Positions 1-64,000 of a stretch of DNA of 64,000 nucleotides are shown here, piece after piece (the first letter of the stretch is position 1; each line of letters begins with the position of its first letter). The notes beneath the pieces were generated by a model. It saw nothing but the letters and a program-made list of their open reading frames with translations, was not told the origin of the DNA and made no database searches. The position numbers were made by a program, and so were the translations under genes. The stretch is taken from contig NZ_CP075171.1 in assembly GCF_021379005.1 (NCBI RefSeq), positions 1,674,001-1,738,000 on the forward strand. The letters are read 5' to 3'. The stretch is from Leptodesmis sichuanensis A121 (GTDB lineage: Bacteria > Cyanobacteriota > Cyanobacteriia > Leptolyngbyales > Leptolyngbyaceae).

Positions 1-1
1 G

Positions 2-406
2 ACTCACGTTAGACTACGGAAAGTCGGCACCATTGATTATGTGGATGATCTGGTGGTAGCCAGTGACTTGATTATTACGAAAGCGGGAGGACTGATCACC
101 AGTGAAATTCTGGCTCGTGGTACGCCCATGATCATCGTCGATCCCATTCCTGGTCAGGAAGAACAAAATGCGGACGTGATTGCGGCAGCCGGGGCCGGGG
201 TGCAACTTCGGTTATTAGAGATGGTTGGGCCTACGGTACAGTATCTGCTGCGGCATCCAGAACGGTTAGCGGAAATGAGTCAGGCGGGACTGGAGTTGGG
301 CCATCCCCGTGCAGCGCTCACCATTGCTGAACACATTTTGCAAGATCTAGAATCGTCAGGCGTGCGATCGTCGAATCCATCCTCACCTGCCACTTTTGTT
401 CAATAG
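2..406 (+). CDS. MurG/MGDG-synthase-like glycosyltransferase, C-terminal part (partial)
   Basis: Open from the left edge in frame 2 and ending at 406; only the last ~134 residues are present. The visible part is the C-terminal nucleotide-sugar-binding half of a GT-B fold: DYVDD followed by ASDLIITKAGG, then SEILARGTPMI and PGQEEQNA. These are the donor-loop motifs shared by MurG and the diacylglycerol glycosyltransferase / MGDG synthase family. In cyanobacteria such proteins often make glycolipids at the membrane, but acceptor and donor cannot be told from this fragment. The gene ends 20 bp before the next start on the same strand, so the two may be co-transcribed. The family call is firm, the exact function is not. 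Confidence 0.75.
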   Translation, partial: THVRLRKVGTIDYVDDLVVASDLIITKAGGLITSEILARGTPMIIVDPIPGQEEQNADVIAAAGAGVQLRLLEMVGPTVQYLLRHPERLAEMSQAGLELGHPRAALTIAEHILQDLESSGVRSSNPSSPATFVQ

Positions 407-426
407 TTTTGACAGCATAGTTTTAG

Positions 427-2004
427 ATGACAGTACTGCCCTCCATGCAGACGACTCCTAATTTCCCGATGCCAGACCCTGCCAATGAGCCGTTCCTTTG
501 GGGAGTGGCAACTTCAGGCTACCAGAGCGAGGGCGGCTATAACGGCCCCGATCAACCCAAAAACAACTGGTGTTTAGCCGAACAGCATAGGACAGTGATG
601 AAAACTGGGGCCGCCGTAGAATTTTGGACACGCTACCAGGAAGATTTTCAGCTTTGCCAGAATTTGGGCCTGAATGCCTTTCGCCTCAGTCTGGAGTGGG
701 CACGCATTCAGCCATCCAGTCATACTGATCATGCTCCAGCTCCCCCCTACGATCGAGCCGTGCTGGATGCCTACAGCGATCGGATTGCCGCCTGTTATCA
801 AGCCGGACTGGAACCCTTTGTCACGCTACACCACTTCACCCATCCCGCCTGGCTGGGCCTGGATGCCTGGTTAAAGCCCGAAACGATCGATTGTTTTGTG
901 GATTATGTACAGGTCACAGTTACTCACATCAATCGTCGCCTCACTGATCATCACCAGCTTCCGCCCATCCGCTGGTATATCACCACCAACGAACCCAATA
1001 TCTTAGTTCCCAACACCTACCTGAATGGGATGTTTCCGGCAGGCTCACCACCGGGCCTGAAAATGATGCTGCTGGCCTATAACCATCTGCTGGCAGCCCA
1101 TGTGCGGGCCTACAATGCCATTCACGATATTTATGCCGCTAATGGTTGGACAACTCCCTATGTCTCCCTCAACACCTATTGCAGTGACCTGTACTGGTCA
1201 GAAAAAGTGCTGTGGGATTTGCTAACCGTCCGGCAGGAAAATATCAAGCCGGAAGAATTGCGGGATTATGCTTACGCCCGTGCCCATCGCTTTGAAACGG
1301 CACTGCAGAAAGTCGAGCTAAACTTCCGCCACAATTTACCCTATCGCTTTGGACAACTGGCCCGCTGGCTGAGTAATCGCTTAGGTCGTCGTAATTTTGA
1401 TGCGGCCCATTTGCATTTCTTCTTGCAGGTGCTAGAGGCCTCCCCGCGATCGCGCGTTTTCGATTTCCTGGCGATCGATTACTACGATCCCTTTATTGCC
1501 CATATTTTCCGTTTACCCTCGTTCTCCGACTTCGAGTTTGAAACCAAAGACTTTCGCGGTTGGTTAATGAGCGGCATTACCAGCAAATGGTGGGACTGGC
1601 GCTATTTGCCGGAAGGGTTACATTTCTTCTGCAAGTATTATTCGCAAGAATTCAGTCGAGCTACGGAGAGCGATCGTCTGTGCCCGATTCTGATTGCCGA
1701 AAATGGCATGGCCTTGCGCCGTAAACCGGATAACAGCATTGCCGTTCACCGTCCCGACGAAATTCATCGCAGTGAGTATCTGGAAGCCCATCTAGAACAG
1801 GTGCAGAAGCTCCGGCAAGAAGGCATTCCGCTCATGGGATACTTCCACTGGTCCCTCCACGATAACTATGAATGGGGTTCTTATACCCCCCGCTTTGGCC
1901 TCTACTCCATCGATTTCACTAAAGGCAGCGATCGCCTGGTAGAAGATCACCTGGGCGATCGGCCCGCAGAAACCTATGCTCGACTAATTCGGAACAAGAA
2001 CTAA
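427..2004 (+). CDS. Glycoside hydrolase family 1 (beta-glucosidase-like)
   Basis: 525 residues, slightly longer than the usual 450-480 of GH1. The acid/base motif TTNEPN has its Glu near residue 189 and the nucleophile motif IAENG has its Glu near residue 425, so both catalytic residues of a retaining beta-glycosidase are present. The N-terminal FLWGVATSGYQSEG and the C-terminal YFHWSLHDNYEW (aglycone and sugar contacts) are also typical. No signal peptide is seen, so it is probably cytosolic. Likely substrates are beta-glucosides or galactosides; specificity cannot be read by eye. It follows the partial glycosyltransferase by 20 bp. Confidence 0.9.
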   Translation: MTVLPSMQTTPNFPMPDPANEPFLWGVATSGYQSEGGYNGPDQPKNNWCLAEQHRTVMKTGAAVEFWTRYQEDFQLCQNLGLNAFRLSLEWARIQPSSHTDHAPAPPYDRAVLDAYSDRIAACYQAGLEPFVTLHHFTHPAWLGLDAWLKPETIDCFVDYVQVTVTHINRRLTDHHQLPPIRWYITTNEPNILVPNTYLNGMFPAGSPPGLKMMLLAYNHLLAAHVRAYNAIHDIYAANGWTTPYVSLNTYCSDLYWSEKVLWDLLTVRQENIKPEELRDYAYARAHRFETALQKVELNFRHNLPYRFGQLARWLSNRLGRRNFDAAHLHFFLQVLEASPRSRVFDFLAIDYYDPFIAHIFRLPSFSDFEFETKDFRGWLMSGITSKWWDWRYLPEGLHFFCKYYSQEFSRATESDRLCPILIAENGMALRRKPDNSIAVHRPDEIHRSEYLEAHLEQVQKLRQEGIPLMGYFHWSLHDNYEWGSYTPRFGLYSIDFTKGSDRLVEDHLGDRPAETYARLIRNKN

Positions 2005-2013
2005 TTGGCTGCA

Positions 2014-2212
2014 GTTGCGATCGCTCTGACTCAATCCAATCGTCGTAACAACTGGGTAACAAGTCTCCTTGATAAAGGGCTGCCGCTTTCTCTAGCAATC
2101 GCTTGACCCCTATCCAGTCTGCCTCCTGTTCTGCTTGCTTGGCCTGGGCGATCGCAGTTTGGAAGTTGGCAACGTCTAGCGTAAAAGGAGCATCCGTGCG
2201 CCATGCTTGCCT
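2014..2212 (-). pseudogene. BTAD-domain regulator remnant
   Basis: Read on the minus strand, a ~65-codon open stretch gives WRTDAPFTLDVANFQ, then AIAQAKQAEQEAD, LYQGDLLPSCYDDW and IESERSQLQ. This matches the core of the bacterial transcriptional activator domain (BTAD) found in AfsR/SARP-type and LuxR-type regulators. There is no DNA-binding domain before it: a stop lies directly upstream (near 2213) and no start with a ribosome-binding site is present. Downstream it runs into the antisense of the GH1 gene. I take it as a decayed piece of a larger regulator. Recognition is from memory of the motif and has not been searched. Confidence 0.55.
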
Positions 2213-2495
2213 TCATCCTATGCAGAACAGGCTATAAATGCAATCCTGTTCAAGTGATCTGGCTCACTGCTCTACTCCATAAGTATCACAACTACCAAAC
2301 CGGAACCCATTCAAGTAAGCCTGAAGCAACACTTAGAACACAATCATGGATAAACCACTTCGGTGGCTGCCTGCATCCGATAGTTAACTCCATGAATCAC
2401 TAAAAAGTCAATTGTTGTAAAAGTCTGATTGGAAATCATCCAATTAGCTGATTGCCCCAACACACCTATCATTACCTAACATAAGGAGAACTCGA
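2213..2495. other. Intergenic spacer before the 705-residue exported protein
   Basis: No convincing gene. Short open frames lack ribosome-binding sites and family resemblance. The 3' end holds AAGGAG at 2483-2488, eight bases from the ATG at 2496, which sets the start of the next gene. No clear promoter was picked out. Confidence 0.5.
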
Positions 2496-4613
2496 ATGAG
2501 CCCCCTCGAGCATTCTACAACAGTGATCGACTGCGATCGTAGCGATTCCGCCGTTTTAGCCAGTGCAAAGTCTCTTCAATCATTACTCCAATGCAGTGCA
2601 AAGTTGAGTCACGCGATCGCTTGCTCGATGTCCGGAGTGGTTTCTGCAGTCGTACTTTTCTCTGCTTCATCGGCTCTAGCGTTGCCCACAGAAGCTTCGA
2701 TTTATGGGAAGGGGATGGTTTTACAAACTCCTGACCATGTTGTGCTTCCAGATGGAATTAAGTTTTCTAATTCTCAATTTTCGATGGGCAGCGATCGATT
2801 TATTGGCATTGAAACCCTTGATCCTGCCAAAGTCACCATTACCTCCTGGAAAACAGAACTGCCCGTCACCATGCCAAACGGACAAGCTGCTGTAGCAACC
2901 TTCTATGGTTCACCAGAACATCCAATGGCAACCCCTGGAGCCGCCGTTCAACGCGGGTTCACGCTTCCAGAAGAACGAATTACCTTCTCGACCAACTCTG
3001 AGTTTCTCAGAACCTCAGGACTGAATGGCATTGGTCAGGGCGAAGCGTTTACCGGGCCTGACCAGGGATCAAAAATGAATCCCACCGAATTCGGCACGGC
3101 ATACACTCGCGGAGGCATGACAACCAGTGCAAATTGGATGGTTGTTCGCGATCGGGAGGGCAAGGTGCTGTTTGCAGGCACTCCAGCAACCTACGCCGCT
3201 CAATTGTATTGGAATGGCAAGGCTGCTGCCCTCTCCGATGCTGAGGGATTATCGATCGGAGAAGGCAACTACCAGAAAAGCAATGACTATGCCAACGAAA
3301 CAACCCATGAGACAGCATGGGATCATCGTCTCCGGCATGAAGTTGTAGAGACTGAACATTCAGTACAGGGACGGAAAACCTGGGATGTTACCGAGACTCA
3401 GCAACGGCTGGAGCTTTCTAAGATAACACAACCCTTCCAAGCCCAAGAAACAACTCAGGCTAAACAGAATTTCAATTCTGATCTGGCCTCAATTTTTCCG
3501 CTCCAAACTGTGTCCATTCTGCAGCGCGATCTCAAAATTCCTCACAAATTCAACTTCAAAACAAACTTCCAACTGGCTGGCGATGTCAGCAATGACAGTA
3601 ATCCTACGCTTTCAGGGCAACTTCGCATCCCTCTTGATTCCCAAAAAGGAACATCCAGTTTGAGTGTAGTTGTCGGGGGCGCTCCTCGAAATCATCAACC
3701 TGGTCAACCCGATTTCTACGCCCTCCTTTACACCCAATTCAATACCCCTCTGTTGCGAGTTGAGAACGGCCAGTATCAGCCCAATCCATTTGCCGCAGGT
3801 ATCCGATTGGGGGGTGGCGTTTTTCATGCCCCTGTTGCTTCACGTCTGATCACCCAAACAGTCACAAAATCAGGGGTTGATATCATTTCTGAACGCCGAG
3901 TATTTAATGACTTCACCACCACCACCTGGGGACAGGATTTTACAACTCACTTTACTCAACGGGTGGCAAATGACTATGTGGATACCTACCGCATTGACAC
4001 AACTCATACCACCCCAATGACCAGGGAAATCACAGATGTTGTAGTAACCAGAACTGATGGTTCTACATTTACTGCGCCCGACTATCGCACTGTGACTGTG
4101 CAGCGAGGACAAACAATCAGCGATAGGGCAGCCGCACTTACCAACTCTGAACTCGTTGCTTCATCAACCTCCATTCAACCCGGTCAAACTGAAGTCTCAA
4201 ATGCCTTTGTGTTAAATCAACAAACAACTTCACAATTAGTTGAGGCAAGTACAGCATCCCAGCGAATTGTGCAGGATGTGTCTGTGAAACAAACGGTTTC
4301 TGATCAGGCGGGTTGGGGTGACATACTATTTATCAATCCCTACTTTGGTAATTTTGATCTCGCTTCAGTCAGCAAACCTGGCAGCTTACTGTATGAAATT
4401 GGAGGTACTTTCGTCAGAAGTTCACTGCTTGGCAATGTTAACTACAAGGACTCAAATGTTTATCTGAACGTTGGAATGCCTGTTTGGAATCCTGGGATGT
4501 CAGGTAAGCAGGATGCTGGAACAGGTTTACTCACCCTGCGGGCACACGCTACTTACTTACCAGTGAATCATGATCTGAGAGTTGGGGTAGGACTTCAGTT
4601 AAGCGGCTTTTAG
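2496..4613 (+). CDS. Exported protein of unknown function (705 aa)
   Basis: Not recognised. The start is supported by AAGGAG at 2483-2488. A long N-terminal region with a hydrophobic stretch (VVSAVVLFSASSALALP, about residues 48-64) looks like a Sec signal peptide with an ALA-type cleavage site. The mature part is rich in Thr, Ser, Asn and Gln, with few Cys and long beta-prone segments. The last ~30 residues (LRAHATYLPVN... to GLQLSGF) end in an aromatic residue, as outer-membrane beta-barrel strands often do, so an outer-membrane or surface role is possible. A strong hairpin terminator follows. Codon use looks less HIP1-rich than neighbours, which could mean recent arrival. Confidence 0.7.
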   Translation: MSPLEHSTTVIDCDRSDSAVLASAKSLQSLLQCSAKLSHAIACSMSGVVSAVVLFSASSALALPTEASIYGKGMVLQTPDHVVLPDGIKFSNSQFSMGSDRFIGIETLDPAKVTITSWKTELPVTMPNGQAAVATFYGSPEHPMATPGAAVQRGFTLPEERITFSTNSEFLRTSGLNGIGQGEAFTGPDQGSKMNPTEFGTAYTRGGMTTSANWMVVRDREGKVLFAGTPATYAAQLYWNGKAAALSDAEGLSIGEGNYQKSNDYANETTHETAWDHRLRHEVVETEHSVQGRKTWDVTETQQRLELSKITQPFQAQETTQAKQNFNSDLASIFPLQTVSILQRDLKIPHKFNFKTNFQLAGDVSNDSNPTLSGQLRIPLDSQKGTSSLSVVVGGAPRNHQPGQPDFYALLYTQFNTPLLRVENGQYQPNPFAAGIRLGGGVFHAPVASRLITQTVTKSGVDIISERRVFNDFTTTTWGQDFTTHFTQRVANDYVDTYRIDTTHTTPMTREITDVVVTRTDGSTFTAPDYRTVTVQRGQTISDRAAALTNSELVASSTSIQPGQTEVSNAFVLNQQTTSQLVEASTASQRIVQDVSVKQTVSDQAGWGDILFINPYFGNFDLASVSKPGSLLYEIGGTFVRSSLLGNVNYKDSNVYLNVGMPVWNPGMSGKQDAGTGLLTLRAHATYLPVNHDLRVGVGLQLSGF

Positions 4614-4661
4614 AGTGATCAGTTGATATGCCTTTAGCGGCATACTGAGACAAATGCATAG

Positions 4662-4705
4662 AGGTGGGATGTAGGAAGTTGGTAATTTCCACCATCCCAC
4701 CTTTT
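4662..4705 (+). terminator. Rho-independent terminator after the 705-aa gene
   Basis: A perfect 10-bp stem, AGGTGGGATG at 4662-4671 and CATCCCACCT at 4693-4702, is followed by a short T run to 4705. It lies between two convergent genes, so it probably ends the plus-strand transcript and may serve both. Confidence 0.75.
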
Positions 4706-4720
4706 AATGAGTTTTGTCAG

Positions 4721-5587
4721 TTAATCAGGATGAGAACACACCAATGGACGAAGCATCTTCTCCAAATGCTGATAATGCTCTGTTGGTTGAAATGACTGAC
4801 GGGCCATTTCAAATTCAGTCCTTAATGCCTCGCGATTTCCTTCGTTCAAAAATTTGGATAGCCGATCGCAGGTATTCACAAGCCGTTGAATTGCATCCCC
4901 TCGATCGGCAGAGGCCAGCATCAGTTCCAGCGATAAGAAATCGTCCTGAGCAAACAGGCGGCTAACGCTGTTGATAACCGAGCGATACAAAGGAGTCGCA
5001 AAATCAAGGCTGCGAGCAATATCGATCCCTTCTTCTGCCAGGAATACACCCAGGCTGAAAGTGGAAAAATGACGAATGGCCTGCACGACAATCATCATGC
5101 GATCGTGTTCTTCCGGGGTACAGGTAATCAGTTTTCCGCCCTCTGCCTCAATCAGGTTGAAAAACCACTGGAGCGTTTCTGGTTGCCGTCCCGGACACAC
5201 GACTACAGTTTGCGACAGAAAGGAGAGCGTTCCAGGCCCAAACATCGGATGTAAACCAATGACCGGCCCTGAATGATACTCCAGCATCGCTTGGACAAAC
5301 GGTTCTTTAACACTGGCGATATCAGCCAGCACTGTAGTTGGAGTTAAGTAAGGAGCCACCCTTTGAATGACTGCCAAAGTAGATGGCAGAGGAACACAGA
5401 GTAACACCAGATCTGCTTCTCTTAGCAAAGTTTCTGCACGATGCCAGTCATCCTGTTCCAGGATCTGAACGAAATGACCTGCCGCAGATAGACGCTCCAC
5501 AAAAAACCGTCCCATCGTGCCCCGTCCGCCAACAACGGTAATCGTTTGCACCTGATTCGTCTGCCAGTGTTGATGAGCCGTATTCAT
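4721..5587 (-). CDS. tyrA: Prephenate dehydrogenase (TyrA, E. coli T-protein-like dehydrogenase domain)
   Basis: Oxidatively decarboxylates prephenate to 4-hydroxyphenylpyruvate with NAD(P)+. 288 residues. The Rossmann glycine motif VVGGRGTMG is at ~18-26, GLHPMFGPG at ~111-119, and VVQAIRHFSTF near 167-177. These match the dehydrogenase half of the enterobacterial T-protein rather than the arogenate-type TyrA usual in cyanobacteria. No fused chorismate mutase domain is present. The ATG at 5587 lies 17 bp after the stop of the HPPD gene on the same strand, so the two form an operon: this enzyme makes the substrate of the other. Specificity for prephenate over arogenate is inferred from the family. 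Confidence 0.85.
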   Translation of the reverse strand: MNTAHQHWQTNQVQTITVVGGRGTMGRFFVERLSAAGHFVQILEQDDWHRAETLLREADLVLLCVPLPSTLAVIQRVAPYLTPTTVLADIASVKEPFVQAMLEYHSGPVIGLHPMFGPGTLSFLSQTVVVCPGRQPETLQWFFNLIEAEGGKLITCTPEEHDRMMIVVQAIRHFSTFSLGVFLAEEGIDIARSLDFATPLYRSVINSVSRLFAQDDFLSLELMLASADRGDAIQRLVNTCDRLSKFLNEGNREALRTEFEMARQSFQPTEHYQHLEKMLRPLVCSHPD

Positions 5588-5604
5588 AAGATCAAGGTTG
5601 GGTA

Positions 5605-6690
5605 TTAGAGGTTTCCTCGGGCGGCTTGTTCCCGCTCCAGGGCTACAAATAATGATTTAAAGTTTCCGGCTCCAAATCCTCGCGAGCCATGACGTTCAAT
5701 GATTTCGAAGAAGAGAGTCGGACGATCGCCCAGTGGCTTGGTGAACAGTTGCAGCAGGTAGCCATCCTGATCGCGATCGACGAGAATACCTAACTCAGCT
5801 AATTGCTCAACGGGAAGATGTAATTCTTTCACCCAGTCTTCCAACCCTTCGTAATAGGTTTTAGGAATGGGTAAAAACTCTACACCAGCCTGTCTGAGTT
5901 GAACTACCGTTTGCACAATATCTTCGGTTGCCAGTCCCAGGTGCTGAATTCCTGGCCCATAGTGGAAATCTAAATATTCTTGAATCTGAGATTTACGACG
6001 GCCTACAGCAGGTTCATTAATATTGATGATGGTTTTGCTGCCATTTTCCAGCACTTTTGACATCAATGCTGAGTATTCAGTAGAGATGGTGTGATCATCA
6101 AAGTGCATCCGCACATCAAATCCCAGAGTTTTGACAAAAAACTCCACCCATTTCTCCATTGCCCCCATTTCTACATTACCGACCACATGATCAACGTGCT
6201 TGAGGCCCATGGATTGAGCGGGAACTAATGAACGGGAGACAAATCCCGGAGCAAAGGCACCAGAATAATCACTACGATCGATAAATTTAATCAATGTATC
6301 TCCAAAGGTGCGAATAGCGGCATAACGCAATATTCCGTGTTCATCTTCCTGCTCGGTTGGAGGAATGGCCCCGATCGCGCCTCGTTCAACGGCTTGTCTG
6401 TAAGCCACAGGAACATTAGAGACTGCCAAAGCAATGATCGCGATCGTATCGCCGTGTTGTCTGACACTCTGAGCAATCTCATGGTCTGGACTGAGAGCAG
6501 AACTGAGAACAAAGCAAATTTCCCCCTGTTCGAGAACGTAGGAAGTAGTTTTCCGTTCACCCGTTTCTAATCCCCGGTAAGCGGTTTGAGCAAATCCAAA
6601 AGACCGCATATAAAAGGAAGCAGATTGCTTGGCATTCCCTACATAAAATTCCAGATGATCCAAACCTTTGATCGAATAACTTTGGCTCAC
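5605..6690 (-). CDS. hppD: 4-hydroxyphenylpyruvate dioxygenase (HPPD)
   Basis: Fe(II) enzyme that turns 4-hydroxyphenylpyruvate into homogentisate, the head-group precursor of tocopherol and of pyomelanin-type pigments. 361 residues with two vicinal-oxygen-chelate domains. The three iron ligands of the family are visible: His in LKHVDHVVG, His in PGIQHLGLA and Glu in LFFEIIERHG. The C-terminal GFGAGNFKSLF and EREQAARGNL favour HPPD over hydroxymandelate synthase. The start is GTG (6690), preceded by AAGGAG. It is first in a two-gene operon with tyrA and diverges from the NRPS gene across a 721-bp region, which suggests a link to the NRPS locus beyond vitamin E synthesis. Confidence 0.93.
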   Translation of the reverse strand: MSQSYSIKGLDHLEFYVGNAKQSASFYMRSFGFAQTAYRGLETGERKTTSYVLEQGEICFVLSSALSPDHEIAQSVRQHGDTIAIIALAVSNVPVAYRQAVERGAIGAIPPTEQEDEHGILRYAAIRTFGDTLIKFIDRSDYSGAFAPGFVSRSLVPAQSMGLKHVDHVVGNVEMGAMEKWVEFFVKTLGFDVRMHFDDHTISTEYSALMSKVLENGSKTIININEPAVGRRKSQIQEYLDFHYGPGIQHLGLATEDIVQTVVQLRQAGVEFLPIPKTYYEGLEDWVKELHLPVEQLAELGILVDRDQDGYLLQLFTKPLGDRPTLFFEIIERHGSRGFGAGNFKSLFVALEREQAARGNL

Positions 6691-7411
6691 AACAGCTTCT
6701 CCTTAAGCAATTAGATTGGGAAAGACAAAGATCGACAACAGGCGGTCTTTTCTCTGAGCTTTGATAAATGTTCTCTAAACCAAGTCCAGCTAGAGAACGA
6801 TCGTTTTCCGATCAGAGAAACTCCGGTTCTGGACTTAGACATGGCTTAACTAAGGTTCAGCCCCGAATGTATTCCAACTTCTTGAAGAACTACCAGTAGA
6901 TTTACGGAGTCTTCATTGAAGGTTGCCACTTGATTAAGCTTGCTCTCAATACCCCTGTAACCTACTCGGAATTCTCTCCACAGAGATGGAAACAATCCCA
7001 TTCACTTCTTGCTCTTTCCCTGAAATCTACTCTGCCAGGAGCCGAGGTCACTCCACTTAAATTCACTCATCTGCCGATGATTAGCTTTAACTCAGGCCAT
7101 ACTGCGGACGCGCATAGAATGCCATGTGTTATTCAATACCTCCCTAAATAAAAACTTTAAATTTTTCTACTTCGGATTTTCAGGATGATTCTGGCTAGAG
7201 GTATACAGGATTACCGTGATCAGCTTTCTTTCTCGGGTAAGGCCCAATACAATTCCGGAGATCCACGTATTACTTTCCGATGAAGTTTCTAAATAGTGCG
7301 CAATCTCCTTTGAAGAGCATGTTAAGTTAGCGGAACTACGGTGTTCATAACGGATGTCCTCAGTATTAATCCGGGCCAAACAGGTTTTTCCCAAAAAGTA
7401 GAGATTTGTGT
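6691..7411. promoter_or_regulatory. Divergent intergenic region between HPPD operon and NRPS
   Basis: 721 bp between divergent transcription units, presumably holding both promoters. It contains one copy of a dispersed structured repeat (6775-6850). Small open frames here (e.g. 6930-7151) have no ribosome-binding site or family resemblance and are not called. I found no clear -35/-10 pair or known operator. Confidence 0.5.
6775..6850. repeat. Dispersed structured repeat, copy A
   Basis: A ~75-bp element nearly identical to 36239-36314 and related to 60406-60474. It folds as an outer 8-bp stem (AAGTCCAG at 6782-6789 with CTGGACTT at 6829-6836) enclosing a small hairpin (GATCG at 6799-6803 with CGATC at 6809-6813). 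AGAGAA occurs on both sides of the inner hairpin. Confidence 0.85.
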
Positions 7412-10400
7412 ATGGCGAAGATGAATCAAAAGCAGCCCGTCGCTGGAGATATGACGGGGGTTTTTCAGGCGAAGGTGGAAACAATGAATGTAGCAGGTGC
7501 AATGGCTATTCAACAGCACCCCATCCATGTCAACGATCGCTTCCAGCCTGCAACCACTTATCCCCAATTCGGCAACTCAGACGCAGCGAGTCTACACCTG
7601 CCCAGCGATTTCCTCAAAACCCCCACTACGGGATATCAGGCTAAGTATCACCCGTTCAGTCTGTCTCCCACCCTGCTTGAATTTTCTAGAAGTACTCGTC
7701 TTAACGTGCGATCGCTACTCTTAGCAGCTATCAGTGCGGTACTGCATCGGTACACCCAACAGGAAACGATTTCCCTGGAGCTAAACCTTCCTCGCCAAAA
7801 AAATACAAACTATTACAAAACGGAACTTTTTACACATCTCGATAGTCAACTCAAAATTCAAGATCTGGTTAATCAAATTTCAGAGCGTTTAGATAATCTT
7901 GCACCTGCATTAAAGGAAGAGCCTGTTGCCGAACAGGGCGGTTTGCCATCCGATACTTCATCAGATCTACCCGTTGCTGTCACCTTTGTAGAAAACTTCC
8001 TGCGTGGGCAGGAGTCAGAACCCTGGCTGATAAAATCTCAGGCGGAACGCTCCCATGCTGCTCACTATCCAGATTTGCACCTGATCATGATTGAGCAGGA
8101 ACAGGGAATTTCAGGCTTGCTCAAATATAATGCTTGTCTGTTTAAGCCCGACACGATGCAGCGCCTGACCGGACACTTGCAACGGCTGACAGAGGCAATG
8201 ATTCAGGATCTGGGTTGCCCCATTGCCTATTTGCCGTTACTGACAGCGGCAGAAGAGCAACAATTGCTGGTGGATTGGAATAGCGAAACGGCTGACTATG
8301 AAGCCAGTCCTGTATTTTATGCGATTGAAGCTCATGCGGCAGAACAACCAGAGGCGATCGCAGTCACTTTTCAGGAGCAGCACCTGACTTATGCAGACCT
8401 GAACCAGCGGGCGAATCAGTTGGCTCATTACTTACGCCACCTGGGAGTCGGCAAGGAAGAACGAGTGGCCGTTTGTATTCAGCCCTCCCTGGATATTGCA
8501 GTCAGTCTGTTGGCGATCTTTAAGGCGGGTGGCGTGTACGTTCCTATCGATCCCACCTATCCGACCGAGCGGCTGGCTACCATCCTGGAAGATACCCAGC
8601 CCCAAGTTTTACTGACCCAGGCGCATCTGCTGCCCAACCTGCCCGCGATCGCCCAATATAGTTTTTGCCTGGATCAAGAGTGGCATACCCTAACATCCTT
8701 CCCCACGTCCAACCCAACTTCTGTGGTTCAGCCTGATCAACTGGCTTATCTGGTTTATACCTCTGGGACGACAGGAAAGCCTAAAGGGGTGATGGCCAGC
8801 CATCGGAATTTGATCAATTACATTCAGGTGGCTCAGGAGCGGTATCGCTTCGATCGGCACGACAGGATGCCTGCGATCGCCCGTTTCACCTTCAGCATTT
8901 CCCTGTTCGAGCTACTGTCGCCGCTGGTTGCTGGAGGAACGCTGCAGATTCTGGAACGGGAACATATTTTAGATTTCCGACGCATGATCCAGACTCTGGA
9001 GCAGGTAACAGTGATTCATACCTCACCCAGCCTGTTCAGGAAATTAGTTGAGTACATCAGAAGCAATCAGATAGACCTGCAAAAGTTTCAGCAACTTAAG
9101 CACGTCTCAACAGGGGGAGACATGGTTCCGGCAGATCTGCTGGAAGCCATGAAAGCAACCTTTCAGAATGCGGAAATCTATGTGATTTATGGTTGTAGCG
9201 AAATTAGCTGCATGGGCTGCACCTATCCTGTTCCCAGAGATCAGACCATTGATAAAAGTCGTGTCGGTAAGCCCTTCCCCAATGTTTCAGTGCGGCTGTA
9301 TGACCCTAACCAAAATCTGGTGCCGATCGGAATTGTCGGAGAAATTTATTTTGCCGGAGCCGGAGTCACCAAGGGCTATCTCAACCGGGAAGAATTAACT
9401 CAGGAAAAGTTCGTCGTCATTAACGGGCAACGGTTCTACCGCACGGGCGATATGGGCCGTTTCGATGCCGATGGCAATCTGGAAATTCTGGGCCGTTCTG
9501 ATTTTCAAATTCAATTGCGCGGAATGCGGATTGAATTAGGTGAAGTGGAGTTGGCATTACGGCAGGCTCCGGGGGTGCGGGATGGCGTGGTCATGGCTCC
9601 CGAAGTGGACGGGGAGAAAGCCCTGGTCGCTTATGTAGTTCTGGATTCAGCGCAGAAACCGACCCACGAGGAGTTGCGCCGCTTCCTCATGGCTAAATTG
9701 CCCGACTACATGGTGCCGACGCTGTTTATTGAATTGGAAGCATTACCGCTCAACATTAACCAAAAAGTTGATCGCCGCGCCCTGCCTGTACCGACCTCAA
9801 TGCGATCGCTCTCCACCAAGCCCTATGTCGCTCCCGAAACTCCCCTGGAACAAGCATTAGCAGACATCTGGGCACCCATTCTGGGCTTAGAGCAGGTGAG
9901 TGTGCAGGACGACTTTTTCAGCCTGGGAGGACACTCCTTGATGGCAGCACAGGTGCTTTCCCGGTTGCAGGAAACCCTGAATCTGGAAATTTCTATCAAC
10001 CGCTTGTTTGAATTCCCGACGATCGCCAGTTTGGCGGCTCACTTAGCCACATTAAATGCGGAGGATGCTGTTGATCAGGCGGCCCTAGCTCCTATCCCCC
10101 GTTCGGCCCATCTTCCCCTATCCTTTACCCAGTTGCGCTTCTGGTTCCTGGCTCAATTGGAAGAAGGAACAGCTTACAACATTCCCGTAGTCCTGCAACT
10201 GAGTGGCGCTTTAAATATTTCCTTGCTGGAGCGTAGCCTGACCGAAATTCTGAATCGCCATGAAGTTCTGCGCACGGTATTTCCTCAAGTGAATGGCACA
10301 CCAGTACAGGTCATCTTGCCACCCCAACCGTTCTCCTTACCGGTGATCGATGTGCCCGTTCTACCAGAGCCAGAGCAACGGGCAGAAGTTTATCGTCTGG

Positions 10401-13400
10401 CGCAAGCGGAAATTCAACAACCATTTAATCTGGCCCAAGATCTGCCCATTCGAGGCACTCTGTTGCGCCTCAGCAATACGGCTCATGTGCTGCTGCTGAC
10501 CATTCATCACATCGCTGCCGATGGCTGGTCTCTGGCTCTCCTGCGGCGGGAATTAGCCACCCTCTACACGGCCTTTTCTCAAGGTCTTGCCTCGCCCCTG
10601 GAAGCCATTCCTATTCAGTACGCGGATTTTGCCCATTGGCAAGACCAGTGGTTGCATAGTGAGCCTGTTCGCCAGCAATTAGCTTACTGGAAACAGCAAC
10701 TGGCGGGTGCTCCGGCCCTACTGGAATTACCCTGGGATCATCCCCGTCCTCCCCAGCAAACCTATCGTGGTGGCAGTGAATTCTTTACCCTCAGCCCTGA
10801 ACTGACGCAACAACTCAAAGCGCTCAGCCAAAAAGCCGGAGCCACCCTGTTCATGACGTTGCTGGCCAGCTTTGCCACTCTGTTATCCCGCCATAGTCAG
10901 CATCAAGATCTGGTGATTGGTTCCCCGATCGCCAACCGCCATCGCCGCGAACTGGAAGCGTTGCAGGGAGTCTTTATTAATCTGCTGGCCTTACGAGTGG
11001 ATCTGTCTGGCAATCCGGCTTTTCTGGAATTGCTGCAACGAGTCCGACAGGTAGCCCTGGATGCATTCGCTCACTCGGATATTCCCTTCGATCAAGTGGT
11101 TGAGACTTTACAACCCGAACGCAACTCCAGTTACAGTCCGCTGTTCCAGGTGCTGTTTGTCCTCCAGAATGCTCCTATCGATCACTTGGAACTGCCGGGG
11201 CTAACCGTTACCACCCTCCCCGTTGAAAGTGGTACCGCCAAGTACGATCTAACCCTGATGATGGAAGAAACAGCCAATGGCTTAACGGGTGAGTTGGAAT
11301 ACAACCGGGATCTGTTTGACCGGGCGACGATCGCTCGCATGGTCGGCCACTTCCAGACACTGCTGTCCGGGGTCGTCGCTCAACCCGAACAGCCGATCGC
11401 CACCCTCCCCATCCTGACTGCAAAAGAACGTCACCAACTGCTGGTGGAATGGAACAACACCCAGGCGAATTACCCCCATAACCGCTGTATCCATCACCTG
11501 ATTGAAGAACAGGTAAGACGCACCCCAGAGGCCATTGCCGCTGTTTTTGAGGATGAACAACTGACCTACCAGGAACTCAACGATCGGGCGAATCAACTGG
11601 CGCATTATTTGCAAAAGCTGGGAGTTGGCCCAGATGTTCTCGTCGGGATTTGTCTGGAGCGATCGCTGGAGACCGTAATTGGACTGTTAGGGATTCTCAA
11701 AGCTGGTGGAGCTTACGTTCCTTTAGATCCCAGCTATCCAGAAGAACGGCTGGCTTACATGGTTGAAGATGCCCGCTTGACAGTTCTGTTGACCCAACAT
11801 GAATTGAGATCCCGCTGCAGTAATCTGGCGACGCAGCAATCCTTAACCATTGTCAGTATCGATGATGATTGGGCCGCGATCGGTCAACAAAGCACAGCCA
11901 ATCCAACCACTTCAGTCACCACCAAAAACCTGGCTTACACCATCTACACTTCCGGTTCTACTGGAAAACCCAAAGGGGTACAACTGGAGCATCAGTCCGT
12001 CATTAATTTCCTGACTGCCATGAGCAAAGCACCAGGACTGACCGCAGACGATGTGCTCCTGGCTGTCACAACCATCTCGTTTGATATTGCAGGCTTAGAA
12101 ATCTACCTGCCGCTGATTCTGGGTGCGCGTGTCGTCATCGTCAGCCGAGAAGTGGCCTCGGATGGCAGTCGGTTAATGGACGAGCTATCTCGCACTCAGG
12201 CAACGGTGATGCAGGCAACTCCGATTACCTGGCAAATTCTCTTAGCCGCAGGCTGGCAGGGAAATCAGAACTTAAAGGCTCTTTGCGGTGGGGAAACCAT
12301 GACGCAAAAGCTGGCCGCCCAATTGCTCGATCGGGTGGGTTCTCTCTGGAATGTATACGGCCCAACAGAAACCACCATTTGGTCTACAGTCTGGCGCGTA
12401 GAGAGCGCAGCAGGCCCTATCTACATTGGCTATCCGATCGACAATACCCAACTGTATGTGTTAGATGCTCATCAACAGCCAGTGCCGATCGGTGTAGCTG
12501 GTGAGTTGTACATCGGAGGAGACGGATTAGCCAGAGGCTATCTCAACCGACCTGACCTCACGGCAGAACGCTTTGTGCCCAATCCATTTAGTCAGGATCC
12601 TGAATCCCGCCTGTATCGCACTGGGGATCTGGTGCGCCAGTTACCCGATGGCAAAGTGGAATGTTTGGGACGCATCGACCATCAAGTTAAGGTGCGGGGC
12701 TTCCGAATCGAACTGGGAGAAATTGAAGCGACTCTCAGCCAACATCCCCAGGTGCGGCAATGTGTGGTGATGGTACGGGAAGATCAACCGGGCGAGAAGC
12801 GCCTGGTGGGTTATGTGATTACGGGCACTCCCGATCCAGTTCCCGTTCAAAACTTCCGCCAGTTTCTCCAACAAACCTTACCGGACTACATGATTCCATC
12901 GGCCTTTGTGCAACTGGAGTTCTGGCCCCTCACCCCGAATGGCAAGATCGATCGCCGCGCCTTGCCCCTGCCAAAAACCTCTGACCTGGCGGCTCTTGGT
13001 TCCTGTATAGCTCCCCGTACCGGGCTGGAGCAGAAACTGGTGGAAATCTGGGAAGAAGTGCTGAACATTCAACCCATTGGGATTCATGACAATTTCTTTG
13101 ATCTGGGAGGCCATTCCCTGCTGACGGTGCGGTTATCGATTCAAATTGAGCAACGTCTGGGACAAAAGTTACCGTTGAGTGCCATCCTGACGGCCCCCAC
13201 GATCGCTCAACTGGCTGAAGTTCTGGATCCGACTCAATCCAGCACCCACCAGAATTCAGTGGTACTGTTGCGGCCAGGACAGGACGGTACTCCCCTATTT
13301 TTGATTCACGATGGAGATGGTGAAATTCTGCTTTATCGCTCTCTGGCTCAGCAGTTAGATCCATCGATTCCGGTGTACGGCATTCAACCCTATTGCACTC

Positions 13401-14218
13401 CGCAAGCTCCCATTCTGCATAGCCGGATTGAGGATGCGGCTACCTACTACGTCCAGCAAATTCGGGAAGTACAACCCCACGGCCCTTATTTTCTGGGAGG
13501 GATGTGCATCGGGGGAGCGGTGGCCCTGGCGGTGGCTCAACAATTGCAGCAACAGGGAGAAGTCGTCAAAATGCTGGCAATGCTGGATGCGGTGGATGTG
13601 GATACCCCACAACGGACGGGATACATTGCCAAGCAGCGGTTGAATAGTTTCTCAGCCCTATTTCATAGCAACTCTCATCTGAAACGGCACGAAAAACTGT
13701 TGCACACCGTGAACCAGATCCGGCAAAAAGTCACCAATTTAGTAGTTTACGAACTCCAGGAGAAAGCCGCGAACCTCCGCACCCAGATGCAACTATCCCT
13801 ATTCCGGTACTACCGGGATCACAATCTGGCCTTACCCAAATTCCTGCAAAACATCCCGGTTCGACGAGTATTGATGTGGGCCAAGCAGTCCCATACTCCA
13901 CAAGGAACCTTTGCAGGAGAGATTCTGCTCTTCCGGGCTACTCAAAAAAGTAGTGTGTTTGATGGTACCCAGATTGATGACACTCCCGGTATTGAAGTCT
14001 ACAGTGATCCACTGCTGGGATGGGGCAAACGAACGACTCAGGGCGTGCAGGTACATGATGTTCCGGGCGGCCACTCCAGTATGTTGCAGGATCCGAATGT
14101 GCAGGTGCTGGCTGAAATTATGCAGGCTTACATCGATGCCACGATCGCAGATCAACCAGCCTTCTCTCCAGTTCAGGGAACAACTGAATCTGCCCTGGAA
14201 CTCGTAAGCCGTGTCTAA
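7412..14218 (+). CDS. Two-module nonribosomal peptide synthetase: (C-half)-A-T-C-A-T-TE
   Basis: About 2268 residues from ATG 7412 (an earlier in-frame TTG at 7406 is less likely). Order by eye: C-terminal half of a condensation domain without HHxxxDG (~70-285); A1 (~300-815); T1 with GGHS, Ser842; full C domain with HHIAADG, His1032-1033 (~925-1350); A2 (~1375-1880); T2, Ser1902; thioesterase (~1985-2240) with Cys2032 in GGMCIGG, Asp2059 and His2221. Aligned to the GrsA pocket, A1 reads SIFHSGICMK: Ser495 replaces the Asp that holds the amino group, and the A5 motif is YGCSE, not YGPTE, so the substrate may not be an alpha-amino acid. A2 reads DILQLGVIWK, a glycine-type code. Expected product: an acyl- or aroyl-glycine type compound. 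Neighbouring aromatic-pathway genes suggest an aromatic starter (inference). No 4'-phosphopantetheinyl transferase or MbtH is nearby. Confidence 0.93.
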   Translation: MAKMNQKQPVAGDMTGVFQAKVETMNVAGAMAIQQHPIHVNDRFQPATTYPQFGNSDAASLHLPSDFLKTPTTGYQAKYHPFSLSPTLLEFSRSTRLNVRSLLLAAISAVLHRYTQQETISLELNLPRQKNTNYYKTELFTHLDSQLKIQDLVNQISERLDNLAPALKEEPVAEQGGLPSDTSSDLPVAVTFVENFLRGQESEPWLIKSQAERSHAAHYPDLHLIMIEQEQGISGLLKYNACLFKPDTMQRLTGHLQRLTEAMIQDLGCPIAYLPLLTAAEEQQLLVDWNSETADYEASPVFYAIEAHAAEQPEAIAVTFQEQHLTYADLNQRANQLAHYLRHLGVGKEERVAVCIQPSLDIAVSLLAIFKAGGVYVPIDPTYPTERLATILEDTQPQVLLTQAHLLPNLPAIAQYSFCLDQEWHTLTSFPTSNPTSVVQPDQLAYLVYTSGTTGKPKGVMASHRNLINYIQVAQERYRFDRHDRMPAIARFTFSISLFELLSPLVAGGTLQILEREHILDFRRMIQTLEQVTVIHTSPSLFRKLVEYIRSNQIDLQKFQQLKHVSTGGDMVPADLLEAMKATFQNAEIYVIYGCSEISCMGCTYPVPRDQTIDKSRVGKPFPNVSVRLYDPNQNLVPIGIVGEIYFAGAGVTKGYLNREELTQEKFVVINGQRFYRTGDMGRFDADGNLEILGRSDFQIQLRGMRIELGEVELALRQAPGVRDGVVMAPEVDGEKALVAYVVLDSAQKPTHEELRRFLMAKLPDYMVPTLFIELEALPLNINQKVDRRALPVPTSMRSLSTKPYVAPETPLEQALADIWAPILGLEQVSVQDDFFSLGGHSLMAAQVLSRLQETLNLEISINRLFEFPTIASLAAHLATLNAEDAVDQAALAPIPRSAHLPLSFTQLRFWFLAQLEEGTAYNIPVVLQLSGALNISLLERSLTEILNRHEVLRTVFPQVNGTPVQVILPPQPFSLPVIDVPVLPEPEQRAEVYRLAQAEIQQPFNLAQDLPIRGTLLRLSNTAHVLLLTIHHIAADGWSLALLRRELATLYTAFSQGLASPLEAIPIQYADFAHWQDQWLHSEPVRQQLAYWKQQLAGAPALLELPWDHPRPPQQTYRGGSEFFTLSPELTQQLKALSQKAGATLFMTLLASFATLLSRHSQHQDLVIGSPIANRHRRELEALQGVFINLLALRVDLSGNPAFLELLQRVRQVALDAFAHSDIPFDQVVETLQPERNSSYSPLFQVLFVLQNAPIDHLELPGLTVTTLPVESGTAKYDLTLMMEETANGLTGELEYNRDLFDRATIARMVGHFQTLLSGVVAQPEQPIATLPILTAKERHQLLVEWNNTQANYPHNRCIHHLIEEQVRRTPEAIAAVFEDEQLTYQELNDRANQLAHYLQKLGVGPDVLVGICLERSLETVIGLLGILKAGGAYVPLDPSYPEERLAYMVEDARLTVLLTQHELRSRCSNLATQQSLTIVSIDDDWAAIGQQSTANPTTSVTTKNLAYTIYTSGSTGKPKGVQLEHQSVINFLTAMSKAPGLTADDVLLAVTTISFDIAGLEIYLPLILGARVVIVSREVASDGSRLMDELSRTQATVMQATPITWQILLAAGWQGNQNLKALCGGETMTQKLAAQLLDRVGSLWNVYGPTETTIWSTVWRVESAAGPIYIGYPIDNTQLYVLDAHQQPVPIGVAGELYIGGDGLARGYLNRPDLTAERFVPNPFSQDPESRLYRTGDLVRQLPDGKVECLGRIDHQVKVRGFRIELGEIEATLSQHPQVRQCVVMVREDQPGEKRLVGYVITGTPDPVPVQNFRQFLQQTLPDYMIPSAFVQLEFWPLTPNGKIDRRALPLPKTSDLAALGSCIAPRTGLEQKLVEIWEEVLNIQPIGIHDNFFDLGGHSLLTVRLSIQIEQRLGQKLPLSAILTAPTIAQLAEVLDPTQSSTHQNSVVLLRPGQDGTPLFLIHDGDGEILLYRSLAQQLDPSIPVYGIQPYCTPQAPILHSRIEDAATYYVQQIREVQPHGPYFLGGMCIGGAVALAVAQQLQQQGEVVKMLAMLDAVDVDTPQRTGYIAKQRLNSFSALFHSNSHLKRHEKLLHTVNQIRQKVTNLVVYELQEKAANLRTQMQLSLFRYYRDHNLALPKFLQNIPVRRVLMWAKQSHTPQGTFAGEILLFRATQKSSVFDGTQIDDTPGIEVYSDPLLGWGKRTTQGVQVHDVPGGHSSMLQDPNVQVLAEIMQAYIDATIADQPAFSPVQGTTESALELVSRV

Positions 14219-14361
14219 AATCTGATTCCCCTGAACGGGCGGAGCATCCGGCAGATGAGTCTAGCTTAATTGCAGAAGCTGATACCGGAATGTTTCGCCC
14301 CTACCTAATGTCAATTAATTGTGTAATTGTGCGCTCATTCCTAACTCAAGCCGCTCTGACT

Positions 14362-15354
14362 ATGGAAACCGTCCTTAATCCCTCCCGTCCTTGTTCCTTA
14401 CTCATTATCATTGTGAATTACCGAACAGCCCGATTAACGATCGACTGTTTGCGTTCTTTAGAGCATGAAGTGCGATCGCAACCTGGAACTCAAGTGGTCG
14501 TGGTTGATAATGCCTCCGGAGATCAGTCTGTAGATGCCATTCAGGCCGCCATCACTCAGCATCATTGGCAGGATTGGGTGACCTTGCTTCCATCTAGCCG
14601 TAATGGTGGCTATGCTTATGGCAACAATCTCGCCATTCGTCCCACCTTACGAGCAGACAATCCTCCCTCCTACTACCTGTTGCTGAATCCAGACACTCAG
14701 GTACGGCCTGGAGCCTTAAAAGCACTGGTGGATTTTATGGAGCAGCATCCTACTGTTGGCATTGCAGGCAGCAGTTTTGAGAATCAAGAAGGGCAACTCT
14801 GGGCCAACGCCTTCCGATTTCCTTCAGTATGGAGTGAACTTGATGGCGGGTTACGCTTGGGCCTTGTCTCCAAGCTGCTATCCAAGTGGGTCGTCACCCA
14901 ACCAATGACGGAACAAGCCCAGGCGGTTGATTGGCTTCCTGGGGCTAGCATGATGATCCGGCGGCAGGTGTTTGAGACGATCGGCCTGATGGATGAAGGA
15001 TACTTCCTTTACTACGAAGAAACCGACTTTTGCTTGCAGGCAAAACGAGCAGGGTGGCCCTGTTGGTACGTGCCGCAAAGCAGAGTCATGCACATTGCGG
15101 GTCAGAGTACAGGGGTCAGATCTGAGGATAGGGCACCCAAACGCCTGCCTCAATATGTTTTTGATTCCCGCCGTCGATATTTTGTGAAGAATCATGGCTG
15201 GCTGTATGCGGCTCTGGCAGATTTGGCCTGGTCGATCGGATACAGCCTCTGGAGTATGCGGCGGGTCATTCAACGCAAACCGAATACCGATCCGCCTTAT
15301 CTGTTTCTGGATTCTTTACGGAACAGTGTGTTTCTCAAGTTCGGGAGCTATTAA
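14362..15354 (+). CDS. Glycosyltransferase family 2 (rhamnosyltransferase-type)
   Basis: GT-A fold enzyme transferring a sugar from a nucleotide-sugar donor. The N-terminal LLIIIVNYRT, VVVVDNASGD, the metal-site LLLNPDTQV, LPGASMMIRR and EGYFLYYEETDFCLQAKRAG are the classic motif series of the WbbL/rhamnosyltransferase-like GT2 group. About 330 residues from ATG 14362; an in-frame ATG at 14290 would add 24 residues with no domain resemblance. It lies close behind the NRPS on the same strand and before the DAHP synthase, so it could decorate the NRPS product, though such enzymes more often build surface polysaccharide. Acceptor and sugar unknown. Confidence 0.85.
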   Translation: METVLNPSRPCSLLIIIVNYRTARLTIDCLRSLEHEVRSQPGTQVVVVDNASGDQSVDAIQAAITQHHWQDWVTLLPSSRNGGYAYGNNLAIRPTLRADNPPSYYLLLNPDTQVRPGALKALVDFMEQHPTVGIAGSSFENQEGQLWANAFRFPSVWSELDGGLRLGLVSKLLSKWVVTQPMTEQAQAVDWLPGASMMIRRQVFETIGLMDEGYFLYYEETDFCLQAKRAGWPCWYVPQSRVMHIAGQSTGVRSEDRAPKRLPQYVFDSRRRYFVKNHGWLYAALADLAWSIGYSLWSMRRVIQRKPNTDPPYLFLDSLRNSVFLKFGSY

Positions 15355-15440
15355 TTTGAACTATGATTTACAAGGTATGAATTGAGTTGTTTCAGCACAG
15401 TTTGCTCACCTGTGCTTTTCCTTAAGAGCTTAAAGAACCC

Positions 15441-16526
15441 ATGCACAAGACTGCCGATCTTCATGTTGTTGAAACTCGCCCTCTGTTGAGTCCGGCGTTT
15501 ATTCATGGGGAATTACCCATCACAGAAACTGCAGCCGATCTGGTAGCCACCACCCGCGATCGCATTCGTAACATTCTGCGGGGTGAAGACCATCGGCTGC
15601 TGGTGATCGTTGGCCCCTGTTCCATCCATGATGTGACGGCGGCTCATGAGTATGGGGAAAAGCTAGCCGTGCTGCGAACCGAGCTAGAGGATCAACTGGA
15701 GATTGTGATGCGGGTGTACTTTGAAAAACCTCGCACCACCACAGGCTGGAAAGGATTGATTAACGATCCCCATCTGGACGGCAGCTATGACATTAACACG
15801 GGCCTGCGATTGGCGCGACAACTGCTGCTCGACCTGGCTCACTATGGCTTGCCTGCTGCGACCGAGTTGTTGGATCCAATCATTCCTCAGTACATCGCGG
15901 ATGTGATTGCCTGGACGGCGATCGGTGCGCGCACGACCGAAAGTCAAACTCACCGGGAAATGGCTTCGGGCCTCTCCATGCCCGTTGGTTTTAAGAACGG
16001 TACGGATGGCAGTTGCCATATCGCCATTAACGGGATGTTATCCGCCAGTCACCCCCACCGCTTTTTGGGAATCAATTCCCATGGCTTAGCCAGCATCGTC
16101 ACCACAACTGGCAATCCTGATACTCATCTGGTCTTACGGGGTGGCAAGGATGGCCCCAATTATGATGCCGCCCACGTCGAAAAAGCGGCTGCTGAAATTG
16201 CTCAGAAGGGTCTGAACTCACGGGTGATGATCGATTGCAGCCATGATAATGCGGGGAAAGACTACACTCGTCAACCGATCGCCCTGCAAAGTGTAGCTGA
16301 TCAAGTACTGGCTGGTTCTCCCCACATCATGGGTGTCATGCTAGAAAGCCATCTTGTTGCAGGCAACCAACCCATTCCCAAAGATCTGAGCCAGCTCACC
16401 TACGGTCAGAGCATTACTGATGGCTGTATCGACTTCACCACCACCACCACCACCCTGTTACGAACCCTGGCCGATGCCGTCGCCAAAACCCGTATAGGCA
16501 GAAAAGACGTCGTTGCTGCGAAGTAG
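15441..16526 (+). CDS. aroG: 3-deoxy-7-phosphoheptulonate (DAHP) synthase, AroG/F/H type
   Basis: First step of the shikimate pathway: condenses phosphoenolpyruvate and erythrose 4-phosphate. 361 residues, normal for class I-alpha enzymes. LLVIVGPCSIHD near the N-terminus, RVYFEKPRTTTGWKG (metal and PEP site), GARTTESQTHREMASG and VGFKNGTDG are all present, and IDCSHDNAGKD gives a further metal-site motif. Which aromatic amino acid inhibits it cannot be read. It is the third co-directional gene after the NRPS, 86 bp past the GT2 gene. With TyrA and HPPD on the other side of the NRPS, it would raise flux into 4-hydroxyphenylpyruvate; cyanobacterial secondary-metabolite loci commonly carry such duplicated aromatic genes. 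Confidence 0.93.
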   Translation: MHKTADLHVVETRPLLSPAFIHGELPITETAADLVATTRDRIRNILRGEDHRLLVIVGPCSIHDVTAAHEYGEKLAVLRTELEDQLEIVMRVYFEKPRTTTGWKGLINDPHLDGSYDINTGLRLARQLLLDLAHYGLPAATELLDPIIPQYIADVIAWTAIGARTTESQTHREMASGLSMPVGFKNGTDGSCHIAINGMLSASHPHRFLGINSHGLASIVTTTGNPDTHLVLRGGKDGPNYDAAHVEKAAAEIAQKGLNSRVMIDCSHDNAGKDYTRQPIALQSVADQVLAGSPHIMGVMLESHLVAGNQPIPKDLSQLTYGQSITDGCIDFTTTTTTLLRTLADAVAKTRIGRKDVVAAK

Positions 16527-16527
16527 T

Positions 16528-16644
16528 ACTCAAGCACATTATCAATTGTTTGCAGAGGATAAGACCATCGTCGAGGAGCAATGGCCCGAAGATTTGCCGA
16601 TCAATTTGGCTGATGAAGTGCATATTGCAAATGAATTAAAGTGA
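16528..16644 (+). pseudogene. Rieske oxygenase-like C-terminal fragment
   Basis: Directly after the aroG stop, in another frame, 38 codons give HYQLFAEDKTIVEEQWPEDLP then INLADEVHIANELK and a stop. The pattern EDxxIVExQxPExLPxxLxxEVH resembles the C-terminal catalytic region of Rieske non-haem iron oxygenases of the vanillate/pheophorbide oxygenase type. There is no start, no Rieske centre and no room for the rest of the enzyme, so it looks like the stump of a deleted gene. Assignment is by remembered pattern only. Confidence 0.4.
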
Positions 16645-16692
16645 AATTCTTGGGTCGGGGCGAGTCGCCGTTCGTTCCGACAATTCGTTGGT

Positions 16693-17976
16693 ATGAACTT
16701 TTCCCACCTGAATATGCCTGATCCTGCCAGCCTTACCGTCCGTCCAGCCAAAGACAGTGATTTATCACAAATTGTCAATCTCGATCGCCTTGCCTTTGCT
16801 CCCCTGCAATCGAACGAGGCGATTCAGCAGCAGTGGTATAGCAATACGGTGAATTTGCCTGGACGCAAGCTGTTTCTAGCTGTAGAAGACGAAACCGCCC
16901 AGGGGATCGGCGTTTATACCCAACTGGACTTCACCGCTTTTTTCGAGGGACAAGAAGTTCCCATCATGGGAATTGGCGGTGTAGCCGTAGCTCCTCACCG
17001 ACGGGGGCAGCGAGTTGCCCGCCTGATGCTGGAACATGCTCTAAAAGCGGCCAGAGAACAGCAGATTCCCCTTATGGCGCTCTATCCCTTTCAGCATGGC
17101 TTTTATCGACGATTGGGCTGGGCCTGGGTGGAGCCAGTGCATCAATATCGGGTTTCGACCCAGCAGTTGCCGTTGTATCAGGAGCGATCGCGCATTTTTC
17201 CCAGCAATTTAGATCAGCAAACTCCTGCGCTTAAAGAAATTTACTCACAGGCGGCCTCACAACACAATGGCTGGCTGAAGCGACAGGACTGGCAATGGCA
17301 ATCCTGGTTAAAACCTGTTGCAGGACGAGAAATTTATACCTATCAGGAGTCCGGGCAACTATTGGGCTATGTTGTTTTGCAGTTTGCCATGCTGGATCCT
17401 CCCAAAAACGTGCAGGCTGTGATAATTCGGGAATGGGTGGCCCTAACCCCCTCCGCTTACCGGGGAATTCTAGGATTTCTAGCCTCCCTGCGTGACCAAA
17501 TCTCGACGATCGTCTGGACAACCTTCCCTGCCGATCCCTTTCCCCATCTGTTAACCGAGCAACGACGAGATCCCACTCTATCCCACTCCCCTTTCGAGTT
17601 TGGGCTAGTTCGTCGCTTTGGAGAAACAGGAGGTGGGTTGATGTGGCGGTTAGCAGATGTCACAACCGCCTTGCAACGTCGTCCCATTGGTTTCCATCCC
17701 GCGTTTGCGATCACCTTCCAGATCAGGGATCCGATATTTGGCCAACAAATCCTTGGATTTGAGTTCAGGGACGGACAGATCCATCTCGTCGAGGATCACC
17801 CTTACCCGATCCTGAAACTCTCCATTGAGCATTTAACCCAGTTATTTTGCGGTGTGCGGCGATCGCGGGATCTCTTATGGACTGGAGAATTGGAAGTCGA
17901 GGGCGATGACTCCTTACTGGCTCAACTGGATCATGCATGGCAGGCAGAGCCACCCTTTTGTTGGGATTTCTTTTGA
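16693..17976 (+). CDS. Eis-like GNAT N-acetyltransferase
   Basis: 427 residues, the length of the Eis family. The N-terminal GNAT domain shows VRPAKDSDLSQI, then IGGVAVAPHRRGQRVARLM, the acetyl-CoA pyrophosphate loop (V-x-x-x-x-R-G-x-x-A pattern), followed by ALYPFQHGFYRRLGW. The middle is a second GNAT-like lobe and the C-terminal ~110 residues fit the SCP2-like domain of the family, ending in CWDFF with a free C-terminal carboxylate as in Eis. Eis enzymes acetylate amines, including aminoglycosides and protein lysines; the cyanobacterial substrate is unknown. It stands alone between the NRPS locus and the convergent cobalt transporter. Confidence 0.85.
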   Translation: MNFSHLNMPDPASLTVRPAKDSDLSQIVNLDRLAFAPLQSNEAIQQQWYSNTVNLPGRKLFLAVEDETAQGIGVYTQLDFTAFFEGQEVPIMGIGGVAVAPHRRGQRVARLMLEHALKAAREQQIPLMALYPFQHGFYRRLGWAWVEPVHQYRVSTQQLPLYQERSRIFPSNLDQQTPALKEIYSQAASQHNGWLKRQDWQWQSWLKPVAGREIYTYQESGQLLGYVVLQFAMLDPPKNVQAVIIREWVALTPSAYRGILGFLASLRDQISTIVWTTFPADPFPHLLTEQRRDPTLSHSPFEFGLVRRFGETGGGLMWRLADVTTALQRRPIGFHPAFAITFQIRDPIFGQQILGFEFRDGQIHLVEDHPYPILKLSIEHLTQLFCGVRRSRDLLWTGELEVEGDDSLLAQLDHAWQAEPPFCWDFF

Positions 17977-18026
17977 AGGACCCAACTCAGCAGCGGCAGA
18001 TCAGCCCAAACTCGTCACAGTGGCTT

Positions 18027-18848
18027 TCAATCGTTTGTGGAATTGGGATGGTTCGATCGTCTGGCATGCATTTCTTCAACGATCGCCTTAATTCGATCAA
18101 TCAACTCAATCGCCAGTGGTACGCCAAGCTGCAATTGTTCCAATCTTTGTCGTTGGGCAAAAATACTGTGGGGAGGGCCTTCCAGAACCAATTGCCCCTG
18201 ATCCATGACAAAAATCCAATCGGCCCAACGGTACAGAAAGTCAAGATCATGGCTGGCTAACACGATCGTGGTTCCAGCCGCATGAATCCGCTGCAGTTGT
18301 CCAATCAGTTCTTGCGTATGACGGGCATCCAGATAGGCTGTCGGTTCATCCAGTAAGAGGAGTTGTGGCTGCAGCACCATGACATCGGCCAGCGATACCC
18401 GCTTCTTTTGCCCCAAACTGAGATGGTGAATGGGTTGATGAGCCAGTTCGCTCAGATCAAATTGGGCGATCGCTTGCTGGACTCGTTGAGCAACTTCGGG
18501 TTCGGGTAGACCAAGGTTGCATAACCCGTAGGAAATGTCTTCTTCGACCGTAGAAACCACCAACTGATGCTCCGGATTTTGAAACACTAACCCAATCTGC
18601 TGGCGCAACTGAGTCAAAAAGGCGCGATCGTAGTGAATGGGTTGTCCCTGCCAGCGAATAACCCCTTGCTGCGTCTGGTAAAGACCGTTGGCCAGCAAAA
18701 AGAACGTCGTCTTTCCGCACCCGTTTTGACCAATCAGCCCACATTTTTTGCCAGTTGGCACTCTCAGGGTTAACCCCTGAATCGCGGCTTGACGACTACA
18801 GGGGTAACTATAGGACACATCAATAAATTCCAGAATCCATTCAGACAT
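18027..18848 (-). CDS. cbiO: Cobalt ECF transporter ATPase CbiO
   Basis: 273-residue ATP-binding subunit of the energy-coupling module. Walker A LIGQNGCGKTT is near residue 38, the Q-loop follows in VFQNPEHQL, the signature is LSLGQKKRVSLA, Walker B is LLLLDEPTAYLD, and the switch His is in LASHDLDFL. Last gene of the cbiMNQO operon, 16 bp after cbiQ. The protein is cytoplasmic and docks to CbiQ at the membrane. All ATPase motifs are intact. Confidence 0.92.
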   Translation of the reverse strand: MSEWILEFIDVSYSYPCSRQAAIQGLTLRVPTGKKCGLIGQNGCGKTTFFLLANGLYQTQQGVIRWQGQPIHYDRAFLTQLRQQIGLVFQNPEHQLVVSTVEEDISYGLCNLGLPEPEVAQRVQQAIAQFDLSELAHQPIHHLSLGQKKRVSLADVMVLQPQLLLLDEPTAYLDARHTQELIGQLQRIHAAGTTIVLASHDLDFLYRWADWIFVMDQGQLVLEGPPHSIFAQRQRLEQLQLGVPLAIELIDRIKAIVEEMHARRSNHPNSTND

Positions 18849-18864
18849 AAACCAGCCCCTGGGT

Positions 18865-19656
18865 CTAATGGAGCATGAGATTTAGCACAACCAGAATAAC
18901 GCAGCCGATCGCAGCTTCCAGACTGTAGCGCAGCGATGGTTGGTAGGAGGGAGAACGCCAGACACCCAATTTCCCACTGAATCCCCGTGCCACCAAACTT
19001 AGGGACATCTGGTGATAACTTAAAAGCGCTCGTTCCAGTAACTGCCCGACAAGCATAGCCAGACTGTACATTCCCCGTCGCCAGGTGCGATAGCCGCAGC
19101 GAGAATGTTGTGCTGTCCAGAGTTCATTCACGATCGCCATCAGGGTAAAAATAAACCGATACAGGAGCAAGAGCAACTCAACCAGGATGGTCGGGCAGCG
19201 TAATCGCCGCAGCAACTCCACCACTTCAATAAAAGGCGTGGTCAGGAGAATGAAAAACATACTGCTGGTGGTGGCGAGGGTACGGGGCAGCAGCAACCCT
19301 ACTTGATGCAATCCAGTCTGACTGACGTAGAGATAAATACTGCCAATATGCCACCCTCGCCAGACATCCCACTGCACAGACTGACTGGCCGCCTCGCTCA
19401 CGCCGTTCAGGATCAAAGCTGGCAGACTGGTTAAGCAGAAGCCCAGGGGCAGCGCTAATAACCGACCATAAATTTTTCCTGGAATATTTGCGTAACCCAC
19501 AACCCAAAGCAAAACCCAGAGGCTAATCAGCCCCTGAACCAGCGGCTGCGAAATGAGAGAGAGCAACAGCAGCAGCAGGGCAAAAGCGACCTTTTGGCCA
19601 GGTGGCAACCAGCGCAGACGATTGGTATAAGCCAGACTGTCGATTGGATGACTCAT
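18865..19656 (-). CDS. cbiQ: Cobalt ECF transporter transmembrane protein CbiQ
   Basis: Membrane coupling (T) subunit linking CbiO to the CbiM/CbiN substrate unit. I start it at the ATG at 19656, which overlaps the cbiN stop as ATGA, giving about 263 residues; an upstream in-frame ATG at 19704 lies inside cbiN. Several hydrophobic helices are visible (ALLLLLLSLISQPLV, FILLTTPFIEVVELL, LLLLYRFIFTLMAIV) and SLVARGFSG is the ARG-type coupling motif that contacts the ATPase. Confidence 0.9.
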   Translation of the reverse strand: MSHPIDSLAYTNRLRWLPPGQKVAFALLLLLLSLISQPLVQGLISLWVLLWVVGYANIPGKIYGRLLALPLGFCLTSLPALILNGVSEAASQSVQWDVWRGWHIGSIYLYVSQTGLHQVGLLLPRTLATTSSMFFILLTTPFIEVVELLRRLRCPTILVELLLLLYRFIFTLMAIVNELWTAQHSRCGYRTWRRGMYSLAMLVGQLLERALLSYHQMSLSLVARGFSGKLGVWRSPSYQPSLRYSLEAAIGCVILVVLNLMLH

Positions 19657-19988
19657 TCGAGTCGCGAATCCGACTGCTTGGATTGGGCCTGTTGGTGAGT
19701 GCATCCTTTATAAAGCCCAATCACATACCCAATTACCCCGGCTCCTAACGCCGCCTGACTGGCAAACAGCAAACTTTCAATTTCACCGCTGACAGGTTCA
19801 AAAAAGGGCTGAAACCAGGGTTCATAGTCCGGATGAAGCTCAGTAATGGCTTTCTCACCCTGGTCATCCGAGCCACGATATTCTCCCCGCACAAAGATCA
19901 GCGGCAAGACCGTGAGCAGCATCACAGCGATCGCTAACAGCCAGTTCTGAAACTTCGGGGAAGGGGCTTGAGAGGCAGATTTTGACAT
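19653..19988 (-). CDS. cbiN: Cobalt transport protein CbiN
   Basis: 111 residues with two membrane segments (about residues 15-34, WLLAIAVMLLTVLPLIFV, and 77-96, FASQAALGAGVIGYVIGLY) joined by an acidic loop containing GSDDQGEKAI and PDYEPWFQPFF. This is the CbiN layout: a small auxiliary subunit needed with CbiM for cobalt entry. Its presence favours cobalt over nickel, since nickel systems use NikN or NikL instead. It starts 3 bp after the cbiM stop and overlaps cbiQ by 4 bp. Confidence 0.92.
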   Translation of the reverse strand: MSKSASQAPSPKFQNWLLAIAVMLLTVLPLIFVRGEYRGSDDQGEKAITELHPDYEPWFQPFFEPVSGEIESLLFASQAALGAGVIGYVIGLYKGCTHQQAQSKQSDSRLE

Positions 19989-19991
19989 AAT

Positions 19992-20750
19992 TTAGGATTC
20001 CTGTCTGAGCAGCTTGAGGGTTTCAAGGTCTTGCTTGGCGTAAGATTGTAGCCAATTCCACACCAGCACCGTGAGCAGTCCTTCACTGATCGCCAGCGGA
20101 ATTTGAGTGACGGCAAAAATGCTCGCAAATTTGAGAAACGATGCTGTAAAGCCGCCACTGACTGCCGGAAAAGCCAGGGCTAGCTGGACAGAAGTTGTGA
20201 CATAGGTGAGTAGGTTTGCCAGAGCAGAGGCGCAAAAAATGGCTACCCTGGTTCGTCCAGTTCGCAACAATAGGTGATAAACAAAATACGCCACAAACGG
20301 GCCAACAATGGCCATTGAAAACATATTGGCTCCCAGAGTCGTCAGGCCACCGTGAGCCAACAGAATGGCCTGAAATAGCAGCACCAGGCCCCCCAGCACC
20401 GTCATCACCGAGGGGCCAAACAAAATTGCCCCTAGCCCCGTCCCGGTTGGGTGAGAACAACTGCCAGTGACAGACGGGATCTTTAAAGCCGAGAGGACAA
20501 AGGTGAAGGCACCCACCAGGGCCAGCAGTAATTTCAGTTCTGGATGTGTGCTGGTAATGCGAGCCAGCGATCGCACCCCAACAACCAGGAAAGGCAATGA
20601 AACGATCCACCAAAAAACCGCCCACTGAACGGGCAAAAAGCCTTCTGCAATGTGCATCGCTGCCGCAGGGTTGGCAGACGCTAAAACCAGATAACAACTA
20701 AAGCCAGCCATTAATCCCAGGCTGACCCATTGACGATGTTGTGGGTTCAA
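19992..20750 (-). CDS. cbiM: Cobalt ECF transporter substrate-binding membrane protein CbiM
   Basis: Membrane component that binds Co2+. MHIAEGFLP supplies the family's metal-binding N-terminal Met-His, exposed after removal of a signal peptide ending in ANPAAA. Other family marks are [13 protein letters not shown] and [14 protein letters not shown]. The reading frame stays open to an ATG at 20828, but that stretch overlaps the cobalamin riboswitch (AGCCAGGATGCCTGCC, 20788-20803), so I place the start at TTG 20750, which has GAGG just upstream and gives a normal signal peptide. First gene of cbiMNQO. Confidence 0.88.
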
Positions 20751-20769
20751 ACTGTACCTCGCAGATTGA

Positions 20770-20915
20770 AAATGGATGATCCGAAATGGCAGGCATCCTG
20801 GCTGATGAAGATGGTTCGTCATCCTCAATTACAGTTGCGGGACAGCGGTAGATTTACACTACTCTTTCCCTGTTTCCTCTAACGGCTGCTCCCCGTTAGA
20901 ACCAAATCGTGACTC
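20770..20915 (-). promoter_or_regulatory. Cobalamin riboswitch upstream of cbiMNQO
   Basis: On the minus strand the leader holds GGGAA at its 5' side, then a GTGTAA-containing segment, CTGTCCCGCAACTGT (20832-20847 region) and the B12 box AGCCAGGATGCCTGCC (20788-20803). These appear in the order and spacing of the cobalamin riboswitch aptamer. A paired arm CTAACGG / CCGTTAG lies at the 5' side. It should shut off cobalt uptake when adenosylcobalamin is plentiful. Boundaries are approximate. Confidence 0.9.
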
Positions 20916-21137
20916 TCAGCTTACCGTATTGCATGACTCCAGACAATGTTGCTTAACCCTTTGCAAGGTTGCTGAAATCAACCCCATCCATCACCCGATC
21001 GCCTCTCCCACCTATCCACTCACCGACCCACCCACTCCTCCACTCCTCTACTCGTTTCCCTTAACTGAATCTTTAGTTAGTTCCCCCACACCAACGGGCA
21101 ACTCTAAGGTGACACCCTTCCTCAGGCACCCGGTTTT
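20916..21137. other. Spacer between riboswitch leader and TPR gene 1
   Basis: Divergent region that should hold the promoters of cbiM (minus) and the first TPR gene (plus). A pyrimidine-rich stretch with repeated CCCAC/ACTCCTC units lies around 21000-21060. No gene seen. Confidence 0.4.
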
Positions 21138-21980
21138 ATGGCTCAACCCTCTGATCCTGCAATTTGGCCTCCTGGTAGCAATTTGCTGCAGACGGTGGAT
21201 GCTTATCAAGGAGCCATTAACCGTTACGATGATCTACTGTCAGTTCAACCTGACCTGTATGAAATTTGGACTTACCGTGGATACGCCTTGGAGCGCCTGG
21301 AGCAATTTCAGGAAGCGATCGCCAATTTTGATCAAGCCTTGAAAGTGAATCCGGAGCATTACCCAGCATGGCATGGCAAAGGGATCGTGCTGGCAAAACT
21401 GGGACGATACGAGGAAGCCGTTTCTCAGTTAGATAGGGCAGTGAAACTACAGTCCAGAGATGCCAAAGTCTGGTATAACCGGGGCAATGCTTTAATTCAT
21501 CTGCATCGCTATGAGGAAGCATTAACCAGCTTTAATCGGGCGTTAGAAATAACACCGAACAACTATAAAGCCTGGTATCACCGCAGCAAAGCTCTGACTC
21601 ACCTGGGCTACCTGTATGCGGCACTGGCAAGTCTCGATAAAGCGTTGCAGATTAAACCCAGTTGTCACTATGCCTGGAATTACCAGGGTATGGTCTTGAG
21701 AAAACTGGGGCGGTTAAATCAGGCGATCGCCTGCTTTGACCAATCTTTACAAGTACATCCCAATAATCCCGATGCCTGGTATAACAAAGCTCGTTGTTAT
21801 GCCATCCAGGGGCGCAGTGAGATGGCCTTGCATTATTTGCACCGGGCACTCAAGTTAAATCCCACCCTGTATCGCGCCCTCGCTAAAATTGACGCTGATT
21901 TTAGTACCCTTGTTTTCAACCCCAAATTTCGTTCCTTGATTCACCATCGGCAGTCTCCAAACCCCAATCAACAGTCCTGA
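21138..21980 (+). CDS. Tetratricopeptide repeat protein (TPR paralogue 1)
   Basis: 280 residues composed of about six consecutive 34-residue TPR units (pattern W-x-x-[RK]-G-x-A-L-x-x-L-x-x-[YF]-x-x-A-x-x-x-[FY]-x-x-A-L-x-x-x-P). It has no signal peptide and no catalytic domain, so it is most likely a cytoplasmic protein-binding scaffold. The C-terminal cap (AKIDADFSTL... PKFRSLI) is shared with the next two genes, and the SCHYAWNYxGMVLxKLG repeat is shared with the third, showing a local triplication. Partner unknown. Confidence 0.85.
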   Translation: MAQPSDPAIWPPGSNLLQTVDAYQGAINRYDDLLSVQPDLYEIWTYRGYALERLEQFQEAIANFDQALKVNPEHYPAWHGKGIVLAKLGRYEEAVSQLDRAVKLQSRDAKVWYNRGNALIHLHRYEEALTSFNRALEITPNNYKAWYHRSKALTHLGYLYAALASLDKALQIKPSCHYAWNYQGMVLRKLGRLNQAIACFDQSLQVHPNNPDAWYNKARCYAIQGRSEMALHYLHRALKLNPTLYRALAKIDADFSTLVFNPKFRSLIHHRQSPNPNQQS

Positions 21981-22106
21981 AATGCAGACCCCCTATTGTT
22001 TTAGAGAGTCCTATTTCTCCTGTTCATCCTCGTTCTGCTGAGGGCACTTTAAAGCCATACTGATAGACCGAATCCCTGCACATCCGTCACCCAGAAGCTA
22101 GAGACT

Positions 22107-22931
22107 ATGACAGATTTTCAAGAGATAGAAGTCGTCTTCCTGTTTCAAAAAGGGCTGTATCTCAACAAGCAGCAGGACTATAATGCTGCCATCTCCGCCT
22201 ATGACGCAGTTTTAGCGCTTCAGCCCGATTACCCGGATGCCTGGTACAACCGGGGAAACGCCTTCTACCGCATGGGACAGTATGAAGCAGCGATCAAGAG
22301 TTATGATCGGGCGTTGGAATATGAACCGGGATTTTCTGAAGCCTGGAATAACCGGGGCAGTGCCCTGGACGATTTGCACCGTTATGAAGAGGCGATCGAG
22401 AGCTACGATCAGGCCATCAAGTTCAGACCCAATTATTGCTGGGCCTGGTACAACCGGGGAATCGCCCTGAGAAACCTGGAACGCTATGAGGAAGCTATTT
22501 CCAGCTACGATCGAGCGATCGAGTTTAAGCCAGATTATTACTGGGCCTGGTATAACCGGGCCTTAGCACTGAAGCAACTGAATAAGCTGCATCGGGTGAT
22601 TGCCAGTTATGACAAAGCACTGGAATATAAACCCGATTTTGAGGAAGCCTGGACGAATCGGGGGAATGCCTTATATCATCTGGGGCAGCTAGAATCCGCG
22701 ATCGCCAGCTATGATAAAGCCTTAGAACTGAAACCTGATAATCCCAACACGCTTTACAACAAAGCCTGTTGCTATGCCCTGCAGGGTAATTATGACCTGG
22801 CCTTTGAAAGCTTGCAGCGTGCCGTGGAACTCAGCCCTCACGAGTACCGGGAAATTGCGAAGACCAACTCTGATTTTGACGGTCTGCGTCAGGATGAGCG
22901 GTTCGCAGCCCTGATTAATGAGCGAATTTGA
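22107..22931 (+). CDS. Tetratricopeptide repeat protein (TPR paralogue 2)
   Basis: 274 residues, seven or so TPR units of the very regular AWYNRGxAL...YEEAIxSYDRAIEFKPD type. The units are close to each other in sequence, suggesting internal duplication more recent than in the neighbours. It ends in the same cap as the flanking genes (KTNSDFDGLRQDERFAALI). It starts 126 bp after TPR gene 1 on the same strand. Probably a scaffold; no partner can be named. Confidence 0.85.
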   Translation: MTDFQEIEVVFLFQKGLYLNKQQDYNAAISAYDAVLALQPDYPDAWYNRGNAFYRMGQYEAAIKSYDRALEYEPGFSEAWNNRGSALDDLHRYEEAIESYDQAIKFRPNYCWAWYNRGIALRNLERYEEAISSYDRAIEFKPDYYWAWYNRALALKQLNKLHRVIASYDKALEYKPDFEEAWTNRGNALYHLGQLESAIASYDKALELKPDNPNTLYNKACCYALQGNYDLAFESLQRAVELSPHEYREIAKTNSDFDGLRQDERFAALINERI

Positions 22932-23024
22932 AACATTTCAGCCTGGTACTACGACGTATAGGGATGTCACGGCAATGGTACACCTGACAGTTTCACCTGC
23001 TGTGCTGTTCTCCTCGAAATCCCT

Positions 23025-23837
23025 ATGAATCAGAGTAAAGACTCCCAAATTCTCTACAGCCAGGAGTTAGTTCTCCAAAAGCCTGCCCGCCCCGATCGCG
23101 CAGTCACGAAGTATGACTCAATCCTGGCTGCTGACCCCCAGGACTATAAAGCCTGGAGTTGTCGGGGCTATGCTTTGGAGAAATCCGGTCAGTACGAGGA
23201 GGCCGTTAACAGTTTTGAACGAGCACTCTCGCTGGAACCCAAGTTTGCTCCAGCCTGGCAGGGAAAGGGGATTGCACTGGCCAAGCTGACCTGCTACGAG
23301 GAGGCGTTAGCCAGTTTCAATCACGCCTTAAAACTGGAACCGAATGATTACCGGGCATGGCAAAATCACGGCAAGGCATTAATGGGCGTATATGCGTATA
23401 AAGAGGCGATCGCCAGTTTCGATCAAGTATTGGAACTCAAGCCGGATAGCTACAAAGCCTGGTATAACCGGGCCGTCGCTCTCAGTTGTTTGAATCGTTA
23501 CTCCGATGCTCTCGAGAACCTCAATCATGCCTTACGAATTAAACCCAGTTGCCACTATGCCTGGAACTATCGCGGCATGGTATTGGCAAAACTAGGTCAA
23601 TTTGTAGACTCTCAAGCCAGCTTTGACCAATCCCTGCAAATTAAGCCCAATAATGCCAACGCCTGGTATGGAAAAGCCTGCTGCTACGCTTTACAAGAAA
23701 ATACCGATCTGGCACTCAGCCACTTGAAGCAGGCGATTAGTTACAGTCCTTATCTCTGTCAATTAATGGCCAAAACGGATCCTAACTTCAACAAAATTCG
23801 CCAGGATCCCCGCTTCCAGGCATTGCTTCAGGCTTAA
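23025..23837 (+). CDS. Tetratricopeptide repeat protein (TPR paralogue 3)
   Basis: 270 residues of TPR units; most like paralogue 1 (shared PSCHYAWNYRGMVLAKLG and DQSLQ motifs) with the common cap KTDPNFNKIRQDPRFQALL. 93 bp separate it from paralogue 2. It is followed by an inverted repeat (23850-23915) that probably ends transcription of the trio. No signal peptide or other domain seen. Confidence 0.85.
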   Translation: MNQSKDSQILYSQELVLQKPARPDRAVTKYDSILAADPQDYKAWSCRGYALEKSGQYEEAVNSFERALSLEPKFAPAWQGKGIALAKLTCYEEALASFNHALKLEPNDYRAWQNHGKALMGVYAYKEAIASFDQVLELKPDSYKAWYNRAVALSCLNRYSDALENLNHALRIKPSCHYAWNYRGMVLAKLGQFVDSQASFDQSLQIKPNNANAWYGKACCYALQENTDLALSHLKQAISYSPYLCQLMAKTDPNFNKIRQDPRFQALLQA

Positions 23838-23849
23838 AATAATGGGTTC

Positions 23850-23915
23850 AGAAACCGGGTTTTTTGTAGGAGCTTCTGAGTGAACCTCCAAGTTGGTGAC
23901 AAAAACCCCGTTTCT
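23850..23915. repeat. Inverted repeat between TPR trio and tlyA (likely bidirectional terminator)
   Basis: AGAAACCGGGTTTTTTG at 23850-23866 and CAAAAACCCCGTTTCT at 23900-23915 are near-perfect complements, with ~33 bases between them. It lies between convergent genes and overlaps the last codon of the minus-strand tlyA. This type of hairpin repeat is common between cyanobacterial genes. Confidence 0.7.
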
Positions 23916-24744
23916 AGGCAGCTAAGGCTTGGTGAGCCGCTTGAACAAGCTGTTTTAAGTCATTCAAGGTGGGAGTTGAAGCGGTAGCAGCATCATCGGA
24001 CGGTAAACTTTTCAGCCATAGCAAATATTCAATATTGCCTGCTGGCCCCAGTAACGGCGACCATGTTACCCCCTGATAAATCCATCCCAGATTTTGAGCG
24101 GCTTTCAGCACTTGCTCGATCGCCATTGCCTGATCTTGAGGATCCCGGACGACTCCATTTTTGCCCACCCGATCACGCCCCACTTCAAACTGAGGCTTAA
24201 CCAGAAGGATGACCTCACGGGGCGATCGCAGCAACTCCCACAATGCAGGCAAAACTTTAGTCAGCGAAATAAAGGATACATCGGCTACCCCCAGATCGGC
24301 CCAGGTTGCGTCCGGTGGATAAATGTCCTCCGGTTTGAGGTAACGCAGATTCTTGCGCTCATGCAGAATGACACGGGGATCCTGGCGTAAACTCCAGGCC
24401 ACCTGTCCATACCCCACATCGATCCCATACACCTGAGCAGCTCCAGCCTGTAACAGACAATCGGTAAAGCCTCCCGTGGAAATCCCTCCATCCAGGCAGA
24501 TGCGTCCAGCAATCGGGATCTGGAATTGGGCGATCGCCTTGGCCAATTTCTCTCCCCCTCTGGAGACATAAGGAGACTTCTGCCGAACTTGAATCTGTGC
24601 GGCTGGATCGACCTCTGTTCCTGGTTTATCCACCACCTGCTGATTCACTTTCACCTCACCCGCCCGGATCAGCCGTTGAGCCTGCTGTCGTGAGTCACAC
24701 AGGTTTAGCTCTACCAGTAACAAATCCAGACGTTGCTTGGGCAT
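23914..24744 (-). CDS. tlyA: TlyA family rRNA (cytidine-2'-O)-methyltransferase
   Basis: 276 residues: an N-terminal S4 RNA-binding domain (RLDLLLVELNLCDSRQQAQRLI ... GEVKVNQQ, residues ~4-60) followed by an FtsJ/RrmJ-like SAM methyltransferase fold. Motif I is LDGGISTGGFTD (usual form LDVGASTGG), and WADLGVADVSF and LLVKPQFEVGR follow. TlyA proteins 2'-O-methylate cytidines of rRNA and were first named as haemolysins. The Gly-Ile change in motif I is mild and common sense suggests activity. The gene is monocistronic. Confidence 0.9.
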   Translation of the reverse strand: MPKQRLDLLLVELNLCDSRQQAQRLIRAGEVKVNQQVVDKPGTEVDPAAQIQVRQKSPYVSRGGEKLAKAIAQFQIPIAGRICLDGGISTGGFTDCLLQAGAAQVYGIDVGYGQVAWSLRQDPRVILHERKNLRYLKPEDIYPPDATWADLGVADVSFISLTKVLPALWELLRSPREVILLVKPQFEVGRDRVGKNGVVRDPQDQAMAIEQVLKAAQNLGWIYQGVTWSPLLGPAGNIEYLLWLKSLPSDDAATASTPTLNDLKQLVQAAHQALAA

Positions 24745-24791
24745 CAGGAATCCTTAGGATCAGGAATTAAATAAGCTGGGGGACTTGTGCT

Positions 24792-24861
24792 GCCCTCACC
24801 CCCCTGCCCCCTCTCCCAAGTTTGGGAGAGGGGGCAGGGGTCGGGGGTTGGGGGTGAGGGC
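24792..24861. repeat. C/G-rich hairpin repeat upstream of tlyA
   Basis: A perfect 19-bp stem (24801-24819 with 24822-24840) with a two-base loop, extended by an outer stem GCCCTCACC (24792-24800) / GGTGAGGGC (24853-24861). The bases are mostly C on one side and G on the other (CCCCTGCCCCCTCTCCCAA). This is a dispersed cyanobacterial hairpin type; a decayed relative lies at 43779-43889. Confidence 0.8.
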
Positions 24862-24965
24862 TTGGAAAAACATCCAATTACCGAAGTTATTAAATCCATG
24901 ATCCTTAGTTGTGCAGGATGGATTAGACAGTAGTCGTAACCCATCGATGTCTAAATTCACAATTT

Positions 24966-25829
24966 TCAGGCTGGATCCACAATGACTTTCTGCTTGCGCT
25001 TGGGGAATAACTTGACAGCATTCAATGCAACTCCCGTAACCGTGGGCAGAAATTCCGGACGTAAGAGACGGGGATCGTAACCGCTCATGCGTTTTTGGTT
25101 TTCCTGCAAACAGGTGGCCAAAAAGGTGTCCAGGGACAGGTCTACTTTAATAGCTTTCGCTCCAGCCGCTGTAAATCCTTTTTTGTGAGTGCTTTTTTTG
25201 CCCTGTCTGCTCATGCCTTTGAGGTTATCTAAGCGACGCAGCATGGCTCCTGTATATTGACGCAGGGAATTGAATGGGCGTAACAACCCCTGCCCCTCCA
25301 CGGTTTGTTTATAGGCGATCCAGTTCACGAAAAAGACCATATGGCGGGCTTCTTCCTCAACCAGGCGATCGAAAATCGTAAATAAGGCTTCGGGAATAAA
25401 TCCGGCCTGTCGTGCAATCCCAAACAGACCGAAGGCGAAAAAGGAATCAAAGCACTCGCCATAGCCAAACTTAACAAATGCAGGTTCCAGATCGGCTGGA
25501 AGAGGTTTTTCAGCACGTTCGGGAACTTCGATTCCGTAATGACGAATCATATATTCAATCACACGACCGTGCCGATCTTCTTCTCTGGCCTGCAGGGCGA
25601 TCGCTTCCCGAATTAAGGGATCATCTACTGTATCTGCATAAGTCTGGAGCATCACCCCCGCTTTTCGCTCGGTATAGAGGGCTTCATCCCAAAAGGGAAT
25701 TCCTCGCAGGCGGTCTAGAGTCGTAGCATCCAGTTCCGGCCAGGGCAAGTTTTCCGGCTCGTACTGAACATGGCTCTCGATCAAACTTTGACAGAATAGT
25801 GTCTTGTGCTCTTCAGATCCAATCTTCAT
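24966..25829 (-). CDS. Ferritin-like diiron-domain protein
   Basis: 287 residues, all-helical by eye. Paired carboxylate motifs typical of four-helix-bundle diiron proteins occur as E-x-x-R (YTERKAGVML), AREEDRHGRV and VEEEARHMVFF; the last two are the E-x-x-H ligand type. The C-terminal ~90 residues are basic and have no recognised domain. Family members are called ferritin-like or rubrerythrin-like; whether this one stores iron, scavenges oxidants or oxygenates a substrate is unknown. Lone gene, divergent from the RND pump. Confidence 0.7.
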   Translation of the reverse strand: MKIGSEEHKTLFCQSLIESHVQYEPENLPWPELDATTLDRLRGIPFWDEALYTERKAGVMLQTYADTVDDPLIREAIALQAREEDRHGRVIEYMIRHYGIEVPERAEKPLPADLEPAFVKFGYGECFDSFFAFGLFGIARQAGFIPEALFTIFDRLVEEEARHMVFFVNWIAYKQTVEGQGLLRPFNSLRQYTGAMLRRLDNLKGMSRQGKKSTHKKGFTAAGAKAIKVDLSLDTFLATCLQENQKRMSGYDPRLLRPEFLPTVTGVALNAVKLFPKRKQKVIVDPA

Positions 25830-26017
25830 GATTCACTCCCCTCCCGTAAAGACTCGCAGTTTGCATAATTTCTGCGAAAGCAGCCGTATAAGTACTTAGT
25901 GTAAACTACCCTTAACAAAACCATTTGCCTCTGTAACCATCAGTTGTAAATGGCCGTTAGGATGCGACTTTACCGGGTCACTCTAAGCTTTAGCCGTATA
26001 GTTTCAGGTTCCCCAGA

Positions 26018-28870
26018 ATGGAATCCCCTCAACGCAAATCGAATAGAGAACGTTTCAATATCTCCAGGCTGGCTATTCAATACCCCTGGTTCACGCTGGG
26101 ATTTTGGATTGCCGTCATGGTTGCGGGGCTACTGGCCTTTAGCTCTCTAAAGTATGCTTTATTCCCTGACATTACGTTTCCAGTGGTCGTTGTCAATGCT
26201 TCTGCGCCCTTGACCAATGCGGCAGAAACCGAAGCCAAACTGACCGTTCCCATCGAAAAAGGAGTGAAGGAACTGGAAGCCAAGCAAGGACTGACAAAGG
26301 TGCGGTCTTCTACCTATCCGGGACGGGCGATCGTCAGTTTGGCCTTTGAAGTGGGAACCAAACTGGAGCAGTCAGAACAGAATGTTGAGACGGTGTTGAA
26401 GCGGGTGAAATTGCCGGAGGGAGCCACCTATGAGGTCAAACCAATTAACCTGAATGAGTCGGCAGCCGTCAGTTATGCCATTTCCAGTTCAACAGAAAAG
26501 TTACCTGCGTTAACGGAAACGGCCCAGAGCAAAATTGTCCCCGCGATCGCTCAGGTTCCTGGTGTTTTGAAAGTCAATTTAATCGGGGTTCCGGGTGCTG
26601 TGCAGGCGAAGGAAGCCACAGCCACGAATGGAGTCAAAGAAATGGTTCTGAGTCCCGGAAGTTCTGCCGTGCGCTGGAATGGACAGGATGTGCTGGCGTT
26701 TGAAGTGGTGAAACGCAGTGATGCCAACACGCTGGAGGTAGTGAAGGAGGTTGAAGCCGTTGTTGAGAAATTGCAGAAACAGTTGCCTGCAGTTCAACTA
26801 ACGCTGGCTTCTACGCAGGCGGAGTATATTCATCAGGCCACTCATTCGACAATCGATGCCCTGATTGAGGCGATTGTGCTGTCGGTGATTGTCATGTATC
26901 CCTTTCTCCGCAACTGGAAGGCAACGGTGATTTCGGCTCTGGCCATCCCCACCTCCCTGTTTGGCACCTTTATTGTGATGGCCATCTTTGGCTTCAACCT
27001 GGAAACTATTACACTGCTGGCCCTGGCTCTGGTGATTGGGATTATCGTGGATGACGCGATCGTTGATGTCGAAAACATCATGCGCCATTTAGAAGACGGC
27101 AAACCACCCCGGCAAGCGGTGATTGAAGCAACGAATGAGATCGGCTTAACGGTCACGGCGGCAACGTTGACGGTCGTTGCGGTCTTTCTGCCCGTGGCTT
27201 TGATGGAAGGAGTCGTCGGTCAGTTCTTCCGTCCGTTTAGCATTACCGTATCGGCAGCGGTCTTTATTTCTCTGCTAGTGGCCCGTACCCTTTCCCCCAT
27301 GCTGGCGGCCCATTGGTTGCGCTCCAAAAAACACTCCCAGATGGAGAAATATTCAGAATTGGAATCGTCCGGTGAGGCATTAGTTGAGCCGCTGGCTGCA
27401 GATCTCGTGCCTGCTAACCAGGAACAATACCGTTACGGGTTGGTGGGCTGGTATCGCAATCTCTTGAAGTGGTCTTTGGAGCATCGCCGGATAGTGATTG
27501 CGATCGCCATTCTCAGTTTTGTCGCAGGTCTGGCGTTAATCCCATTTATTCCCACAGGGTTTATTCCCAAGCTCGATCGCGGGGAGTTCAATATCACCTA
27601 TACCGCTCCCCTGCCCACCCTTTCCAATCCAGCAGCGTTAGCGGCAGCCGCTAAACAGGCAGGCCAGACGGGAGTTGATCCAGCTTTAGCCAAGTCCCTG
27701 CCTCAAGGCTTACCACCAGGAGTCAACCCTGCTGCTTTAGCAGCGGCTAAACTTCCCCCGATCGATCCCCTGAAAGATTCTGTGGCAGTGGCTAAACAGC
27801 TAGAAACTGCTGTCAAACAAAATCCGGCTGTAGAAAGTGTCTTTACGACTGTAGGCACCCGACAGCAACCCAATCAGGGAACTCTGTATGTCAAGTTGCG
27901 CAACGATCGCACCTCCAAGACTGCTGAAGTGCAGGATCAGGTACGGAAAAATCTGCCTGTCATCAAGGGAGTCACCACCAGTGTCGAAGATATTCAATTT
28001 GTCGATACAGGGGGCGAAAAACCTTTACAGGTGGTGCTGATGGGGCAGGATCCAATCGTCCTGAGTAAGATTGCGAAAGGCATTCAACAGCGCATGACAA
28101 AGCTTCCGGGGCTGGCGGATATTACAGTTACAGGAGGCACCAATGAGAAAAATCGCATCACTCAAATTGAGCGAGTAGAGAGTAAACGAGTGGCTTATAT
28201 CAGTGCCAACTTAGGTAAGGATGTGGCCCTGGGGAAAGCGACCCGTCAGGTAGAGGCGATCGCGAAAGACGAAATCGCCAAGCAAGGAGCCACCCAAACA
28301 GTCTCTCTGCTGCGAGGTAGTGATTCTGCCCGTGTGGAAGAAATCTTTGACGACTTCAAGGTGACGCTAGGATTAGCTGTACTGTGTATCATGATTGTTC
28401 TGGTGCTGCTGTTTAAGAGCCTGCTGGATCCAATCGTGGTTGCTATTTCCCTGCCCCTGTCTCTGGTTGGGGCACTCCTGGCTTCTCTACTCACCCGTAC
28501 CGACTTCGGGATGATCTCCATCATCGGCATTATTCTCCTGTTGGGATTAACTAATAAGAGCGCCATCCTGTTAGTGGACTACATCAACCAGTTACGGCGT
28601 GCCGGAGTCTCCCGAACAGAGGCAATTCTGACGGCTGGCCCAGTGCGCCTGCGTCCCATCCTGATGACGACCGTTGCCACAATTTTGGGGATGGTGCCGA
28701 TTGCTCTGGGACTGGGGGCAGGTGCTGAGTTGCGATCGCCAATGGCGATCACTATTGTCGGTGGGCTGGTTACTTCTACTCTGCTCAGTCTGATTGTGAT
28801 CCCCGTAGTCTATGCCGTGTTTGATGATTTCAGACAAGGTGTTAAGTTTAAGCTCAAAAAATTGTTCTAA
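26018..28870 (+). CDS. RND-family efflux transporter (AcrB/HAE1-like)
   Basis: Proton-driven inner-membrane pump for hydrophobic compounds or metals. 950 residues, shorter than AcrB (~1050). The first helix (WFTLGFWIAVMVAGLLAF) and PDITFPVV open the protein; helix 4 has GIIVDDAIVDVENI with the Asp-Asp proton-relay pair; GLTNKSAILLVDY is the matching second-half helix. The second porter domain carries an Ala/Pro-rich insertion (~residues 536-585) with NPAALAAA twice. No membrane-fusion or outer-membrane partner gene is adjacent, so it must use partners encoded elsewhere. Substrate unknown. Confidence 0.88.
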   Translation: MESPQRKSNRERFNISRLAIQYPWFTLGFWIAVMVAGLLAFSSLKYALFPDITFPVVVVNASAPLTNAAETEAKLTVPIEKGVKELEAKQGLTKVRSSTYPGRAIVSLAFEVGTKLEQSEQNVETVLKRVKLPEGATYEVKPINLNESAAVSYAISSSTEKLPALTETAQSKIVPAIAQVPGVLKVNLIGVPGAVQAKEATATNGVKEMVLSPGSSAVRWNGQDVLAFEVVKRSDANTLEVVKEVEAVVEKLQKQLPAVQLTLASTQAEYIHQATHSTIDALIEAIVLSVIVMYPFLRNWKATVISALAIPTSLFGTFIVMAIFGFNLETITLLALALVIGIIVDDAIVDVENIMRHLEDGKPPRQAVIEATNEIGLTVTAATLTVVAVFLPVALMEGVVGQFFRPFSITVSAAVFISLLVARTLSPMLAAHWLRSKKHSQMEKYSELESSGEALVEPLAADLVPANQEQYRYGLVGWYRNLLKWSLEHRRIVIAIAILSFVAGLALIPFIPTGFIPKLDRGEFNITYTAPLPTLSNPAALAAAAKQAGQTGVDPALAKSLPQGLPPGVNPAALAAAKLPPIDPLKDSVAVAKQLETAVKQNPAVESVFTTVGTRQQPNQGTLYVKLRNDRTSKTAEVQDQVRKNLPVIKGVTTSVEDIQFVDTGGEKPLQVVLMGQDPIVLSKIAKGIQQRMTKLPGLADITVTGGTNEKNRITQIERVESKRVAYISANLGKDVALGKATRQVEAIAKDEIAKQGATQTVSLLRGSDSARVEEIFDDFKVTLGLAVLCIMIVLVLLFKSLLDPIVVAISLPLSLVGALLASLLTRTDFGMISIIGIILLLGLTNKSAILLVDYINQLRRAGVSRTEAILTAGPVRLRPILMTTVATILGMVPIALGLGAGAELRSPMAITIVGGLVTSTLLSLIVIPVVYAVFDDFRQGVKFKLKKLF

Positions 28871-28880
28871 TTCGTCTATG

Positions 28881-29678
28881 CTACTGCGGCAGTCCCCAGT
28901 ATTTTGCCCGTTGCTCTAACCAGCCATTAGCCTTTAAGCGGGCGATCGTCTGGTTAATCGCCCCTTGCAAGTCTGCATACTGTTGGCCTTTGGGCAGCAC
29001 CACACCCAGTAACTCGGAAGATAGAACGGGAAGGAGCAGGCGGTATTGAGGCGACTCCTGTACCCATCCGGTCAGCACAGTGGCATCAGCGGCAACAGCA
29101 GCAACGCTATCCGTCTCGATCGCGGCTCTGGCCGCTTCGTAGGAAGTCACACCCACCAGCTTCGCGTCGGGTAACTGTCTGCGAAGCACCTCAACCGTGG
29201 TTGTTCCATTCAGGACAGCGATCGCTTTTCCCCTTAAATCTGCCACCTGACGAATGGCAGGATCCCTGGTAATCAGAGCGGCACCTGTGGTGTAGTAAGG
29301 CAGGCTGAAGTTGAGAATCCGGAGGCGGGAGGGAGTCAGGGTGATATTGGCGATCGCCACATCCACCTCTCCATTCAGCACTGCCGGAAAGCGATCGGCA
29401 TTCGTAACGGGACGGAATTCTACCGCATCCGATCGGCCCAGGATGTCTTGTGCCAGTTGTCTGGCCAGATCAATTTCCAATCCCTGAAGCTGGCCCTGCC
29501 CATCCCGAAAGCCCAAAGGTCGCAGGTTATCCTTCACAGCTACGATCAAACGCCCCCGCTGTCTGATTGTCTGCAAATCAGCGGCAGACACAAGCAGGGG
29601 CGCAAAGAGTAATGAGCCAGCGACACCAACGATAGATAGGGTAGTCACTAGCCACGATAGCTGTTTTCCCCTATGCAT
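28881..29678 (-). CDS. Amino-acid-type ABC transporter substrate-binding protein (SBP family 3)
   Basis: 265 residues with a signal peptide (WLVTTLSIVGVAGSLLFAPLLVSAA). The mature part begins LQTIRQRGRLIVAVKDNLRPLGFRD, followed by GLEIDLARQLAQDI and DVAIANITLTPSR, the standard order of polar-amino-acid-binding proteins. No permease or ATPase gene lies next to it, so it is an orphan binding protein or serves a transporter encoded elsewhere. It ends 10 bp from the convergent RND gene stop. Ligand unknown. Confidence 0.88.
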   Translation of the reverse strand: MHRGKQLSWLVTTLSIVGVAGSLLFAPLLVSAADLQTIRQRGRLIVAVKDNLRPLGFRDGQGQLQGLEIDLARQLAQDILGRSDAVEFRPVTNADRFPAVLNGEVDVAIANITLTPSRLRILNFSLPYYTTGAALITRDPAIRQVADLRGKAIAVLNGTTTVEVLRRQLPDAKLVGVTSYEAARAAIETDSVAAVAADATVLTGWVQESPQYRLLLPVLSSELLGVVLPKGQQYADLQGAINQTIARLKANGWLEQRAKYWGLPQ

Positions 29679-29693
29679 TGGCGGATGCTAATT

Positions 29694-30056
29694 TTAGGAG
29701 GATTGCTTGGCGGCTTGAGCCAGTTCCATCACTTTGCCAAAGCCAGTGGGATCCAGAATCGCCATTTGAGCCAGCATTTTCCGGTTGATTTGGATATTGG
29801 CCTTTTTCAAATTGCCGATTAACTGGCTGTAGCTCATCCCGTGTAAACGAGCGGCGGCATTAATCCGAGTAATCCACAACCGACGAAAATCACGCTTCCG
29901 TTTGCGGCGATCGCGGTAGGCATTCCGCAGCGCCTTCATCACCTGCTGATTGGCTGTCCGAAACAATTTGGAATGGGAACCCCGAAACCCTTTTGCCAGC
30001 TTCAGAATCTTTTTGCGCCGCTTCCGCGCTACATTCCCGCGCTTAACCCGTGCCAT
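29694..30056 (-). CDS. rplT: 50S ribosomal protein L20
   Basis: 120 residues, the normal length. [54 protein letters not shown] and [11 protein letters not shown] are the universal L20 sequence, including the basic N-terminal extension that binds 23S rRNA and is needed for 50S assembly. It follows rpmI on the same strand. infC, often the first gene of this operon in other bacteria, is not here. Confidence 0.98.
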
Positions 30057-30078
30057 GATGACCTAATCCTTAATTTTC

Positions 30079-30113
30079 AACTCAAAACTTAAGACTTCTA
30101 ACTCAAAACTCTC
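30079..30113. repeat. Degenerate heptanucleotide repeat between rpmI and rplT
   Basis: Five 7-base units in a row on the plus strand: AACTCAA, AACTTAA, GACTTCT, AACTCAA, AACTCTC. The unit is a rotation of the AAAACTC heptamer at 47845-47879. It fills most of the gap between two co-transcribed ribosomal protein genes. Confidence 0.65.
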
Positions 30114-30310
30114 TAGAGGTAAGGGAGCATCAGATGAACGTTGGCCACATCTCGCTCATTCACCACAACCACTCCAGAAAGACGGCGTTTGCGAGAAGCA
30201 CTCTTATGTTCCAGCAGGTGGCTTCTGTAGGTTTGCCGCCGCATAATCTTGCCAGAGCCGCTGGCTCTCAGGCGTTTAGCAGCCGCTTTACGGGTTTTCA
30301 ACTTCGGCAT
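30113..30310 (-). CDS. rpmI: 50S ribosomal protein L35
   Basis: 65 residues. [39 protein letters not shown] and LPY near the C-terminus are the conserved L35 signature. Small basic protein of the large subunit. First gene of rpmI-rplT, divergent from rimP. Confidence 0.98.
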
Positions 30311-30491
30311 GGCTCATTCGAAAAATCAACACAGTCTACTATCCTACAACCACTTTCCCTCAAACCACAACTCCATCATCCGTTTTTTTTCAGTAGAAAG
30401 ATGCACGACTTGAGAATTGTTAAGCTACACTGATAGGGTATCTGCGAGAAATCGCGGGACTTCCAGGCTTTAGAAAGCAATTAACTCTTGG

Positions 30492-30517
30492 AAGGTGGGT
30501 CTAGCCCACTTTTTTTG
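30492..30517 (+). terminator. Terminator-like hairpin in the rimP leader (candidate attenuator)
   Basis: AAGGTGGGT / GCCCACTTT form an 8-9 bp stem (30492-30500 with 30504-30512, two G-T pairs) with a CTA loop, followed by an unbroken T run to 30517. It lies only 13 bp before the rimP ATG and no gene on this strand ends upstream, so it sits in the leader of rimP-nusA-ylxR-infB. It probably attenuates the operon; NusA, made by this operon, affects such hairpins. Confidence 0.7.
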
Positions 30518-30529
30518 TTTGATTTTCTG

Positions 30530-30994
30530 ATGACTCATCCTCTTATCCCCCAAATTATTGACCTCGCTGTTCCACTGGCAGAATCCCTGGGATTAGAAGT
30601 GGTTGGTGCCGTGTTTCAAACAAATCATCGGCCTCCTGTCTTGCGTGTGGATATTCGGAACCTGGAGCGAGATACCGGCTTGGATGACTGTGAGCAAATG
30701 AGCCGGGTTCTGGAAGCCAAGTTGGATGAGACGGGAATCATTCCAGACACTTATGTGTTAGAGGTGTCCAGCCCCGGTATTTCCAGGATGCTCAGTACGG
30801 ATCGAGAATTCATTTCCTTCAAAGGATTTACCGTGACGGTGGCTACCTCTGAGCCACATGCTGGCCATCAGGAGTGGACGGGGCAACTGGTTGGACGGGA
30901 CGACGAAGCCGTACATCTGAGCCAGAAAGGGCGAGCGATCGCCATTCCCCGATCGCTCGTTACCCGCGTTCAGCTTGCCGAGCGACAAACCTAA
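30530..30994 (+). CDS. rimP: Ribosome maturation factor RimP
   Basis: 154 residues from ATG 30530 ([24 protein letters not shown]). An upstream in-frame ATG at 30488 would run through the leader hairpin and is rejected. [36 protein letters not shown] and FTVTV are the RimP series; the N-terminal alpha/beta domain and C-terminal SH3-like barrel fit. RimP helps assemble the 30S subunit. First gene of the conserved rimP-nusA-ylxR-infB operon, 79 bp before nusA. Confidence 0.95.
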
Positions 30995-31073
30995 AGCTGA
31001 ATTGCTGTCATTAATTCTTATTGCTGCCACTAAATTCACTGATTAAATTCCCACACTTAACGGAGAACTCGCT

Positions 31074-32420
31074 ATGTCAATGGTTGCCCTCCCCGGACTT
31101 AGAGACATGATTGACAATATCAGTCGTGAGCGTAACCTGCCCAAAACGGCTGTACAGGCAGCCTTGAAAGAAGCCCTCTTAAAAGGTTACGAACGCTATC
31201 GCCGTACCCAACGAATGGACAGTGGTAGCTTCGACGAAGAATATTTTGCCAACTTCGAGGTGGAGTTGGATGTGGAAGAAGAAGGCTTCCGCGTACTGGC
31301 CACCAAGACGATCGTAGAGGAAGTCGATAACCCCGATCATCAGATCGCTCTGCAGGAAGTCCAGGAAGTTGCGGCCGAAGCTCAACCCGGAGACACCGTA
31401 GTACTGGATGTCACGCCGGATCAGGGAGATTTTGGCCGGATGGCCGCAATTCAAACAAAGCAGGTGCTGTCTCAAAAACTCCGGGATCAACAGCGGAAAC
31501 TGGTACAGGAAGAATTCCAGGATCTGGAAGGAACGGTGCTGCAGGCCAGGGTGCTGCGGTTTGAGCGGCAATCCGTGATTATGGCAGTAAGCAGTGGCTT
31601 TGGTCAACCTGAAGTGGAAGCTGAACTGCCCAAGCGAGAACAGTTGCCCAATGATAATTACCGGGCTAACGCGACGTTCAAGGTTTATCTGAAACGGGTG
31701 TCGGAAGGATCCCACCGTGGCCCTCAGTTGCTGGTATCTAGAGCCGACGCGGGATTAGTCGTGTACCTGTTTGCCAATGAGGTGCCGGAAATTGAGGATG
31801 GCATTGTGCGGGTGGTGGCGATCGCTCGTGAAGCCAATCCCCCGTCCCGCTCGGTTGGCCCCCGCACCAAAATTGCAGTTGACACCGTAGAGCGAGATGT
31901 CGATCCGGTAGGAGCCTGCATTGGAGCCAGGGGATCTCGCATCCAGGTGGTGGTGAACGAACTGCGGGGGGAAAAAATTGACGTGATTCGCTGGTCACCT
32001 GATCCCGCCACTTACATTGCCAATGCCCTCAGTCCGGCGCGGGTCGATGAGGTGCGGTTAGTTGATCCCGAAGGTCGTCAGGCTCACGTTCTGGTCGCGG
32101 AGGATCAACTCAGTCTGGCGATCGGCAAGGAAGGCCAAAACGTTCGTCTAGCGGCCCGTCTGACCAACTGGAAGATTGATATCAAGGACATCGCTAAATA
32201 CGATGCGGAAGCGGAAGACCGGAAAATTGCCGCCATGATTGCCGCCAAACAACCCGCTGTGGAGGAATTTGAAGATGAGGAGGAATTGCAGGATGAAGAG
32301 GAACTAAAACCGACTCAGGAACTTGCCGCGGAAGCACCGCTGGCAGAGGCAGACTTTGATTCCGAAGCGGAAGCGGAGTTGGAGCCAGCAGAAGTCGGTG
32401 AGTTTGCCAAAGGAGAATAA
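31074..32420 (+). CDS. nusA: Transcription termination/antitermination protein NusA
   Basis: 448 residues. N-terminal RNA-polymerase-binding domain, S1 domain around residues 135-200 (GTVLQARVLRFERQSVIM...), then two KH domains: VDPVGACIGARGSRIQ and LAIGKEGQNVRLAARLTNWKIDI (GxxG-type RNA-binding loops). The C-terminal ~80 residues are a highly acidic tail of Glu/Asp/Ala repeats (EEFEDEEELQDEEELKP) in place of the acidic-repeat domains of enterobacterial NusA, as in other cyanobacteria. Binds RNA polymerase and controls pausing, termination and rRNA antitermination. Confidence 0.96.
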   Translation: MSMVALPGLRDMIDNISRERNLPKTAVQAALKEALLKGYERYRRTQRMDSGSFDEEYFANFEVELDVEEEGFRVLATKTIVEEVDNPDHQIALQEVQEVAAEAQPGDTVVLDVTPDQGDFGRMAAIQTKQVLSQKLRDQQRKLVQEEFQDLEGTVLQARVLRFERQSVIMAVSSGFGQPEVEAELPKREQLPNDNYRANATFKVYLKRVSEGSHRGPQLLVSRADAGLVVYLFANEVPEIEDGIVRVVAIAREANPPSRSVGPRTKIAVDTVERDVDPVGACIGARGSRIQVVVNELRGEKIDVIRWSPDPATYIANALSPARVDEVRLVDPEGRQAHVLVAEDQLSLAIGKEGQNVRLAARLTNWKIDIKDIAKYDAEAEDRKIAAMIAAKQPAVEEFEDEEELQDEEELKPTQELAAEAPLAEADFDSEAEAELEPAEVGEFAKGE

Positions 32421-32432
32421 TCTATTGAGTTC

Positions 32433-32702
32433 ATGGAACCCAATTACCGCCGTTGTATTGCTTGCCGCAAGATCGCTCATAAACGAGAGTTTTGGCGGAT
32501 TGTTCGGGTTCATCCCTCACAACAAGTTCAGATAAATCAGGGGAGCGGTCGGTCTGCCTATATCTGTCCTCAGGAGGATTGTCTCAAAACTGCTCAGAAG
32601 AAAAATCGGTTGGGGCGATCGCTCAGATGTGCTGTACCCGATTCAATTTATAGGGAACTGTGGGAACGCCTACAAAGACGTACATCTGACTCCGAGAGTT
32701 AG
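32433..32702 (+). CDS. ylxR: YlxR family RNA-binding protein
   Basis: 89 residues. RRCIACRKIAHKREFWRIVR near the N-terminus is the YlxR (DUF448) hallmark, with GRSAYICPQEDCLKTAQKKNRLGRSLR the second motif. Small basic nucleic-acid-binding protein always found between nusA and infB; the order here is canonical, 12 bp after nusA. The four Cys (C9, C12 and a C-x4-C pair) could hold a metal, though family members do not always keep them. Confidence 0.93.
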   Translation: MEPNYRRCIACRKIAHKREFWRIVRVHPSQQVQINQGSGRSAYICPQEDCLKTAQKKNRLGRSLRCAVPDSIYRELWERLQRRTSDSES

Positions 32703-32969
32703 CATTTCGCTAAGTATTTGTCGCAACGGCCCCAGCTTCTAAAGATTTGTGCAAAATTAAAGAGTGGTGGTCTGCAAAGGAGTGTAGGGTTAATAGGTTG
32801 CTGGATCAAATCAGCAATCTTCTCAATAAATTTGCCATTACGGATCGGACTGGCAAGTCAGGTTCTAGAATTAAGAGGTCGGATTTGATTGAATGTCCCT
32901 GATGTCAATTTAGTCAAAACGGTGGGCAACTATGTAAAACCTGGATAGACGCGAAGAGGAAAGGACTGG
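32703..32969. other. Spacer between ylxR and infB
   Basis: 267 bp, longer than usual inside this operon. No gene, hairpin with T run or promoter stands out. A second promoter for infB is possible. Confidence 0.4.
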
Positions 32970-35900
32970 ATGAATAGTGGCAAAGTTAGAATTTACGAGT
33001 TATCGCGAGAATTGAATTTGGATAATAAAGACCTTTTGGCCATCTGTGAACAACTAAATATTTCAGTGAAAAGCCACAGCAGCACGATTACAGATTCTGA
33101 AGCTGAGCGGATTCGGGCCGCTGCTGAGAAATATACCGCCAGTCCTTCTACCAAGCCAGTTCCCCCTCGTCAAGGAAGCCACCAGGCCCATGGTGACTCT
33201 AAAGGAAGGGTGACGGCTCCTGTTCAGAAAAAGCAACAGATTGTGGCGATTAAATCCGTGCCCCGTCAACCTGCGGAGCCACCAACACCACCCAACAGTT
33301 ACACCGATTCTCAAGCCAGTGTTAAACCTGCCGTTCAGCTACCTCAACCCAAGCCCACGGCTCCAGTTCGCCCTCCTGCGCGACCCGTGGTAGAGGCAGA
33401 AAAAGTTGAACCCACTGAACCTGCGGTGGCAGCACCGCCAGAGGTTCCAGTTGTAGCTCCGGCTGCTCCCGTTTCTCAAGAATCTCCGGTCAGGAGTGAA
33501 CCATTAGAAACAGAACCTGCGATCGCAGCTCCGGCTCCGGTGGAAGTAGAGAATCCACCAGAGTTAAATACTCCCCCTCAACGGGTAGCAGCAGTGGCCC
33601 CCAGCAAACCTAATCTCTCAAATCGCCCAATCTTGAAGCGATCCAGAGGTGAGCAGGCAGGGCAAGAAACTATCACTACAGGATCTTCGGGAGGCGACGG
33701 CAGATCGGGTTCCAGAAGCAGTGCTCCGACATCGCCTAAACCTCCGGTCAAGCCTGCTGTTCCTCCGGCAAAACCAGCATCTGGTACAAAGCAACCTGGT
33801 AGTAAACCAGGCGATAAACCTGTTCCTGCGCGTCCCCAACAAACTATTGTAGAACTGCGCCGTCCTAAACCTGTTCGTCCCGACACAGCAGAGGTTGCGG
33901 CAACAGACGTGAAGGGATCAGAGCTAGAGCCGTTGACTGTCGAATTAAGGACGCGTCCTAGACAAAAGCCAACTCCGGTTTCGGGTGGGGAAGCTGTTAA
34001 GGAAGACCAATTATTGCAGCCCAGACCCACCCTGCCCCGCACCACCAAAAAGGGTAAGGATTGGGATGAGGAGGAAGAAGCCCGCGAGTTCGCCAGCAAA
34101 GCCGCCAAGGTCGGTACAAAGGGTAAACGCCGTACTCAACCCGATCTGGAGGATGAGGATGTCGATCTGGATGTGCTGCTAGGTGAGGAAGAAGACGAGG
34201 ATACCGATGCTCCGGTTCAAGTGAGCCTGTCTCTGGTTCGTCCTGCGAAACCCAAAGCAACTCGCCAAGGGCCAACGAAGACTCCTACGGCAACTCCTGC
34301 CCCTCAACGGACAAAACGTTCTACCAGCCGCGATCGCCGCGATCGCCGGGAACAGGAAGTTAAGCTTGAGAAGCCTGAAAAGATTACCCTCACAGGCAGT
34401 TTGACCGTCCAAGAACTGGCGGCTATGATGGCGATTCCTGACACGGAGATCATCAGAACTCTGTTTATGAAGGGGATCATGGCTACCGTCACCCAAACCC
34501 TGGATATTGAGACCGCAACCATGGTGGCTCAAGAGCTAGGGGTGGAAGTGGAAACGGGCGAGAAAGAATCTCAGGCCCGTAAGCTGACTGAAATGCTGGA
34601 TGTGGCTGACCTGGAAAACCTGCAGCGCCGTCCGCCTGTAGTCACCATCATGGGTCACGTTGACCACGGTAAAACCTCCTTACTCGACTCCATCCGTAAG
34701 ACCAAAGTGGCTCAAGGTGAAGCGGGAGGGATTACTCAGCACATTGGGGCTTACCACGTTGATGTGGAGCACAATGGCGAAATGCAACAGGTTGTTTTCC
34801 TGGATACTCCCGGTCACGAAGCTTTTACAGCAATGCGGGCACGCGGGGCACGAGTTACAGACATTGCCATTCTGGTGGTGGCAGCCGATGACGGGGTACA
34901 ACCTCAAACCATAGAAGCGATCAGTCATGCGAAGGCGGCAGGAGTGCCGATCGTAGTTGCCATTAACAAGATTGACAAGGAAGGTGCTCAACCCGATCGC
35001 GTCAAGCAAGAACTCACTGAGTTTGGCCTTGTGCCTGAAGAGTGGGGCGGCGACACGATTATGGTTCCCGTCAGCGCGATGACTGGCGAAAACCTGGATA
35101 CCTTGCTGGAAATGATCCTGCTGGTATCCGAAGTGGAGGAACTGTCGGCCAATCCCGATCGCCCAGCCCGAGGCACAGTGATTGAAGCCCATCTGGACAA
35201 GGCGAAAGGCCCGGTGGCGACCCTGTTGGTGCAAAACGGCACCTTACATGTGGGCGATGTGCTGGTGGCTGGATCGGTCTTTGGTAAAGTGCGGGCAATG
35301 GTGGACGATCAGAGCCAGCGCGTGAAGGAAGCCGGTCCCTCCTTTGCTGTCGAGGTTCTGGGTCTGGCCGATGTGCCTGCTGCTGGGGATGAGTTTGCCG
35401 TCTTTGAAGACGAGAAAGAAGCCCGCTCCGTATCCTCGACCCGGACGGATGAGCAACGGCAATCCCGTCTGCTGGCCGCAATGTCTTCCCGCCGAGTCAG
35501 CCTGAATACCCTCTCTGCCCGTGCTCAGGAAGGGGAATTAAAGGAACTGAATCTGGTGCTGAAAGCAGACGTACAAGGGTCTGTGGAGGCGATTCTGGGT
35601 GCTTTCAAACAGTTACCCCAAAACGAAGTCCAGGTCCGCGTGCTGTATGCGGCTCCGGGCGAAATTACTGAAACCGACGTGGATTTGGCTGCGGCCAGTT
35701 CTGCGGTCATCATTGGCTTCAACACTACCCTGGCCCCTGGTGCTCGTCAGGCAGCCGATCGCCTGGGCGTGGATGTGCGCGACTACAACATCATCTACAA
35801 ACTGCTGGATGATATTCAGGCGGCCATGGAAGGTCTGCTAGAACCGGAACTGGTCGAAGAACCCTTAGGTCAGGTAGAGGTGCGGGCCGTCTTCCCAGTC

Positions 35901-36155
35901 GGTCGGGGTCAGGTGGCTGGATGCTACATCCTTTCCGGCAAGGTAATTCGGAACTGCAAGATCCGGGTACGTCGCGGTGGCGAGGTGGTCTACGAAGGCA
36001 ACCTGGATTCCTTGAAGCGGATGAAGGAAGATGCGCGGGAAGTGAATGCTGGATACGAGTGTGGTATCGGTATAGATGATTTCAACAGTTGGGAAATTGG
36101 CGATATCATCGAAGCCTACCGGATGATCTCGAAGCGGCGCACACTTTCAAAATAG
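32970..36155 (+). CDS. infB: Translation initiation factor IF-2
   Basis: 1061 residues, long even for IF-2. Residues ~1-50 form the IF2 N-terminal domain ([18 protein letters not shown]). Residues ~55-480 are a low-complexity Pro/Ala/Lys/Glu-rich linker, typical of cyanobacterial IF-2. The G domain follows: [12 protein letters not shown] (P-loop), DTPGHEAF (G3) and NKIDK (G4). Domains II-IV complete the protein to ~residue 1060. It delivers initiator tRNA to the 30S subunit. An inverted repeat (36172-36229) terminates the operon. Confidence 0.97.
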
Positions 36156-36171
36156 ACCGTTGAACGTTAAT

Positions 36172-36229
36172 AGACCCATTTCGGTTGAGGGTGAGTCGGC
36201 ACGATTGCTCTCATCTGAAATGGGTCTTT
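36172..36229 (+). terminator. Terminator after infB
   Basis: AGACCCATTTC (36172-36182) pairs perfectly with GAAATGGGTCT (36217-36227), enclosing a region with a smaller GAG...CTC pairing, and is followed by TT. The T run is short, so strength is moderate. Confidence 0.6.
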
Positions 36230-36238
36230 GTTTGCAAA

Positions 36239-36314
36239 CTAAACCAAGTCCAGCTAGAGAACGGTCGTTTTCCGATCAGAGAAACTACGGTTCTGGGCTT
36301 GGACAAGGTTTAAC
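36239..36314. repeat. Dispersed structured repeat, copy B
   Basis: Differs from copy A (6775-6850) at only about eight positions. The outer stem is kept with a G-T pair (CTGGGCTT in place of CTGGACTT) and the inner hairpin with a G-T pair (GGTCG / CGATC). It contains the stop codon (36285-36287) and last nine codons of the minus-strand histidine kinase. Confidence 0.85.
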
Positions 36315-38462
36315 TCTTACCCATTCAGGGTTGAGTTTGGTCGGGATAGTAATGACAAATTCTGTACCTTTACCCAGGGTTGAATAACATTCCAACCTTC
36401 CCTGGTGTTTCTCAACAATAATTTGGTGGCTAATGGACATCCCCAATCCTGTTCCTTGACCAATAGGTTTAGTGGTGAAGAACGGCTCAAAAAGATGTTT
36501 TCTGACCTCCTCTGGCATTCCTAACCCGTTGTCGCTTATGCGAATGGTAATCCAACCGTCTGCAGCCTGAGTGCAAATCGTAATGGTTGCAGACAGGCAA
36601 TCAGCAATTTGAGAGGCTAATGGCTCACTGGTTTGTCCTTTTGGTATTGGTTGTCGATTTCTGGCTTCTTCGATCGCATCAATGGCATTCGTCAAAATAT
36701 TCATAAACACCTGATTAAGCTGCCCTGCGTAGCATTCCACTCGAGGGAGTTGCCCGTAATCCTTGACAACCACAATGCCTGGATTACTACCTCTGGCTTT
36801 CAGACGACTTTGCAGAATTAACAGGGTGCTATCAATGCCTTCATGAATATCAACCGATTTAATTTCTGCTTCATCCAACCGTGAGAAGATCCGCAACGAT
36901 TTAATAATGTCTCGAATCCGCTCTGCGCCAACCCTCATGGAAGCCAGTGTCTTGGGTAAATCGGCAAGTACAAATTCCAGATCAATTTGTTCCAGAACCG
37001 CGTTCAGCGCAGGAGTAGAATGAGGATACTGTTGTTGGTAGACTTCCAGTAATTGCAGCAATTGCTGAACATACTCTGTAGCGTAGGTCAGATTGCCGTA
37101 GATAAAGTTCACTGGATTGTTAATTTCATGTGCTACACCCGCTACCAGTTGCCCTAAACTCGACATCTTCTCACTTTGCACCAACTGCATTTGGGCTTGC
37201 TGCAGTTCGCTTAATGTTTGTTCCAGGTGTTGTGTCTGATTCCTGAGCTGCTCCTCAGATTGCCGTAAAGCGGCTTCTATCTGTTCCCGCTCTAGAATTT
37301 CATCCTGTAACTGTTCCACTACAGAGGATAATTCTTGATTGGTTTGAGTGACTTGTTGAAAAGCATCGCTCACTTCCCACTGGGCTTTTTCCAGAGTCTC
37401 CAACATCTCATTGATACTCTGCGTCAGATCTGCTATTTCATCCTGACCTGATACGGATAATCGCAGCGATAAGTCACGCTTCGCCTGAATCTGGTTAACA
37501 CCTTGACTCAGGTGGGTTAACCGGGCCAGAACAAACCGCTCTAGCAAGAGGACGCTGACTCCACCAAATAGGAGTCCGAGCAGGACGATCGCACCCATCA
37601 GATACTGCTGACTGCGGTGCCCCTGCTGATAAATTTCTCTGGGTAATTCAGATCGCAGAATCAGAGCAGGTTGATGATGAACATCCGTGAGCAGCAGGTA
37701 GCCCACCAGCGTGGTTTTGTTGAGTGGGTAAACCAGAATGGGATTTTGGGGAGACAGCGCCTGACGAGCCTGCTGGTAGTCTGCAGGTAGCGATTTCTGA
37801 TTAAGTGGCTGAATCACAATTGGAAAGTGAGTCAGCTTGGACAGGCTTTTAGCGGTATCCACACTGATATAGCGGCCAAAGACGACCACTCCTCGCGGTG
37901 GCCCTTGCCGTGCAGAAGTCAGAATAGGTTGGCAGGTAATCAATATAGGACCTTCCTTTAGCAGGAGAATACCCGTCAAAGGCCCTTTGGTCATGGGGTC
38001 GTTTAAGAGCAATTGGCTGGTTTTCAAATTGGTCAGTATGCCTGCGGGTAAGGGCTTTATTTGCCTGGTTTTGAGATCAAATCCGGTGCCATAAACAACT
38101 CGTCCAGCAGAGTTGATAAATAGAGCCAGATTCACCTTTAAGTTCGTAAACTGCTCTGCAACTAAATTGGATTTAATGTAGGCCTCATTTTTGTCCTGAA
38201 TAAACCTGTAGGTGTCGTCCCAAGCTGACCAATCGCTATAGCGAGATGTAAAGGCTTCCTGTTCTTTGACAAGGATGTTGAGCACACCTTGCAGCGATTG
38301 ACGGGCGCTTTGCTCTTCTGCTTTCTGTAAGCTGCCCAGTAGAATTGTTGAAGAAGCCAGGTACACCACACTGGTTAAACCAGTCAGGATAAAACAGAAG
38401 GTCAGAATTGTCTTCTCTCGTAGAGTTAACTTTTTCAGCGGCAGGGCTTTCGTAAATTTCAT
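36285..38462 (-). CDS. CHASE4-domain sensor histidine kinase
   Basis: 725 residues. N-terminal membrane helix (TILTFCFILTGLTSVVYLAS), then an extracytoplasmic CHASE4 sensor (SRYSDWSAWDDTYRF is its core motif), a second helix (YLMGAIVLLGLLFGGVSVLLL), HAMP, a coiled coil, HisKA with phospho-acceptor His in VAGVAHEINNPVNF, and HATPase with SDNGLGMPEE and GQGTGLGMSIS. Signal unknown; no response regulator is adjacent. The kinase domain ends at TEFVITIPT; the ~16 residues after it (ending VKPCPSPEP) are partly coded by repeat copy B, so the original stop seems to have been replaced. Confidence 0.92.
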   Translation of the reverse strand: MKFTKALPLKKLTLREKTILTFCFILTGLTSVVYLASSTILLGSLQKAEEQSARQSLQGVLNILVKEQEAFTSRYSDWSAWDDTYRFIQDKNEAYIKSNLVAEQFTNLKVNLALFINSAGRVVYGTGFDLKTRQIKPLPAGILTNLKTSQLLLNDPMTKGPLTGILLLKEGPILITCQPILTSARQGPPRGVVVFGRYISVDTAKSLSKLTHFPIVIQPLNQKSLPADYQQARQALSPQNPILVYPLNKTTLVGYLLLTDVHHQPALILRSELPREIYQQGHRSQQYLMGAIVLLGLLFGGVSVLLLERFVLARLTHLSQGVNQIQAKRDLSLRLSVSGQDEIADLTQSINEMLETLEKAQWEVSDAFQQVTQTNQELSSVVEQLQDEILEREQIEAALRQSEEQLRNQTQHLEQTLSELQQAQMQLVQSEKMSSLGQLVAGVAHEINNPVNFIYGNLTYATEYVQQLLQLLEVYQQQYPHSTPALNAVLEQIDLEFVLADLPKTLASMRVGAERIRDIIKSLRIFSRLDEAEIKSVDIHEGIDSTLLILQSRLKARGSNPGIVVVKDYGQLPRVECYAGQLNQVFMNILTNAIDAIEEARNRQPIPKGQTSEPLASQIADCLSATITICTQAADGWITIRISDNGLGMPEEVRKHLFEPFFTTKPIGQGTGLGMSISHQIIVEKHQGRLECYSTLGKGTEFVITIPTKLNPEWVRVKPCPSPEP

Positions 38463-38675
38463 TAATGACCTGTGATAGTTGAAGCAGCAGTCAATGTAAA
38501 AAGCTCACCCTGGGAACGGGCACCCCTCAGTGCGGGCACCCTTGATCAGATGCCCACCATGCTGATGGAAGAACATGATTAGTCTTCCCAGAGAGATGAA
38601 AGGGCTAACCACTGGACTCTCAGCCCTCCTTACGCTGTGAAAAAGGGGTCGCTACAATAGGGCTTATTCTTTACT

Positions 38676-41618
38676 GTGGCGATCGCTTTGGCTGATACTT
38701 CTTCTACACCCAAACCCGTCTTTATTCTGGTGGATGGTCACTCTCTGGCTTTCCGCTCCTATTTTGCGTTTGCCAAAGGGCGAGACGGCGGCCTGAGAAC
38801 CAAAACGGGCATTCCTACCAGCGTTTCCTATGGCTTCCTGAAAGCCTTACTGGAGGTGATGGAGTCAGAAAAGCCGCAGTATGTGGCGATCGCCTTTGAT
38901 GTTGGGGAGAAAACCTTTCGGCATGACCACGACGCCAGTTACAAGGAAGGCAGGCCAGAAGCTCCTGAAGACTTTTTACCCGACCTGATGAATTTACAGG
39001 AACTGCTGGCCGCGCTCAATTTGCCCGTCTTCACCGTTCCCGGATATGAAGCGGATGACATTATTGGAACCTTGGCCAAGCGAGCCAGGGAATCGGGCTT
39101 CCGGGTGAAGGTGTTAAGTGGCGATCGGGATCTGTTTCAACTGGTGGATCCAGAGGGTAGCACAACCGTTCTGTATCTGAGTACCACCTACGGCAAAGGC
39201 GCATCCCCGCCCAAGGAATTCGGTGCTCAGCAGGTTAAGGAAAAGCTGGGAATCGCGCCCTCTCAGGTAGTGGACTTTAAAGCCTTGTGTGGCGACTCCT
39301 CCGACAATATTCCCGGTGTGCGGGGGATTGGGGAAAAAACAGCGGTGCAATTGCTGACGGAATATGGATCGTTAGACCAGATCTATGCCTCGCTGGACTC
39401 GATGAAAGGCGCATTGAAGAAAAAGTTGGAAGAGGGCCGTGACGATGCCCTGCGATCGCAGTACCTGGCGCAAATTCATCTAGATGTGCCGCTGGATGTG
39501 CCGCTGGAATCCTGTAAGCTGCAGGGCTTTGATGATGCCGCCGCCCTGCCATTGCTGGAAAAGCTGGAGTTTCGCTCCTTTCTCAACAAGATTCAAAACT
39601 TGCATCGGCGGTTCAGTGGTCTGGAAGCAGAACCCGAGGATGCCGAGCAGACTCAAGCAACCGCGACGGCGATCGTGCAAACGCAAGCCAACCAGCGAGG
39701 CGATGATGATGTCTGGTTTTTCAGTGCCGAAGATACAGAAGCCGCCAGTCCAGCCCAGGCGATCGTCCTTCATCCTCGCATCATCGACACGCCGGAGAAA
39801 TTACAGGAGTTGGTCGCTCTGCTGAAACAGCGGCATCAACCGGATACCCTGACCAGTTGGGATACGGAAACAACTGCTCTGGAACCCAGAGATGCCGAAT
39901 TAGTGGGAATTGGATGCTGTTGGGGCGATGGTCTGTCTGATATGGCCTATATTCCACTGGGACATTACAGTGGTCAAAACCTGGATAAAGCCCTGGCACT
40001 GGAGGCTCTGCGTCCGATTCTGGAAAATTCCGCCTATCCGAAAGCGCTGCAGAACGCCAAGTTCGATCGCCTTGCCCTGCGACAACACGGCATCCACTTG
40101 GCGGGCGTTGTATTTGACACGATGCTGGCCAGCTATGTGCTGAATCCAGAGGAGAGCCATAATCTGTCTGACTTAACCCGTCACTACCTGGGAATCTTCA
40201 CTCAGAGCTACACTCAATTAGTCCCCAAAGGCAAAACTATTGCGGATGTGTCCATTCCAGCCGTAGCAGATTATTGCGGCATGGATGCCTATACGGTGTT
40301 TCGCCTGGTGCCCTTACTGCGTGCCCAATTGGCAGAAGTTCCCGCCCTCGCTCGCTTGTTGCTGGAAATTGAGCAACCCCTGGAACCCGTACTGGCCGAG
40401 ATGGAATGGCAGGGGGTGCGGATCGACCAGGACTACTTGCGGGAATTTTCCAAACAACTGGAACGGGATCTGGCCGAAATTGAGAAGCGAGCCTACGAAG
40501 CAGCGGGACAAACCTTCAGCCTGGGATCGCCCAAACAGTTGAGCGACTTACTGTTTAATACCCTGGGATTGGACAGACGCAAATCTCGCAAGATTAAAAC
40601 AGGTTACTCCACTGATGCTGCAACGCTGGAGAAGCTGCAAGATGATCATCCGGTGGTGGCAGCGATCGTCGAATATCGCACCCTGACGAAACTAAAATCC
40701 ACCTACGTCGATGCCCTGCCCGCTCTGGTAAGACCGGACACAGGACGGGTTCACACGGATTTCAACCAGGCCGTTACGGCGACGGGACGGCTATCGTCCT
40801 CCGATCCCAATCTACAAAATATCCCCATTCGCACGGCTTTCAGTCGCCAGATTCGTAAAGCCTTCATTCCCGAACCGGGTTGGCGGATGGTATCGGCAGA
40901 CTACTCCCAGATTGAACTGCGGATTCTCGCCCACCTGAGCCAGGAACCCGTACTGCTGGAAACGTATCAGAAGCGAGAAGATGTGCATACCCTGACCGCC
41001 CAATTACTGTTTGAAAAAGAAGAGATTACGCCGGAAGAACGCCGCTTAGGAAAGGTGATTAACTTTGGGGTGATCTATGGCATGGGTGCTCAGCGGTTTG
41101 CCAGAGAAGCCGGAGTCGATCGCAAACTGGCCCAAACCTTTATTGATCGCTTTAACGAACGTTACTCGAATGTATTTAAGTATCTGCAACGAATGCAACA
41201 GGAAGCGATCGCCAAAGGCTATGTAGAAACTATTCTCGGTCGCCGTCGCTACTTTAACTTCAGTAGTGATAATTTGCGGAAATTGCGTGGATTGGCTCCT
41301 GAAGAAATTCAATTAGATAAAATCAAACTTCGGGATCAGTACGACGCACAACTTTTACGCGCTGCCGCAAATGCTCCAATTCAAGGTTCCAGTGCTGACA
41401 TCATTAAAATTGCTATGGTGAGGCTACATGAGTTACTTAAAGATCATCAAGCCCATTTGCTGTTGCAAGTCCATGATGAACTTATTTTTGAAATGATTCC
41501 CGCAGAATGGGAGACTTTACAAACCAAGATTCAATCGATTATGGAATCGGCTGTACAGCTTTCAGTCCCTCTAGCGGTTGAAATTCGTGCAGGCGATAAC
41601 TGGATGGAGGCAAAATAG
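38676..41618 (+). CDS. polA: DNA polymerase I
   Basis: 980 residues with all three parts: 5' nuclease (VDGHSLAFRSYFAF ... EADDIIGTLAK, ~residues 15-310), 3'-5' exonuclease (SWDTETTALE with the metal-binding Asp-x-Glu; NAKFDRLAL; YCGMDAYTVF) and polymerase (ADYSQIELRILAH = motif A; RRLGKVINFGVIYGMG = motif B; QVHDELIFE = motif C). The proofreading residues look intact, unlike some bacterial Pol I. I use the GTG at 38676. Fills gaps in repair and removes Okazaki primers. The 3' end is AT-richer, with fewer HIP1 sites, than the rest of the gene. Confidence 0.96.
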   Translation: MAIALADTSSTPKPVFILVDGHSLAFRSYFAFAKGRDGGLRTKTGIPTSVSYGFLKALLEVMESEKPQYVAIAFDVGEKTFRHDHDASYKEGRPEAPEDFLPDLMNLQELLAALNLPVFTVPGYEADDIIGTLAKRARESGFRVKVLSGDRDLFQLVDPEGSTTVLYLSTTYGKGASPPKEFGAQQVKEKLGIAPSQVVDFKALCGDSSDNIPGVRGIGEKTAVQLLTEYGSLDQIYASLDSMKGALKKKLEEGRDDALRSQYLAQIHLDVPLDVPLESCKLQGFDDAAALPLLEKLEFRSFLNKIQNLHRRFSGLEAEPEDAEQTQATATAIVQTQANQRGDDDVWFFSAEDTEAASPAQAIVLHPRIIDTPEKLQELVALLKQRHQPDTLTSWDTETTALEPRDAELVGIGCCWGDGLSDMAYIPLGHYSGQNLDKALALEALRPILENSAYPKALQNAKFDRLALRQHGIHLAGVVFDTMLASYVLNPEESHNLSDLTRHYLGIFTQSYTQLVPKGKTIADVSIPAVADYCGMDAYTVFRLVPLLRAQLAEVPALARLLLEIEQPLEPVLAEMEWQGVRIDQDYLREFSKQLERDLAEIEKRAYEAAGQTFSLGSPKQLSDLLFNTLGLDRRKSRKIKTGYSTDAATLEKLQDDHPVVAAIVEYRTLTKLKSTYVDALPALVRPDTGRVHTDFNQAVTATGRLSSSDPNLQNIPIRTAFSRQIRKAFIPEPGWRMVSADYSQIELRILAHLSQEPVLLETYQKREDVHTLTAQLLFEKEEITPEERRLGKVINFGVIYGMGAQRFAREAGVDRKLAQTFIDRFNERYSNVFKYLQRMQQEAIAKGYVETILGRRRYFNFSSDNLRKLRGLAPEEIQLDKIKLRDQYDAQLLRAAANAPIQGSSADIIKIAMVRLHELLKDHQAHLLLQVHDELIFEMIPAEWETLQTKIQSIMESAVQLSVPLAVEIRAGDNWMEAK

Positions 41619-41626
41619 GCACGACC

Positions 41627-41695
41627 TGAAACTCGGAGTTTTTGCTTAGCTAATTCAATAAACTTAACTTCACCCTACAAAACTACGAGTTTTCA
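41627..41695. repeat. Inverted repeat after polA (likely terminator)
   Basis: CTGAAACTCGGAGTTTTTG (41627-41645 region) and CAAAACTACGAGTTTTCAG (41678-41695 region) are imperfect complements around a ~33-base loop, the same style of element as 23850-23915. Confidence 0.6.
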
Positions 41696-41819
41696 GCCAG
41701 GGGATAGCTCTAAATGCATATTTCCTATGGGAGATGTGAATTAATCACCGTTCTCCTAATTTGAAACTGTGACTAAACATAAGGCTTTTACGATACATCT
41801 CAGATCAGGAGGGACAAGC

Positions 41820-42476
41820 ATGGCCTACTTAGATGATCCAAGAGGAACAGTAATGGAGCGGGCAGCCGTTGTTCCAGCGGCGGTGGATTACCACGATCGC
41901 GTCCGGTGGGGACCCATCCTGGCAGGGTTGGCGATCGCTATCAGTTCCCAACTTGTTTTGAGCGCATTGGCCGCCGCGATCGGATTAACCTCTCTCTCTG
42001 GTTCCGGTGCTCCTCGTTCCAATGCTGGCAGTGTAGGTACGGCAGTTGGGATTAGTGCCATTATTAGCTTATTCATTTCTCTATTTTTGGGTGGTTGGGT
42101 GACCTCTCGTGCCTGCGGTCCCATCAATCGCAGCACTGCTTTGTTAAATGGTGCCATTCTGTGGGCAACCACTCTGGCAATCAGTGGTTGGCTACTGTCA
42201 AGTGGTGTATCAGGTGCTTTTGGTGTGGTCGCCTCAAATGCAGGTGAAGTATTGAATCAGGCTCAGCAAAGCGGAATCACACCTGGGGAAGTTACTGCCA
42301 ATGCGCCCAATATCACAGCTCAACAGGCTCGTGATCTGGCTGGTAATGCGGCTAAGATTGGTTGGTCTTTTGCCCTCGGATCCTTGCTGGGATTGGTTGC
42401 TGCATTGATTGGCGCAACGGTTGGTAATCGTCCTTCTCGGACTACTGTTGTGAGAAGCGTAGATACTCAACCTTAA
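41820..42476 (+). CDS. Small integral membrane protein of unknown function
   Basis: Start chosen at ATG 41820 because AGGAGGG (41807-41813) sits six bases before it; the frame is open from a GTG at 41769. About 218 residues with four hydrophobic segments: GPILAGLAIAISSQLVLSALAAAIGL, AVGISAIISLFISLFLGGWV, ALLNGAILWATTLAISGWLL and FALGSLLGLVAALIGATVG. Glycine-rich helices and DRVRWGPILAGL resemble the small cyanobacterial/firmicute membrane proteins often annotated only as hypothetical. An extracytoplasmic loop of ~50 residues lies before the last helix. No function can be assigned. Confidence 0.75.
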   Translation: MAYLDDPRGTVMERAAVVPAAVDYHDRVRWGPILAGLAIAISSQLVLSALAAAIGLTSLSGSGAPRSNAGSVGTAVGISAIISLFISLFLGGWVTSRACGPINRSTALLNGAILWATTLAISGWLLSSGVSGAFGVVASNAGEVLNQAQQSGITPGEVTANAPNITAQQARDLAGNAAKIGWSFALGSLLGLVAALIGATVGNRPSRTTVVRSVDTQP

Positions 42477-42551
42477 TGGTTTCAGGTGATTTTATAGTAA
42501 GTCTCAGTAAATTTTAAACCGCTGATAGTTTGATCACCCTTAGTATAAAAG

Positions 42552-42578
42552 CCTTTGTCAAATCGACAGAGGTTTTTT
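42552..42578 (+). terminator. Rho-independent terminator after the membrane protein gene
   Basis: CCTTTGTC (42552-42559) and GACAGAGG (42565-42572) form an 8-bp stem with one G-T pair and a five-base loop, followed by six T (42573-42578). Confidence 0.8.
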
Positions 42579-42711
42579 ATTATCGCTGAATCTGGAAATA
42601 ACTTTCACCAGTGAGCGATCGCCCTGAATTCTTGATCGTGTCTCGCGTCTTGTGGCATTCCCTGCCATACAATTGACCAATGACAAATGATGAATGACAT
42701 AAGATCTAGCA

Positions 42712-43713
42712 ATGCCCACTGCCTCATCCAATTCTACTGCCTCCACCTCAACCACCTCTGCTACTGCCTCCACCTCAACCACCTCTGCTGCTGCCATTTC
42801 CCAGATCTACCACCAACCCCTTCCTGACCTGCTGTTTGAAGCCCAGCGGATTCACCGGGAACACCACAATCCCTATGCAGTGCAACTGTGTACGCTCTGC
42901 AATATCAAGACGGGAGCCTGCCCAGAGGATTGTGCGTACTGCTCTCAAAGTGTGCATAACGACACGAATCTCAAGCCCGAACCATTGCTGGATCTGGATG
43001 AGGTGGTGGCCCAGGCCCAGGCGGCAAAAGCCAATGGATCGACTCGTTTCTGTATGGGGGCGGCATGGCGAGAAGTCAAGGATGGCCCACAGTTCGATCG
43101 CGTTTTAGACATGGTACGCCAGGTGGCCGCATTAGATATGGAAGTCTGCTGCACCCTGGGAATGCTGAATGCGGATCAGGCGCAACGGTTGAAAGCGGCA
43201 GGATTGACGGCGTATAACCACAATCTGGATACGTCCCCGAATTACTACGGGCAGATTATTACGACTCGAACCTATCGCGATCGCCTGGAAACCATCCGAA
43301 CGGTCAGTGCGGCGGGCATCTCGGTTTGCTGTGGCGGTATTCTGGGCATGGGTGAAGCATTGCAGGATCGGTTGGATCTGTTGGCGGCATTAGCGGAGTT
43401 AGATCCAGCACCGGAATCAATTCCGATTAACTGCCTGGTTCCGGTTCCGGGTACGCCATTACAAGATGTTCCTCCCCTTGATCCGATCGACCTGGTACGG
43501 ATGATTGCCACGACTCGTATCCTGTTTCCCCAGGCGATGGTGCGTCTGTCTGCTGGTCGCTTGACGATGAGTGATGAATTGCAAGCCCTGTGTTTTTTGG
43601 CAGGAGCCAACTCCATTTTTACTGGCCCGAAATTGCTGACAACCCCGAATCCCGATAGTAATCAGGATCAGCAGTTGTTAACCCGGTTAGGGATGGTGGC
43701 GAAGGCACTTTAA
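42712..43713 (+). CDS. bioB: Biotin synthase
   Basis: Radical-SAM enzyme inserting sulfur into dethiobiotin. 333 residues. The SAM [4Fe-4S] motif is C70-PED-C74-AY-C77; [22 protein letters not shown] and [11 protein letters not shown] follow, and SAGRLTM carries the Arg that helps bind the auxiliary cluster. The first ~28 residues are a Ser/Thr/Ala tail made by a 27-bp tandem duplication (42734-42787), outside the conserved fold; the true start could be inside or after it. No other biotin gene is adjacent. Confidence 0.95.
42734..42787 (+). repeat. 27-bp tandem repeat in the 5' end of bioB
   Basis: The unit ACTGCCTCCACCTCAACCAC (first 20 of 27 bases) occurs twice in a row, coding TASTSTTSA twice. 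In-frame, so copy-number change would only lengthen or shorten the N-terminal tail. Confidence 0.8.
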
Positions 43714-43778
43714 GGGAAGGGAATCAGGTACAATTGGGTGCCGCAAGGACAATGGTTAAGCAGACGTGAGTTTGATTA

Positions 43779-43889
43779 ACCTCTCCCTCCCAACCTCCCT
43801 CTCCGACACGGAAAGGGAGCAGTAACGGAAGAATTGTTATTTCAATTTTCAGACCCCCTTGCCTCGCAAGAGAGGAGTTGGGGAGAGGT
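43779..43889. repeat. Degenerate C/G-rich hairpin repeat upstream of wecG
   Basis: ACCTCTCCC (43779-43787) pairs with GGGAGAGGT (43881-43889) and CCCAACCTCCCTCTC pairs imperfectly with GAGAGGAGTTGGGG. The middle has diverged. It looks like an old copy of the 24792-24861 hairpin type, with an insertion. Confidence 0.6.
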
Positions 43890-43935
43890 CTGCACCGTTA
43901 TTAGATTCACGTTAGATAGGGTTAAGGAGGAAAAA

Positions 43936-44694
43936 ATGGCAGTACGGGAGCAGGCTCCAGCGGATGGATTAAACCAGTTTTCCGTGTTGGGGGTTCCGGT
44001 GCATCTGGCTGAGAACTATTCCAGTTGGTTGTTGTCCCGCGCTGAGCAAAAACAGGGCTGTCACGTCGTTACCTTGAATGCGGAAATGACGATGCAGGCG
44101 GAACAGGATCCGCGCCTTGCTCAGGTGATTCATCAGGCAGAACTGGTAATTCCTGACGGTGCTGGAATTGTGTTTTACCTCAAGCTCTACGGCAAACACA
44201 TTGAACGACGACCAGGAATTGAGTTGGCTGAATCCCTCCTGCAAGCCTTTGGTCAGTCTCCTGCTCTGGGGTCGGTGTTTTTCTTTGGGGGAGCACCAGG
44301 AATCGCGGAACAGGCGGCGGCTATCTGGAAAGCGCGATCGCCCCAACTGACGATCGCAGGTATCCAACATGGCTATCTCACTCCTGATGACCAACCCCAG
44401 TTTGAGCAAAAGCTTAAGGATCTGCAGCCCGCCCTCATCCTGGTCGGATTGGGGGTACCCCGCCAGGAATTCTGGATTGCCGAGCATCGCCACCTTTGCC
44501 CACAAGCGATCTGGATTGGGGTTGGGGGCAGTTTTGATATCTGGGCTGGTACCAAAGTTCGTGCCCCAGAGTTTTTTCGTAAGAACCATTTGGAATGGTT
44601 GTATCGCCTCTACCAGGAACCCTGGCGTTGGCGACGGATGCTGGCTTTACCCAGGTTTGCGATCAAATCGGTTCTCTATCGGTTACGGGTTTAA
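43936..44694 (+). CDS. WecG/TagA/CpsF family glycosyltransferase
   Basis: About 252 residues from ATG 43936, which has AAGGAGG directly upstream; the frame is open from 43834 without a better start. GT26 family: VVTLNAEMTMQAEQDP, IPDGAGIVFYLKLYG, FFFGGAPGIAEQAA, LVGLGVPRQEFWI and WIGVGGSFDIWAG are the conserved blocks. TDGxG-type Asp (here PDGAG) is the proposed catalytic base. Members add N-acetylmannosamine or similar sugars to lipid-linked carriers for surface polymers. Donor unknown. Not in an evident polysaccharide operon. Confidence 0.9.
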   Translation: MAVREQAPADGLNQFSVLGVPVHLAENYSSWLLSRAEQKQGCHVVTLNAEMTMQAEQDPRLAQVIHQAELVIPDGAGIVFYLKLYGKHIERRPGIELAESLLQAFGQSPALGSVFFFGGAPGIAEQAAAIWKARSPQLTIAGIQHGYLTPDDQPQFEQKLKDLQPALILVGLGVPRQEFWIAEHRHLCPQAIWIGVGGSFDIWAGTKVRAPEFFRKNHLEWLYRLYQEPWRWRRMLALPRFAIKSVLYRLRV

Positions 44695-44710
44695 TTGCCG
44701 ATGGACATTA

Positions 44711-45085
44711 CTAAACCTCTTTACCCGAGGCATCGCGTTTCTTATGTGATTGAATCTGTGGAGTGAGTTCATCAATTTTGGCTTGAAGAGTAGCGGCAAA
44801 AGGAGCTGGGATCCCTTCTTGTAAGAGAACAAAACTACCATTTAAGCCAGAGAAAGTTGTCGAAACACCAACAACTGCTTTGGATTTGATTTCACCGGCA
44901 TAGGTCACTTTGCTGTTGTCAAAATTGAGGATGAAGCCTCCATCAATAACAACGTAACTCCCTTTGTAGCCCTCTGATGAAGACCAGGTGCCATTGGCAT
45001 TCAAGGTTAATTTAGCTCTACTGTAACTGCCATCAGAGTTCCAATCATATAACCAGGCCCAATTTCCAACTGGTGAAATAGCCAT
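44711..45085 (-). CDS. Small beta-rich protein of unknown function (124 aa)
   Basis: Real gene by its strong AAGGAGG a few bases before ATG 45085. The first ~95 residues alternate short hydrophobic and polar segments (GNWAWLYDWNSDGS, AKLTLNANGTW, GGFILNFDNSKV) as in a small beta-barrel or jelly-roll; the tail is a charged helix (AATLQAKIDELTPQIQSHKKRD). No signal peptide. I do not recognise the family. Lone gene converging on wecG with a 16-bp gap. Confidence 0.7.
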   Translation of the reverse strand: MAISPVGNWAWLYDWNSDGSYSRAKLTLNANGTWSSSEGYKGSYVVIDGGFILNFDNSKVTYAGEIKSKAVVGVSTTFSGLNGSFVLLQEGIPAPFAATLQAKIDELTPQIQSHKKRDASGKEV

Positions 45086-45316
45086 TGTTGCCTCCTTATG
45101 TAGTGTTTTTTATGATTGAAAGCTTTTGTCCATATTTTCTGTAAAACAAACTTTGAACACAATACGATGATCTGCGTATAGTCCTACAACTTTCAATCCA
45201 CACCATAGAGAACAAATTCATACCATTCCTGGTTCATGCGCTTCCTTGCTAGTCACGACCGCACGAATTGCTTAAAAGCAGTACAGTAGAAAGGGTATTC
45301 GTTACAGATTGTGGCA

Positions 45317-45934
45317 ATGAGTTCAGCAACACCGTCCCAATCTCCGTCCAGACTACGATCGCTGCAATCCCTACCCGCTAAAATCTTTCATTGGGTCAAT
45401 GTCGTCAGTCTCACAATTATGCTGATGAGTGGACTGCAAATTTACAATGCCAATCCCGTCTTTGGGGGACGCGAAGGCTGGCACTTTCCGCCCTTTTTGC
45501 TCTTAGGGGGATGGTTGGCCGGAGGGCGGCACTGGCATTTTGCCGCAATGGGCATCTTCTCCCTGAATCTGCTCTGGTACGGCCTTTATATTCTGGCTAC
45601 CCGTCGCTGGCGACATCGCTTTGTCGGCAGTAATGACCTGAGAGCCTTGCAAATCGGCAAGAATCCCAAGCGCAAGATTTACGCATGGCACCGGATTGTT
45701 TACACCGCTATCATCCCGATCCTGTTGCTGGCCATCTTTACAGGTATCGGTATGTACAAACCGGCCCAATTTCCCTGGATTGTAGACTGCTTCGGCGACT
45801 GGTTTGCTCTGCGAGTCGTCCACTTTGCCACCGTCCCGATGGTGTTCCTGTTTGCGATCGTCCATTCCCTCCTGGCCCTGAAAGCTGGTGGCGAACGGCT
45901 GGTGAATTCAATGTTCTGGGATGAAATGCTGTGA
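45317..45934 (+). CDS. Di-haem cytochrome b-type membrane subunit
   Basis: About 205 residues (ATG 45317; GTG 45311 is an alternative). Membrane protein of the bacterial cytochrome b561 / Ni-Fe-hydrogenase cytochrome b group. Four hydrophobic helices carry His in the expected places: KIFHWVNVVSLTIMLMSG, GGRHWHFAAMGIF, YAWHRIVYTAIIPILL and VVHFATVPMVFLFAIVHSLLAL, probably binding two b haems. Its stop overlaps the start region of the molybdopterin oxidoreductase gene, so it is very likely the membrane electron-transfer partner of that enzyme. Confidence 0.85.
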   Translation: MSSATPSQSPSRLRSLQSLPAKIFHWVNVVSLTIMLMSGLQIYNANPVFGGREGWHFPPFLLLGGWLAGGRHWHFAAMGIFSLNLLWYGLYILATRRWRHRFVGSNDLRALQIGKNPKRKIYAWHRIVYTAIIPILLLAIFTGIGMYKPAQFPWIVDCFGDWFALRVVHFATVPMVFLFAIVHSLLALKAGGERLVNSMFWDEML

Positions 45935-45942
45935 GGTTCTCC

Positions 45943-46665
45943 ATGTCTCTTCCCCCCAATTCTGCCAATCCCCTTTCTCGGCGTAATCTTCTGCGGCTGG
46001 CGGGTTATTCTGCAGGGGGTATGTTGCTGACGGGGGCATCCTTGACGTTACTGGAAAATTTGGCAGGTCGAGCGACGGAGCCATTAAATCAGAAGTTAGA
46101 GGAACTGCTGTTTCAGTCGCAAACGCCTGTGCCGGAATTTCCCGTGAGTGCGATCGAGCCGGAAAAGCTGATTGTTAATACTTACGGCTTTACGCCTGAA
46201 ATTGATCTCACCTCATTTCGATTAACAGTTGATGGTGAAGTTGGCAATCCTTTAGCACTTGATCTGGTAACCGTTCAGCGAATGCCAAGAAAGTCGATGG
46301 TGATTCGCCATGTCTGTGTGGAAGGCTGGGCGGCGATCGTTCAATGGGCGGGAGTGCCATTGCGAGATCTGATTCAACTGGCGCAACCGAAACCGGGCGT
46401 GCGGTATGCTTACTTCTTTTCTGCAGATGGCTATTATGAAAGCTGGGATTTAGCGTCCTGTTTGCACCCTCAGACAGTGCTGGCCTATGAAAAAAATGGT
46501 GCGCCCCTGCCGATCGAGAATGGTGCTCCATTACGGCTGGCCTCTCCCATTAAGCTGGGCTACAAGCTGAGTAAATGGGTGACGCGAGTGACCCTGGTGA
46601 GCCAGTTGCGATCGCGCCGGGGCTACTGGGAAGACCAGAGCTATGAATGGTTTGCCGGACTGTAA
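45943..46665 (+). CDS. Molybdopterin-dependent oxidoreductase (sulfite-oxidase fold, exported)
   Basis: About 240 residues. A twin-arginine signal (SRRNLLRLAGYSAGGMLL) predicts folded export. RHVCVEGWAAIVQWAGVPL contains the Cys that ligates molybdenum and the surrounding pterin-binding motif of the sulfite oxidase / YedY (MsrP) family; GYYESWDL and LASPIKLGYKLSKWV follow. I favour ATG 45943 with GAGG seven bases upstream; GTG 45931 overlaps the cytochrome b stop. With the cytochrome b it forms a two-gene periplasmic oxidoreductase, comparable in layout to MsrPQ or thiosulfate/sulfite systems. Substrate not known. Confidence 0.87.
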   Translation: MSLPPNSANPLSRRNLLRLAGYSAGGMLLTGASLTLLENLAGRATEPLNQKLEELLFQSQTPVPEFPVSAIEPEKLIVNTYGFTPEIDLTSFRLTVDGEVGNPLALDLVTVQRMPRKSMVIRHVCVEGWAAIVQWAGVPLRDLIQLAQPKPGVRYAYFFSADGYYESWDLASCLHPQTVLAYEKNGAPLPIENGAPLRLASPIKLGYKLSKWVTRVTLVSQLRSRRGYWEDQSYEWFAGL

Positions 46666-46677
46666 TTGCAGATGGAG

Positions 46678-47289
46678 TTACGGTTGGGGGCTTAAAACCA
46701 GATCCCACTCTTTAGCTTTAGGTTTCCACACCGGAGCAGAGGTTGCTCCTACCACATACGGCCCCCAGTACTGTCGAGAACCATCCTGGGCAAAGGCAAC
46801 CAGAATATCACCGGGCTTCAACTTGAGATTGCGTTTAGGTAAAGATACAACCAGGCCCTTTTCACTGCCTTCCCCTGGATCAAAGTCCCAATGGGCAGGA
46901 GGTTCATAGAGTGCCTGTGCCTCCGCACCCGTGCCACTTTTGCCCGTTTTTTTAATCAATAAAGCCACTCGGATCACCTGTTCAGTTTGATTACTGATCC
47001 GTAGCAATCCCTGCTGCCCCACTATCGTCGTTGATTGAACCGAAGCAGCCCTATCCTGAGCGATCGCAGGCGCAGTCGAAGCCAGGGGCGCAGATGGCTT
47101 GGCCGGTAGGTGCTTACCCTCCAATTCTGAAGTAGCTACTGTTGGTGCAGTCGCTTCTGGTTTCATTCTTTCCTGGCCTAAATGACTGATACCCAATCCA
47201 GTTCCAGCCATCGCAATGGCTACCAATACTCCCCAGCCCACTACAAACCGTCCTCCAAGTTTCCGTTCCTTTAGCGATCGTCCTCTCAT
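46678..47289 (-). CDS. Membrane-anchored protein of unknown function
   Basis: About 203 residues from ATG 47289 (the frame is open to 47364). One N-terminal hydrophobic helix (FVVGWGVLVAIAMAGTGLGIS) after a basic stretch suggests a signal anchor; a ~70-residue Ala/Pro/Thr linker follows, then a ~110-residue domain of beta-prone segments (LLRISNQTEQVIRVALLI, LKLKPGDILVAFAQDGS, YWGPYVVG). Not recognised. It converges on the molybdopterin gene with a 12-bp gap. Confidence 0.7.
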   Translation of the reverse strand: MRGRSLKERKLGGRFVVGWGVLVAIAMAGTGLGISHLGQERMKPEATAPTVATSELEGKHLPAKPSAPLASTAPAIAQDRAASVQSTTIVGQQGLLRISNQTEQVIRVALLIKKTGKSGTGAEAQALYEPPAHWDFDPGEGSEKGLVVSLPKRNLKLKPGDILVAFAQDGSRQYWGPYVVGATSAPVWKPKAKEWDLVLSPQP

Positions 47290-47434
47290 GGCGTTACCTG
47301 CCAACCCTGTACTACAGTAATAGCAACTTTCTACCTTTTGCAGCGCTGATTGATCGATCCCCAAATGATTTGTAATGGTTTATTAGGATTTAGCGATCCC
47401 TAATCTCCAGTCCCCCATCTCCAACCCCTAACCT

Positions 47435-47767
47435 ATGCAAAACACCCGCCTGAGTACCCTCTTTGATACCATCGCAGACCGTTTAGGAGGTTGGCTCCGC
47501 AATCCCTGGCGACGGCTTTCAGTACTGATTATTAGCCTGCTGTTTGGCAACTTTCTGGGCACTGCGGTTTCCACCGTCTCCGGTCAGCAAGCCGATCTGG
47601 ATATTCTGGTGGCTGCGATTCTGGTAGCACTGACTGAGTTAATCAACCGCTTTGCTTATGGTGGTCGTCCCGAAACCCGACGATCGCTCCCCGTCCAACT
47701 GCTGAACGGCTTAAAATTGGGACTGACTTACAGTCTGTTTGTCGAAGCCTTTAAATTGGGATCATGA
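47435..47767 (+). CDS. ycf20: Ycf20 / DUF565 membrane protein
   Basis: 110 residues. RLGGWLRNPWRRLSVLIISLLFGNFLG, DILVAAILVALTELINRFAYG and LKLGLTYSLFVEAFKLGS are the three conserved blocks of the Ycf20 (DUF565) family of cyanobacteria and plastids. Plant and algal members affect non-photochemical quenching; the cyanobacterial role is not settled. Two membrane segments. The gene ends a few bases before a heptamer repeat tract. Confidence 0.9.
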   Translation: MQNTRLSTLFDTIADRLGGWLRNPWRRLSVLIISLLFGNFLGTAVSTVSGQQADLDILVAAILVALTELINRFAYGGRPETRRSLPVQLLNGLKLGLTYSLFVEAFKLGS

Positions 47768-47776
47768 GTCGAAGTT

Positions 47777-47879
47777 ATGAATTATGAATTATGAGTTATG
47801 AATTAAGTCCACTTCTCCTTATTAACCCATCTCCTGCCCCACTGAAAACTCAAAACTCAGAACTTAAAACTCTCAACTC
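47777..47879. repeat. Two heptanucleotide tandem repeat tracts upstream of the aminopeptidase gene
   Basis: Four units ATGAATT, ATGAATT, ATGAGTT, ATGAATT at 47777-47804, then AAAACTC, AAAACTC, AGAACTT, AAAACTC, TCAACTC at 47845-47879. Seven-base tandem repeats of this kind are a known feature of filamentous cyanobacterial genomes. Confidence 0.85.
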
Positions 47880-47897
47880 TTAAACTCCCCACGCCCT

Positions 47898-49781
47898 ATG
47901 CAACTCCTACAATCCCAAACCCCATCCACCGACGTATCTGCTAAACTGGCGGCTCTACGATCGCTCCTCGTTGCCCAAAACGTCGATGCCTACCTGATTC
48001 CTTCAGCGGATGAGCATTTGAATGAATATTTGCCAGAAGCGAAACAACGTCGCAAGTGGATCAGCGGCTTTACCGGATCCGCAGGAGACTTTCTGGTGGG
48101 GCAGGAGCAATCCTGGTTGTTTGCCGATTCCCGGTATTACGAACAGGCAGAACTGGAAACGGATGCATCCCTGATTCAAGTCTCAAAGGTTGGTTTGGAC
48201 GATCATAAAACTCTGGAAGAGACGTTAGAAGCACTGGGACGAGAGGCCGTTGCAGCCGGAAAAACCTTGCGATTGGGGTATGATCCCTTCACCCTGTCGA
48301 TTCACCAATTTCGCGAGTTGCAAAAGCGGCTAGAGCCGTGTGGAGTGGTGCTGGTTGCCATTGCCGACAACCTGGTTGATCAGGTGCGGGAACAACAGCC
48401 CTGGGCCGATGCTGAACCAGCAGCGGACTATGCCAGTTCTAAGCTGTTTTATTTGTCGGAAACTTTCACAGGAGAATCGGTTGAAGAGAAACTGGAGCGT
48501 TTGCGGGAAAAGTTAAAGAATTCTGGTACGGACATTCTGCCGATTACCAAACTGGATCAAATTGCCTGGTTATTCAATCTGCGGGGTTGGGATGTTCCCT
48601 ATAATCCGGTATTCATTGCATACGCGATCGTCACTGCCAAAAAAGCATTTCTGTTCACCAATCTGAACCGAATCGCTATCAACATCCATCAGGCATTGGA
48701 GCCTTATGTCACCCTGTTGCCCTATGCCCAATATGCAGGCACCCTCAAATCCTTGCTAACGCCTTCCAGTTGGGTACTGATTGACCCCAAACGCACCACA
48801 ATGGGCACGTACCAGTTGCTCAAAAGCAGTGCGGGCAGGCTGCTGTGCAAGATTTCGGAGACGGCAAACCCGATCGAGGGCATGAAGGCTCGCAAGAATG
48901 CCACCGAAATTGAGCAGATGCAGCAGGCCAATTTGCAAGCCAGCCGTGCCAAGACTCGTACCATTTATTGGATCATGCAGCAACTGGCCGCCGGTCAGTC
49001 TCTTACGGAGGCAGAGGTCGCTGCCACAGTAGAACGCAATTACGCGGAAGAAGCTGACTTTCAGGGGTTGAGCTTTAACACGATCGCCGGATCGGGCGCG
49101 AATAGCTCGATCGTGCATTACGGCACCCCCAATCCAGAGAAAGTATTGCAACCGGGGGAATTTTTGCTGCTGGATTCCGGTGCCCAGTATGCTTCGGGCA
49201 CGACGGATGACACGCGCACGATCGTCATTGGCGATCCCACTCCGGAACAAATTGAACGTTACACAGAAGTGTTGAAAGCCCACATCAACTGCGCCATGCA
49301 AAAGTTCCCGAAAGGCACCACAGGCGCACAACTAGATGGCATCACGCGATCGACCCTCTGGTACGCTGGATTAGACTACGGTCATGGTACGGGACATGGG
49401 GTAGGAGCCTTTTTGAATGTTCATGAAGGGCCAAACGGTATTAGTAAGCGAGTCAGCGAACCATTAGAACCGGGTATGGTCACCAGTATTGAACCGGGCT
49501 ATTACAAACCGGGCTGGGGTGGCATCCGGATTGAAAATCTGTATGTCGTCAAAGAACTCCCCAAAGCTGACAATTCATCAGACAATGAAGATGCACTCAC
49601 CTGGTACGGCTTCGAGTCTCTCACCTACATTCCTTTTGATCAACGATTGATTGATTGCGATCGTCTCGATGCCCGTCAGCGTCAATGGTTAGAGGCTTAC
49701 TATCAAACCGTTCTCGACAAACTCACCCCCTTACTGAACGCTGCTGAAGCTGCATGGCTACATCAGATCTGTAGCCTTTAA
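47898..49781 (+). CDS. Xaa-Pro aminopeptidase (M24B, long form)
   Basis: Removes the N-terminal residue from peptides with Pro in position 2. 627 residues, the long APP1-type form with two creatinase-like N-terminal domains (first begins LAALRSLLVAQNVDAYLIPSADEHLNEY) before the pita-bread catalytic domain. Metal ligands are visible: Asp in LLLDSGAQY, Asp in GTTDDTRT, His in GHGTGHGVGAFL, Glu in SIEPGYY and Glu in GGIRIENLYVV. Two-Mn site complete. No signal peptide, so cytosolic. Tandem heptamer repeats precede it. Confidence 0.93.
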   Translation: MQLLQSQTPSTDVSAKLAALRSLLVAQNVDAYLIPSADEHLNEYLPEAKQRRKWISGFTGSAGDFLVGQEQSWLFADSRYYEQAELETDASLIQVSKVGLDDHKTLEETLEALGREAVAAGKTLRLGYDPFTLSIHQFRELQKRLEPCGVVLVAIADNLVDQVREQQPWADAEPAADYASSKLFYLSETFTGESVEEKLERLREKLKNSGTDILPITKLDQIAWLFNLRGWDVPYNPVFIAYAIVTAKKAFLFTNLNRIAINIHQALEPYVTLLPYAQYAGTLKSLLTPSSWVLIDPKRTTMGTYQLLKSSAGRLLCKISETANPIEGMKARKNATEIEQMQQANLQASRAKTRTIYWIMQQLAAGQSLTEAEVAATVERNYAEEADFQGLSFNTIAGSGANSSIVHYGTPNPEKVLQPGEFLLLDSGAQYASGTTDDTRTIVIGDPTPEQIERYTEVLKAHINCAMQKFPKGTTGAQLDGITRSTLWYAGLDYGHGTGHGVGAFLNVHEGPNGISKRVSEPLEPGMVTSIEPGYYKPGWGGIRIENLYVVKELPKADNSSDNEDALTWYGFESLTYIPFDQRLIDCDRLDARQRQWLEAYYQTVLDKLTPLLNAAEAAWLHQICSL

Positions 49782-49831
49782 TCCCTGCTGCCAGGGTTTG
49801 ATCCTCTTACCATGCTCTCTCAGGAGGAATT

Positions 49832-50290
49832 ATGGCTAAACTAATAACGCCGAATCTTCATGGACATCAAATGGGCCAAGTGATTGTTACTTTGACGGTG
49901 ACAAACCGAATTGATCAGGTGATGGCAGAACGAGGTTTTATTCCGGCTGCAGAAGTACGTTCTTGTACGTTAGATAATGTTCTAGTGGATACGGGAGCCA
50001 CCTTACTCTGTTTGCCTTCTACCGTGATTCAACAGTTAGGGTTAGTGCAGGGTGCGATCGCTAACGTAGAAACAACTGCTGGAGTTCAGCAAGGACGAAT
50101 TTTTCGGGATGTTGAATTGCAAATTGGCGATCGACAAGGAACATTTGATTGCTTGGAACTAACCGAAGTTCCTTATGCGCTATTAGGAGTGACTCCACTG
50201 GAAGTCCTGGGTTTAGAACCTGATTTGCAGAACCGTTGTTTACGAGTGTTGCCCATGAACTCAGAACAAACCTATTTAAGTGTTCTATGA
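49832..50290 (+). CDS. Retropepsin-like aspartic protease-fold protein
   Basis: 152 residues. LDNVLVDTGATLLCLP contains the catalytic Asp-Thr-Gly-Ala motif of single-lobed, retroviral-type aspartic proteases, which work as dimers; PYALLGVTPLEVLGL near the C-terminus is the matching hydrophobic-glycine segment. The ATG is preceded by AGGAGG. It follows the Xaa-Pro aminopeptidase by 50 bp on the same strand. Whether it has protease activity is unproven for most bacterial members; no substrate can be named. Confidence 0.82.
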   Translation: MAKLITPNLHGHQMGQVIVTLTVTNRIDQVMAERGFIPAAEVRSCTLDNVLVDTGATLLCLPSTVIQQLGLVQGAIANVETTAGVQQGRIFRDVELQIGDRQGTFDCLELTEVPYALLGVTPLEVLGLEPDLQNRCLRVLPMNSEQTYLSVL

Positions 50291-50327
50291 CTTAAGTAGC
50301 ACTAGGGACGATCGTAGTGTGACAATA

Positions 50328-53300
50328 CTAATCATCCCCAATGAGAACCAGTAAGCTCTGTAAGAGATCTTCCAGGGTGTAGGGTTTAAGTAAAAAAGCA
50401 TTAGCTCCGGCAGCCAAAATTGGTTCTCGGTTAGTAGACAAGCCGCTGATCGCAATGATTTTCACCTGGGGATTGATCTTTTGCAAAATACGAACCGTTG
50501 TAACTCCATCCATATTCGGCATCATCACATCAATCAAGACAACTTTAATTTCATCTTGATATTTTGCGTACAGGGCCGTCGCCTCAATTCCATCACTGGC
50601 AACTAACGTTGTGTATTGATGATGTTCTAGCAGGGATTGATTAGCTCGTTGCACAGCAATGTCATCATCTACAATCAACACCAGTTCTCCATGCCCATCC
50701 AGCAATTCTTCTGACTGTATTGGTTCCTCTGTTGCGCCCTCAATGGCAGGTAAATACACCTTAAACTGACTACCCTGCCCAACTTCACTGGAAACCTGTA
50801 CAAACCCTCCATAATCTTTGACAATGCCCAGAACGGTTGACAGCCCTAAACCGGTTCCTTTACCAGGTTCTTTGGTCGTGAAGAACGGCTCAAAGATACG
50901 ATCGCGCAATTCCGCCGGAACCCCAGTTCCGGTATCAGCAATAGTGATTAAGACATAGTTGCCAACCTGAGCATGTAGATTCATTTGAGCAAAGACGGCA
51001 TCCACAAAGCAATTTTCCACAGACAGCGTCAGCGTACCGCCGTTGGGCATGGCATCACGGGCATTGACGCAGAGATTCATCAACACCTGATAAAGATGAG
51101 TTGGATCTGCAGAAACTAATCCGCAAAACGGGTTTGGAATATTGTCACGCACCGTGATCGTCTTGGGAAAGGTTTGCTGAACAACTTGAATCACTTCCAA
51201 TAATAGAGGCGCAACTTGCAAGGGTACTCGCTTTTCATCTGTACCGCGTGTAAAGGTGAGGATTTGCTTAATCATGTTCGCGCCCCGTTTGGCACTATCC
51301 TCTAAAATCCTGAGCATCTCCTGCGATCGCGCATCCAGATTTAATGGCTTCAGGCGTAACAACTGAGCGATCGCCAGAATCGGTGTCAACACATTGTTGA
51401 GGTCATGGGCAATGCCACTGGCCAGAGTTCCTAAACTCTCCAGGCGTTGAGCTTGATAAAATTGAGCTTCGGTCTGTTTCCTCTCGGTGATGTCGGTGCT
51501 GACGGCAAGGATGGATCGGGGTTGGCCCACCTCATCTCGCACCAGTGTCCAATGAGCATCAACGATGACTTCTTTGCCAGCCTTTGTCATTTTATGGATT
51601 TCACCCCGCCACTCCCCCTGATCGAGCAATGTTTGCACAATTTCCGCTATCTGAGCAGTTGGCTCTTGTAAGAGTTCCCTCGCCTGCTGACCGATCGCCT
51701 CGGCGGCACTCCAGCCATACAACCGCTCGGCCCCCTGGTTCCAATAGAAAATCTGGTGATCTAAATCGCGCACAAAAATTGCATCCGAGGCAATATCCAA
51801 CAGGGCCGCTTGTTCCCGAATTTTTTGTTCTGCCTGTTTGCGATCGGTGATATCTTCGTTAATGCTGACATAGCCAATAATCTCACCTGTAGCAGACTTC
51901 ATGGCCGCCACTCGGGCTGAAATCCAGCGTACTTCTCCTTGGGAAGTCAGCAGTCGAAATTCTGGCAGACACTCGCTCCCTCCCTGAATGAAGGCTTCCC
52001 ATGCAGTGAAGATCATCTGCCGATCCTCCGGGTGAACTGCTTGAAGCCAGCCATTCCCTAAGCAGTCTTCAAAACTGAGTCCCGACATTTCCTGCCAGCG
52101 AACATTGGTATAGAGACAAATTCCATCCGCATTGGTTTGACAGATCCCAATGGGAGCGGCTGAACTGAGGATGCGGAATCGTTCTTCGCTTTCCTCCAAA
52201 ACTGACTGCATTCGTTCCCGTTCTGATAGATCAAGGCGTGTTTGCTGGTAAAGTTCGGACTGTTGAATGGCAATGCCAACCTGGGTAGCTAATTGTTGAA
52301 GCAGATCAATTTCAGCAGCTTGCCATTGCCGGGGTGCTGAGCAATGCTGAACCGCCAGCAAGCCCCAGAGACTCTCTCCTTGCAGAATGGGCACGACCAG
52401 ATTGGCTTTGACCTGAAACTGTTTGAGCAGATCTACATAGCACGAATCCAGATCTTCTCGATCGATATCGTGTAAGATTCCCACTCGCCCTAAACGGTAG
52501 GATTCAACATAGCGATCGCGAAAGCAGGGATCAGCAATGGTAGTAGACAGAATGGATGTCCAATCGGCCCCAACGGATTCCATAATCACATCCCCCTGCC
52601 ATTCCGAGCGCAATCGAAAAATAATCACTCGATCGGTGTTGAGTAATTCTCTAACCCGTTCCACGGTACGAGACAGCACTTTGTTCAGTTCCAGAGACTG
52701 GCGTATGTCATGGGAAATATCTGCAATCAGTTGTTCCCGTAAAATTTGCTGCTGCAGTGCTAACTCGGTTTGCTTGCGATCGGTAATATCAATGGAAGTA
52801 CCGACAATACGATAGATTTCTCCTTGTTCATTACGTACTGGAGAGAGGGTTGTTAATGTCCAGATTGTATGAGTTGCCAACACAACATACTCTTCATAGG
52901 AGATACTGGTGCCTGCCTGTAAACAACGCTCATAGCTCTGCCGGAAAGTTGCTCCAGTAACGGTTCCGAACACTGCTTCTGGGGTCTTACCCTGAATCTC
53001 TTCCTGGCTGACTCCAGCGTACCGTTCAGCATGATGATTAAAGGCAACGTAGCGAAAGTCATGATTTTCAACGACATCAATGACAAACACGGCTTGATCT
53101 GCAGCGTCATAGATACTATTAAGAAATTCTTCTCGCTGGCGCAGTTGGATTTCTGCCTGTTTGCGATCGCTAATGTCTCTCAGAATGGAGAGATGACGAC
53201 CGGGGATAAAGTTGGCGATCGCATTGAATTCAGCATCTCGTGTGGTGCCATCAGGACGATGCAACGTGATTTCCCCCGACATCTGCCCCTGCTGCAAAAA

Positions 53301-54014
53301 CTGTTGCCAGACCTGAGTAACCTCTACTGCCGGATCAAGAAAATTAGCAACACAGGAACAGAGCAGTTCTTCCTTCGATACCCCAAACAATTTGCAGGCC
53401 GCAGGATTCCCGTCTACATACCGCCCCTGATCATCGGCAATGGTGATTGCATCCAGTGCATACTCAAAGAGGGCTTGCCATTGGGTTTCCTGCTGCTGCA
53501 AGGATTGATTGGCGTGGTTCAGTTCTGCTGATCGTTCGACCACCCGTCGTTCCAGTTCATCCCGTGCCTTTTGCAAGTGCCGTCGTTCCTGCTCAATCGT
53601 CCGGTAGGCAGTCTCTAACTCCTGATTCTTCTGGTGTAGTTCAGCCTGGGTCGATCGCCCTCGTCGCAATAACGCCTGCACTCGCGCTACTAACTCCTCA
53701 GCATCAAAGGGTTTCACCACATAGTCATCAGCCCCGGAATTCAGCGCGATCGCTTTTTGCTGTGTCTCTCCCCGTCCGGTTAATAACAAAATAGGATTCT
53801 GAAATCCTCCAGCCCGCAAATATTGACACAAACTAATTCCATCCAGCTTGGGCAGCCCAATATCCAGCAAAATCAGGTCATATTCAAAGGCTTCTGCCAT
53901 CTCCAACCCAGCTTCGCCATCTACGGCCAGATCCACTACGTAGTTATAGCTGACAAACAAGAGTTGTAGGGTCTGGGCGACGGGGCGATCGTCTTCTACA
54001 ATCAGAATTTTCAT
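50328..54014 (-). CDS. Hybrid sensor histidine kinase: REC-PAS-PAS-GAF-PAS-PAS-HisKA-HATPase-REC
   Basis: About 1228 residues from ATG 54014 (frame open to 54038). Order by eye: receiver ([23 protein letters not shown]; ~1-120), coiled coil (~125-185), two PAS domains (~190-420), GAF (~450-610), two PAS (~620-870), HisKA ([18 protein letters not shown], His acceptor), HATPase ([31 protein letters not shown]) and a C-terminal receiver ([23 protein letters not shown]). It lacks membrane helices, so it is a cytoplasmic sensor. Several PAS linkers carry the ISDRKQAE / ITERKQTE repeat. No separate output regulator is nearby. Ligands, and whether GAF binds a bilin, unknown. Confidence 0.92.
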
Positions 54015-54317
54015 AACGGAGGACAAAGCCGGAATCAAGAAGGCATAACGCGATCGTTAATTTGCATAAATAAGGGATTTACAATCAAATCATGTCCCAG
54101 TTGGAGGATGGGTTAGGCGTTAGCTGTAATGCATTGCAGGGATTTTATTTTTGTGCACAGCCCTAAATTAGCCTCTAGTTTAATCACCAAACTGGAACGT
54201 TTTCCCCTTTCCTCACACTTTCCTTACAACTGAAAAGACGATTGCCGTTGGAGGTTAAAGAATTACCCGAGATCTTTATCCTGCAATCTTCCAGGTTCTT
54301 TAACCTCCCAACGCTGA

Positions 54318-55793
54318 CTAGCTCAGCACCCAACTCACCAGTGTGCGCACCCCAAAGCCAGTGGCACCGGGATTGTTGTAACCGTTCTCCTTATCCACCC
54401 AAACGGGGCCAGCAATATCCAGGTGTGCCCAGGGAGTTTCCTTAACAAATTGTTTCAGGAATAGAGCCGCAGTAATGGCACCACCGGGACGAGGGCCAGT
54501 GTTTTTCATATCGGCCACCACAGACTTCATGCCTTCGAAGTAAGTCTCTTCCATTGGCATCCGCCACAGTTTTTCACCAGCCAATTCGGACGCTTTCAGG
54601 AGTTGATCGGCAATTTCATCACTGGGACTCCACAATCCGGCAATGTTATCTCCCAGGGCAATCACACAGGCTCCGGTGAGAGTGGCCAGATCGACGATCG
54701 CATCCACTCCCAACTTCTCGGCAAAGACCAGGGCATCTGCCAGAGTCAGCCGACCTTCCGCATCCGTGTTGTTGATTTCGATCGTCTTGCCATTGGAAGC
54801 GGTGAGAATATCGCCGGGGTGCATGGCATGACCACTGATCATGTTTTCCGTAGCGGCGCTAATAAAATGCACTTCCACATCCGGCTTCAGTTGCGCGATC
54901 GCTTTGGCGGCTCCCAATGTCGCTCCGGCTCCCCCCATATCCGTCTTCATCATCTCAATGCCGCTGCCAGAGACTTTGATGTTCAACCCACCGGAATCAA
55001 ACGTCAGGCCCTTACCAATAATGGCTAGTTTGCGGCGCGGGGTGCCTTCTGGCTTGTAGGTCAGGTGAATGAATTTGGGTGGCAAATCCGACGCTTGCGC
55101 TACGCCCAAATAAGCGCCCATGCCTAACTTCTCGCAGTCTTCCCGTTCCAGAATTTCCAGTTCCAGGCCGTACTCTTGAGCGATCGCGCTGGCCGTCTCA
55201 GCGAGAGTAACCGGAGTAACAATATTGGCAGGGGCGGCAACCAATTCTCTGGCCAGAATCACACCAGAGCAGATTTGCCGAGCGCGGGTAATCGCGGCTT
55301 CCTGTCCGCCTAATCCCAACAACTCCACCTGTTCCACTTTCGGGCCTTGCTTCTCTTCTGGATCAGATTTGAAGCGAGTGTCCTGATACAGGGCCAGTTC
55401 TACCCCTTCCGCGATCGCCTGAGCCGTCGCCGCCGCATCACCATTCCACAGCGGCAGACTGATCCCCAATGTCTTACATTTTTCTTTTTTCGCCGCTTTA
55501 GCACTGGCAGCCCCAGCACGGCGCAACGTTTCCAACTTCAAGCCATCAGGTTTTCCCAGGCCCACCAGAATAATTTTGCGAATGCCACTTCCTCCACCCA
55601 CACGGGTTGCAGCACTGCTGCCCTCTTTTCCTTTAAATTCTGTTTCAGTAATTAGCTCCTTGAGGGTTCCCGATAGCTTTTCATCCAGGGCAGCCAAATC
55701 ATCCGTGAGTTCTACCTGATCTTCAAACAACCCCACAGCCAGAGCATCGCCAGTCCATTCCAGGCGGGGGGTATTGGTAACGCGCAACTCCAT
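54318..55793 (-). CDS. pepA: Leucyl aminopeptidase PepA (M17)
   Basis: 491 residues, normal length. N-terminal regulatory domain (~1-165) and C-terminal catalytic domain with [24 protein letters not shown] and the family signature [14 protein letters not shown], which together hold the two-metal site and the catalytic Lys and Arg. [16 protein letters not shown] and WAHLDIAGP close the protein. Broad-specificity cytosolic aminopeptidase; homologues also bind DNA in E. coli. A G-rich tract lies just upstream of its start. Confidence 0.95.
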
Positions 55794-55851
55794 TAAAAAA
55801 TCCTCTACGTTCCTGTTAAATCTACTGATCTCCAGTATTGATCAAAAGAAG

Positions 55852-55881
55852 GGGATGGAGGGATGGGGGGATGGGGGGAGA
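55852..55881 (+). repeat. G-rich GGATGGGG-type tract, possible G-quadruplex
   Basis: Four G runs of 3-6 bases (GGGG, GGG, GGGGGG, GGGGGG) separated by AT or ATGGA within 30 bases, in the divergent promoter region between pepA and the lytic transglycosylase gene. Quadruplex formation is inferred from pattern only. Confidence 0.45.
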
Positions 55882-56001
55882 AATCATCTCTTCACCATTC
55901 ACTAACCCACTTCGATAAACCCCAGGCGGGATAATCTTTCGTGCACTTTTGCTAAAAAATGTTAGAGTCGCAAGAGATTTTCTAGTTCTGGTAAGGGAAT
56001 C

Positions 56002-58185
56002 ATGCCGAATATAGGAAAGAAGCGAGTGTACCAACTCGTCGGCGGGGGGTTGTGTGTCGTGGTGCTGGGCAGTGGAATTGCTAAAGCACTGCTGGATCGG
56101 CAAGCATCAAATTCAGCCAGACTGTTTCAGGTGGGGAAAGAACTACAGGCCGGAACGGTGCAGGTGAATGACATCAATATCCTGAAGGCTTTACCCCCCA
56201 ATAAACGGACCGAAAAACTGACGGCGATCGCCCAGGGTAAAGAAACGATCGCACGCAGTCGTGCCCGTTACCTGCTGGCCAATGAACTGCTGCAACAAAA
56301 CCAGCCGCAAAAAGCCTTAGAGCAACTGGATAAACTGGAAACGTCTTACCCGGTAATGGCTCCGCATATTCTTTTGAAGCGAGCGCAGGCGTATCAGCAG
56401 GCTGGGGATGCGGCCAAAGCGACCAGCACCCGACAGGAGCTAGTGAAACAACATCCCACTGATCCGGTAACAACGGAAGCCCTGTATGAACTGGGCAAAA
56501 CAGATCCAGCCCTGTGGGATCAGGCGATCGCGCAGTTTCCGTCCCATCCCCGCTCGGTGGAGATTGCCCAACAACGCCTGCAGAAAAATCCCAACCAGCT
56601 TCAATTGCTGATGGTGATTGCTCGACATGGGCTGTACCTGGAGAACTACACGAAAATCCTCGATCGCATCGTTGAGCAGTATAAGGATCAATTACGGCCC
56701 GAAGATTGGGAAGCGATCGCCTTTGGCTACTGGGAAAAGCAGGAATACGGTAAAGCCGGAGAAGCTTACGCCAGAGCACCGTTTACAGCCCGGAATGCTT
56801 ACCGGACAGCGCGGGGGTTGCAACTGGGAGAAAAACCTGGCTCGACTCAGGCTTATTTGCGGATGATTCAGGCATTCCCAACCGATAAGGACACCGGATT
56901 GGCCCTGATCCGCGTCTCGAAACTGGTGGACCGCCAACAAGCGATCGCCTATCTGGATCAGGCCATCAGTCAGTTTCCCGATCGGGCAGGAGAAGCTCTG
57001 TTACAAAAATCGAAGGTACTGGATGAACTGAACAACTCCCAGGCAGCCACTCTTTCTCGCCAGATCCTCCTCAGTCGTTATGGTAAATCGGATGCCGCTG
57101 CTGAATTGCGCTGGGATATGGCTCAAAAAGCGATCGCTGCAGGAGATGTCTCAACAGCTATTCAGTGGGCCTCTCCGATTCCGATCGAGAATTCAGACAG
57201 CGAGTATGCCCCAGAGGCAGCCTTCTGGCTGGGGAAATGGGCCAGCCAACTGGGCAAGCAAAACGACGCGAAAAAAGCCTTTGAAACGGTACTATCCCGA
57301 TACCCCCATTCCTACTATGCGTGGCGATCGGCTTCTATGCTGGGCTGGGATGTGGGGGACTTCTCGACGGTGCGCCAGTTAAAACCTGCAGTGGCTCGTC
57401 CGGTCGATCGTCCCAGCCTCCCCGCTGGCTCTAACACTCTGCAGGAACTGTACCAGTTGGGCCAGGATCAGGATGCCTGGAAAGTGTGGCAGACGGAATT
57501 TCAAAATCCCATGCAACCCACCGTTGCCGAGCAATTTACTGATGGATTGATGCGGCAGAGTGTGGGAGACAATCTGGATGGTATTTTCATGGTGTCTTAC
57601 CTGAGCCAGCGCGATGTGCCTGCCGAGCAAGACCAGTACAAGGAACTGAAGCGGAATATTGATTACTGGTATGCCCTGTATCCCTTCCCCTATCTGGAAC
57701 AAATCGAAAACTGGTCGCAGGAACGACAATTGAATCCCTTACTGGTAACGGCCCTGATTCGGCAAGAATCTCGCTTTACGCCCGATATCAAGTCCTCTGC
57801 AGGGGCAGTTGGGTTGATGCAGGTGATGCCTGATACGGCCACCTGGATCGCCCAGAACATCAAACTGAAGGAGTATCAGTTAGACAACCCGGAAGACAAC
57901 ATCAAGCTGGGTACCTGGTATCTGGACTATACCCATGAGGAGTACGCCAACAACTCGATGCTGGCCGTGGCGAGTTACAACGCGGGGCCGAGGGCGGTCG
58001 GCGATTGGGTGGCGAAAAAAGGGGTAGGCGATCCCGATCAATTCGTGGAATCCATTCCCTACAGCGAAACTCGCGGCTATGTGAAAGCCGTGTTTGAAAA
58101 CTACTGGAATTACCTGCGCCTTTATAATCCCCAAATCTCGCAAAAGCTGGCCCAGGTTGCGAAAGATCATCCAACAATGCAGTAA
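56002..58185 (+). CDS. slt: Soluble-type lytic transglycosylase with TPR superhelix
   Basis: 727 residues. Residues ~12-30 (LVGGGLCVVVLGSGIAKALL) are a signal anchor. Residues ~60-560 are tandem helical TPR-like repeats forming the Slt70-like ring. The SLT domain follows with catalytic Glu589 in ALIRQESRF, then SSAGAVGLMQVMPDTA and YNAGPRAVGDWV. It cleaves peptidoglycan to 1,6-anhydromuropeptides in the periplasm. Start ATG with AAGGGA upstream. Lone gene, 131 bp before psbA. Confidence 0.92.
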   Translation: MPNIGKKRVYQLVGGGLCVVVLGSGIAKALLDRQASNSARLFQVGKELQAGTVQVNDINILKALPPNKRTEKLTAIAQGKETIARSRARYLLANELLQQNQPQKALEQLDKLETSYPVMAPHILLKRAQAYQQAGDAAKATSTRQELVKQHPTDPVTTEALYELGKTDPALWDQAIAQFPSHPRSVEIAQQRLQKNPNQLQLLMVIARHGLYLENYTKILDRIVEQYKDQLRPEDWEAIAFGYWEKQEYGKAGEAYARAPFTARNAYRTARGLQLGEKPGSTQAYLRMIQAFPTDKDTGLALIRVSKLVDRQQAIAYLDQAISQFPDRAGEALLQKSKVLDELNNSQAATLSRQILLSRYGKSDAAAELRWDMAQKAIAAGDVSTAIQWASPIPIENSDSEYAPEAAFWLGKWASQLGKQNDAKKAFETVLSRYPHSYYAWRSASMLGWDVGDFSTVRQLKPAVARPVDRPSLPAGSNTLQELYQLGQDQDAWKVWQTEFQNPMQPTVAEQFTDGLMRQSVGDNLDGIFMVSYLSQRDVPAEQDQYKELKRNIDYWYALYPFPYLEQIENWSQERQLNPLLVTALIRQESRFTPDIKSSAGAVGLMQVMPDTATWIAQNIKLKEYQLDNPEDNIKLGTWYLDYTHEEYANNSMLAVASYNAGPRAVGDWVAKKGVGDPDQFVESIPYSETRGYVKAVFENYWNYLRLYNPQISQKLAQVAKDHPTMQ

Positions 58186-58235
58186 AGGTGAAACACGATC
58201 GCTGTGGGTCATTTTGTATGTTGCATATTTCACTA

Positions 58236-58264
58236 TTGACAGCCATATAACCATAAAGTTATAA
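58236..58264 (+). promoter_or_regulatory. psbA promoter (-35/-10)
   Basis: Consensus TTGACA at 58236-58241, a 17-bp spacer, and TTATAA at 58259-58264 (TATAAA with 18 bp also fits). Transcription would begin ~45 bases before the psbA ATG. Confidence 0.7.
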
Positions 58265-58316
58265 AATAATACGCAAGGATTCTTGCGTTTCATACCTTTG
58301 ATATTGACTAGCAATT

Positions 58317-59399
58317 ATGACTACGATTTTGGAACGCCGCAGTCGCGGTAATGTTTGGGATCGATTCTGCAACTGGGTTACCAGTACCGAAAATCGGTTA
58401 TATATCGGGTGGTTTGGGGTATTGCTGATTCCCACTGCTCTGGTCGCTGCGATCGTCTTTATCCTGGCCTTTATTGCTGCACCTCCAGTAGATATCGATG
58501 GCATTCGGGAACCTGTCAGTGGCTCCTTGCTCTATGGCAACAACATCATTACAGCTACTGTTGTCCCCACTTCCAATGCGATCGGGCTGCACTTCTACCC
58601 AATTTGGGAAGCGGCTTCTTTGGATGAGTGGCTCTATAACGGTGGCCCCTACCAAATGATCATTTTTCACTTCCTGATCGCCGTCTATGCCTATATGGGA
58701 CGGCAGTGGGAGTTGAGCTATCGTCTGGGAATGCGTCCCTGGATTCCGGTGGCTTTCTCGGCTCCGGCTTCAGCGGCAACGGCAGTATTGCTGATCTATC
58801 CCATTGGTCAGGGTAGCTTCTCAGATGGGTTGATGCTGGGGATTTCCGGCACCTTCAACTTCATGATCGTGTTTACGGCTGAGCACAATGTGCTGATGCA
58901 TCCCTTCCATATGCTGGGTGTGATTGGCGTATTTGGTGGGGCTTTATTCTCAGCCATGCATGGCTCGATGGTGATGTCCAGCCTGATCCGGGAAACAAGC
59001 GAGGAAGAATCCATCAATACTGGATACAAATTTGGTCAGGAACAGGAAACCTACAACATCATTGCAGCCCATGGATACCTTGGTCGGGTGTTCTGGCAGA
59101 ATGTGAGCTTCAATAATTCCCGATCGCTCCACTTCGTGCTGGCGGCCTGGCCGGTGGTTGGGATCTGGTTTGCGTCCCTGGGGATCAGCACTATGTCCTT
59201 TAACCTGAATGGATTCAATTTCAATGAATCAATTCTGGATCATCAGGGTAGACCTGTTCCCACCTGGGCCGATGTGCTGAACCGCGCCAACCTGGGAATC
59301 GAAGTGATCCATGAGCGCAATGCTCACAACTTCCCCTTAGATTTGGCTGCTGGCGAAGCTCAACCGATTGCCCTGGTTGCACCTGCAATTTCCAGCTAA
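58317..59399 (+). CDS. psbA: Photosystem II D1 protein, low-oxygen D1' / PsbA2-like form
   Basis: 360-residue reaction-centre subunit. Donor-side residues are kept: Tyr161, Asp170, Glu189, His190, His332, Glu333, His337, Asp342 and Ala344, so the Mn cluster and Tyr-Z should work. His198, His215, His272 and Ser264 are present. It differs from the standard form by Gly80Ala, Phe158Leu and Thr286Ala, the three changes that define the D1' form made in low oxygen, and by Cys144Pro, Tyr147Phe and Pro173Met, known from PsbA2 of a thermophilic cyanobacterium. Gln130 is the low-light type; Phe255Leu and Ala263Val alter the QB pocket. Strong promoter and terminator flank it. Confidence 0.96.
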
Positions 59400-59485
59400 T
59401 GGTGATTGATCCTGTGTGAATAGCGATCGCCCAATGCTGAACGCTCAATGACAAGCTGTGAGTCTCCGATAAGTGCTTGATTAGT

Positions 59486-59507
59486 AGCGCCCCTTAGGGG
59501 GCGCTTT
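59486..59507 (+). terminator. Terminator after psbA
   Basis: AGCGCCCC (59486-59493) and GGGGCGCT (59498-59505) form an 8-bp perfect stem with a four-base loop, followed by TT. Rich in G-C pairs, 87 bp after the psbA stop. Confidence 0.8.
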
Positions 59508-59605
59508 ATAGCTTTACGAATGGGTGATAGGACATATCATCTGCATGAGAGTATCTAGTTGCCCACTGCTGAAATCTGCAACCACTTGACGGCAATTGAG
59601 AGTGA

Positions 59606-59740
59606 GTCTTGGATGTCCAACGGCTGATCCACAACTGGCTTCGTCTGCATTGGGGGTTAGCCAAACGAATCACTCCAGCAATGGTGATGGGATTTGGCGA
59701 TCGCCCTGTCTCGATACATCAGCTTCTGACATCTTGCTGA
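59606..59740 (+). pseudogene. Transposase-like C-terminal remnant
   Basis: A 44-codon stretch with no start reads VLDVQRLIHNWLRLHWGLAK then RITPAMVMGFGDRPVSI and a stop. The pattern (LIHNWxRxHWGL...TPAMxMGF..RPVS) resembles the C-terminus of DDE transposases found in cyanobacteria, with the catalytic core missing. The IS family is not assigned. It is the only mobile-element trace I found. Confidence 0.45.
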
Positions 59741-60395
59741 TTGACTGACAAAAGTCAACCCGCCCCAAAATAAATTTTGGGCTAACAGCGCAAATCCATG
59801 CAAATGGACTGAAACTCTTGTCCAGTCATCTTTAGATGACTTTGGCGATGAGCCAGGAAATTGATTTCCTGGTGATGCAGCGGGTGTTCAGGAGATTTGT
59901 CAGTCAACCAGGACATCTTGTGGCTTTGATGCTATCCTCCATTAGAAAACCAATGCCAAAGACTATAACTATTATTGCTTTGTCTCTATTTCCTTGGGGA
60001 GCAAAGGGGCGATCGCAATCCCACAAAAATTCAATAGTAAATATAGAGTTCGATCGACTTGAGAGCCAAATTAGCTTCGAAGATTGATTGGGATTGATAA
60101 CCTCCTGGAAGCCTTATCAATTCTGATCACGAAATTATAGACAAACATCAATAATCATCTTTAAATCCATTCGCATACTCCAATAACTACTTATAGATTA
60201 TATTGAAGATCCATCTAATAACAAATTGGATAAACCAATTGTTTTTTTGAACAAACCTGTAAACTTACTTATTAAGCAAAGATGAAATTCCGGTTTTCAA
60301 CCAATCCGGTTGAAGGAATTCTCTTAAATGTTTTTCCCCAGTCCTAAAAGATTGACTCATTTGTCACCTTTTACTCGGTAGAAATCAGTCAGTTT
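59741..60395. other. AT-rich spacer between psbA and cmpABC
   Basis: About 650 bp with low G+C, especially 60060-60290. The open frame at 59836-60087 has no ribosome-binding site or resemblance and is not called. Probably carries the cmp promoter, but no convincing -10/-35 pair was picked. Confidence 0.5.
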
Positions 60396-60409
60396 TTAGT
60401 TCTAACTAA
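60396..60409 (+). promoter_or_regulatory. Candidate LysR-type (CmpR) operator upstream of cmpA
   Basis: TTAGTTCTAACTAA is a near-perfect palindrome of the form TTA-N8-TAA. CmpR, the LysR regulator of the low-CO2 cmp operon, is known to bind TTA-N7/8-TAA. It lies ~144 bp before the cmpA ATG and overlaps the start of repeat copy C. Single occurrence; chance match possible. Confidence 0.4.
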
Positions 60410-60474
60410 GGCCAGCTAGCAAACGTTGTTTTCTTACAAAAGAAACTCCGGTTCTGGACTTGGACAAGGTTTAG
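60406..60474. repeat. Dispersed structured repeat, copy C
   Basis: More diverged copy of 6775-6850. The right half (GAAACTCCGGTTCTGGACTT) matches copy A exactly. The inner hairpin is rebuilt with new bases, TTGT / ACAA in place of GATCG / CGATC, and the outer stem keeps seven of eight pairs. Confidence 0.75.
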
Positions 60475-60552
60475 ATTTAAGGATTGAAACTACTCAATCC
60501 TAATACTTGATTGGCAGTTCCCTCATTCACTTGAACGGGTACAGGAGGTTTT

Positions 60553-61917
60553 ATGTCTGAATTTTCTAGGCTAACTCGACGCAGATTTATTGCTACGGCT
60601 GGTGTATCAGCCGCTAGTGCAATATTCTTGAAAGGGTGTCTGGGCAACCCCCCCAGCGATAATGCAACGACTACTCAAAACCCCACGGCTGCTCCAGCGG
60701 TGAATGTCAATTCGGGAGAAGCACCGGAAGTAACCGCTGTAAAATTGGGATATTTACCTATTGTTGAATCTGCCCCTTTGATCATTGCTAAAGAAAAGGG
60801 CTTTTTTGCCAAATATGGACTGACTGAAGTCGAAGTTTCTAAGCAATCCAACTGGGCCTCTGCACGAGACAACATTGTCAATGGCGCAGCCGCAGGTGGG
60901 ATTGATGGCGGGCAATGGCAGATGCCCATGCCTCACCTGATTACTGAGGGGTTGATTACCAATGGTCGAAAAACTCCCATGTATGTGCTGGCTCAGTTGA
61001 ATACCCAAGGCAACGGGATTGCAATTTCGGATAGTTTGAAGGGGCAGGGCATTAGTCTGAAAATCAAGAACCCTGACTTGATCAAGGGCTACGAAAAAAC
61101 AAAGGGACGGAAGTTCAAAGCCGCCTTCACCTTCCCCAATGCCAACCAGGATCTCTGGATTCGCTACTGGCTTGCGGCTAACGGCATTGACCCCGATAAG
61201 GACATTGACTTGCTGGCAGTGCCGCCCTCTGAAACCGTGCAAGGGATGAAAACAGGCTCAATGGATGCATTCAGTACGGGTGACCCCTGGCCACTCCGGA
61301 TTGTTAATGACAATATTGGCTTTTTAGGCGCGCTGACCGAGCAGATCTGGCAGGCACACCCGGAAGAGTACCTGGCCCTGCGGGCAGACTGGGTAGACAA
61401 GAACCCCAAAGCCACAAAAGCCATTTTGAAAGCGGTGATGGAAGCCCAGCAATGGTGTGACAAGCCGGAAAATCGAAAAGAACTGGCTACCATTGTTTCT
61501 GGCCGCAACTACTTTAATGTGCCAGTTGCTGTATTAATGCCGCCCTTTGAAGGCAAATACACAATGGGAGATGGGCAGCCAAACGTGAATAACTTTAAGG
61601 CAGGTCCTCTGTATTGGAAGGATAGTGTGGGCAGTGTCTCCTACCCCTACAAGAGCCACGATTTATGGTTCTTGACGGAAACCATGCGTTGGGGCTTCCA
61701 CAAAGGGGCAATTAAGGACGTTGACACGGCTAAGAAGTTAGTGGACAAAGTGAACCGCGAGGATCTGTGGAAAGAGGCGGCCAAGGAAGCCGGAATTGCC
61801 TCTGCAGATATTCCCACCTCCACCTCACGGGGCGTGGAACAATTCTTTGATGGCGTGAAGTTTGATCCAGAAAAGCCAGAGGCTTACTTAGCCAGCTTAA
61901 AGATTAAGAAAGCTTAA
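60553..61917 (+). CDS. cmpA: Bicarbonate-binding lipoprotein CmpA
   Basis: 454 residues. Twin-arginine-like signal ([14 protein letters not shown]) ending in a lipobox with Cys29 (FLKGC). [28 protein letters not shown] opens the mature domain. [40 protein letters not shown] and [14 protein letters not shown] follow what I recall of CmpA rather than NrtA, so I call bicarbonate; nitrate is the alternative. The ATG has AGGAGG upstream. First gene of cmpABC; binds HCO3- on the periplasmic face under carbon limitation. Confidence 0.85.
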
Positions 61918-61937
61918 TCTTTTCCCTAATTGAAATG

Positions 61938-61965
61938 GGATGAGGACGTTGCAGCGTCCCCATCC
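61938..61965 (+). other. Stem-loop between cmpA and cmpB
   Basis: GGATGAGGACG (61938-61948) and CGTCCCCATCC (61955-61965) form an 11-bp stem with one mismatch and no T run. Hairpins after the binding-protein gene commonly protect the upstream mRNA and raise its level over the permease. Confidence 0.65.
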
Positions 61966-62072
61966 TCCATCGGCACAGTGCGAACGGCCCTGACTTAGGG
62001 ACAGAGGGCGAACGCAACCCGATACCGAACATCACAATTCTTGCACTTCTTGACTTTAAAAAGGATATCTCA

Positions 62073-62921
62073 ATGGTTGCAAATGCAGGAACCCGGAACA
62101 ACGGGATGAATTTTTCGGAGTCGATGCGATCGTTCTGGAAAAAGAATGGCCAGGATATTATTCTCCCTCTGATTGGGATTGCGGGCTTTTTGGCCATCTG
62201 GCAGTTTGCCTCAATGGTAGGCTTAACCAAACTGCCTCCTCCAAGTTCCTTATTTACCGATGAAAATACTCGTACACTGCTGTTCTACCCGTTTATGGAT
62301 CGGGGTGGATTGGATAAGGGGCTGTTCTGGCAAACCTGGGCCAGTTTGCAACGGGTCGCACTGGGCTACACGGCGGCGGCCATTGTGGGAATTGGCATGG
62401 GAATCTTAGTGGGCACCCAACCGTTAGTCAACAAAGCGCTGGATCCCCTCTTCCAGTTTCTGCGGATGATTGCGCCGTTGGCGTGGGTACCCATCACCCT
62501 GATTGCTTTGCCCAACGTGCAAACGGCAGCCATCTTCGTGATTTTCATTACCGCAGTGTGGCCGATCCTGATTAATACCACTGTGGGTGTGCAACAGATT
62601 CCCCAGGACTACAAGAATGTGGCTCGCGTGCTGCAAATCTCTCCCCGCAAATACTTCTTCAAGATTCTCATTCCTTCCGCCCTGCCTTACATCTTTACCG
62701 GATTACGGATTGCGATCGGTCTCGCCTGGTTAGCCATTATCGCCGCAGAAATCGTAATATCCGGTGTGGTGGGGATTGGCTTCTTCATCTGGAGTGCTTA
62801 TCAAAACAACTACGTGAGTGAAGTGATTCTGGCGGTGATCTACATCGGTGCGGTGGGTCTGTTGCTTGATCGCCTGATGGCTTATCTGCAGCACAAGATC
62901 CTGCCCCCTGAAACCCGATAG
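62073..62921 (+). CDS. cmpB: Bicarbonate ABC transporter permease CmpB
   Basis: 282 residues with about six membrane helices (IILPLIGIAGFLAIWQFASMVG; VALGYTAAAIVGIGMGILVG; TAAIFVIFITAVWPILINTTVG; AIGLAWLAIIAAEIVISGVVGIGFF and others). PQDYKNVARVLQISPRKYFFKILIPSALPYIFTGLRIAIGLAW contains the EAA-loop region that contacts the ATPase. NrtB/CmpB/TauC-type permease. Function as bicarbonate rather than nitrate carrier follows cmpA. Start ATG 62073 with AAGGA upstream. Confidence 0.88.
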   Translation: MVANAGTRNNGMNFSESMRSFWKKNGQDIILPLIGIAGFLAIWQFASMVGLTKLPPPSSLFTDENTRTLLFYPFMDRGGLDKGLFWQTWASLQRVALGYTAAAIVGIGMGILVGTQPLVNKALDPLFQFLRMIAPLAWVPITLIALPNVQTAAIFVIFITAVWPILINTTVGVQQIPQDYKNVARVLQISPRKYFFKILIPSALPYIFTGLRIAIGLAWLAIIAAEIVISGVVGIGFFIWSAYQNNYVSEVILAVIYIGAVGLLLDRLMAYLQHKILPPETR

Positions 62922-62959
62922 GCAAAAACCGTACAGCATAGACAGAAGGATGAAGAACT

Positions 62960-64000
62960 ATGACATCGTTTGTATCGGTTGATCAGGTCGATAAGGTATT
63001 TCCCCTGGCAGGTGGCAACGAGTATGTTGCCCTGAAGGGAATCAATTTAGACATCAAGAAGGGCGAATTTATTTCCCTGATTGGCCACTCAGGATGCGGC
63101 AAATCCACGCTGCTAAATATGATTGCGGGTCTGGATTTACCCACAGATGGAGTCGTGTTGCTGGATGGAGAAAATATCAAGCGTCCCGGCCCAGACAAGA
63201 TGGTGGTGTTCCAGAACTACTCATTGCTACCCTGGATGAGTGTGCGGGAAAATATTGCCCTGGCGGTTGATGAAGTGATGGGCGGGTTGCCCAAAGCAGA
63301 GCGCGATCAGATTGTGCAGCGCCACATTGAAATGGTGGGTTTGCAACCCCACGCCGATAAACCACCGGGGATGCTCTCTGGAGGACAGAAGCAGCGGGTG
63401 GCGATCGCCCGTGCCCTGGCGATTCGTCCCAAGTTGTTACTGCTGGATGAACCCTTCGGCGCGTTGGATGCCCTGACTCGCGGAAATTTGCAAGAGCAGT
63501 TAATGCAAATCTGCGAAGAGAATCAAGTGACCGCCGTGATGGTGACTCACGATGTGGATGAAGCGGTATTGCTTAGCGATCGCATCGTCATGCTCACCAA
63601 CGGTCCTGGTTCCAACATCGGCGGCATTCTGGAAGTGGATATTCCCCGTCCCCGGAAACGCATGGATGTGGTCAAGCACCCCAGCTACTACAGCTTACGC
63701 AGTGAGATCATCTACTTTCTGAACCAGCAAAAGCGGGTGAAGAAAATTAAGGCTCGCAAGGTGGCTGTGGTGGCGCGACATGGTCTGGAGAAGGTCAACC
63801 TGGATATTGGGTTTGTGCCCCTGACTGCCTGTGCGCCTCTCGCCGTAGCGAAGGAGAAAGGGTTCTTCCAAAAGCATGGTCTGGATGAAGTGACTCTGGT
63901 GCGGGAAACCAGTTGGCGCGGCATTGTTGATGGGATGGTGGCTGGGTATCTGGATGCGGCTCAAATGCCCTCTGGAATGCCCGTCTGGTTGACAACGGGC
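62960..64000 (+). CDS. cmpC: Bicarbonate ABC transporter ATPase with fused binding-protein domain, CmpC (partial)
   Basis: ATG 62960, 38 bp after cmpB; open to the right edge, so only the first 347 residues are seen. The ATPase has Walker [23 protein letters not shown], signature [15 protein letters not shown], Walker [13 protein letters not shown] and [10 protein letters not shown]. From about residue 275 ([24 protein letters not shown]) a second domain begins that resembles CmpA itself; this ATPase-SBP fusion is the diagnostic layout of CmpC and NrtC, where the extra domain senses substrate inside the cell. cmpD should lie beyond the edge. Confidence 0.9.

Follow-up and report, generated by a model that had tools for sequence, protein, structure and literature searches.

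The window, by which the whole 64-kb stretch of DNA analysed here is meant (positions 1674001-1738000 of a single 5,348,817-bp contig, a 5.35-Mb genome), contains three copies of a short intergenic element, all on the plus strand. Copy A (6776-6848; 73 bp with the TA at either end included, flanks C-TA ... TA-A) lies between two divergent genes, an HPPD-like gene on the minus strand (5605-6690) and an NRPS gene on the plus strand (7406-14218). Copy B (36240-36312) is located where infB (IF-2) and a CHASE4 histidine kinase gene converge, between their 3' ends. Copy C (60403-60473; target context C-TA ... TA-G) is diverged, with small deletions that leave 71 bp, and lies between psbA (D1) and the gene for a CmpA/NrtA-like binding protein, 79 bp upstream of the start codon of the latter. 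The places given for the three copies in a preliminary description of this DNA were confirmed by a core 22-mer, which matched three times in the 64-kb window with up to 3 mismatches and not at all in 100 shuffles. Additionally, the end of copy B (36285-36312) encodes the last residues (..VKPCPSPEP) and the stop codon of the histidine kinase ORF. The divergent pair at 5605-14218 consists of an HPPD/glyoxalase-like gene and a large NRPS that ends in a thioesterase, and the only Rfam match of the window is a cobalamin riboswitch on the minus strand (20771-20921).

Aligned with other copies from the genome, the window copies define a 73-bp unit with the consensus TAAACCAAGTCCAGCTAGAGAACGGTCGTTTTCCGATCAGAGAAACTCCGGTTCTGGACTTGGACAAGGTTTA and without coding capacity. 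The terminal inverted repeats, TAAACC...GGTTTA with an inner GTCC/GGAC, are short (TAAACC is followed by a 2-base mismatch and then by GTCC), and 89.5% of their cells are paired; in copy B, the 3' terminal GGTTTA (36307-36312, plus strand) is the inverted partner of TAAACC at 36240-36245 and ends in the duplicated TA. The element had been described as having three copies, which holds within the window only, whereas a 25-base core has 212 matches in the whole genome when 2 mismatches are allowed and 247 when 3 are allowed, about equally on both strands, and the reversed core pattern used as a control gave no match in the genome. A profile search of 2.06 Mb, read as stretches and with double matches of the palindromic element merged, returned 115 full-length copies along with partial ones; by extrapolation, the whole genome would carry about 300 full-length ones. 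Few copies occurred in a further 400 kb, much of which is IS-rich DNA. Positions 900001-980000 and another set of stretches, several of them IS-rich, held no copies and are possibly younger or foreign DNA. Four copies are identical to the consensus and the others differ from it at up to 31 positions; the copies therefore differ in age and their insertion was spread over time. The element thus has the makings of a MITE, being short, non-coding, multicopy and dispersed (73 bp, an estimated ~300 intergenic copies) and bounded by terminal inverted repeats.

The distribution of the copies is intergenic: none of the 115 falls inside an ORF, as called crudely at 100 codons or more, whereas 78% of 75-base stretches placed at random do. 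Copies occupy tandem, divergent and convergent spaces without significant bias, and no orientation bias to the neighbouring genes was seen (71 same and 64 opposite on 5' sides, 46 and 39 on 3' sides). In 15 of the 115 copies, the terminal TAA of the element is the stop codon of the adjoining ORF. Since both ends read TAA inwards, a TAA or TAG stop codon that receives an insertion at its TA is still followed through as a stop, in the form TAA.

Elements of the same kind were found in other cyanobacteria. With the first model, one genome from the same family gave at least 107 copies, and three others gave at least 41, 24 and 15. An exact-pattern scan of 84,980 species, with one genome per species, matched only cyanobacterial records, including Leptolyngbya sp. 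PCC 6406, filamentous cyanobacterium CCP5 and the Leptolyngbyaceae MAGs RU_5_1, C42_A2020_001 and MO_188.B28. A search of the phylum with the first, narrow model missed most relatives that a broader model then found: of the 390 genomes sampled from the class, 71 contained related elements, representing 31 of 160 genera, and many of the 71 positive genomes had at least 12 candidates scored by the broader model. The consensus is lineage-specific, with each lineage having its own version.

The mode of insertion was examined through nested copies, empty sites within the genome and reconstructed targets. Two copies are nested within other, older copies (2100782 at ..GGTTC[TA]GATTTGG.. and 3620960 at ..CCAGC[TA]GCAGCC..), both at CTAG; IS630 reportedly prefers CTAG (Tenzen and Ohtsubo 1991, cited in PMC2170065). 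Imperfect 7-base tandem repeats (of the AAACTT/AAGTTTT and CCAAAATC types) are common in intergenic spaces and often host the element, for example around 1865552, 2063431 and 4726873. Several copies lie in 7-base repeats that occur elsewhere free of an insert, which provides empty sites within the genome. Across ten testable sites with repeats or other element copies as hosts, joins with one TA were compared with joins with no TA or two TAs and with joins displaced by 1 or 2 bases, and the one-TA join was the best ungapped match in eight; of the other two sites, one was ambiguous and one favoured a displaced join, for which a nearby indel is the probable reason. With one TA kept, the reconstructed targets of 80 clean copies form the palindrome A-N-Y-TA-R-N-T: A is found at -3 in 53% and T at +3 in 68%, each against a background of 27% (binomial p 1.6e-6 and 5e-14), and G at -1 and C at +1 are found in 1% each against 20% (p 7.5e-7 each). 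These one-TA joins and the TA-centred palindrome are what target-site duplication and single-copy empty sites of a MITE look like, and a TA duplication with a preference in the adjoining sequence (ANY-TA-RNT) is also the pattern of IS630/Tc1/mariner elements. Were TA cut in a staggered manner and then duplicated, as in the IS630/Tc1/mariner reaction (PMC2170065, PMC6400869), a preference symmetric about it would be the expected outcome, and TA duplication is a hallmark of the IS630/Tc1 mechanism (ISY100, PMC2170065). At one locus, a copy and the end of a resident IS630 element meet in a common TA.

All three window copies can form an outer stem, on the plus strand, between CCAAGTCCAG at 6780-6789 and CTGGACTTAG at 6829-6838 in copy A, between CCAAGTCCAG at 36244-36253 and CTGGGCTTGG at 36293-36302 in copy B and, with mismatches, between CTAAGGCCAG at 60406-60415 and CTGGACTTGG at 60454-60463 in copy C. 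This 10-bp stem is separated from the terminal repeats by 6 bp, and a 5' bulge interrupts it. It is genuine as previously described: across genomes, 92-93% of the cells of CCAAGTCCAG/CTGGACTTGG are paired and both partners have changed at 4 of the 10 pairs (mainly A-T to C-G and G-C to A-T), and structures containing it exceeded shuffled and slid controls, which leave relatedness in, in covariation score. The pairing of the element ends is likewise conserved between genomes but without covariation. Within the 115 copies of the genome itself, paired cells of the outer stem equalled those of shuffled columns at nearly all pairs, with no compensatory excess, and the terminal pairing gave hardly more paired cells than shuffled columns. 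Selection on structure had been proposed from covariation among the three window copies; the proposal thus holds for the outer stem between genomes but finds no counterpart in an excess among the copies of one genome. The inner hairpin GATCG/CGATC exceeded shuffling at 2 of its 5 pairs in the 115 copies, probably because of sequence subfamilies, and was absent from the elements of the relatives; it is specific to the subfamilies of this genome. The GATCG/CGATC hairpin is hence not conserved, and the wholesale replacement of the inner stem attributed to copy C rests on one diverged copy. The case for the two-stem fold as a whole is weak: the folding energy of plus-strand RNA clearly surpassed that of shuffles in copy B only (z -4.1, against -0.4 for A and -0.1 for C). 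When single-stranded DNA was folded, the stem formed both in this genome's consensus and in sequences of the type found in the relatives (z -2.6 to -6.0), and the inner hairpin is longest in relatives from another family. Covariation of the outer stem between genomes and not copy by copy fits a need during transposition better than a function exerted site by site; probably, it is the mobile master copies that maintain the structure, and not the individual sites.

A candidate mobiliser was sought among the resident transposases. DDE_3 (IS630-type) matches number 63 in the genome and mostly belong to multi-copy groups. None of the six IS630-type groups with resolvable ends carries TAAACCNNGTCC, and their ends differ from those of the element; some single-copy or partial DDE_3 matches had no resolvable ends and fell outside this comparison. 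No convincing pair of TAAACCWWGTCC ends without the element between them was present in 2.46 Mb (46% of the genome), and in eight related genomes the DDE_3 loci that were inspected showed no matching end pair either. One candidate from a related genome, a TTAAACCATGTCCAG motif close to an IS630 remnant, was rejected, having no matching second end and looking like a truncated copy. The genome has one Y1_Tnp gene, at 1409564; no full-length copy was found within 20 kb of it, the nearest being at 1386572, so that the flanking of a Y1 transposase gene typical of REP/REPIN-RAYT systems was not observed.

Combined, these results make it very probable that the element is a TA-targeting MITE of ~73 bp. 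It is probably moved in trans by a DDE transposase of the IS630/Tc1/mariner type, a mechanism that we infer from the target signature and not from a matching parent. Such a transposase would bind the ends, mobilise the element in trans and join it at TA; the hairpin may persist because it has a role in the transposition of active copies or is a product of it, and inserted copies would then drift. The small non-autonomous mobile element suggested in the preliminary description is therefore well supported by copy number, intergenic dispersal and nested insertions, and also by the one-TA empty sites, the symmetric target palindrome and the identical copies. The other option raised there, an RNA regulatory part, gained no support. 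A structured RNA or cis-regulatory element selected at each site (riboswitch-like, a leader, a terminator or an RNA-stability hairpin) would agree with a stem that covaries between genomes and with the location of copies A and C in 5' regions, yet it is highly improbable given the lack of an Rfam family, the balanced orientation, the absence of compensatory excess among the genome copies, whether in the terminal pairing or in the outer stem, and the spread of copies over tandem, convergent and divergent regions whose genes are unrelated. For single copies, a role as RNA regulator is unsupported but conceivable.

The mobiliser may also be of another kind. That a Y1 (RAYT/IS200-like) transposase moves the element in the form of a single-stranded DNA hairpin, as for REP/REPIN elements, has very little probability: the potential to form a single-stranded hairpin, the Y1_Tnp gene and a high intergenic copy number like that of REPs speak for it, but no full-length copy was found within 20 kb of that gene, the length and ends of the element are unlike those of REPs, and the symmetric TA-centred target with one-TA empty sites points to a staggered-cut DDE reaction. 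A possible, though less favoured, variant of the best explanation, differing in the mobiliser only, is a MITE moved by a TA-duplicating transposase outside IS630 or by one since lost from this lineage (an orphan MITE). It would account for the want of a match among the resident IS630 groups with resolved ends and for the wide, patchy distribution with a lineage-specific consensus; on the other side, the four identical copies suggest recent movement, and the end search extended to 46% of the genome. It is unlikely that the conserved stem itself is required for mobilisation, by a host-retained or other transposase common to many genera, which would make the elements a cyanobacterial mini-transposon superfamily. 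The IS630/Tc1/mariner-type MITE remains the preferred explanation.

The element had not been recognised as a member of a named family, and this assessment stands. Copies A-C had no Rfam match at the gathering threshold, nor had copy B at a lax threshold, and the sequence was not found in a relevant setting in the open-access literature, where short strings of it gave chance matches in unrelated fields only. As far as these tools show, the MITE is new in a known category within Rfam and that literature. A close parallel in form is RUP, an IS630-derived MITE with a TA duplication and ends in common with a resident IS630 element. The two are alike in being short, non-coding, intergenic and present in many copies, with TA flanks and terminal inverted repeats, and differ in that RUP has an IS630 parent sharing its ends, of which none was found here in 46% of the genome. 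The ERIC and NEMIS (Correia) elements are near-palindromic and intergenic, have TA at the insertion site and measure about 100-160 bp. They resemble the present element in the near-palindromic form of the whole, the TA site and the intergenic location, but they are larger, unrelated in sequence and from another phylum, and the conserved stem described here is set in from the ends. REP/REPIN elements with RAYT are likewise extragenic palindromes at more than 100 copies, whereas the present element lacks an association with a Y1 gene and has a TA-centred, palindromic target. The SDRs of cyanobacteria, reportedly described by Elhai and colleagues as small intergenic mobile repeats of 21-27 bp, are similar in kind to the 73-bp element but shorter. 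ISY100 of Synechocystis PCC 6803 (IS630/Tc1/mariner) targets and duplicates TA (PMC2170065), as does the element, and has a slight preference for A/T-rich sequence beside it (PMC6400869); it is autonomous, with 947 bp and 24-bp repeats, and the likeness lies in the target.

If the preferred explanation is true, one unnamed family of mini-transposons gave rise to hundreds of intergenic insertions per genome in some cyanobacteria, adjoining core genes such as psbA and infB and in some cases sitting at their stop codons. The wide range and lineage-specific sequences then raise the question of which transposase moves the element and whether the hairpin matters. Lastly, inverted adjoining copies at 3624022/3625275 and 4790208/4791242 share rare variants, suggesting gene conversion or local insertion; the genes they enclose are ordinary, and these pairs were therefore rejected as composite transposons.
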